Positions 1 through 34,683 of a stretch of 34,683 nucleotides of DNA are shown here, in pieces (position 1 is the stretch's first letter; each line of letters starts with the position of its first letter). Location: the NCBI RefSeq assembly GCF_000420525.1, contig NZ_ATVC01000023.1, positions 1-34,683 on the forward strand, read 5' to 3'. The notes under the pieces are model-generated. The model was not told where the DNA came from and did no database searches. It worked only from the letters and a program-made list of their open reading frames with translations. Made by a program: the position numbers and the translations under genes. This DNA is from Aquaspirillum serpens DSM 68. Its GTDB lineage: Bacteria > Pseudomonadota > Gammaproteobacteria > Burkholderiales > Aquaspirillaceae.

Positions 1-2
1 AC

Positions 3-281
3 AAGCTGGTCTGGAACGGCGGCTGGCTGGTTGTCGTGCCACCGCAGAACACCAGCCGCACTTGTCCGTGCTGCGGTCACGTCAGCGCAGACAACCGGCA
101 AACACAAGCCCGCTTTGTCTGTGTCGAGTGTAGTTTCGAGGAAAACGCCGATGTGGTCGGCGCGATCAATGTTCTAAGGGCGGGACACGCCCGGTTCGCC
201 TGTGAAGTGAGCGGTGCAGCAATGCCGCCAGCAGCAGGAACCCACCGAAGCGACTCAGGTGCGGCTCAATGCCGTGTCTGA
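3..281 (+). CDS. tnpB: TnpB-family RNA-guided nuclease (IS605 OrfB), C-terminal fragment
   Basis: The frame is open from base 3 and continues off the left edge, so only about 92 C-terminal residues are present. They show the TnpB zinc ribbon (CPCCGH, then CVEC) and the last RuvC motif in NADVVGAINVLRAG, whose Asp is the third catalytic acid of the family. TnpB nucleases use an RNA made from the transposon right end to cut DNA next to a short target-adjacent motif, which helps the element persist after excision. The second zinc knuckle reads CVECSF where CGF is usual, a mild change. The residues VSGAAMPPAAGTHRS near the end are the common IS1341-type tail. Whether the full protein is intact depends on sequence outside this window. 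Confidence 0.9.
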   Translation, partial: KLVWNGGWLVVVPPQNTSRTCPCCGHVSADNRQTQARFVCVECSFEENADVVGAINVLRAGHARFACEVSGAAMPPAAGTHRSDSGAAQCRV

Positions 282-294
282 GCGCCGTAGGAAT

Positions 295-324
295 CTCCGG
301 CCTTCAGGCCGGGGAGGATGTCAA
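295..324 (+). other. IS605-type right end: hairpin and TCAA cleavage site; scaffold end of a predicted TnpB guide RNA
   Basis: CCGGCC (297-302) pairs with GGCCGG (307-312) around a TTCA loop, extended by two further pairs, and is followed by GGGGAGGATG and TCAA at 321-324. In this family the hairpin is recognised by the TnpA transposase and is also the 3' scaffold of the TnpB guide RNA (reRNA or omega RNA). The guide then corresponds to the bases just outside the element, here starting at 325. The hairpin and tetranucleotide are seen directly; the RNA function is inferred from the family. Confidence 0.7.
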
Positions 325-331
325 CGAAACC

Positions 332-1219
332 ATGAAAGATGTGGTGTGGACGTTAAACACACAAACCTTGCGTTTTACCTATGTCAGTCCCTCGGTGTAC
401 CAATTGCGTGGCCTTTCCCCAGAAGAAGTGATGCAACAACCGTTAGATGCTGCCTTACCTCCAGCAGAGCGCGGTTATCTCCGTGCGTTGATTCACGAAC
501 GGCGTGAGGCATTGTTGGCCGGTGAAATTGGCCCAGACAATTTTTTTATCAACGAGGTGTTGCAGCCCTGTGCCGATGACCGTTTGGTGTGGACGGAAGT
601 GATTACGCGCTATTGGCTGAATGAAGAAACGGGTGAAGTCGAATTGCATGGGGTAACCCGCGACATCAGCGAGCGCAAAGCGGCTGAGGCACAGATTCGA
701 CACATGGCACAACATGATTCTTTAACGGGACTGGCTAACCGTGCTTTGTTCTCGGAGTGCTTACAGCGTGCGATGGCGGTGGCGCGGCGCGAAAAGAGCA
801 AGTTGGGGCTGTTGTTTCTCGATCTTGATCGCTTTAAGCCAGTGAACGACGTGCTGGGTCATGCTGTAGGCGATGCCTTGTTGCAGTTGGTGGCAAAGCG
901 AATTGGTGAGTGTGTGCGCGAGGCGGATACCGTAGCACGGCTTGGTGGGGATGAATTTGTGGTGTTATTACATGGCGTGCAACAAGCGGCGGATTGTGTC
1001 CATGTTGGCGAGAAAATCCGCCAAGCATTAAGCAGTGCTTTCCATATCGAAACCCACACCTTGCATATCTCAAGCAGTATTGGTGTGGCGGTGTTCCCCG
1101 ATCATGGGGAAAATGAAATCGAACTGACACAACATGCCGATCACGCAATGTATCAGGCAAAAAACAGTGGCCGTGATAGTGTGCAGCTGTTTACCGCTAT
1201 CGGTGCCACAACCGACTAA
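332..1219 (+). CDS. PAS-GGDEF diguanylate cyclase, 5' end removed by the insertion sequence
   Basis: The remaining protein is a PAS domain with PAC tail, followed by a GGDEF domain that makes cyclic-di-GMP. The PAS core begins immediately with KDVVWTLNTQTLRFTYVS, so its usual N-terminal helix and anything upstream are missing. The PAC tail reads LHGVTRDISERK. The GGDEF domain starts at HDSLTGLANRALF, has the signature RLGGDEF, and carries an upstream RxxD (READ), the product-inhibition site. The frame stays open back through the IS end to an ATG at 269, but residues before 325 are IS-derived. ATG 332 is the first codon beyond the junction, and its only SD-like sequence, GGGGAGG at 311-317, is in the IS and further away than ideal. 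The stop overlaps the convergent GGDEF gene by 4 bases. The catalytic domain looks intact; expression and signal input are doubtful. Confidence 0.8.
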   Translation: MKDVVWTLNTQTLRFTYVSPSVYQLRGLSPEEVMQQPLDAALPPAERGYLRALIHERREALLAGEIGPDNFFINEVLQPCADDRLVWTEVITRYWLNEETGEVELHGVTRDISERKAAEAQIRHMAQHDSLTGLANRALFSECLQRAMAVARREKSKLGLLFLDLDRFKPVNDVLGHAVGDALLQLVAKRIGECVREADTVARLGGDEFVVLLHGVQQAADCVHVGEKIRQALSSAFHIETHTLHISSSIGVAVFPDHGENEIELTQHADHAMYQAKNSGRDSVQLFTAIGATTD

Positions 1220-2217
1220 AACAGTTCAATCTCGCCGCCATCGTTGCTGTCGTGTTGGCTGATTAAGCCTTGCAACAATAACTCATGGTAGCCATACACC
1301 GCATTGCGGCCATGTTCCTTGGCGTAGTACAGCGCTTTATCCGCTTCTTCAACCACATGGGCGGGTAAACCCTGTTGGTTAATTTCAACAAACCCAATAC
1401 TGATGGTTAAATGCCCTACCTGCGGGAAATCATGTTGTGCAATCTGTTGGCGCAAGATTTCGAGTGTTTGTTGGGCTTGGGTGGTGTTTTGTTGCAGTAA
1501 AACGGCAAACTCTTCCCCGCCATAACGATACACTTGGCCTTGTTGCCCGATATGACGCAATAACAAACCGGCGGTTAACAACAACACTTCATCACCGACG
1601 ATATGACCATAATTGTCGTTAATTGGCTTGAAATGGTCGATATCAATCAAGGCTAAAACATACTCGCCATCGCGATTGGCTAATAGCTCGTATAAGCGAG
1701 TGTCGAATTTGCGCCGATTGAGGAGGCCAGTCAACATATCGCGTTCCGCTTCGTATAACAGCTGCAAATAGTTGGCATGGATCCGCAATACCCCCAACAG
1801 AAAAGCCGCCTGTTCCGGCTGCAGGGGGCGTTGGCAAGGCATCTCGATTAACTCAACAATATCGCCAAACTGATGTACCGGTAGCCATAGCTTGCCATCG
1901 TGCCAAGGCAGCATGTCGCTGCTCTGTTGGGCGGCAAAGAGTGCTTGTTGTTGCTGTTCCGATGGAAGACCCCACTGACTATCAGGGTGCAGTTCAAGGA
2001 GATGTTGGTTGTTATGACGGTAGAGGTTTTTGATCTCCCACTGGCCTTGTGTTTCACGCACGCTAAACACCTCGGCTGAGGTGGTGTTGAGAAAGCCAAC
2101 GATGAGATCGAGCAGCGAATGCTCTAACTCATGGCGCTCACGGCGCGAGGTCAGTTCTGCCACATGCTTCATCAGCGCTGAGGCAGGCATCACATCACTA
2201 GCAGAAAGATCGTTCAC
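1216..2217 (-). CDS. GGDEF-domain diguanylate cyclase with N-terminal GAF-like sensor region
   Basis: 333 residues. The C-terminal half (from about 158) is a GGDEF domain: RDMLTGLLNRRKF, LIDIDHFKPIND, the active-site signature YRYGGEEF at about 231-237, and the closing HGRNAVYGY segment. The RxxD inhibitory site expected just before GGEEF is absent (GQQG occupies it), so feedback control by cyclic-di-GMP through that site is unlikely. Residues 20-155 contain no membrane segment and resemble a GAF-type cytoplasmic sensor, but I cannot name a ligand. The start is GTG at 2217; an in-frame ATG at 2190 is an alternative. It lies downstream of dksA on the same strand but behind a terminator, so it probably has its own weak promoter or receives read-through. 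Confidence 0.85.
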   Translation of the reverse strand: MNDLSASDVMPASALMKHVAELTSRRERHELEHSLLDLIVGFLNTTSAEVFSVRETQGQWEIKNLYRHNNQHLLELHPDSQWGLPSEQQQQALFAAQQSSDMLPWHDGKLWLPVHQFGDIVELIEMPCQRPLQPEQAAFLLGVLRIHANYLQLLYEAERDMLTGLLNRRKFDTRLYELLANRDGEYVLALIDIDHFKPINDNYGHIVGDEVLLLTAGLLLRHIGQQGQVYRYGGEEFAVLLQQNTTQAQQTLEILRQQIAQHDFPQVGHLTISIGFVEINQQGLPAHVVEEADKALYYAKEHGRNAVYGYHELLLQGLISQHDSNDGGEIELF

Positions 2218-2250
2218 GCTTCACAATCCAAAAGAAGAACAGGCTCAGGA

Positions 2251-2281
2251 CGAAAAAACCCGATAGCAGCTGCCATCGGGT
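2251..2281 (-). terminator. Rho-independent terminator of dksA
   Basis: On the minus strand ACCCGAT and ATCGGGT (outer arms 2258-2264 and 2275-2281) enclose a further GCA/TGC pairing, and the stem is followed by TTTTTTC. It lies about 25 bases past the dksA stop codon and separates dksA from the GGDEF gene. Confidence 0.85.
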
Positions 2282-2305
2282 GCAAACCACAAGCAAAGAC
2301 CAGAC

Positions 2306-2722
2306 CTAGTCGGCATACTGTTTTTTCATCCACTCGCGGCGTTCTTGTGCATCGACAGAAAGCGAGGCAGTGGGGCGGGCTAACAAACGGCGTAGGCCGA
2401 TGGGTTCGCCGGTATCATCACAGTAGCCATAGTTTTTTTCATCGATTTTGCGCAAGGTTGATTCAATCTTTTGCAACAACTTGCGTTCACGATCGCGGGT
2501 ACGCAATTCCAGCGCGTATTCCTCTTCGAGCGTGGCCCGGTCGGCGGGATCGGGGGTGGCTTCTTGTTCTTGTAGATGGCTGGTGGTGGCGGTGGCGTTG
2601 CTCAGCAACTCGCGCTGCATCGTGAGCAGGCGTTCGCGGAAAAACTCCAGATGGTCGTTATTCATATAGTCCTCTTCTGGGCCATTCCAGTTGAGGATGT
2701 CTTGTTCAGTCAGCTTGGCCAT
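2306..2722 (-). CDS. dksA: RNA polymerase-binding transcription factor DksA (single-cysteine type)
   Basis: 138 residues starting MAKLTEQDILNWNG, with AGGAGA ahead of ATG 2722; the frame is open further upstream but that part is not DksA-like. DksA enters the RNA polymerase secondary channel and, with ppGpp, lowers rRNA transcription and raises amino-acid promoters. The coiled coil with its acidic tip is present (DPADRATLEEEYALELRTRDRERK), as is the globular domain (GEPIGLRRLLARPTA). The four zinc-binding cysteines of E. coli DksA are reduced to one here: the first pair reads CDDT and the second SVDA. The protein should therefore fold without zinc, as in DksA2-like forms, and be insensitive to zinc loss or thiol oxidation. 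It is encoded 104 bases after the LOG gene in the same direction and has its own terminator. Confidence 0.95.
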   Translation of the reverse strand: MAKLTEQDILNWNGPEEDYMNNDHLEFFRERLLTMQRELLSNATATTSHLQEQEATPDPADRATLEEEYALELRTRDRERKLLQKIESTLRKIDEKNYGYCDDTGEPIGLRRLLARPTASLSVDAQERREWMKKQYAD

Positions 2723-2826
2723 GCGCGTCTCCTGCAAGATGATAAGCAAACGGGCACGAAGGTTACTAGAGCTTGTGCCTCGTAGCAATGAAGATTCGCT
2801 CTGCCGACAGTCGTGTGCTGCTTGGC

Positions 2827-3555
2827 TTAAAGATTCAGTAACTGGTCTTGTTCCTGTGGCAAAGGATCAAAACCCCGTGTTTCGTAATGGTGGAAAATCC
2901 GTTCCACAATGTCTTGTGGTGAGTCGGTGATATACACCAAATCGAGATCTTGTGGTGAAATCATGCCCTCGTTCACCAAATGTTCTTGAAACCATTGTAC
3001 TAGTCCCCGCCAAAAACTGCTGCCAACCAACAAAATCGGCATCTTGCGGACTTTACCGGTTTGAATCAGGGTCAAAGACTCAAATAGCTCGTCCAAAGTT
3101 CCAAATCCCCCCGGCATCACCACATAAGCGACGGAATGTTTGACAAACATCACTTTCCGCGAGAAAAAGTGGCTGAATTTCAAACTGATGTCTTGGTAGG
3201 GATTGGGTTTTTGTTCATGCGGCAAGACGATATTTAAGCCAACCGAGGGACTTTTGCCGTGAAATGCCCCTTTGCTGGCGGCTTCCATTAAACCAGGGCC
3301 TCCGCCTGAGATGACGGCAAACCCCGAATCTGACAAGCGTCTGGCAATCGATTCTGCCAGCTTATAATAAGCATGGTCGGGTGGTGTGCGGGCGCTGCCA
3401 AAGATACTGACCGCCGGTAATACCGATTGTAATTCTTCTGCCGACTCGACAAATTCTGCCATCACCTTTAAGACATGCCAGGCTTCTCGAGCACGGAACT
3501 GTTCCATATTGGCATAACGATCTGATACCGCAGGGACTTTATGGGCGAGGCTCAT
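2827..3555 (-). CDS. LOG-family nucleotide 5'-monophosphate nucleosidase (TIGR00730)
   Basis: 242 residues from ATG 3555, preceded by AAGGAAA; upstream sequence in the same frame overlaps polA on the other strand and is not coding here. The Rossmann-like fold shows SGGGPGLMEAA at 83-93 and the family signature PGGFGTLDE at 148-156, which bind the phosphate and position the catalytic glutamate. Family members cleave cytokinin ribotides or ordinary nucleoside monophosphates to base and ribose-5-phosphate; older databases call them lysine decarboxylases, which is wrong. The longer N-terminus (first 45 residues) fits the proteobacterial 'TIGR00730 Rossmann fold protein' group. It is divergent from polA, with only 38 bases between the starts. 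The true substrate cannot be decided from sequence. Confidence 0.88.
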   Translation of the reverse strand: MSLAHKVPAVSDRYANMEQFRAREAWHVLKVMAEFVESAEELQSVLPAVSIFGSARTPPDHAYYKLAESIARRLSDSGFAVISGGGPGLMEAASKGAFHGKSPSVGLNIVLPHEQKPNPYQDISLKFSHFFSRKVMFVKHSVAYVVMPGGFGTLDELFESLTLIQTGKVRKMPILLVGSSFWRGLVQWFQEHLVNEGMISPQDLDLVYITDSPQDIVERIFHHYETRGFDPLPQEQDQLLNL

Positions 3556-3593
3556 CGTCTTTCCTTTTCTCTTTTTTAAGCACATCCAAACCA

Positions 3594-6368
3594 ATGAAAA
3601 CTTTGTTATTAGTCGATGGCTCTTCCTATTTGTATCGCGCTTTCCATGCCATGCCAAACCTGCGTGCGCCCGATGGGGTACCGACTGGGGCGGTGTATGG
3701 CGTAATGAATATGTTGCGGCGGTTAGAGCGCGAATTACGCTATGAAGCTGCAATTTGTGTCTTCGATGCGAAAGGCAAGACCTTCCGCCATGACTTATAC
3801 CCCGACTACAAGGCTCAACGCGGGCCGATGGCTGACGATCTGGCGCAACAAATTCCCTTGGTACATCAGGCTGTCGAAGCATTGGGATGGCCGTTATTAC
3901 AAATGGCTGGTGTCGAAGCGGATGATGTGATTGCAACTTTGGTGACACAAGCTGAGGCCCTCGGTTGGGACACCATTGTTTGTACCGGTGATAAAGACCT
4001 TGCGCAATTGGTCAGTGCAAAAACACGGTTGTATAACTCGATGTCAGAACAATGGTTCGATCAAGCGGCAGTGGTTGAGAAATTTGGTGTGGCACCTGAA
4101 AAAATGGTCGATTTCTTAACGCTGACGGGGGATACCTCCGACAACATCCCGGGCGTGCATAAGTGCGGTGAGAAAACCGCCGCGAAATGGCTGGCAGAGT
4201 TTGGTTCATTAGAAGGGGTGGTGGCGGCGATTGAACGCGGGGCGATTAAAGGGAAAATTGGTGACTATGCCCGTGAGGCTTTGCCTCATCTGCCGCTGTC
4301 GCGTGAATTGGTCACGGTAAAGCGAGATCTGGATTTGAGTACGCTGTTGCCGACGGGTTTGGCGGCGGTTGAACGTCAACCTCCGCAATTATCTGTACTG
4401 CAAACCCTGTGTCGCCAACTTGGTTTCAAAGCATGGCTACAAGAATATAGCCGAGTATCCGCTGAAACACCGGCAGAAAACGCGCCTGTCGCCACCACAC
4501 CAGAACCGATGGTGTCGCCTACGTCTACAGCAGCGGTGTTACCCAGCGCCTGTTATCACACGCTGTTGACGCAAGACGCATTCGAATCATGGCTGGCGCG
4601 GATTGAAGAAGCCGAATACGTGAGTTTTGATACGGAAACGGATCGGCTTGATCCGCTGGAGGCGGAGTTGGTGGGCATCAGTTTTGCGGTTGCACCCTAT
4701 GAAGCGGCATATCTTCCTTTAGCGCATCGTGGCCCCGGGGTGGCACAACAGTTAGATCGGGACTGGGTGTTACAACGCCTGAAGCCGTGGTTAGAAAACC
4801 CTGACGCCAAGAAAGTTGGCCAAAATCTCAAATTTGATCGCCATGTCTTGGCGCGTTATCAGATTCGTCTGCAAGGGGTGGCCGAAGACACCATGTTGTT
4901 GAGTTATGTCTTGCAAAGCCATGTTGCACACAATATGGATGCGCTGGCAAAGCGCTATCTCAACTATGACACCCTGACCTTTGAGGAAATTTGCGGCAAA
5001 GGGGCCAAGCAAATCAGTTTTGCCGATGTCGATTTAGACACCGCCACGCGCTATGCAGCAGAAGACGCGGATATTACGCTGCGTTTGCTGCACGCGATGC
5101 GTCCTTTGCTGACACCCGAGGCTGAGCGTGTGTATCGTGACATTGAGTTACCGGTGGCTGAGATTTTGACTGACATGGAAGAGGTCGGGGTATCGGTTGA
5201 TCCTAAAATTCTGCAAGATCAAAGTATGGTATTAGGACAGCGCTTGTTACTGCTTGAACAACAGGTTCATGCGATGGCTGGCCAGCCGTTTAATCTCAAT
5301 TCACCAAAACAGGTCAGTGAGATTTTATTCGACCGCCTACAGATTCCAAGTAAGGGCCTGAAAAAAACCACCACGGGTATTTCCACCAATGAAGAAACGC
5401 TAGAGAAATTAGCGACGACGTATCCGATTGCTCAACAGTTGTTGGATTACCGTGGTTTGGCAAAACTGAAATCGACTTACACCGATAAATTACCAAACGC
5501 AATTTCTCTACAAACACAGCGGGTGCATACCCACTACTCGCAAACTGGCACCATCACGGGTCGCTTGTCCAGTTCAGAGCCAAATTTACAAAACATCCCC
5601 ATCCGCAGTGAAGAAGGGCGAGCCATCCGAAAAGCGTTTGTTGCACCAGCGGGGACGGTGATTGTCTCAGCGGATTATTCGCAGATTGAGCTGCGGATTA
5701 TGGCGCATTTATCGCAGGATGAAGGCCTGCTACAGGCGTTTCAGCAAGGGTTAGATATTCATCGTGCAACAGCCGCTGAAATTTTTGAAATACCGTTGGA
5801 TGAGGTCAGCCCCGAGCAGCGGCGTTACGCAAAAACCATTAACTTCGGCCTGATTTACGGCATGACTGTGTTTGGTTTGGCCAAGGCGTTAGAAATTGAA
5901 CGCAGTGCTGCCCAACAATTTATTGATCGTTATTTCCAACGCTACCCTGGTGTGGCGCGCTATATGGAAGACACGCGCCAGCTGGCCCGTGAACAAGGTT
6001 ATGTCGAAACCGTGTTTGGCCGCCGTTTACTGCTACCCGATATTAACGACCGCAACCCGATGAAACGCCAAGCCGCTGAACGCGCGGCAATTAACGCCCC
6101 GATGCAAGGCACGGCAGCTGATTTAATCAAAATGGCGATGATTCGGGTGGCCAAACGGTTAGGGCCGCCACCGCTTGGTTTGGTCGATTTGTCTGAACAC
6201 ACGATATTGATGATGCAAGTGCATGATGAATTGGTGTTACAGGTGCCCGAGGCGGAAAAAGACGCTGTGTTAGCGTGGTTACCTCAAGACATGGCAGCAG
6301 TGGCGACCTTGCGCGTGCCATTGCTGGCCGAGGTGGGATATGGGCCAAGTTGGGGGGCTGCCCATTAA
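3594..6368 (+). CDS. polA: DNA polymerase I
   Basis: 924 residues, the usual length. Three domains are visible. The N-terminal 5'-3' exonuclease (1-290) opens MKTLLLVDGSSYLYRAFHA and contains VEADDVIATL and GDTSDNIPG. The 3'-5' proofreading exonuclease (about 335-520) has all three motifs: FDTETD (D346, E348), GQNLKFDRH and YAAEDADIT. The polymerase domain has motif A SADYSQIELR (D694), motif B RRYAKTINFGLIYG and motif C VHDE (D878). Every catalytic acid is present, so the enzyme should both proofread and remove RNA primers in Okazaki fragment maturation and excision repair. A variable linker (about 300-325) is rich in Pro, Ala and Thr. No strong SD precedes ATG 3594. It is divergent from the LOG gene with a short shared spacer. 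Confidence 0.98.
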   Translation: MKTLLLVDGSSYLYRAFHAMPNLRAPDGVPTGAVYGVMNMLRRLERELRYEAAICVFDAKGKTFRHDLYPDYKAQRGPMADDLAQQIPLVHQAVEALGWPLLQMAGVEADDVIATLVTQAEALGWDTIVCTGDKDLAQLVSAKTRLYNSMSEQWFDQAAVVEKFGVAPEKMVDFLTLTGDTSDNIPGVHKCGEKTAAKWLAEFGSLEGVVAAIERGAIKGKIGDYAREALPHLPLSRELVTVKRDLDLSTLLPTGLAAVERQPPQLSVLQTLCRQLGFKAWLQEYSRVSAETPAENAPVATTPEPMVSPTSTAAVLPSACYHTLLTQDAFESWLARIEEAEYVSFDTETDRLDPLEAELVGISFAVAPYEAAYLPLAHRGPGVAQQLDRDWVLQRLKPWLENPDAKKVGQNLKFDRHVLARYQIRLQGVAEDTMLLSYVLQSHVAHNMDALAKRYLNYDTLTFEEICGKGAKQISFADVDLDTATRYAAEDADITLRLLHAMRPLLTPEAERVYRDIELPVAEILTDMEEVGVSVDPKILQDQSMVLGQRLLLLEQQVHAMAGQPFNLNSPKQVSEILFDRLQIPSKGLKKTTTGISTNEETLEKLATTYPIAQQLLDYRGLAKLKSTYTDKLPNAISLQTQRVHTHYSQTGTITGRLSSSEPNLQNIPIRSEEGRAIRKAFVAPAGTVIVSADYSQIELRIMAHLSQDEGLLQAFQQGLDIHRATAAEIFEIPLDEVSPEQRRYAKTINFGLIYGMTVFGLAKALEIERSAAQQFIDRYFQRYPGVARYMEDTRQLAREQGYVETVFGRRLLLPDINDRNPMKRQAAERAAINAPMQGTAADLIKMAMIRVAKRLGPPPLGLVDLSEHTILMMQVHDELVLQVPEAEKDAVLAWLPQDMAAVATLRVPLLAEVGYGPSWGAAH

Positions 6369-6447
6369 AATTGGGTATTAATTTTGCATTTGGCACGTCT
6401 TGTGCTGTGATAGTCGATGCTCTCTTTTATTTGGCGTGATATTGATC

Positions 6448-7674
6448 GTGAACTCTCTTCATTCCTCCAGCTTACGTTATCACTCCTACTTTCAGCCGAT
6501 TTATAGCTTGGCTCATCGTCGAACCATTGGCATGGAAGGATTGTTGCGAGCTTCGTACCCCGACGGCACGATGGTGCCGCCGGTGGTGTTATTCGATCCG
6601 CAACGACCCGCGCTAGAAAGGGCACAATTGGGTGCTTGTGCCCGTGGCCTGCATTTGGCCCACTTCAGTCAGATGCAGCCAGCACAAACATGGTTGTTCT
6701 TAAACGCTGACTTAGAAGGTTTTTTGTTGGCCGATGATGGCCCTAGCCGCTTTGCCGAGTTGTTACAACAGCATGGTGTTGCACCGCATCAAGTGGTGTT
6801 AGAGATTCTTGAACATGCGATTGATAACATCGATGATTTGGCACATGCCATTCAGGGGTTTCGTGAGTTAGGGTGTTTGATTGCGGTGGATGATTTTGGC
6901 GCTGGCCACTCCAACCTAGACCGCCTGTGGCGTTTGGCACCGGATATCGTCAAGCTAGATCGGCTTTTGGTGCGTGATGCCGCCCATCAAGCCCGCGCAA
7001 GGGCCGTCTTGCCCCGTTTAGTGGCGCTCTTGCACGAAGTTGGTGCGTTGGTGTTGACTGAAGGGGTTGAAACCGAAGCGGAAGGCTTATTGGCCTTGGA
7101 ATCTCAGTGTGATTTTGTGCAAGGGTTTTGGTTTGCGCGGCCTGCTGCCGATCCCCCCAACGATCAGCTGATTACCCCTCGACTGGATTTATTGTGGCAA
7201 GACCATGCCTCTCGTGAACAGCGGCGGCATGATGCTGCACTGCATCTGCAAAATACCAGTATTCGGGCGTTTCGTTTAACCGCCTCTCGCTTAGCCAGTG
7301 GCCAAGCCTTAGCCCAAGCGGCGATTCCTCTATTAGCTCAGCCAGATGTGTTGCGCTGTTTTGTGTTGGATGATGCGGGGCGGCAGTTGGGCGATAACTT
7401 AGAGCCTGATGATGTGGTGCATTGCCTACAGCGACAACAGCGTTTCTCGCCTCTCGCCAATACCCGCGATGCCCTGTGGTCGCGCCGTACCTATTTTCGC
7501 CAAGCGATGCGACAACCCGGGCAAGTGCAATGTACCAGCCCCTATTTGTCGATGACCGAACCTACGCCATGTATCACGCTTTCTATGGCGATTGATATGG
7601 GTGATTGTTATCAAGTGTTGTGTGCCGACTTGCGTTGGCATGATCCTGATGCCTTAGGCGAGGTGTTGCGCTAA
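6448..7674 (+). CDS. EAL-domain cyclic-di-GMP phosphodiesterase with C-terminal sensor-like domain
   Basis: About 408 residues from GTG 6448; a GTG at 6400 in the same frame would add 16 residues, and neither has a good SD. The EAL domain (about 12-250) keeps the catalytic set: MEGLLRA for the EAL signature, FLNADLEG (metal-binding Asn), LEILEHAI, VDDFGAG (paired Asp), VKLDRLL (Lys), TEGVETEAE and the closing QGFWFARP. It should hydrolyse cyclic-di-GMP to pGpG. The C-terminal 150 residues have no membrane segment and resemble the PAS/Cache-like domain that follows EAL in YkuI-type proteins (PYLSMTEPTPCITLSMAI), so they may sense a small molecule; this part is inference. It begins about 80 bases after polA with no terminator between and may be co-transcribed with it. 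Confidence 0.85.
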   Translation: MNSLHSSSLRYHSYFQPIYSLAHRRTIGMEGLLRASYPDGTMVPPVVLFDPQRPALERAQLGACARGLHLAHFSQMQPAQTWLFLNADLEGFLLADDGPSRFAELLQQHGVAPHQVVLEILEHAIDNIDDLAHAIQGFRELGCLIAVDDFGAGHSNLDRLWRLAPDIVKLDRLLVRDAAHQARARAVLPRLVALLHEVGALVLTEGVETEAEGLLALESQCDFVQGFWFARPAADPPNDQLITPRLDLLWQDHASREQRRHDAALHLQNTSIRAFRLTASRLASGQALAQAAIPLLAQPDVLRCFVLDDAGRQLGDNLEPDDVVHCLQRQQRFSPLANTRDALWSRRTYFRQAMRQPGQVQCTSPYLSMTEPTPCITLSMAIDMGDCYQVLCADLRWHDPDALGEVLR

Positions 7675-7678
7675 AACA

Positions 7679-7708
7679 AAACGCCTCTTGGATGAGCAAG
7701 AGGCGTTT
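7679..7708. terminator. Bidirectional intrinsic terminator between the EAL gene and the 54-residue ORF
   Basis: A perfect 12-base stem, AAACGCCTCTTG with CAAGAGGCGTTT, has a 6-base loop and sits between two convergent stop codons. On the minus strand the stem runs into TTTTGTTTTA, a good terminator for the small gene. On the plus strand only three T follow, so termination of the EAL gene is likely weaker. Confidence 0.85.
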
Positions 7709-7728
7709 GCTGTCGTGGTGACAACCGT

Positions 7729-7893
7729 TTAGTGCACGCCGATATCATCGGCCGATTCCAAACTTTCTAGCGCACGGTTCATGCTGTCTTGTAAGCATTC
7801 TTCCATGGTGTAAGGAAAGCCTTGCACCGCTGTGTTGTCATCTTGTGCTGCGCTTGCAGCGAGTTTCAGATCGTCGTTTTGTGATTCGCTCAT
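7729..7893 (-). CDS. Small acidic protein of unknown function, 54 residues
   Basis: The start is ATG 7893, chosen because AAGGAG lies at the right distance; the open frame reaches back to 7926 but has no SD there. The 54-residue product is acidic, has one cysteine (EECLQ), no membrane segment and a predicted helical second half (TMEECLQDSMNRALESLES). A TATGAT box stands upstream on the minus strand, and a strong terminator follows the gene, so it appears to be an independent transcription unit. I recognise no family. The clean SD and terminator make a real gene more likely than chance. Confidence 0.7.
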   Translation of the reverse strand: MSESQNDDLKLAASAAQDDNTAVQGFPYTMEECLQDSMNRALESLESADDIGVH

Positions 7894-8106
7894 GAGAAAG
7901 ATCTCCTTAACTTTGTTGCACTGCACAAATCATAGCATTTTATTGGCAAAGTGCTAGGGCAGAAATAGCAGATGAGTCACTGATTTTTAATAAAATTTTC
8001 TGGATGATTTTCCTAAGCTGATTGTTTTAATCTATGGCTACAGTCTTTTATGCTTTGGTTTTATGCCAAAAAGTTTTTTGGAATCATCATGATAAAAATC
8101 ATTACC

Positions 8107-8112
8107 AAAAAA
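8107..8112 (+). other. Run of six A at an apparent frameshift
   Basis: An ATG at 8089 opens a frame reading MIKIITKK that stops after 11 codons. If one A of the six-A run is left out, the frame continues as MIKIITKNGDFNRK and joins the coding frame of the gene ending at 8467 without a stop, giving about 125 residues. In the present sequence that downstream frame is open from 8096 but has no ATG, GTG or TTG before 8219. This could be a sequencing error, a recent mutation or slippage on the A run. Confidence 0.5.
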
Positions 8113-8218
8113 CGGCGACTTTAATCGCAAAGTTGCTGAATCTTCGTATAATCTCCGTTCGCTTTTTGCACAAGGAACCGACAGCGCGACAGTTTTTGTC
8201 GCACTGCAAGAAAACACT

Positions 8219-8467
8219 ATGGAAGGCGGATTACAAGAGCTCTATAAGCATGTGTCGGTGCGCCGACATGCGTGGGATTTTTGGACGGTTGAGGTCTCTG
8301 GTAAGCGGGTAGAGATTGAGGGCAGTATTTTCCCATTTAAATCGGCTTCTTCACGTCGTCCCGAATCCTTTTTGGTTCGCATCCCGGGCCAACCTCCCTC
8401 GCTGACTTCGCGTTTTGATACAGCAATTTGGATGGCCTATATGGGATTGCGCGGTGGTGGGATTTAA
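8219..8467 (+). CDS. Hypothetical protein, probably the 3' part of a frameshifted gene starting at 8089
   Basis: From ATG 8219 the product is 82 residues (starting MEGGLQELYKHVSVRRH). It has no SD worth the name. The reading frame stays open upstream to 8096 and the encoded residues look protein-like (RKVAESSYNLRSLFAQG and DSATVFVALQENT), which suggests the real protein is about 125 residues and starts at 8089 with a one-base correction in the six-A run. No membrane segment, signal peptide or known motif is seen; Trp, Arg and Phe are frequent. The stop overlaps the stop of the convergent permease gene by 4 bases. I do not recognise the family. Confidence 0.6.
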   Translation: MEGGLQELYKHVSVRRHAWDFWTVEVSGKRVEIEGSIFPFKSASSRRPESFLVRIPGQPPSLTSRFDTAIWMAYMGLRGGGI

Positions 8468-9234
8468 TGCACTTGTTGCCACAAATCCCATGAAAACTTA
8501 CCAATCAATACGGTCAGCAAAACCAAAAACAAGACGCGTACCAAACCCGCACCGCCACGCATGGCTAATCGTGTCCCCACTAAGCTGCCGGCAACATTAC
8601 ACACAGCCATCGGCACGGCAAAGTGAAGCAAAAGATGACCGCTCGGCACAAAAAAGCTCAGTGCGGCCAAATTGGTTGAGAAATTGACAAATTTGGCTGC
8701 TGCTGAGGCGTGTAAAAAATCAAAAGCAAAAAAGCGGATAAATAAGAAAATTAAGAAGCTGCCCGTGCCAGGGCCAAAAATCCCATCATAAAATCCAATT
8801 GCCCCACCTATCACTGCTGCCAACCAGCGCTCTCGTTGCCCAATCTCAGTCGGTTTGTGCAGTTTGCCAAAGTCTTTTTTCCATAGCGTATAAATCGCCA
8901 TCGCGATTAATAACACCAATACCGCCGGTTTCATGACCTGCTTTGGAATCAAACTGACCGCTGCTGCGCCAGCAAAAGAAAAGATAAAAGCAAAAAATGC
9001 TGCTGGTAGCACCAAGCCCCACGGAATACGCACCCGTCGCATAAACGATAAGGCGGCTGAGGCCGTACCAAAGATCGACGAAAATTTATTGGTGCCAAAC
9101 AGGGTTGCCACTGGTGTCTGTGGCAAGGCATTGAACAGGGCTGGAATTTGAATCAACCCACCACCGCCGACAGCCGAGTCGATCAACCCCGCCGCAAACG
9201 CCATCACGCCTAAAAAGACGATTTCTTCCCACAT
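8464..9234 (-). CDS. TSUP-family membrane permease (TauE/SafE)
   Basis: About 256 residues from ATG 9234; an in-frame TTG at 9246 would add four. The protein is almost wholly hydrophobic with about eight membrane segments in two similar halves. Each half has the glycine-rich family signature: AAGLIDSAVGGGGLIQIPALF near the N-terminus (first 20 residues of it shown in part) and GFYDGIFGPGTGSF in the middle. TSUP proteins export or import small sulfur-containing anions such as sulfite or sulfoacetate, or other organic anions. No sulfur-metabolism gene is nearby, so the substrate is open. A 17-base tandem duplication lies just upstream. Confidence 0.88.
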   Translation of the reverse strand: MWEEIVFLGVMAFAAGLIDSAVGGGGLIQIPALFNALPQTPVATLFGTNKFSSIFGTASAALSFMRRVRIPWGLVLPAAFFAFIFSFAGAAAVSLIPKQVMKPAVLVLLIAMAIYTLWKKDFGKLHKPTEIGQRERWLAAVIGGAIGFYDGIFGPGTGSFLIFLFIRFFAFDFLHASAAAKFVNFSTNLAALSFFVPSGHLLLHFAVPMAVCNVAGSLVGTRLAMRGGAGLVRVLFLVLLTVLIGKFSWDLWQQVH

Positions 9235-9252
9235 GATGTGATCCAAAAAAGC

Positions 9253-9286
9253 GATTTAGCCTAACTAGAGATTTAGCCTAACTAGA
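9253..9286. repeat. Tandem duplication of a 17-base unit
   Basis: GATTTAGCCTAACTAGA occurs twice head to tail with no mismatch (9253-9269 and 9270-9286), between the divergent permease and chemoreceptor genes. It lies 20-50 bases upstream of the permease start and could alter its promoter spacing. No flanking mobile element is visible. Confidence 0.9.
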
Positions 9287-9373
9287 GAACGAAAAAAGAT
9301 CAAGAAATATAAAAAATACTGAATTACTGATAATTTATTTTTATGGCAAATAGTTTTTTTGGAAGTTACAATG

Positions 9374-9396
9374 TAAAGGTTTGTTTTTATATGGAT
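9374..9396 (+). promoter_or_regulatory. Possible sigma-28 (FliA) promoter for the Cache chemoreceptor
   Basis: TAAA (9374-9377), 15 bases, then GGAT (9393-9396) approaches the flagellar sigma-28 core TAAA-N15-CGAT, which commonly drives chemoreceptor genes. It sits about 25 bases ahead of the start codon, before a strong AAGGAGG. One mismatch in the short core keeps confidence low. Confidence 0.35.
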
Positions 9397-9418
9397 TAAT
9401 ATCCGACAAGGAGGTGAA

Positions 9419-11350
9419 ATGAATACGTCGTCGCTGCAATTTCGGTTACTAATGGTCATTGTCAGTGTTGGCATCATGGTGGCATTGGTTGCCGGGATGT
9501 TTGTGTGGCAAATGAGTGGCAAGCTGTCGTTGCATGAGCAGGATGCAGTGAACCAGACCTTGCGTGATACGTTGCAAAATCGTCTCGATAGCAAGTTAGA
9601 TGTGGGATTGACCAATGCAGCAGCCTTGGCCGTACGGCCTGATATCGTGACAGCGTTGATGAGTGGGGACCCTGCTTTTGCTAAAACCACTTTGGCTGGG
9701 GTAAGCGAAAACATTAAGAAAGAAACCAACTATAAAGGCATCCGCTTACATCTGATTGATGCAGAGTTAAATAGCTTGGCACGCAGTTGGACGGACAAAG
9801 GCGTAGGTGACTCGAATGCAGCGCAGGCCAGTCGGCAACAAATTAAAGCCGATCAAAAGCCCATCGTGGGGTTTGAAGCGGGTAAAGAAGGGGTGTGGTT
9901 GCGTAGTATTGCCGCCATTCATGATCCCGACCAACGCTTTATTGGGATGTTGGAGTTTATTCAGGGCGTAGGCAGTATCAGCCGCGATTTTGAAAAAGAA
10001 GGGCGTCGCTATGTCGCCTTGGTTAATCCCGATCTGGCCCCACAGGGCGACAGCGTGGGTGCATGGAAATTGACGGTTACCAAACACTACAGCGATGAAA
10101 CACAGGCTTTTGCTCGCAGTTTGGATTTGGCGACCTTATTTGCCCAAGGGGTATTAAACACCCCAGATTGGTATGTGGTGGCGTTGCCGTTGAAGGATAT
10201 CGGCGGTAAGCAGTTGGGGTGGCATGTGTTAGCCGAACCTCAAGTGCGCTTACAAGCAAAAATGGAACATGCCCAGCAGATGGGCTGGTTATTTCTGGTG
10301 TTGTTATTGCTGTCGCTGGTTACCATGGGCACAGGTGTGTTGTTCTTGGTACGCAAAGCGATGGTGAAACCGACACAAGGCATTGCCAAGCGGATGAGGA
10401 AACTGGCTGAAGGCGATTTTACTATCCAATTTCACACCGAGCGCAATGATGAAATCGGGTTAGTGTCGCAGTCGGCTCAGAATATGGTGCAACAGACGGC
10501 GACGACTTTTGCGCAGGTGCGCCACGCCTCGCAACAGCTGCATGTGGCTGCCGATACGCTAAGCCAGCAAGCGCGGGAAATCAATCAAGGGACACAGGAA
10601 CAAAGTCGTAATGTCTCGGCAACGGCGGCAGCCGTCGAACAGATTAGCCGTAGTATTGAAGAAGTGGCACGGAGTGCTGCCTTGGCACAGCAAGAATCGC
10701 TGGCCACCCGTCAGACAGTGGAAGAAGGGGTGCAAGTGGTGTCAATCACCTGCCAAGATATGATTGGTATTGCCCAAAGTGTGCAATCGGCGGCTAAAAA
10801 AGTGACGCATCTCAATGCTTCGACGGATCGTGTGGAAAATATTGTGCAAACGATTAAAGACATTGCCGATCAAACCAACTTATTAGCGTTGAATGCAGCG
10901 ATTGAAGCGGCGCGCGCAGGGGAAACTGGGCGTGGGTTTGCGGTGGTGGCGGATGAAGTGCGTAAATTGGCAGAGAAAACCATTATTGCCACGGAAGAAA
11001 TCAGTGGCATGGTGTTAGAGATTCAAGGCTCGACCGATTCTGTGGTCAAAGAGATGGAACAGAGTTTGGGACAGGTGGATCGTGGCCAACAGAGTGCCAC
11101 ACAAGCAAGCACTGCCTTGCAAGATATTCGGCAACGAGTGGAGCGTGTTACGCAAGAAATGCAGCAAATTAGCTTGGCCACGCAAGAACAAGCGCGGGCG
11201 ACGCATAGCCTTGGTGAGGCGATGACTGGGATTGCCGAGGTGGCGGCATATAATGCACAGGCGGTGGAGCAGACCCAAACTGTGGCTGAGGAAATTAACC
11301 AGCAGGCCAATCAGATGGAGCAACAATTAGCAGGTCTGCGCTTGCCATAA
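9419..11350 (+). CDS. Methyl-accepting chemotaxis protein with periplasmic Cache-type sensor
   Basis: 643 residues, start fixed by AAGGAGG immediately upstream. Layout: membrane segment 1 at about 9-30, a periplasmic region to about 285 that fits a Cache-fold ligand domain (it contains [16 protein letters not shown] and a [15 protein letters not shown] stretch), membrane segment 2 at about 287-310, HAMP ([20 protein letters not shown]), then a long methylated coiled coil with the conserved CheA/CheW-binding tip [16 protein letters not shown] at about 486-501. The receptor should pass ligand binding outside the cell to the CheA kinase. There is no C-terminal CheR-tethering pentapeptide. The ligand cannot be inferred. 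It ends in a long hairpin before the convergent hemL gene. Confidence 0.93.
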
Positions 11351-11386
11351 GTCAATGAATGTTGGGTAACCCAACATTCACTTGAC
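11351..11386 (+). terminator. Long hairpin directly after the Cache chemoreceptor gene
   Basis: GTCAATGAATGTTGGGT pairs with ACCCAACATTCACTTGAC with a single bulged G, starting at the base after the stop codon. There is no T run after it, so it may stabilise the mRNA 3' end or act with the next hairpin rather than terminate on its own. Confidence 0.6.
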
Positions 11387-11396
11387 CCAGTGCAAA

Positions 11397-11418
11397 GCCT
11401 CGGGGTTGAGCCCGAGGC
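11397..11418 (-). terminator. GC-rich hairpin, probable terminator of hemL
   Basis: GCCTCGGG and CCCGAGGC form a perfect 8-base stem with a 6-base loop, 23 bases beyond the hemL stop on the minus strand. Only TTTGC follows, a weak U-tract. Confidence 0.6.
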
Positions 11419-11441
11419 CAAGAGCTTTCTCTATCAACAAC

Positions 11442-12719
11442 TTATAAGCGTGCAAAAGCACGTTCGGCGGCGGTGATGGTGGCTTGAATATCCTCATCGC
11501 TGTGTGCGATAGACACAAAGCCCGCTTCATAGGCCGAAGGTGCGAGATAGATGCCTTCATCTAACATGGCATGGAAGAAGCGTTTAAAGGCGTCGTTGTT
11601 GCAGGCGGTAACGGTGGCGTAACTATTGGGGACTTCTGGTGCAAAGTAGAAGCCAAACATACCGCCGACCCAATCGCTGCTAAACGGTAGCCCTGCGGCG
11701 TTGGCTGCTGCTTGTACCCCTTTAACTAAAGTTTCGCTGCGGCGAGTTAATTCTTCGTGGAAACCCGGGCGGCTGATAAGGCGTAGGGTAGTGACGCCAG
11801 CGGCCACGGCCAGTGGGTTGCCCGACAAGGTGCCCGCTTGATAGACCCCACCCAGTGGGGCGATTTTGGCCATGATGTCAGCACGACCGCCAAACACCGC
11901 CATCGGCATTCCACCACCCACCACCTTGCCGAGGGTGGTCAAGTCTGGTTTGATGCCGTGTAGTGATTGGGCACCGCCGAGTGCGACACGGAACCCCGTC
12001 ATCACTTCATCATAAATCAACACTGCACCGTGTTTCTCGGTCAGACTCCGCAGCGCATGAACAAAAGCTTCGCTGGGGCGAATCAGATTCATATTGCCGG
12101 CAAAAGGCTCCAGAATCACACACGCAATTTCATCGCCCAATTCGGCAAAAGTCTGTTCCAACTGACTGACGTTGTTGTAGTCCAGCACGAGGGTATGACG
12201 GGTAAAGTCGGCTGGGACGCCGGCGGAAGACGGATTGCCAAAGGTGAGCAAACCTGAGCCGGCTTTGACCAATAAGCTATCCGAATGCCCGTGATAGCAT
12301 CCCTCGAATTTGATGATCTTGTCGCGACCAGTAAAACCGCGTGCCAGACGAATCGCGGTCATGGTGGCTTCGGTGCCGGAGCTAACCAAACGCACTTGTT
12401 CCATTGAAGGGACGAGTTGCCGAATCATCTCCGCAATTTCAATCTCACCTTCTGTTGGCGCGCCATAGGACAGCCCATTGGCTGCCGCAGCTTGAACCGC
12501 CGCAATCACTTCAGGATGGGCATGGCCGAGAATGGCTGGCCCCCACGAGCCGATGTAATCGATAAATTTTTTATCATCTGCATCCCAAAAGTACGCACCT
12601 TGTGCCCGTTGCACAAAGCGGGGGGTGCCTCCGACGCTGCCAAAAGCGCGTACTGGGGAATTGACACCACCGGGGATGGATAATTTAGCACGTTCAAATA
12701 ACTCGGCATTACGGCTCAT
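11442..12719 (-). CDS. hemL: Glutamate-1-semialdehyde 2,1-aminomutase
   Basis: 425 residues, full length. It converts glutamate-1-semialdehyde to 5-aminolevulinate, the C5-pathway entry to heme. The PLP lysine is in [12 protein letters not shown] (K265), the pyridine-nitrogen Asp in [10 protein letters not shown] (D237), and the N-terminal [11 protein letters not shown] and [13 protein letters not shown] motifs are those of the enzyme. It starts 50 bases after the CYTH gene, and no terminator is seen between, so hemJ, the CYTH gene and hemL probably form one transcript. This organism therefore makes 5-aminolevulinate from glutamyl-tRNA; hemA is not in the window. Confidence 0.97.
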
Positions 12720-12769
12720 ATTTAAGTCAAACCTTTAAAAACGGGGCTGCCAGACAGCAGCAAAGACAA

Positions 12770-13246
12770 TTAAGGGTGTAGCGTCCAACTGGTGTAGGGA
12801 TGTTGTGACAGATAGGCATTGGTATAACGACCATCCTCTGTCACCTCATGGCCCAGCCACGAGGGTAGGGCAAAGGTCTCTGTCTCGCTGGTCAACTCGA
12901 TTTCTGCTAACACCAAACCAGCATTGACCCCCTCGAATACATCCACTTCCCAGTGTTTGCCATCGACCATGACATGGTAACGGGTTTTTTCCATCACTTG
13001 CGGACAGAGGTGGTCCAACATTTCATTTGCGTCGCTGTGCGGAATCGCATACTCAAATTCGCGCCGTGTGCTGGCGCTGACCATGCCTTTGACCGTTAAC
13101 CATGCTTGGTCACCGCTGATGCGAACCCGCACCACTTTTTCGACACTGACCGCCAAAAAACCTTGCCGGATACGTTGTTGACCGGTGACTGCGGTTTGCC
13201 AATCGGTATTTTTGACGACATAGCGCCGTTCAATTTCTAAAGCCAT
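12770..13246 (-). CDS. CYTH-domain protein (inorganic triphosphatase / class IV adenylate cyclase-like)
   Basis: 158 residues with the CYTH signature EIERRYVV at the N-terminus and the alternating charged strands of the triphosphate tunnel: RIRQGFLA, VVRVRISGDQAWLTVKG, RREFEYAI, KTRYHV, WEVDVFEG and LAEIELTSE. These acidic and basic pairs line a tunnel that binds triphosphate and metal. Short bacterial stand-alone CYTH proteins of this type mostly hydrolyse tripolyphosphate; adenylate cyclase activity is known in only a few. It lies between hemJ (15 bases) and hemL (50 bases), so it is expressed with them, though no link with heme synthesis is known to me. Confidence 0.88.
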   Translation of the reverse strand: MALEIERRYVVKNTDWQTAVTGQQRIRQGFLAVSVEKVVRVRISGDQAWLTVKGMVSASTRREFEYAIPHSDANEMLDHLCPQVMEKTRYHVMVDGKHWEVDVFEGVNAGLVLAEIELTSETETFALPSWLGHEVTEDGRYTNAYLSQHPYTSWTLHP

Positions 13247-13261
13247 CGTCTGCTCTTTGGG

Positions 13262-13678
13262 TTAGAAAGGTTTGAGAACCACTAAAAAGACCACGGCAAA
13301 CATTACCAAGACGGGCCCCTCGTTAAAGAAACGGTACCAAACATGGCTGCGGCGGTTTTGGCCGTTGCGGAAGGTTTTTAACAGATGGCCGCAATAGAAG
13401 TGATAGCCGATGAGGGCAGCAACCAGTGTCGTTTTGGCGTGTAACCATCCGCCCTGAAAGCCAAACCCGAACCATAGCCACAAACCAAACACCACAGCCA
13501 ATGCCCCTAATGGGGTCATAAAGCGGTAGAGCTTGTGTGACATCAAGGTCAAACGGTCGCGTTCGGCTTGGGTGTCAGCCATCGCCAAATTCACAAACAG
13601 CCTTGGTAGATAAAACAAACCAGCAAACCAAGCGATCACGAAACAAATATGTAACGCTTTTACAACGGGGTAGCTCAA
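13262..13678 (-). CDS. hemJ: HemJ-family protoporphyrinogen IX oxidase
   Basis: 138 residues with four hydrophobic segments and almost no loops. HemJ enzymes carry a conserved His and Lys 72 residues apart that bind heme b; here H10 (in VVKALHICFVIAW) and K82 (in WLHAKTTL) have exactly that spacing. The FYLPRLFV and FNEGPVLVMFAVVFLVVLKPF segments are also characteristic. The protein oxidises protoporphyrinogen IX to protoporphyrin IX with electrons going to the respiratory chain. It is first in a run with the CYTH gene and hemL, and is preceded by AAGGAGAG. Confidence 0.9.
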   Translation of the reverse strand: MSYPVVKALHICFVIAWFAGLFYLPRLFVNLAMADTQAERDRLTLMSHKLYRFMTPLGALAVVFGLWLWFGFGFQGGWLHAKTTLVAALIGYHFYCGHLLKTFRNGQNRRSHVWYRFFNEGPVLVMFAVVFLVVLKPF

Positions 13679-13745
13679 GATCTCTCCTTATAAAGTGGGT
13701 TGGGTGCTGAACAATAAATGAAAAAAGTTTAGCAATAACAAAAAT

Positions 13746-13759
13746 ATGACCTCGATCAA
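13746..13759. promoter_or_regulatory. Possible FNR/ANR-type site between hemJ and the PAS genes
   Basis: ATGAC-CTCG-ATCAA matches the anaerobic regulator box TTGAT-N4-ATCAA at 8 of 10 positions, including one perfect half. It lies between hemJ (oxygen-linked heme synthesis) and the Aer-like genes (redox taxis), both reasonable targets. I could not place a convincing -10 at the standard distance. Confidence 0.35.
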
Positions 13760-13835
13760 ATCACATGCGGATTATCTTTTCTAGCCTGTGCCCTTATTTT
13801 TTATGGCTCTCGCCGTCGAGAAAGGAAAATTGTCG

Positions 13836-14378
13836 ATGTTCTCTGTGTCTTCTCGCCATGAAAAAGAGATTCTGTTATCACTAGATCAAATGATTGTGAC
13901 CAAAACTGATCTGAAAGGGCAGATTACCTATGCTAACCGGACTTTCATGGAAATCGCTGATTTTCAAGAACATGAAGTGTTGAACAAACCACACAACCTC
14001 ATCCGCCATCCCGATATGCCTCGCGGTGTATTTCGTCTGATGTGGAAGACCTTACAAAAGCGGCAAGAGTTTTTCGGTGTGGTGAAAAATTACACCTCTA
14101 ATCGCAAGCAATACTATTGGGTGTTGGCAAACATCACCCCCGATTTTAATAACGCAGGTCAGTTGGCTGGTTTCTACTCGGTGCGCCGTCCTGCCTCACG
14201 CGCTGCTATCGCTGCTTTAGAACCGATTTATCAACAAATGCGCCAGATCGAAGCCAAACTAAGCAAGACCGAAGGGCCGGATGCTTCTGTTGCTTGGCTA
14301 TTAGATCAGGTCAGAATGAGTGGTGCGAGTAATTACGAAGATTTTGTCATGTCTTTAAATAAAGATATTATCAAATAA
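13836..14378 (+). CDS. Aer-like FAD-binding PAS protein, first copy (CetB-like)
   Basis: 180 residues: one PAS domain (about 15-125) and a short helical tail, with no membrane segment and no signalling domain. The start ATG 13836 follows AAAGGAAA; it places [10 protein letters not shown] so that R57, H58 and D60 fall on the numbers of the FAD-contacting residues of E. coli Aer, and it aligns with the second copy. The motifs KGQITYANRTFM, FFGVVKNYTSN and GFYSVRR also match the Aer PAS domain. It should sense redox state or electron transport through FAD and act on a separate transducer, as CetB does on CetA in Campylobacter. It leads an apparent operon with the second PAS gene and the chemoreceptor. 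Confidence 0.87.
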   Translation: MFSVSSRHEKEILLSLDQMIVTKTDLKGQITYANRTFMEIADFQEHEVLNKPHNLIRHPDMPRGVFRLMWKTLQKRQEFFGVVKNYTSNRKQYYWVLANITPDFNNAGQLAGFYSVRRPASRAAIAALEPIYQQMRQIEAKLSKTEGPDASVAWLLDQVRMSGASNYEDFVMSLNKDIIK

Positions 14379-14487
14379 ACAAAAATCATAAGAAATTGAC
14401 TAAATAAATGTTTCATTATTTTGACATAGCACAAAGCAGATCAAGGTATGATTACATCCTTTGTGAACTGTCTGCTCTGTCAACCTC

Positions 14488-15033
14488 ATGTCTGCCCACT
14501 CATCTAGCCAAGAAGTGCTGTTGTCCGCTCACGATTTAATCATCACTAAAACCAACACCAAGGGACATATTACCTACGCTAACCGTATGTTTATGACGGT
14601 TTCGCAATATCCAGAAGAACGGTTATTAGGCGAAGCACACAATATCGTGCGCCATCCTGATATGCCGCGTGGCGTGTTCCGTTTAATGTGGAAAACGCTA
14701 ACCCAAGGACATGAATTTTTTGGTGTTATTAAAAACTATACTGCATGTCATAACTACTATTGGGTCTTCGCAAATATAACGCCAGACTACGCTAAAAATC
14801 GGCAGATACAGGGGTATTATTCTGTACGTCGCCAAGCCAGTCGTGCCGAAATTGTGACCATGAGCGAGATTTATCAAAAAATGCGAACAATTGAGCAACA
14901 GCATGGCAAACAACAAGGCCCAGACGCGGCGATGAGTTGGTTGTTAAATTATGTGCGGCAGCAAGGCTACACCAGCTACGAAGGCTTTATCTTGTCTTTA
15001 CACCTCGCTCACCAAGGAACAAAACAGCGATGA
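14488..15033 (+). CDS. Aer-like FAD-binding PAS protein, second copy (CetB/CetC-like)
   Basis: 181 residues, clearly a tandem paralogue of the preceding gene (shared blocks [31 protein letters not shown] and the tail motif [10 protein letters not shown]...GPDA). The FAD-binding R-H-x-D set is kept (R55, H56, D58). It too lacks membrane and signalling domains. The stop codon overlaps the start of the chemoreceptor gene as ATGA (15030-15033), so the two are translationally coupled, which fits this copy being the direct partner of the transducer. The upstream 109 bases separating the two PAS genes are AT-rich and contain TTGACA and TATGAT elements spaced 20 apart, too far for a standard promoter. 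Confidence 0.88.
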
Positions 15034-16475
15034 CGCATCCCCACTCGCGCTTACACATGCCGTTTTTGCGTACATGGATTAAGCTCATTTTGGTTAGCTT
15101 TAACCTGATTATGGTGTTTGGGCTGACTTTGGTGCACTTTTTTCCTGATATGCACAATCTGCTGTGGCTGATTCCTTTTCTGTCGATTGCAATCAGTTTT
15201 TATATCCATCTCAACAGTCAACGCGCGTTGAAAGTATTGGATATTATGCGCGAGCAAATTCACCACGCGCGGCAAGGTGAATTGCACCACCGCGCCACTC
15301 GTACCCGCCATTTGGGTGAAGTTGGGCTCGTGGCGTGGGAAATGAATGATTTTTTAGATTTGGTGGAGACCTACTTCAAAGAAATTAACACTTGTTTTCG
15401 CCGTGTTAGTGAACATGATTTCCAACGCCGGCCATTGGCCGCAGGCTTGCCCGGGATGTTTGCTGAGTCGCTCGGCAAAATTGACGAGGCAATTCAAGCG
15501 ATGGCCGATAACGACCGCTTTGTGCGGCAAAATCGCTTATCGTCAAAACTGCATAATCTCAACACCGAACATCTCCGCAGCAACCTTGCCTCGAATCAAC
15601 ACGATTTACAAATTATCAGTGATGAAATCTCGGTGGTGGCAGAGATTGCACAAGAGAATGCTGCCAGCGCCAGCAAAAGCCAACAAACCGCCGATGCCAT
15701 TGGCCGCCATCTCGACACTATCGCCGGTAGTGTGACCTCAGTGAATACTGCAGCAGAAGATTTAAACCGCGAATGGCAACATATTGGCGAATCATTACAA
15801 GCCATCTCTGCCATTGCCGAACAGACCAATTTATTGTCGCTCAATGCCGCGATTGAGGCAGCACGGGCGGGGGAATCGGGGCGCGGATTTGCGGTGGTGG
15901 CAGATGAAGTGAAAAAACTCGCCACCCGCAGTAAAGAAACAGCCGATCAGGTGCAGGCTATTTTGGGCCGCCTGTCGTCACGCATTGAAGATATGCTGCA
16001 ACGGGCGGGGAATGCAGGTTCGGTGGCCGAGGAAGTGCGAACCTCGGTTGACGAATTCCGCCATCGTTTTGTCCGTCTGGCTGACACTTCATCCGAGGTT
16101 ATCCGCCGCGTCAGTTTGGTACAAGATAAATCGATTACGTCTTTGCTAAAAGTCGATCACATCGTCTCAAAACAAGAGGCCTATCACCTGCTTTCGGGTG
16201 AAGGCAATCCCCAGCAAGACCCAATTGGCCAAGGCCGATTCCAAGCATGGTATAGCAGTGATGGACAGGCCCGCTTTGGTGATTTAAGCACTTTCAAACT
16301 GCTGCACGACAAATATAGCGCGGTGCAACAACAGGTGCAGCTGGCGTTGAGTCATTTGGCCGATCAAGAAGAACAAACCATCTTACAAGCGATGAATGTG
16401 GCAGAGGGCGCGAGTGAGGTACTGTTAGCAGGCCTCGACTCGCTGGCTAAAGAAAGACAAGGCACACAACGCTAA
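15030..16475 (+). CDS. Chemoreceptor without periplasmic domain, with degenerate C-terminal CZB-like domain (CetA-like)
   Basis: 481 residues from ATG 15030. Two membrane segments (about 15-34 and 39-58) are separated only by the loop PDMHN, so there is no periplasmic sensor. Then follow a HAMP-like linker, a signalling coiled coil with the tip [16 protein letters not shown], and after it a segment reading [15 protein letters not shown]...[14 protein letters not shown] that aligns with the chemoreceptor zinc-binding (CZB) domain. Only the first His ligand (DHIV) is kept; the Cys of CRLGxWY and both later His ligands are replaced. Lacking its own sensor, it presumably receives the signal from the two PAS proteins encoded just upstream. 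The start overlaps the preceding stop, and the stop overlaps the convergent gene by 4 bases. Confidence 0.88.
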
Positions 16476-18592
16476 TTGGCGATGTTTTCTTCCTGTTTTT
16501 CTGCTTTTTCAGGGGGTGGTGTGTCCGCCGCCAGTGTTAATGCTTCGGGTAGCACAACATCAGGCAGTGGCACTTGATCGCTTAAATCGGGTGCTGTTGT
16601 CACTGCTGCTGCCGCTGCTGGTTTTTTTGGTGGAAAGAAAAACTCACGCGTGTGATGGCGGAAGTGACGCCATAGGCTGCCAAACAACAGCCCTTGTTGT
16701 GTCGTGTTCACGCCGCGTGCGCGCAAGGCTACAAACAGCGCCAAGGAAAAGCTCATGGTTAAGTTGACCAAGCCGACCAACGCCACCCCGAGTGCTGCCC
16801 ATGCCATCAATCCGAAGGCAAAATGAAAATCTAATGCCACTGCGGAATAGCCCAAATAAGCAGAAGAAAAAGCGATATGGCGAATATCCACCGGCAGGCC
16901 GAATAACACCCCGAACGCAGTCACGCCCCCTAACATAAAGCCAAACGAAAAATTCCCTGCTAGGGCACCGAGGTTGTTGCGAACGTACTCCGCTACACGG
17001 TACATGCGCGACTCGCCAAAAATTTTCCTTGGCCATTTCAGTTGTAATAACCGTTCTGGGATGCGGTTATAGGCGGCGGCATTGTCGTAATAACCAGCGA
17101 CCAAACCAGACAGGAACAAACAGACCCCCGCCACTGCCGCATAAAACACCGCGCCCGATTGCCAAGGGTGGACATCTTGCAGCAGATGGTGGGCTTTATC
17201 GACCGAGATCATGTGCTGACCCGTGGTGCCATAGATCAGCAAGCCAATCAACATGGCCATTGGCACGGCAAGGCCGACGTTGCCAATGATAGCGGCGAGT
17301 TGGCTGCGGCTGAGGCGCGCAATCAGGACCGCCAGTTTTTGCATATCACGCAATCGTCCTTGGCCCTCGCTGAGGGTGGCGGCGATGGTGTTGGCGGTCA
17401 TGGCTGGCTGTTTGGTGGCCACTGTCCCGTGGAGAATATGAATCAGCACAAACCCCAAGCCGTAGTTCAAACAAAACAGCAGGGCTTCGCTTAATGGCGG
17501 CAAATGGGCCTTGCTGACTTCTAATTTGATCATCGCCATAAAGGCAATAATAAAGCCCCCTAACATCGCAGACCGTAGCAGGCTAAAGTAATCTTTGCGG
17601 GTTTCGGTGATGTAGTGCTCACCGGTGCGGCTGGCGTTATCTGTCACCCGTCTAGCGAGTAATTCAATATTTTGTCGCCAATAATGGCGCAAGTGATTTT
17701 TACGACATTCAGCGCGAACTAGGGTTTTCCACAGGTGGATGATATGCGGCGCAGTGGCCTGAAAGTCTTTTTCATCGCGCAAGGTTTCTACGATATTGAG
17801 CAAGACTTGGGCGCGGTCGAGTAACTGCCCTAAGCGGCGCAGGTGAAAAGTCAGTGATAGGCTAGTGCCTTCGCGCCCTGCCCGATTGCGAATTTTTTCA
17901 ACAATGCCACGACATTGATCGAGTAACACTAAAAGATGTTTATCATCAATCGGTTGCTCTGGATCGTGGTAGTGGTCGAGATAGGCGACGGTTTCGACGT
18001 TTTGCGCTAAAAAAGGAGACTCAAACTCCTCTATTTTTGGCTCAATTCGCACGAGCTCTGGCTCTAAACCAATCGCCGAAATACGGTACGACACCACGCG
18101 CAGCGCTTCGAGTAGCTGTTGCAGCGGGCGCTGTGAATATTTTTCTTCTTCAAGATGTAAGGCACGAATGACATCAAGCCACACCGCATCCGAGACAAGA
18201 CCTAGCCATAACGCATCGCTGGCTTGGTGGAACACCATGCCAATAATGTCTTTAAGATAATCGGTGTTGGGCACATCCGGCAGCAAAGTCCGTGAAATAC
18301 GGCGGCCACTTTCGGTAAAAAAGCCGGTTCCCGGAAACACGCCAGTATCGACATAGAGGGAAATCGCTTTGCGTTCGCCCACTAATTGGTAAAGCGTACT
18401 GCGTAGATGACGGCGCAGATCGGCATGGGTATGCAGCATGTGGCAAAGTGCCTGCAAATTGCGAGTGGCTTCCTCGCCGTCATCGGGCCGTCGTGGCCGT
18501 AGGCTAGTGCCTAAATCGATGAGCGCAATAATCGGGTCTTGCTGTGCGTCACCAAAGCGTGCCAATGCCGCTTCAAGAGAAAGTTTTGTCAT
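16472..18592 (-). CDS. 'Site-specific recombinase Gcr' family membrane protein (PF10136)
   Basis: 706 residues from ATG 18592; a GTG at 18601 would add three. The first 330 residues are soluble and helical; the second half holds about six or seven membrane segments (for example [49 protein letters not shown] and [19 protein letters not shown]), followed by a Pro/Ala/acidic tail. This matches the Neisseria family annotated as Gcr site-specific recombinase. Nothing resembling a serine or tyrosine recombinase active site is visible, and the many membrane segments argue against that activity; the name should be treated as historical. Function unknown. Confidence 0.82.
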
Positions 18593-18806
18593 AGTTCGCA
18601 CATCACCGTATGTAAGAAAGCTGATGGCTTAGAGTGCAGCAACTGATGTTGCAGTGCAAGTAGAGAATACGCCTATTATCTTTGAGCAAGATTAAATTGT
18701 ATTGACATATCCTGATTATGTTTCTGTCGCACAGATAGCACTGTTTGTAAATAAAACTACTGTTTACATGATTTATTTAATGATTTAGGGCGAAAAAAGG
18801 GACGAA

Positions 18807-18825
18807 CTTGCTATAAGCGCGCAAG
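18807..18825 (-). terminator. Weak candidate terminator after the Fic gene
   Basis: CTTGC and GCAAG form a short stem with a 9-base loop just past the Fic stop codon, with a TTTTTT run a few bases further on the minus strand. The rest of the 230-base gap up to the Gcr-like gene is AT-rich, holds one TGTCGCA motif at 18725-18731 and no recognisable gene. Confidence 0.35.
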
Positions 18826-18830
18826 AGGAT

Positions 18831-19436
18831 TTACAACTCCTCTGTTTTGAATTCGCTATAGCCTTCGTAGTAGTAGCTCACATCAATGCCCTTCATAAAC
18901 AGGGCACGGTCGTCGATGTTGTCGGTCAGGGCTTGTTTCAATAGCACTTTGATTTCAAGGTCTTTGATCGGGCTGCGCTGCATGGCAGAGAGGTATTCTT
19001 CTTTATCCACTTGGTTCCAGTCCACTACCTGCCTAATTTCCTTTTTCAGCATCAAATCGAGCCATATTCGAGTGGCGCGGCCATTGCCTTCACGGAAGGG
19101 GTGAGCCACGTTCATTTCCACATATTTTTCGATGATTTGCTCAAAGTTGCCCTGCGGCATGGCATCGATATGCTTGAGAGAGGCTTCCAGATACATGACT
19201 GGGGCGAAACGGAAATTACCTTTGGCGATATTCACGTCACGGATTTGTCCAGCGAAGGGGTAAATCTCCCCAAATAAATAGGCATGGATAAAGGAGAGTC
19301 CGGCGAATTTGCCCACCTCAACCTGATGAATATCTCCCGAGTCAAACAGCTGTTTGGCTTTTTGCTTGCTGATCTTTTCTTCAGCTTTGGCTAACTCGAT
19401 TTGATCGGTGATGTTGAGCTTGTTTTCCAGAATCAT
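18831..19436 (-). CDS. fic: Class III Fic protein, self-inhibited adenylyltransferase (NmFic-like)
   Basis: 201 residues. The Fic active site HPFREGNGR is at 112-120, with catalytic H112, and the flap and substrate strand [15 protein letters not shown] precede it. The C-terminal helix carries the inhibitory motif S-x-x-x-E-G as SYYYEG (187-192). Relative to Neisseria meningitidis Fic, H107, S182, Y183 and E186 are all present with a constant shift of five. In that protein the helix blocks ATP in the tetramer; on dilution it is released, self-modifies at the tyrosine and then AMPylates GyrB. The same behaviour is likely. The start has AAGGAAA. It lies 54 bases downstream of a chemoreceptor gene and has no antitoxin partner, as expected for class III. 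Confidence 0.92.
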
Positions 19437-19490
19437 CGCGTCTTTCCTTCAACTGTTGCCACGATGGTAGCATTGTCTTTACAGACTCGT

Positions 19491-21629
19491 TTAATTCACT
19501 TTAAATTGTGTCAGCAGATTTTCCATGCGATTAGACGCGACGCGGGTTTGTTGTGCGCTTTGTTCGCTTTGTAAGATGACTGCTTCGATATTTTCTGCCG
19601 TTTCTGCCACATGGCGTACATGCTGATCGTGTGCGTGGCTGCTGTCGGCAATTTGTTTAATCGCTTGCAACAACTCCCCCACCAAACGATGGGCGTCACC
19701 GTTTTCGCTGGCGGCACTGGCGGCGAGTTTTAAGCCTTCTTCCATATCGCTCATGCCGGTTTCCATACTGCTGACCGCGCCTTGTGCCTGTTGTTGAATA
19801 TTGTCGATCATCTGACGAATTTCATGCGTTGCCCCCGAAGTTCGTTCTGCCAGTTTACGCACTTCATCCGCCACCACTGCAAACCCCCGCCCACTTTCGC
19901 CTGCTCGTGCCGCTTCAATCGCCGCATTCAGCGCCAGCAGATTGGTTTGATCGGCAATTTCGCTGATCACGGCGACAATCCGACCAATTTCGGTGGTGCT
20001 TTGTGCCAACTGTTGCAGGGTGTGGGCCGAGGTACCCACTGACTCTTGAATTCCCTGTGAACGGGAACGAATCATCTCTACCTGCCCTGCGGCATGATGA
20101 GTGAGCTGTTCTAACTGTTGTTGCACTTGGGCGGCGTGGGCGCTGGCGGTGTCGATTTGGTTACGCTGTTGACCCAAAGAATCCAACATCGCCGCCGTTT
20201 CTTCTAGGATGTGTAAACCCGTCGAACGAGTTTCGCTTTGTGCCACTTCGGCTTGGCGATTGGCGGCGGCAATTTCGTGTGAAGATTGCACAATCCGCCG
20301 CACAATACTTTCCAACTGATCAATAAAGCTATTTAGCCATTGCGTCATGGTGGAAATTTCATCGGGTTTGTGTGCTTGTTGTGCCAGACGTTGCCGCAGG
20401 TCGCCGCCGCCTTCGGCAAGGTTGCGAATCATGCGAATACTCTCACGCAAGCGGCGTGATAAGTGGCGTGCACCCAATTGGTAGAATAGAAATGCACCAA
20501 AAAAGTGCAAAAATAAAGTCAATAACGCACCAACCCAGTGCGGTAAATCCAGTGCATAACTGGTTGAACTCGCTACACCACCGGCGACTAAGCTGCACGC
20601 CAGATAAAATTTCATCAGCCGATAGGCCACCGGGCGATTGCGATAGACCTCTTCTAAATCGGCTTCACACATTAGGCCCCATGTGTCAGGTGAGCCAGGT
20701 AATTGAAAGGTCATACCACGACCAATCACCGGAATATGGCGATAGTCGGCATAGCCGGGATAGGTGACAAATAGGTTTTCGCCACGGCGGATGGTTTCGC
20801 GCACGCCCGGATGTAACTGGCCGGTGGCGGGGTCGTTGAAAATCAGCTCTAATTCGGTGCGTTTTTGAACCTTCACCGTCCCATAAGGGGTGCGAACACC
20901 GTCTTTTAAGTTGTCGCCTAATGTAAAAGTGTTATCTTCAAAGCGTGAGCGAGAAAGTGCAGTGCCGGGTTTGATGGCAGGATCAAATACCGATTTCGCC
21001 ATAAACAAATAGTTATCACCCGAGTCGTGAAAAATATGGCCGGCTTCACGTTGAATCAGGTCGCTAATCACATCATTCGGCACCCGACCACACAAAATTG
21101 CTACCGTCTGTTGGTCTTTGATTAACGGCAAATAAAACATCAGCGTCATGTCATCATGAAACTTTGAGCTAGAGGGGCCGAGTTTTTCTGTCCAAGGGTC
21201 GGCATATGGACCATGTAACAAGCGTTGTTGCTGGATATGCGCTAATACTTTGGCTGGGGTATCACTGACACCAATACGGGCAGCGTGGCTAGAGGCTAAA
21301 ACCTCACCCGCCAAATCAAGAATAAACAGTTCGGAAAAATCTTCAGCCAGCTGCAAGCGCCGCGCCAGTGTTTGATGGTCGAGCTGTGGCCACCGCCCTA
21401 AACACGGTTGTGCTAAGGCGTTGAGGTGGCTCCATTGTTGTTCTGTCCACTGTTTCAACAAATTGACACGGGTTTGAGCAATCCCAGTAAAGACTTGCTC
21501 CAAACCTTCGTAACGGTGGCGGTTGAGCAAACAAGACCAGCGCATGGCAAGCTTGCCGCTTTTACCGAACCAAGGCAGCCAGCGACGTTCGCTGTCACTC
21601 AGCGGCATAGAGTGGCTATGAAGTTGCAT
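19491..21629 (-). CDS. Chemoreceptor with N-terminal Cache-like region and no N-terminal membrane anchor
   Basis: 712 residues from ATG 21629 (GGGGA upstream). Residues 1-335 include a Cache-like sensory region ([38 protein letters not shown] and a second half ending [14 protein letters not shown]). There is no hydrophobic segment before it. Two membrane segments follow close together (about 339-357 and 364-385), then HAMP-like sequence ([20 protein letters not shown]) and a coiled coil with the tip [16 protein letters not shown]. Cache domains are normally periplasmic and flanked by two membrane segments; this order instead puts the sensor in the cytoplasm. The upstream DNA carries three GCGACA motifs. 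Confidence 0.85.
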
Positions 21630-21667
21630 AAGGCGTATCCCCAAATGGCCTATTGTTATTGTATGAA

Positions 21668-21727
21668 TGCGACAGGCTTTTGTTGTAAATGCGACATTTT
21701 AAGCAACTAACATGCCGCAACGCGACA
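21668..21727. repeat. Three GCGACA motifs upstream of the chemoreceptor gene
   Basis: TGCGACA at 21668-21674 and 21690-21696 and CGCGACA at 21721-21727, all in the same orientation, two of them followed by a T run. The same short motif is found in other intergenic regions of this window (18725, 30146-30250, 32168-32184). Confidence 0.5.
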
Positions 21728-21745
21728 TTTTTCTTAATAAAAAAA

Positions 21746-21776
21746 GGAGCAAACAGTGTTTTATGCTGTTTGTTCC
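21746..21776. terminator. Terminator of ppc
   Basis: GGAGCAAACAG pairs with CTGTTTGTTCC around a 9-base loop. On the minus strand the stem is followed by TTTTTTTATTAAG, 36 bases beyond the ppc stop codon. A run of T on the plus side too would allow function in both directions. Confidence 0.85.
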
Positions 21777-21812
21777 CTTTTCTAATTTTTAACGGTGTTT
21801 TATTGATATTGA

Positions 21813-24533
21813 TTAGCCGGTGTTGCGTAAGCCGGCGGCAATCCCGTTAATGGTTTGATGAACAGAATATAACGTTGCCTCATCATCCGGTTGTGCCCGC
21901 AGACGGCGCAGCAATTCCAACTGCACAAAGTTCAAGGTATCGAGGAAGGGCAAACGACTCTTGAGCGAACGTGCCAAGGTTGGGTTAGCGGTCAGCAACT
22001 CGGCGCCATCGGTAATCAGGCGGAAGGCGTTGACGGTGCTTTCCCACTCTTGGCGAATCATGCCGAAGATACGCTCACGCAAGGCGGCATCTTCAACCAA
22101 CTGGGCATATTCTGCCGCAATGGTCATGTCCGACTTTGCTAACACCATCTCCATATTATCCAACACCACTTGGAAGAACGGCGAACCACGGTACAAGGTG
22201 CGTAAGCGTTCAACACCGGCATCACCGTGTTGTGCAATAAAACTTTGTACCGCACTGCCCATGCCATACCAACCCGGCAATAACACCCGCGACTGCATCC
22301 AGCTAAACACCCACGGAATGGCGCGTAAATCCTTAATACTCTCCAGCGTTTTGCGCGAAGCAGGGCGGCTGCCGATATTGAGTCGTGCAATTTCACGAAT
22401 CGGTGTGGCTTCAAGGAAATACTGCATAAAGCCTTCGCTTTCCACCAACTGGCGATAAGCGCGGTGCGCTGCCTTCGACAATTCTCCAAGCAAACTCTCA
22501 TCGGTACTGACGTGGGTGTGATTGGCTAAGCTGGCTTCGAGGGTGGCGGCTAACAGCGCTTCGAGATTGCGTTGACCAATTTCTGGGTCGGAATACTTAG
22601 ACGAAATGACCTCGCCTTGTTCGGTAATACGAATTTGACCCGCTACCGTGCCGGGGGGCTGGGCGATGATGGCTTCGTACGATGGGCCGCCGCCACGTCC
22701 CACTGACCCCCCACGACCATGGAACAGGCGCATTCTGACACCGGCGGCTTGGAACACATCGACCAAACGGCATTCGGCCTGATAGAGCTCCCATTGGCTG
22801 GTGAAATAACCGCCGTCTTTATTGCTGTCCGAGTAACCGAGCATCACTTCTTGCGTGTCATCGCGGCTACGCAACATATTGCGATACCACGGCAAGGCAA
22901 ATAACTCGCTCATCACCCGAGCGCAGGCATCCAAATCTTCCACCGTTTCAAATAATGGAATGATGTTCATGCGGGCGGTGGCTTGGCTGTTGTTGGGCAA
23001 TAACAGGCCGGTTTCTTTCAAAATCAACGCCACTTCCAGCAAATCAGAGGCTTGAGCACAGTTAGAGATAATGCAATTGGGCAGCGCTTCTTCGCCATAG
23101 CGTTGTTGCAGTGCCTGTGCCATGCGGAAAATGGCCAACTCTTTTTCAGTCAATTCATCGTAGCTGACGAAGGGAGAATATAACGGCCGCGCATGGCTGA
23201 GTTCTTGCAGCAATAAGGCCCGACGTCCTGCCTCATCCAATTCCAGATAATTTTCAACACCAGCGTGATGGAATAAATTTGCTACCACATGGGCGAAAAT
23301 TTCCGCATGTTGCCGCATATCGAGTGGCATTAAGAAGAAACCAAATACCTCCACCGCACGGCGTAGGCGTTTTAACCGACCTTGGGTCAGGACACTGCTG
23401 CCATGTTGTTCCAGCGATTCGGCAATCGTTCGCAGATCGTCGCTTAATGCCTGTTGATGTGGGTACGGTTGGCTATCGGGTTGTTGATAGCGGTGTTGAT
23501 AATTGACGCCAAGGGCGGCGGCACTGGCCGAGAGACGAGCAAGAACATGGGCTAAAGCGCGGCGATAGGGTTCTTCACGGCGGCTTTCTGCATGATCGGG
23601 GGAGTGTTCAGCCAGCGCTTGCAGGGCTGGACTGACTTGGATATGTCGCAAAGACAGCGACATTTCACGATACAGCCCTTCTAATTCATAGCCATAGTGA
23701 CGGAATGCCACTTCGGCTTGTCGTGAAAGCGCATGTTGTACCACCTGTGCATCGACAAAAGGATTGCCATCACGGTCGCCACCAATCCAACTGCCAATGC
23801 GGAAAAAACTCGGCAGATTAATGGTTTTTCCCCATTCGGCGGCGATGCCTTCTTCCAAACGATGATAGAGCGCGGGCAGTGCGGCAAAAAAGGTCAGTGG
23901 ATGGTAGGCGACGCCGTTTTCAATTTCATCTCGTACATTGAGCTTAAAGGGACGGATTTCGCTGGTTTGCCACAGTGTGACCAAAACCCGCTTGATTTTG
24001 GCTTCTAAAATTTCTTCTTCTTCCGCCAATAACTCTGGATTGTTCAGTTGCACCAGAAATTTGCGGATGGCGCGTTGGGCATCCAATACGCTTTGCCGTT
24101 GTACCTCGGTTGGATGTGCGGTTAACACAGGTACAATGCAGGCGTGACGGAATAATTCTTCCAAGGCATCAAACGAAACATTGTCTTGTTTTAAGCGGCG
24201 GATGGCGCGTTCAAGGCTACCTTGCTGTGGTGCCGAGCCAGCCCGTTTGTGGGCACGGCGGCGGCGGTTGTGATGCAGGTCTTCGGCCAAATTGGCAAGC
24301 TGTGCATAAAACCCACAAGCACGCACCAAGGTGGCGGCGGCTTCAGGGGACATGCTATGGACCAATTCAGCAAACGCCGGTGTGCCTAGGGTTTCCCGTG
24401 CGCGGGCCGGAATCGTTTGGATTTCACGAAAGACAGTTTCACCTTTTTGTTCACGAATGACCTCGGCTAACAGACGGTCGAGGCGGGCGCGGTCGTGACG
24501 CAGGGGAAGGTCCTTGTCGAGTTCTCCGTTCAT
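21813..24533 (-). CDS. ppc: Phosphoenolpyruvate carboxylase
   Basis: 906 residues, full length, ending in the invariant RNTG. It adds bicarbonate to phosphoenolpyruvate to give oxaloacetate and refills the TCA cycle. The active site motifs are intact: VLTAHPTEVQRQS (H140), GYSDSNKDGG, FHGRGGSVGRGGGP and SWIGGDRDGNPF. The start ATG has only a weak purine stretch in front. It is divergent from hemC with a 131-base spacer and separated from the next gene by a strong terminator, so it is a single-gene unit. Confidence 0.97.
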   Translation of the reverse strand: MNGELDKDLPLRHDRARLDRLLAEVIREQKGETVFREIQTIPARARETLGTPAFAELVHSMSPEAAATLVRACGFYAQLANLAEDLHHNRRRRAHKRAGSAPQQGSLERAIRRLKQDNVSFDALEELFRHACIVPVLTAHPTEVQRQSVLDAQRAIRKFLVQLNNPELLAEEEEILEAKIKRVLVTLWQTSEIRPFKLNVRDEIENGVAYHPLTFFAALPALYHRLEEGIAAEWGKTINLPSFFRIGSWIGGDRDGNPFVDAQVVQHALSRQAEVAFRHYGYELEGLYREMSLSLRHIQVSPALQALAEHSPDHAESRREEPYRRALAHVLARLSASAAALGVNYQHRYQQPDSQPYPHQQALSDDLRTIAESLEQHGSSVLTQGRLKRLRRAVEVFGFFLMPLDMRQHAEIFAHVVANLFHHAGVENYLELDEAGRRALLLQELSHARPLYSPFVSYDELTEKELAIFRMAQALQQRYGEEALPNCIISNCAQASDLLEVALILKETGLLLPNNSQATARMNIIPLFETVEDLDACARVMSELFALPWYRNMLRSRDDTQEVMLGYSDSNKDGGYFTSQWELYQAECRLVDVFQAAGVRMRLFHGRGGSVGRGGGPSYEAIIAQPPGTVAGQIRITEQGEVISSKYSDPEIGQRNLEALLAATLEASLANHTHVSTDESLLGELSKAAHRAYRQLVESEGFMQYFLEATPIREIARLNIGSRPASRKTLESIKDLRAIPWVFSWMQSRVLLPGWYGMGSAVQSFIAQHGDAGVERLRTLYRGSPFFQVVLDNMEMVLAKSDMTIAAEYAQLVEDAALRERIFGMIRQEWESTVNAFRLITDGAELLTANPTLARSLKSRLPFLDTLNFVQLELLRRLRAQPDDEATLYSVHQTINGIAAGLRNTG

Positions 24534-24664
24534 TTTTTCTCGCTATGTAGTCGGATGGTAAAAGAAAATCAGCAGACATGCCGCCGCAAATTTGCGCGAA
24601 TCCGAACAAGCAGCACGGGGCCGAATGTTAGAATTACAACAAAATTACCACAAAGGAATACAAA

Positions 24665-25588
24665 ATGAAGCAATTAGTGATCGCAACCCGTGAAAGTGCC
24701 CTTGCCTTATGGCAAGCCGAGCACGTAAAAGCCCGTCTACAAGCCCTTTATCCTGATCTAGAGATCCAATTATTGGGGATGACCACGCAAGGCGATCGTA
24801 TTCTTGATGTGACACTGAATAAAATCGGTGGTAAGGGTTTGTTTGTGAAAGAACTTGAAACCGCCTTAGCCGAGGGCCGCGCCGATTTAGCGGTTCATTC
24901 GTTGAAAGATGTGCCCATGCATTTGCCAGAAGGGTTTGCCTTGGCGGCGATTTTGCAACGCGAAGACCCGCGTGATGCCTTGGTGTCTAATCACTATGCT
25001 TCGTTGGAGGATTTGCCAGCGGGGGCGGTGGTCGGCACATCGAGTTTGCGTCGAGAAAGCCAACTCCGCGCTCGTTTCCCGCATTTAGTAGTGAAACCGT
25101 TGCGTGGTAATGTGCAAACCCGATTACGCAAATTAGACGAGGGCGAGTTTGACGCCATTGTGTTGGCGGCCGCTGGTTTAAAACGGTTGGGTTTGACCGA
25201 GCGAATCCGCCTTGAATTATCACCAGAACAAAGTTTGCCAGCGGTGGGTCAAGGTGCCCTTGGGATTGAGATTCGGGCTGATCGTGAGGATGTTTTGGCA
25301 TTGCTGGCGCCGCTAAATGATGCTGAGACTGCCGCATGTGTGACTGCTGAACGGGCGATGAGTCGAGCCTTGGGCGGTAGCTGTCAGGTACCTTTGGGAG
25401 GATATGCTGAACTGCAACACGGTATGCTCACCTTGCGTGCTTTCGTGGCTGAGCCGGATGGGCGTGTGGTTTATACCGCACAAGCGCAAGCGCCCGCTGC
25501 CGAAGCCGAGCAACTGGGGCAACAACTGGCTGCGCAATTATGCGAACAAGGCGCGGCAGCGATTATTTCGCAACTGGCGCAGGCCTGA
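24665..25588 (+). CDS. hemC: Hydroxymethylbilane synthase (porphobilinogen deaminase)
   Basis: 307 residues. It polymerises four porphobilinogen units to hydroxymethylbilane. The dipyrromethane cofactor cysteine is C240 in [12 protein letters not shown]. Substrate-binding motifs are clear: [54 protein letters not shown] and [21 protein letters not shown] precedes the start. It is the first gene of hemCDXY; its stop TGA shares a base with the ATG of hemD. Confidence 0.97.
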
Positions 25589-26340
25589 TGTCGGCATTGC
25601 AAGGGGTGCGGGTCGCGTTGACTCGCCCGTTACCACAGAGTGCCGCATTAGCCGCACAGTTACGCCAACAAGGCGCTGCGGTGTTGTTCGCACCGTTGTT
25701 AGAGATTGTGCCGATTGCAGCGGTTCTCGCTGAGTTATCCACAGCCGTGCCGGCAGCAGATTGGGTGGTATGGGTCAGTCCGAGCGCGATTGATGTGTCG
25801 TGGCCGGCGATGGCGCCGTTTTTGCTGTCCCACACTCGCTTTGCCACGGTGGGGGCGGCCAGTGCCAAACGTTTAGCACGTTACACCTCGCGCCCAGTCT
25901 CTTTTCCGACTGCCGCAGATGACAGTGAGGCGTTATTGGCATTGCCAGAATGGCAAGCTGTGGATGGAAAAACGGTGTTGCTCATCAATGGTGAACAAGG
26001 GCGACCGGATTTGGCACTAAACCTGATGGCGCAAGGGGCTCAGGTGGTGGTGAAAAGCTGTTATCGGCGCCAAGTATTGGCTGTCGATTGGCCGGCTTGG
26101 CAGGCCTTTTCTCCCCAAGCTGTGGTGGTCAGTAGTCGAGAAATTGCACAACACTTGTGGCAACAAGCTGACGCAATCGAGTTGGCAAGGCTACAATCGT
26201 TGTTGTTTGTGGTACCCCATCCTCGAATTGGCGAGACATTACGTCAATTGGGGGCACCGCATGTGATGGTGACGCGAGCGGGTGAACAACACACGCTTTC
26301 CGCTTTAGATACATGGTTCAGAGCTATCGATGACCGTTGA
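25588..26340 (+). CDS. hemD: Uroporphyrinogen-III synthase
   Basis: 250 residues from ATG 25588, which overlaps the hemC stop as TGATG. The family is poorly conserved, but the pattern fits: VRVALTRPLPQSAALAAQLRQQG at the start of the first half, WVSPSAIDV, FATVGAASAKRL, and in the second half VLLINGEQGRPDL, VVVKSCYRR and VVVSSREIAQHL. The enzyme closes hydroxymethylbilane with inversion of ring D. Position between hemC and hemX supports the call. Confidence 0.93.
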   Translation: MSALQGVRVALTRPLPQSAALAAQLRQQGAAVLFAPLLEIVPIAAVLAELSTAVPAADWVVWVSPSAIDVSWPAMAPFLLSHTRFATVGAASAKRLARYTSRPVSFPTAADDSEALLALPEWQAVDGKTVLLINGEQGRPDLALNLMAQGAQVVVKSCYRRQVLAVDWPAWQAFSPQAVVVSSREIAQHLWQQADAIELARLQSLLFVVPHPRIGETLRQLGAPHVMVTRAGEQHTLSALDTWFRAIDDR

Positions 26341-27418
26341 AACTTCTTCTGCTACGCCAGCTTCGCCGCTGGCTCCACACTCTCGCCGCTGGTCGGTGGG
26401 TGTGCCCTTGGTTGTGTCTGTGCTGGCGTTGAGCATTGCCGGTTGGCAATGGTTTGAGTCACGACAAGTTTTGCACAGTGCACAAACCGAACTGGCGCGT
26501 AAGCTGAGTGATCAACTTAACGCCAATCAGGCTTTGAAAGCACAAGCCGAACAAACCCAACAGGCTATTCAGTCTTTGACGGCTCGATTAGGCACGATGG
26601 AAACCCGTGTGAACGAGGCCGCTGGACAATTTGCCACGATCCAAAATATGTACCAAGAGCTTAATCACTCGCGGGATGATTGGAAATTGGCCGAAATTGA
26701 GCACGCACTGACCGTTGCAACACAACAGCTTCAATTGGCCGGCAATATTCCTGCGGCGATTACCGCGTTGTCGTTATTAGACGAGCGGTTAAACCAACAA
26801 GAACAACCGCAATTTATTGCCTTGCGTAAGGCGATTAGCCAAGACCTACAAACGCTGCGTGCTTTGCCCCACGTGGATAAAGTCGGTTTAACGGTAAAAC
26901 TGGATCGCTTGGCGTATGCGGTGGACAGTTTGCCGTTGCAAATTGATATTGAGCGGACACAACCAAGCCACAGCCCGGTGGCGAAGGCTGAGCAAGGCGA
27001 TGGATTTACGGCTTATCTGTCGCCATTCTTACAACAGTTGTGGAGTGAATTTGCCCGTCTTGTTCGCGTCCGTCATCTCGATCAACCCGATGCTTTGTTA
27101 TTAACGCCAGAACAAAGCTATTTCTTGCGTGAAAATCTGCGATTACAGCTCTTGGATGCACGGTTAGCCGTATTGCAAGGCGAAGAAAATCATTTCCGTA
27201 CCACGCTTTCGGCGGTTGAACAGCATGTGCGCCGTCATTTCGACACCCGTTCGGAGAAAGTGGCCACGTGGTTAACCAGCTGTGTGGAATTACAACAAAG
27301 CCCCGTGGCGGTCGTGGTGCCCGATTTGGCGAATAGTCTCAATGCTGTTCGTGCGGCGCAAGGCTCAACGCAAAACCGCCCTGTGGCGCCCGTGATACCG
27401 GCGCAGGAGGGCGCATGA
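26330..27418 (+). CDS. hemX: HemX-like membrane protein of the hem operon
   Basis: 362 residues: a short cytoplasmic N-terminus, one membrane segment (about 25-43, VPLVVSVLALSIAGWQWF), a coiled coil (about 47-110) and a helical domain with DDWKLAEIEHALTVATQQLQLAGN typical of HemX. Databases sometimes label it uroporphyrinogen-III methyltransferase, but the methyltransferase fold is absent; its role is unknown, probably structural or regulatory in heme synthesis. It overlaps hemD by 11 bases and hemY by 4. Confidence 0.9.
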   Translation: MTVETSSATPASPLAPHSRRWSVGVPLVVSVLALSIAGWQWFESRQVLHSAQTELARKLSDQLNANQALKAQAEQTQQAIQSLTARLGTMETRVNEAAGQFATIQNMYQELNHSRDDWKLAEIEHALTVATQQLQLAGNIPAAITALSLLDERLNQQEQPQFIALRKAISQDLQTLRALPHVDKVGLTVKLDRLAYAVDSLPLQIDIERTQPSHSPVAKAEQGDGFTAYLSPFLQQLWSEFARLVRVRHLDQPDALLLTPEQSYFLRENLRLQLLDARLAVLQGEENHFRTTLSAVEQHVRRHFDTRSEKVATWLTSCVELQQSPVAVVVPDLANSLNAVRAAQGSTQNRPVAPVIPAQEGA

Positions 27419-28626
27419 AATTTGTCCTCTGGTTAGTCGGCTTATTTGCCTTGGCAGTTGGGTTGTCGTTATTTGCACAGGTCAATACAGGTTATGCCAT
27501 TTTGGTGTTGCCGCCCTATCGCGTGGAACTGTCGCTCAATATGGCGGTGGTAATCCTGATTTTGGCGATTGTGGTGGCTTATGGTGTGTTGCGTGGGTTG
27601 GCGGTGGCTTTCCGCTTGCCGGAGGAAGTGAAACGCTTCCAACGGCAGAAAAAATTAACTGCTGCGCGCCATGCTTTGCGTGATGCTTCTTTGGCCTATT
27701 TGGAAGGGCGTTATCAAAAAGCGGAACGCGAGGCAGTGAAGTCGTTGGATGACGAAGAAAGCGCTGAAAGCCGTGCTTTGGCGTTGTTATTGGCTGCTCA
27801 AGCGGCACATCGCACCAAAGATTATGCCCGTCGTGATAGCCATTTTGCTGCCTTAGACCAATTACCTTCATCGGTACAACTGGCCCGTCATATGCAGGAA
27901 GCCGAACTGTATTTTGATGAAAAACGCCTCAATTCTGCCTTGCAAGCGGTGACCGCTGCGCGTGAAATCTCACCGAGTTTGACCGCCGCGTTAAAACTCG
28001 AAATGAAAATCCGACTGTTGCAAAATGCACCTGACTTGGCATTGCCGTTGATCGAAAAACTGCAAAAGTCGGAAGGCATTACGCAAGAACAAGCGCAGCG
28101 TTATCGTCGTGCAGCGTGGCTTTTACAGCTAGAGGGATTTCTTGATTTGGCTGAGTTGCAACAGTGGTGGCAAAAATTACCGACTACCGAGCGGATGCAC
28201 CATGAAATTCTGTTACCGGTGGTGCGCCGGTATGCTCAGTTTGAGGAAGTCGATACGGCAGCAGAATTGCTGGTGGCCGCGTTGGATCAACAGTGGTCAA
28301 CCGAGCTATTAGAAGAATTGGTCGAGGTAGCGGCAGAACTCAGCGAAACAAGCCGGCTCTCGCTGGTGAAGCGTGCAGAGGCATGGTTAGAAGAACACCG
28401 CCGCGACTACCGTTTGCTGTTGCTGTTAGGTTGGTTGGCCTTGGCACAACAGCTCTGGGGCAAAGCCCAGAGCTATTTCGAGGCGAGTTTGTCGGTCGAA
28501 CCGAGTTTGGCTGCTCATGCCGCGTTGGCACAGATGTTCGAAAGCTTGGACCGACCAGACGATGCCGAGCGACACTATCAAGCCAGCGTTGAATTGGCGT
28601 TGGCGATGGGAAACGCCACGCACTAA
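27415..28626 (+). CDS. hemY: HemY-like TPR membrane protein of the hem operon
   Basis: 403 residues. Two N-terminal membrane segments (about 3-21 and 42-62) are followed by a cytoplasmic region of TPR helices (LAYLEGRYQKAEREAVKSLD, ALALLLAAQAAHRTKDYARRD, and PSLAAHAALAQMFESLDRPDDAERHYQASVE, shown in part). This is the proteobacterial HemY, not the Bacillus protoporphyrinogen oxidase of the same name. It starts within the ATGA overlap with hemX and ends four bases into the convergent gene. Function is thought to be assembly or coordination of late heme steps. Confidence 0.92.
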   Translation: MKFVLWLVGLFALAVGLSLFAQVNTGYAILVLPPYRVELSLNMAVVILILAIVVAYGVLRGLAVAFRLPEEVKRFQRQKKLTAARHALRDASLAYLEGRYQKAEREAVKSLDDEESAESRALALLLAAQAAHRTKDYARRDSHFAALDQLPSSVQLARHMQEAELYFDEKRLNSALQAVTAAREISPSLTAALKLEMKIRLLQNAPDLALPLIEKLQKSEGITQEQAQRYRRAAWLLQLEGFLDLAELQQWWQKLPTTERMHHEILLPVVRRYAQFEEVDTAAELLVAALDQQWSTELLEELVEVAAELSETSRLSLVKRAEAWLEEHRRDYRLLLLLGWLALAQQLWGKAQSYFEASLSVEPSLAAHAALAQMFESLDRPDDAERHYQASVELALAMGNATH

Positions 28627-30059
28627 TGCAGTGTGTTGCGGACTTCTCCACTGTATAGGCCCAAACTCATCAAAGCGTGATGCAGACTTTCCAGCGCTGC
28701 ATCACGGTCGGGCGCCAAATCAGGGGGTAATAGCCAAGCAAAGCCGGTGAGTTCATGGCCTTTGGCATGTTTAAAACTCAACTGAAAGGCTAAGGCATCT
28801 GGTTGGTATTCAATACTGACTTTGATGCCATCCAACCCCACGCTTTTTTCCAATACCGTGACCGTAAAGAATAACCGCCGTAGGTTGTATTCTTGTGTGC
28901 CGGTGGCCAAGCTTTCCCATAGAGGTTCTGGGGCGAATAATGTGGCTTCGCCATATTCAATGGTTTCATCCAACGCATTTTCGACCACTGGCATCGCTGC
29001 ATCGAGCAATAAATTGCCAGCTGGGCGTTTGTCTGGAGTCAGACTGCCGCGTGCCACGCTAAAGACCACCCACGCTAAGACTAAGCGGGGCGTGGTTTGG
29101 CTGCGGTCTTTTTCATAGGCTGCCACCATTTTTTCCAGTTCTTCCGGAATAAAGGCGTCGCCGGCATCTAACGCTGGCGCAACATGAACCAACTGTTGGC
29201 AATGGCTTTCACGCAACATTTCAACAGAAAAAACCGTGGGTGAGACATGCAGTAGGCTGGCTCGTCCTAGGCCATAGGTCTCGCGCAACACCCCTTCAAG
29301 TTCAGACAACTGTGGAAAATACCAACAGTGCCCGAGGTGTGGCATGGTGTAAATCAATGGCATTGCCCACAGGTCGTAAGGCTGAAATGTGCCATCTTCG
29401 CGTGCAATATCCGGTTGTGCGATTAAGTCACGGGCGGTATTCAGCAAGGCCTCACGCAAAATCGGTTGTTCTGTTAGCGCTAATTGTGCTTCGGTTAAGA
29501 CGCGTGCATCACCGCTGAGTAAGGCTTGGTGCACCCGTGCCATCAGCGTTGGCCGATACATGGCGTCTTGGTTGGCTTGGCGTGCGCTGTCGAGCAACGA
29601 TTGAATTTCCTGTGCTAATTCTTCGGCGTCGAGTGTCGCTGCTGGTAGACAGCGTAATGGGCGCAACGGTGGCCCTTCGCGTTGGGCGTTGTAGGCCTCA
29701 TCCAAACGCCAATAATGTACCATCGCTTCATCACAGATTTTCTTTAACGCACCGGCGGTGGGTTCGTCTTGGAAAAAGATAAAGTCGGTAAAAGCGATGC
29801 CATCACTGCAAGCGTAATAGCTGACGTCCTCATCGGGGTCGTACAGCATGGCGCTTTGTCCCCCGTGGACATTGCTGGCGCTAGTGGCGGGCAGCTCAAT
29901 GCTTTTGCGCATAATCCGGCACACAAAAGCAGGTGTTTCGGTGTGAATCAGATATTCGTATTCTTCAATCCCATTTTCATCAATGGCATCGCCAAAGATA
30001 AAACGATTGGGCAAGAAAGGATCGCCTTTAAGGCGCGAGCGCGGAGACAGTGGTTTCAT
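28623..30059 (-). CDS. Conserved-looking protein of unknown function, 478 residues
   Basis: A long soluble protein with no signal peptide or membrane segment, acidic overall. The N-terminal third contains FIFGDAIDENGIEEYEYLIHTETPAF and an aromatic-rich LYDPDEDVSYYACSDGIAFTDFIFF region (both longer than quoted here in key residues only), the middle is helical, and the C-terminal part has strand-like blocks (YNLRRLFFTVTVLEKS, LAFQLSFKH). I recognise no domain. Length, codon use like its neighbours and the exact stop-to-stop junction with hemY support a real gene. It is a single-gene unit with the GCGACA array upstream. Confidence 0.75.
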   Translation of the reverse strand: MKPLSPRSRLKGDPFLPNRFIFGDAIDENGIEEYEYLIHTETPAFVCRIMRKSIELPATSASNVHGGQSAMLYDPDEDVSYYACSDGIAFTDFIFFQDEPTAGALKKICDEAMVHYWRLDEAYNAQREGPPLRPLRCLPAATLDAEELAQEIQSLLDSARQANQDAMYRPTLMARVHQALLSGDARVLTEAQLALTEQPILREALLNTARDLIAQPDIAREDGTFQPYDLWAMPLIYTMPHLGHCWYFPQLSELEGVLRETYGLGRASLLHVSPTVFSVEMLRESHCQQLVHVAPALDAGDAFIPEELEKMVAAYEKDRSQTTPRLVLAWVVFSVARGSLTPDKRPAGNLLLDAAMPVVENALDETIEYGEATLFAPEPLWESLATGTQEYNLRRLFFTVTVLEKSVGLDGIKVSIEYQPDALAFQLSFKHAKGHELTGFAWLLPPDLAPDRDAALESLHHALMSLGLYSGEVRNTLH

Positions 30060-30145
30060 GTCGCCTATTATACTGCGGCTTTGATGTTAGAAATGGTTTC
30101 TACCCTCTGGAGCACTGGCACAGCAACGAATCAGCAAGAGGTAGG

Positions 30146-30250
30146 TGTCGCGCTTGTGTGACAATTTGAGCCAAAGCGCGACAATTCTGGTTTGAGGCGC
30201 GACACATTGCCCGACATAATTGTGTCGCGCTTGCACGACATTGTGTGACA
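30146..30250. repeat. Array of eight GACA-core motifs between exbD and the 478-residue protein gene
   Basis: Within 105 bases the core GACA or its complement occurs eight times, most within GCGCGACA: TGTCGCGC 30146-30153, TGTGACA 30157-30163, GCGCGACA 30176-30183, GCGCGACA 30197-30204, CCGACA 30211-30216, TGTCGCGC 30223-30230, CACGACA 30234-30240, TGTGACA 30244-30250. Spacings cluster near 10 or 20 bases, that is one or two turns of the helix. No gene is visible here. It lies upstream of the 478-residue protein gene and downstream of exbD. Confidence 0.7.
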
Positions 30251-30268
30251 GGCTGCGGCGTTCGGAAT

Positions 30269-30309
30269 ATATCGCTTGGCAGCACGCACAATCCTGAACT
30301 GAGCGATAT
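30269..30309. repeat. Inverted repeat after exbD
   Basis: ATATCGCT (30269-30276) and AGCGATAT (30302-30309) are perfect complements 25 bases apart, ending 4 bases before the exbD stop codon on the minus strand. It could fold at the end of the exb mRNA; no T run follows, so a terminator is uncertain. Confidence 0.4.
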
Positions 30310-30312
30310 CAC

Positions 30313-30735
30313 TTACTGCGGTTTTGCGGGGACTTCGGTAACAAATCCGATTCGGGTGACACCATTCTCTTGTGCTTGTGCTAAGACACGAGCGACTGGG
30401 CCGTAGTGAGCGGTTTGATCAGCGCGTAGATGAAGCTCAACCAGTGGATTGCTACGGGCGGCATCGGCAAAACGTCCGGCCAAGGCTGTTTCCGCTATCA
30501 GCTCATCATTCCAAAAATATTTCCCCTCGGCATCAATGGTAAAGCGAATCGCTTTGACATCCTCTTTATGTTCCGAGGCGGTGGCCTGAGGTAAATCCAC
30601 TTTAATCGCGTGGCTGAGTACCGGCGCGGTGATAATAAATACCACCAACAGCACCAGCATCACATCGACTAGCGGCGTTGTATTGATTTCTGCCATCGGT
30701 GCAGAACTTCCTTTATCAAATCCACCGAATGCCAT
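30313..30735 (-). CDS. exbD: Biopolymer transport protein ExbD
   Basis: 140 residues: short cytoplasmic N-terminus, one membrane helix at about 22-42 (PLVDVMLVLLVVFIITAPVL, with the proton-conducting D24) and a periplasmic domain containing LHLRADQTAHYGPVARVL. With ExbB it uses the proton gradient to energise TonB for uptake of iron-siderophore and heme complexes. Its ATG overlaps the exbB stop by one base (TAATG), so it is translationally coupled. Confidence 0.95.
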   Translation of the reverse strand: MAFGGFDKGSSAPMAEINTTPLVDVMLVLLVVFIITAPVLSHAIKVDLPQATASEHKEDVKAIRFTIDAEGKYFWNDELIAETALAGRFADAARSNPLVELHLRADQTAHYGPVARVLAQAQENGVTRIGFVTEVPAKPQ

Positions 30736-31397
30736 TATGCCTTCTCCGCACTGAGCAATTGCGCATGTAAATCGTGAGCAAAACCATCTAAATCTTGTGC
30801 AATCACCCGATTGGCGCGCAAAAACGCGTTGTAAGCTACAACGGCAGGAATGGCAGCGGCCAAACCGGCGGCAGTGGCAACCAAAGCTTCACCAATTGGC
30901 CCTGCTACGGCTGCAATCGAGAGCTGCCCTGCACCGGCAATACCGACCAAAGCATGGTAAATCCCCCAAACTGTACCGAACAAACCCACAAATGGTGCTG
31001 TAGCACCTACTGTCGCTAACCAAGTCATGCCATGCTCTAATCGGCCGGTTTCACGAGCCAGACTCATGCGGATATTACGCACCAAAAATTCATCCAGTGA
31101 ACAATGTTGCCCTAAGGTACGAGTGGCTTGGGCTTGATGGCGATTAAGGCTATCGAGGCCGCTCTGTGCCACCCGAGCCAATGGGGCTTCTTGGCCTTGA
31201 ATCAGCTGTGCCGCACTGTGTAAATCAGTGGCTTGCCAGAAAGCATCATTAAATTGGCGGTTTTGCCGTTTGGTCTGAAATAAATGAAGGCTACGTGTCA
31301 GAATCAGCCACCAGCTGCTGATCGACATCAGTAATAAAGATAAAAAGACAGCAATCAGAATGCCATCACCTTGGCTGAAAACCAGAGAGAGATCCAT
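30735..31397 (-). CDS. exbB: TonB-system proton channel protein ExbB (MotA/TolQ/ExbB family)
   Basis: 220 residues with three membrane segments: about 14-34 (IAVFLSLLLMSISSWWLIL), about 124-146 (WLATVGATAPFVGLFGTVWG, the family signature) and about 165-190 (GEALVATAAGLAAAIPAVVAY). It forms the pentameric ring around ExbD. Gene order tonB-exbB-exbD, two bases after tonB, identifies it as ExbB rather than TolQ. Confidence 0.95.
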   Translation of the reverse strand: MDLSLVFSQGDGILIAVFLSLLLMSISSWWLILTRSLHLFQTKRQNRQFNDAFWQATDLHSAAQLIQGQEAPLARVAQSGLDSLNRHQAQATRTLGQHCSLDEFLVRNIRMSLARETGRLEHGMTWLATVGATAPFVGLFGTVWGIYHALVGIAGAGQLSIAAVAGPIGEALVATAAGLAAAIPAVVAYNAFLRANRVIAQDLDGFAHDLHAQLLSAEKA

Positions 31398-31399
31398 CG

Positions 31400-32083
31400 T
31401 TAACCCTGTTGTTTGATATTAAAGTTGAGTGGAACAATGACCGAACCTGCAATAGCAGTCTCGCCGCGTTTGGCAGGGATAAAACGCCACCGTTTCACGG
31501 CTTCTAATGCAGCACGGTCTAATCGTGGAAAACCGCTGCTACGATGTAGTGCCACTGTTGTGGGATGACCGCTGGCACTGACTTCGACTTTTAGCTGTAC
31601 CGTACCTTCTTCGTTCAGATCTAAAGATAAGGCGGGATAGGCTGGTTTAGGGTTTGAAAGATAGGCTGCAGCAAAATTGGGCGCTGTTTCTTTTTCTGGT
31701 GCGGCATGAGGGCTGCTTTTGCCTTCTTTGCCCTGTTCTGTCTGTTCGCCTTGTGCTGTGCTTGATGTATCCGGTGTGTTTGCCTGCGTGATGGCATTTG
31801 AGGGCACCTGTGGACGTGCAATAGGCTTTTTCGGCGTTGGTAAAGTGGTTTGTTTGACCTCTTTCTTTGGAGCCGGTTTTTCTTTGCGTGGTTCAGGTTT
31901 GGCGGGCTCGGGTGCCGGTGGTTGTGGTGTCGGCGCTTGCACTGTCGCATCCACTAACTGCAACAGTTGTGGTTGAGGCGGCGGTGTTTTGTCTACTGCG
32001 CTACTGTGTTGCAAGGCAAACAGTACGCCGGCGTGGGCGAGTAACACAAAGCCAAAAGAGAGGGTATGGGATAAACGTGACAT
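31400..32083 (-). CDS. tonB: Energy transducer TonB
   Basis: 227 residues from ATG 32083 (the frame extends to 32122, but that part overlaps the Fur box and promoter). One N-terminal membrane helix (LSHTLSFGFVLLAHAGVLFAL) whose Ser and His are typical of TonB, then a long Pro/Lys/Glu-rich periplasmic spacer (PPAPEPAKPEPRKEKPAPKK), a Ser/Glu-rich stretch, and the C-terminal domain from NPKPAYPALSLDLNEEGTV to the end with the YPxLS motif and VKRWRFIPAKRG. It links the inner-membrane ExbBD motor to outer-membrane receptors. First gene of an iron-regulated operon. Confidence 0.94.
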   Translation of the reverse strand: MSRLSHTLSFGFVLLAHAGVLFALQHSSAVDKTPPPQPQLLQLVDATVQAPTPQPPAPEPAKPEPRKEKPAPKKEVKQTTLPTPKKPIARPQVPSNAITQANTPDTSSTAQGEQTEQGKEGKSSPHAAPEKETAPNFAAAYLSNPKPAYPALSLDLNEEGTVQLKVEVSASGHPTTVALHRSSGFPRLDRAALEAVKRWRFIPAKRGETAIAGSVIVPLNFNIKQQG

Positions 32084-32091
32084 CTTACTAT

Positions 32092-32110
32092 GATAACGAT
32101 AACACTTCTC
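32092..32110. promoter_or_regulatory. Fur box of the tonB-exbBD operon
   Basis: GATAACGATAACACTTCTC matches the 19-base Fur consensus (GATAATGATAATCATTATC) at 14 positions, including GATAA-x-GATAA exactly. It lies 9-27 bases upstream of the tonB start. A TATGAT -10 candidate is found at 32128-32133 on the minus strand, which would put the box just after the transcription start, where bound Fur-iron blocks transcription. Confidence 0.75.
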
Positions 32111-32167
32111 ATTTGTAAACAAGTCTGATCATACCCCTCATCTCGCCACAATTTTCTTTTCTTGTCT

Positions 32168-32184
32168 TGCGACAGAGTGTCGCA
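32168..32184. promoter_or_regulatory. Perfect inverted repeat TGCGACA-GAG-TGTCGCA
   Basis: A 7-3-7 palindrome between the divergent tonB and hslV genes, about 35 bases upstream of the tonB -10 candidate and 23 bases before the hslV heat-shock-like promoter. Its half-site equals the motif arrayed at 30146-30250 and 21668-21727. It looks like a dimeric regulator's operator; the regulator is unknown. Confidence 0.5.
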
Positions 32185-32206
32185 GCTGGGCTGTGTGATA
32201 TGGTTG

Positions 32207-32235
32207 CTTGCAATTTCTGCCAATGTCGGCATTTA
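32207..32235 (+). promoter_or_regulatory. Candidate heat-shock (sigma-32) promoter of hslVU
   Basis: CTTGCAA (32207-32213), 13 bases, then CGGCATTTA (32227-32235) compares with the sigma-32 consensus CTTGAAA-N13-CCCCATNTA. The spacing is exact and the -10 matches at the CATTTA part. hslVU is a classic sigma-32 target, which supports it. Confidence 0.55.
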
Positions 32236-32285
32236 TCCCTCTCGCCAACGTGGTCGTGTGGCGTCTCGTTTTTTAAGGGCATGAC

Positions 32286-32822
32286 ATGCAACAATTTGAT
32301 GGAACGACAATCGTGTCGATTCGCCGGGGCCAACAAGTGGCACTGGGCGGCGATGGCCAAGTGACCTTGGGTAACATCGTCATTAAATCAACCGCGCGCA
32401 AAATTCGCCGTTTGTATCACGATAAAGTGCTAGCTGGCTTTGCTGGTGGAACAGCTGATGCCTTCACCTTATTTGAGCGTTTTGAAGCAAAGTTAGAAAA
32501 ACATCAGGGCCATCTGGTTCGCGCAGCTGTTGAATTGGCTAAAGATTGGCGTACCGATCGCATGCTGCGTCGTTTAGAAGCCATGCTGATTGTGGCTGAT
32601 CGTGAAGCAACCTTGATTATTACTGGGAATGGTGATGTGTTAGAACCAGAACAAGGGATTGCCGCTATTGGATCAGGCGGTGCTTTTGCCCAATCTGCTG
32701 CACGGGCCTTATTCGAAAACACCGATTTGAGTCCGGCTGACATTGTGAAAAAATCGCTCACGATTGCTGGCGATATTTGTATTTATACCAATCAAAATCA
32801 TTTGATCGAAACACTGGATTGA
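32286..32822 (+). CDS. hslV: ATP-dependent protease subunit HslV (ClpQ)
   Basis: 178 residues with AAGGG before the start. HslV is a proteasome-like threonine peptidase; the propeptide MQQFDG is removed to expose T7 (TTIVSIRRG). Other family features: [46 protein letters not shown] and [16 protein letters not shown]. It forms the double hexameric chamber fed by HslU, encoded 12 bases downstream. Confidence 0.97.
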
Positions 32823-32834
32823 GTTGAACCGATT

Positions 32835-34172
32835 ATGAGCCAAATGACGCCACAAGAGATTGTGCACGAACTCGACAAACATATCGTCGGACAACAAGAA
32901 GCCAAGAAAGCCGTTGCCATTGCCTTGCGTAACCGCTGGCGGCGACAACAAGTGCCCGAGCCATTACGGCATGAAATCACCCCTAAGAATATTTTGATGA
33001 TTGGGCCGACTGGGGTGGGTAAGACAGAAATTGCTCGGCGTTTAGCACGCTTGTCGAATGCCCCTTTTATCAAAATCGAAGCCACTAAATTTACCGAAGT
33101 CGGTTATGTGGGCCGTGATGTCGATTCGATTATTCGTGATCTGATGGAAATTGCCATCAAACAAGAACGCGAACAGGCGATGACTCGGCAACGGCATCGG
33201 GCTGAGGATGCTGCAGAAGAACGGATTTTGGACGCCCTGTTGCCTCCGGCTCGTTCGCCAGTGATTGGTTTTGCTGACGAGCCAGCCGAACCTGTGCGTC
33301 AAGATAATGAAACACGACAAAAGTTTCGCAAAATGTTGCGTGAAGGTAAGTTGGACGATAAAGAAATTGATATCGAACTTCAACAAGCCGCACCACACAT
33401 TGAAATGTTGGCACCTGCTGGTATGGAAGAGTTGACCCAACAAATCCAAGGCATGTTTGCCAATATGAACACTGGCAAGAAGAAAAGCCGTAAGCTGAAA
33501 ATCGCTGAGGCGCGTAAATTATTGCTGGAGGAAGAAGCGGCTAAATTGCTCAACGAAGACGACATTAAACAGGCCGCCCTGAATAATGTAGAGCAAAACG
33601 GCATTGTATTCTTAGACGAGATTGATAAGGTTACCAGCCGCAGCGAAGGTCATGGGGCCGATGTCTCCCGTGCCGGTGTGCAGCGCGATTTACTGCCTTT
33701 GGTAGAAGGTACTACCGTGAATACCAAATATGGCATGGTGAAAACCGACCATATTTTATTCATTGCTTCCGGTGCATTCCATCTTGCAAAACCATCAGAT
33801 TTGATTCCTGAACTGCAGGGGCGTTTTCCTATCCGCGTTGAATTGAAGTCTCTATCGGTTGCCGATTTTGAACGTATCTTGACTGCAACCGATGCCTGTT
33901 TGACACAACAGTATCAGGCACTCTTAGCTACTGAAGGTTGTCAGGTGCAATTCAAAGAGGACGGTATCCGTCGGCTGGCTGAGATTGCTTTCAGTGTCAA
34001 TGAGAAAACTGAAAACATCGGCGCGCGGCGGCTTTACACCGTAATGGAACGGTTATTAGAAGATTTAAGCTTTAATGCCAAGACTGGCGAAGTCGAAATT
34101 GATGCAAATTATGTTGATTTACGCTTAGAAAGCTTGTCTCAGCGCGAAGATTTGGCGCGCTACGTCTTGTAA
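32835..34172 (+). CDS. hslU: ATPase subunit of the HslUV protease
   Basis: 445 residues. Walker A GPTGVGKT at 57-64, the pore loop GYVGRD soon after, the family-specific I domain (about 110-240, charged and helical), Walker [11 protein letters not shown], and sensor residues near [16 protein letters not shown]. It unfolds substrates with ATP and feeds them to HslV, degrading heat-shock and regulatory proteins. It ends in a strong terminator, so hslVU is a two-gene operon. Confidence 0.97.
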
Positions 34173-34189
34173 CTCCGGTGTTGTTTGAA

Positions 34190-34222
34190 GAATTGCTGCT
34201 AAGTGGCAGCAATTCTTTTTTT
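34190..34222 (+). terminator. Rho-independent terminator of hslVU
   Basis: GAATTGCTGC and GCAGCAATTC form a perfect 10-base stem with a 6-base loop, directly followed by seven T, 18 bases after the hslU stop codon. Confidence 0.95.
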
Positions 34223-34272
34223 AAAAAATCAATGATTTATCTAAATTCCTAAACTTTTTCAGTTTGTAGGTG

Positions 34273-34301
34273 TTGACGGATGTGAGAGAGGTGGGTATAG
34301 T
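34273..34301 (+). promoter_or_regulatory. rRNA operon promoter
   Basis: TTGACG (34273-34278), exactly 17 bases, TATAGT (34296-34301). The 50 bases before the -35 are strongly AT-rich, including TTTTTTTAAAAAATC, as expected of an UP element. Transcription would start near 34308, about 165 bases before mature 16S. Only one strong promoter is seen. Confidence 0.8.
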
Positions 34302-34310
34302 TCGCTTCCT

Positions 34311-34372
34311 CGCTGCAACACAGCAGCGGCAGGCAGCTTTCAAGTTTAAGTTGTTTGATTCGATCTTTAACA
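34311..34372 (+). promoter_or_regulatory. rRNA leader antitermination region (boxB-like hairpin and boxA)
   Basis: CGCTGC-AACACA-GCAGCG (34311-34328) is a 6-base hairpin in the position of boxB, and GATCTTTAACA near 34362-34372 matches the boxA consensus TGCTCTTTAACA. Such sequences load the Nus factors that let polymerase pass through the long rRNA genes. Confidence 0.65.
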
Positions 34373-34387
34373 GAATACAACCGATAG

Positions 34388-34418
34388 GTGTAAGCGCTTG
34401 GACATCAAGCGCTTGCAC
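34388..34418 (+). other. Hairpin in the 16S leader
   Basis: AAGCGCTTG and CAAGCGCTT are perfect complements separated by GACAT, flanked by GTG and CAC that extend the stem. It lies 55 bases before the 16S 5' end and may guide leader folding or processing. Confidence 0.55.
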
Positions 34419-34473
34419 AAAGAAAAAACGCAAGAATGAAGTTTGGGAACCAAAAAAAGTTTAAACAGAGATT

Positions 34474-34683
34474 GAACTGAAGAGTTTGATCCTGGCTCAG
34501 ATTGAACGCTGGCGGCATGCTTTACACATGCAAGTCGAACGGTAACAGGGACTTCGGTCCGCTGACGAGTGGCGAACGGGTGAGTAATGCGTCGGAACGT
34601 GCCGAGTAATGGGGGATAACGCATCGAAAGGTGTGCTAATACCGCATACGCTCTGAGGAGGAAAGCTGGGGATCGAAAGACCT
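34474..34683 (+). rRNA. rrs: 16S ribosomal RNA, 5' end (partial)
   Basis: AGAGTTTGATCCTGGCTCAG at 34481-34500 is the universal 5' region, followed by GAACGCTGGCGGCATGC, CACATGCAAGTCGAACG, GGCGAACGGGTGAGTAA and GGGGATAAC. Counting from E. coli numbering puts the mature end at about 34474. The stretch ending GATCGAAAGACCT and the region around GGAACGTGCCGAGTAATGGGGG are typical of Betaproteobacteria, and best fit Neisseriales by my recollection. The gene runs off the right edge after about 210 bases. Confidence 0.97.

Follow-up and report, generated by a model that had tools for sequence, protein, structure and literature searches.

The window, a stretch of 34,683 nucleotides from Aquaspirillum serpens DSM 68, carries two genes for stand-alone PAS proteins followed by the gene of a chemoreceptor that has no PAS domain of its own. 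This raises the question of what kind of receptor the three products form, and whether both PAS proteins serve the one transducer. Sequence, fold and gene arrangement place the module in the CetA/CetB family of bipartite energy-taxis receptors. We consider it likely that it is a two-sensor receptor of this type, in which both PAS proteins would bind FAD, dock on the single transducer and convey the redox state of the flavin to CheA. The three genes all lie on the forward strand, and the open reading frame list places them where a preliminary description of the locus had put them. The features are the following:

13836–14378, forward strand: pas1, a stand-alone FAD-type PAS protein of 180 amino acids, CetB-like, the extra copy
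14004–14015, forward strand: R57-H58-P59-D60 flavin motif of pas1, from sequence comparison
14379–14487, no strand assigned: gap of 109 bp between pas1 and pas2, without a terminator-like site on the forward strand
14488–15033, forward strand: pas2, a stand-alone FAD-type PAS protein of 181 amino acids, CetB-like, coupled to the transducer
14650–14661, forward strand: R55-H56-P57-D58 flavin motif of pas2, from sequence comparison
15030–16475, forward strand: CetA-type transducer of 481 amino acids (MCPsignal, 101.4 bits), overlapping pas2 by ATGA
15066–15218, forward strand: predicted membrane helical hairpin, residues ~13–36 and 43–63 (hydropathy; AF2 helices 13–36 and 43–81)
15219–15539, forward strand: CetA-type HAMP region, residues 64–170 (AF2 helices; six invariant residues)
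15732–16121, forward strand: MCP signalling hairpin, residues 235–364 (MCPsignal match)
16125–16469, forward strand: decayed CZB zinc domain and tail, residues 366–480 (profile of 70 intact family tails, 57.3 bits)

The stop codon of pas2 and the ATG of the transducer gene share an ATGA at 15030–15033, so that the coupling of the second PAS gene to the chemoreceptor gene, as first described, is directly visible. The ATG of pas1 at 13836 has a plausible ribosome site, GAAAGGAAAA, upstream. Promoter- and terminator-like sites are fewer in this region than in shuffled sequence; the one promoter-like match (14344–14371) lies inside the end of pas1, and such matches in the region stay below the shuffled mean. 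An FNR-like site with one mismatch (13746–13759, 76 bp before pas1) was dropped, as the window contains 10 such matches, a number reached in 6 of 100 shuffles, against an expectation of 5.1 (sd 2.3). The two PAS proteins are 56% identical over 168 residues, which is too little for an assembly duplicate.

On the reverse strand, a UPF0093 gene (13262–13678), which we take to be HemJ-like, diverges from pas1, and a class-III aminotransferase gene (11442–12719), presumably hemL-like, lies further upstream. Neither of these neighbours was found beside the relatives compared (12 loci), and at E 1e-10 the window was matched at these loci by its PAS and chemoreceptor genes alone. On the other side, a SpecificRecomb (PF10136) gene (16472–18601, reverse strand) runs towards the transducer gene and overlaps it by 4 bp, end to end. 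It is followed by a Fic/DOC-family gene (18831–19436, reverse strand), situated between this site-specific-recombinase-like gene and a further chemoreceptor gene; altogether the contig has three chemoreceptor genes (9419–11350, 15030–16475 and 19491–21644).

A chance origin of the domain matches is excluded, with E-values of 6.5e-30 for pas1 against the solved PAS domain of Aer (8dik, phmmer) and 6.4e-29 for the transducer against MCPsignal. The AF2 model of pas1 (pLDDT 95.2) has 8dik_A as its top Foldseek match (TM 0.95 on target, rmsd 0.9, 40% identity). The R-H-x-D residues noted earlier in both tandem genes are indeed present, in pas1 with the very numbers of Aer (R57, H58, D60) and in pas2 as R55, H56 and D58. 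In Aer, these three residues are described as required for FAD binding, and C. jejuni CetB has R50, H51 and E53 in their place (PMC2628428).

To compare the two proteins with their family, we aligned them with 36 of 80 relatives. The alignment has 42 columns that are conserved in at least 90% of the 36 relatives, and pas1 keeps 41 and pas2 40 of them. Twelve sites that were checked individually (G28, H53, N54, R57, H58, D60, V65, F66, W70, N85, I100 and R117; pas1 numbering) are alike in both proteins. Mapping by motif puts among them seven residues (H, N, R, F, W, N, R) out of the eight listed as FAD contacts of Magnetospirillum CetB2. Spectroscopy and mass spectrometry have shown FAD in CetB2, the function of which is reported to be abolished by changes at F67, W71 and N86 (PMC12442639). 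With R, H and D/E in place and the CetB2 contacts matched by motif, both window proteins have the FAD residues of a CetB, and we infer that both bind FAD. At position 97, pas1 has L vs F in pas2 and all 36 relatives, and it also has a one-residue insertion.

The transducer has two predicted hydrophobic segments, residues ~13–36 and 43–63, joined by a loop of about six residues (hydropathy and AF2). This two-helix hairpin with its short loop is the membrane part expected of a CetA, and it agrees with the initial reading of two membrane segments and no periplasmic domain. In the AF2 model of the whole protein (mean pLDDT 83.7), the long hairpin is preceded by a helix-loop-helix-loop-helix arrangement, which probably represents two HAMP units in a row with connectors at residues 82–95 and 128–141. 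Six residues of this region (G83, R88, N106, D110, E113 and R133) are invariant in an alignment of the window transducer with 64 of 77 relatives (n = 65); nine conserved residues have been described for CetA-type HAMP domains (Elliott 2009). Pfam HAMP matches 4 and HAMP_2 1 of these 65 proteins, with the window transducer among neither, and searching PDB sequences with only the HAMP region returned nothing credible. A fold search with the whole transducer (E ≤ 0.001) returned chemoreceptors only, with no CZB structure among the 50 matches listed. The nearest relatives of the transducer are 48–52% identical to it, and each is encoded behind a CetB gene.

A PAS-only protein encoded beside a transducer without a PAS domain is the arrangement of the CetA/CetB family. 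C. jejuni provided the description of this family (PMC2628428), its definition came from 55 HAMP/PAS pairs of diverse bacteria (Elliott 2009, as cited in PMC2628428), and it is reviewed in PMC13401364. The module is not an Aer, in which PAS and signalling domain form one polypeptide; here they are separate genes. With pas1 it has a second adjacent CetB-like gene that lacks a transducer of its own, as in CetABC, in the order PAS-PAS-transducer and not CetC-CetA-CetB.

Searching named genomes with pas2, we obtained 231 confirmed matches and read the loci of the best 80 of 231, up to 4 kb on each side, some shortened by contig ends. In all 80, one PAS open reading frame is followed immediately by a transducer open reading frame on the same strand; two of the 80 transducers score below 150 bits against that of the window, the lowest at 52. 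The spacing was counted for 77 pairs (the 80 loci without L135, L145 and L159), 75 of which lie within 30 bp and 31 of which overlap (19 by 4 bp), the overlaps being favoured by the choice of the start nearest the PAS stop.

In a sample of the same taxonomic order (E 1e-35), 32 of 250 genomes match, and only the window genome has two matches within 2 kb; 20 of 40 same-order matches were examined as sequence stretches. Two same-order loci are identical to DNA of Vogesella, a betaproteobacterium. The betaproteobacterial setting pointed out at the start is supported by this, but with 32 of 250 genomes matching there is no support for its being special. In the class and phylum samples (E 1e-30), 27 of 369 and 41 of 398 genomes match, and four other genomes have two close matches: two have the order CetB-CetA-CetB (L209, L210) and two have CetB-CetA-CetB-CetA (L211, L212). 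Two sensors per transducer is a recurring arrangement. The order PAS-PAS-transducer occurs in the window genome alone among the genomes sampled, in surveys that can miss copies at these cut-offs (E 1e-35 for the order, 1e-30 for class and phylum) and with a limited number of candidates scored per genome.

The preliminary description had called the transducer sensor-less. This is right as regards a periplasmic domain, but the protein does end in a CZB-like tail, though with three of the four zinc ligands lost. The Pfam model of the chemoreceptor zinc-binding domain (CZB) matches 50 of the 65 family transducers and does not reach the window transducer. The tail of the latter scores 57.3 bits with a profile built from 70 intact family tails and is a homologous C-terminal domain. 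H377 is kept, whereas the Cys is replaced by G402 and the two other His by Y429 and Q433, so that the set of three His and one Cys is broken. The tail is predicted to be helical (pLDDT ~75–96, AF2). It appears to keep the fold, but zinc binding of the usual kind is hardly possible; the CZB Cys is described as ~100% conserved and required (PMC8262984). CZB sensing is tied to zinc and redox in a 2026 preprint (PMC13370339), the main text of which contains neither CetA nor the word "bipartite".

Loss of zinc ligands is not confined to the window. Of 93 transducers, 70 have the full HCHH set and two end before the site is complete (L092, L186), which leaves 91 assessable. At least one ligand is lost in 21 of these 91, with the Cys gone in 20 of the 21. 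The losses fall in the clade of the window (8 of 10 assessable rows), in Oceanospirillum (5 of 5), in Marinospirillum (5 of 5) and in the single rows L143, L155 and L197. On a tree calculated without the tail columns, the label intact or lost changes at least seven times; since the incomplete row L092 accounts for one of these changes, six is the more cautious number, and such a count does not distinguish loss from gain. This tree comprises transducers of at least 150 bits and thus leaves out L145, L159, L195, L196, L198 and L200, as well as L199 and L204, which have no transducer match; also omitted were L135 (truncated) and L188, L189, L191, L193 and L194 (duplicates), and L209–L212 are in no tree. 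The tails are shortened in Oceanospirillum and Vogesella, while several other ligand-losing relatives keep a full-length tail. The more distant, CetB-linked transducers L211 and L212 have no CZB motif in their last 90 residues, and the zinc domain is therefore a feature of this branch and not of the whole family.

Since the zinc site of the tail is hardly able to bind zinc, flavin is likely the sole redox input of the window transducer, which is probably a flavin-only receptor. The confident predicted fold means that the tail may still do something. That the transducer still senses through it, with the CZB-like domain binding another ligand or metal or serving as a protein contact, would fit the retention of a tail predicted with good confidence and the full-length tails of several ligand-losing relatives (those of Oceanospirillum and Vogesella are shortened). 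Three of the four ligands are gone, however, including the Cys that is described as required (PMC8262984), and we regard such sensing as distinctly unlikely.

The remainder of the genome bears on the question of which transducer pas1 serves. Across the 2.6 Mb of this genome there are 42 MCPsignal matches, of which some are fragments. A search with the N-terminal half finds two strong transducers, that of the window and one on contig C34, and a third, marginal match of 20 bits. The C34 transducer is ~35% identical to that of the window and belongs to a second CetB-CetA pair (locus L077, 5706–7735) with a 4-bp overlap and an intact CZB zinc site. As this only other strong transducer of the CetA family has a CetB of its own, the window transducer is the likeliest partner of pas1, and the earlier proposal that the locus follows the CetABC logic of two PAS proteins and one transducer is strengthened.

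Among the other receptors of the genome, an Aer-like gene on contig C50 (L079) appears broken: at ~4980–4999, in its PAS part, a 10-bp stretch is repeated head to tail, and the PAS frame (128 amino acids) and the signalling frame (459 amino acids) are out of register. Either a genuine frameshift or an error of the assembly could explain this. Three genomes of the same family (G001–G003, loci L071–L076) were also compared. G001 resembles the window genome: of its two CetB-CetA pairs, one has an intact zinc site and the other lacks it; G003 has two pairs, both without an intact site, and in G002 one transducer is readable and its zinc site is intact.

In the two-sensor reading, pas1 and pas2 would hold FAD in the cytoplasm, with the HAMP region directly beneath the membrane hairpin as their docking site. 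A changed electron flow would alter the redox state of the flavin and switch the transducer, and the MCP hairpin would relay the signal to CheA. With its overlapping gene, pas2 would be the canonical partner, and pas1 a second, CetC-like sensor of the same transducer. The docking, the share of pas1 in the transducer and the direction of the response are what we infer here. In Magnetospirillum, CetB2 contains FAD and interacts with CetA2, and the predicted stoichiometry is one CetB per CetA in the dimer (PMC12442639); by analogy, we conjecture that the dimer of the window transducer would have room for a mixed pair of pas1 and pas2. For C. jejuni, CetC is reported to replace CetB in trans, and the double mutant to be more affected than each of the single mutants (PMC3558505). 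According to PMC9665402, CetA interacts with CetB as well as with CetC.

Alternatively, only pas2 would serve the transducer, and pas1 would be the leftover CetB of a pair whose transducer was lost, now idle or with another partner. With 109 bp between the two genes, separate expression of pas1 or a role for it elsewhere is conceivable; in Magnetospirillum, an orphan CetB5 adjoins a CheY paralog, and other CetB and CetA paralogs are reported as no substitute for CetB2 and CetA2 (PMC12442639). The three same-family genomes do each have two separate loci with a CetB gene of this clade, and the CetB-CetA-CetB-CetA tandems of two other genomes would yield the window order by a single gene loss. 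In the best PAS tree, pas1 groups weakly with one set of these genes (set b; 90/80, not starred), and a grouping of pas2 with the other (set a) is not rejected (p-AU 0.59), the sets having been named after seeing a first tree. Against this, a plain tandem duplication, with pas1 and pas2 as sisters, is likewise not rejected (p-AU 0.61), and pas1 is not decaying, since it keeps 41 of the 42 conserved columns and an open frame. Pairing pas2 with set b (0.098) or pas1 with set a (0.17) completes the comparison; in the transducer tree, p is 0.157 for the window with set a, 0.082 for set a less L071, 0.263 for set b and 0.060 for L071. A large PAS tree was set aside for the question of origin, as it is weak in this part and joins long branches. 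The trees are compatible with either origin, tandem duplication or two pairs minus one transducer, and we judge it rather unlikely that pas1 is a mere leftover.

The preliminary description had also suggested that the two PAS copies could set opposing or graded responses, which would require pas1 and pas2 to differ in redox midpoint while acting through one transducer. Of their aligned residues, 44% differ, and the oxygen-repellent response driven by Magnetospirillum CetBA2 indicates that the sign can vary between systems (PMC12442639). All 12 checked sites are nevertheless the same in pas1 and pas2, and in the C. jejuni work CetC substitutes for CetB while the opposing receptor is a separate protein, CetZ (PMC3558505). 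The suggestion thus finds no support, and we consider it very unlikely.

The module would offer a natural system in which to study the integration of two sensor subunits by a single receptor. A zinc redox domain is also present in many bipartite flavin receptors of this branch, where the zinc site was lost repeatedly while the flavin site was kept. With one pair that has an intact zinc site and one that does not, the genome allows the weight of flavin and zinc inputs to be tested in one cell. It is conceivable, if quite improbable, that close relatives have two redox inputs (flavin via CetB, zinc/cysteine via the CZB tail) and that this lineage lost the zinc input and gained a second flavin sensor, the dimer carrying pas1, pas2 or one of each and covering a wider redox range. 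In the part of the literature on CZB, CetA and energy taxis that we covered, we did not find the pairing of a CZB zinc domain with a CetA/CetB flavin receptor. That flavin receptors of this branch bear a zinc redox domain, and have lost it repeatedly, seems to us more interesting than the gene arrangement, the novelty of which is modest.

Compared with CZB chemoreceptors (TlpD, the membrane-bound CZB group of PMC8262984 and McpA of PMC13370339), most close relatives of the window transducer similarly have a C-terminal CZB domain with three His and one Cys, whereas the window transducer has lost three of the four. E. coli Aer has the same PAS fold (rmsd 0.9 to 8dik) and the same flavin residues in one fused protein, while the window has separate PAS and transducer genes. 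It also differs at G28 and V65, which the window shares with C. jejuni CetB and which equal the Aer suppressor mutations S28G and A65V, described as allowing FAD binding despite HAMP mutations (PMC2628428); at the third suppressor site (Aer 99), pas1 and pas2 have I and CetB has V. Magnetospirillum gryphiswaldense CetB2/CetA2 resembles the module in its overlapping PAS and transducer genes and in the kind of FAD contacts, with FAD shown there; unlike the window, it has one CetB per CetA, and its response is repellent (PMC12442639). The word "zinc" is absent from the main text of that paper. C. jejuni CetA/CetB/CetC (Tlp9, Aer2 and Aer1) resembles the window in its single membrane transducer, which has two membrane helices, a HAMP and a signalling domain, and in its two stand-alone PAS proteins, for one of which, CetB, Aer-like flavin residues are stated (PMC2628428, PMC3558505). 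It differs in its order, CetC-CetA-CetB against CetB-CetB-CetA in the window, and in the E of CetB where the window proteins have D60; a CZB domain is described there on Tlp6 and none on CetA (PMC9665402). Two PAS genes per transducer were thus known; the module stands apart by its gene order, its second sensor and a decayed zinc domain.
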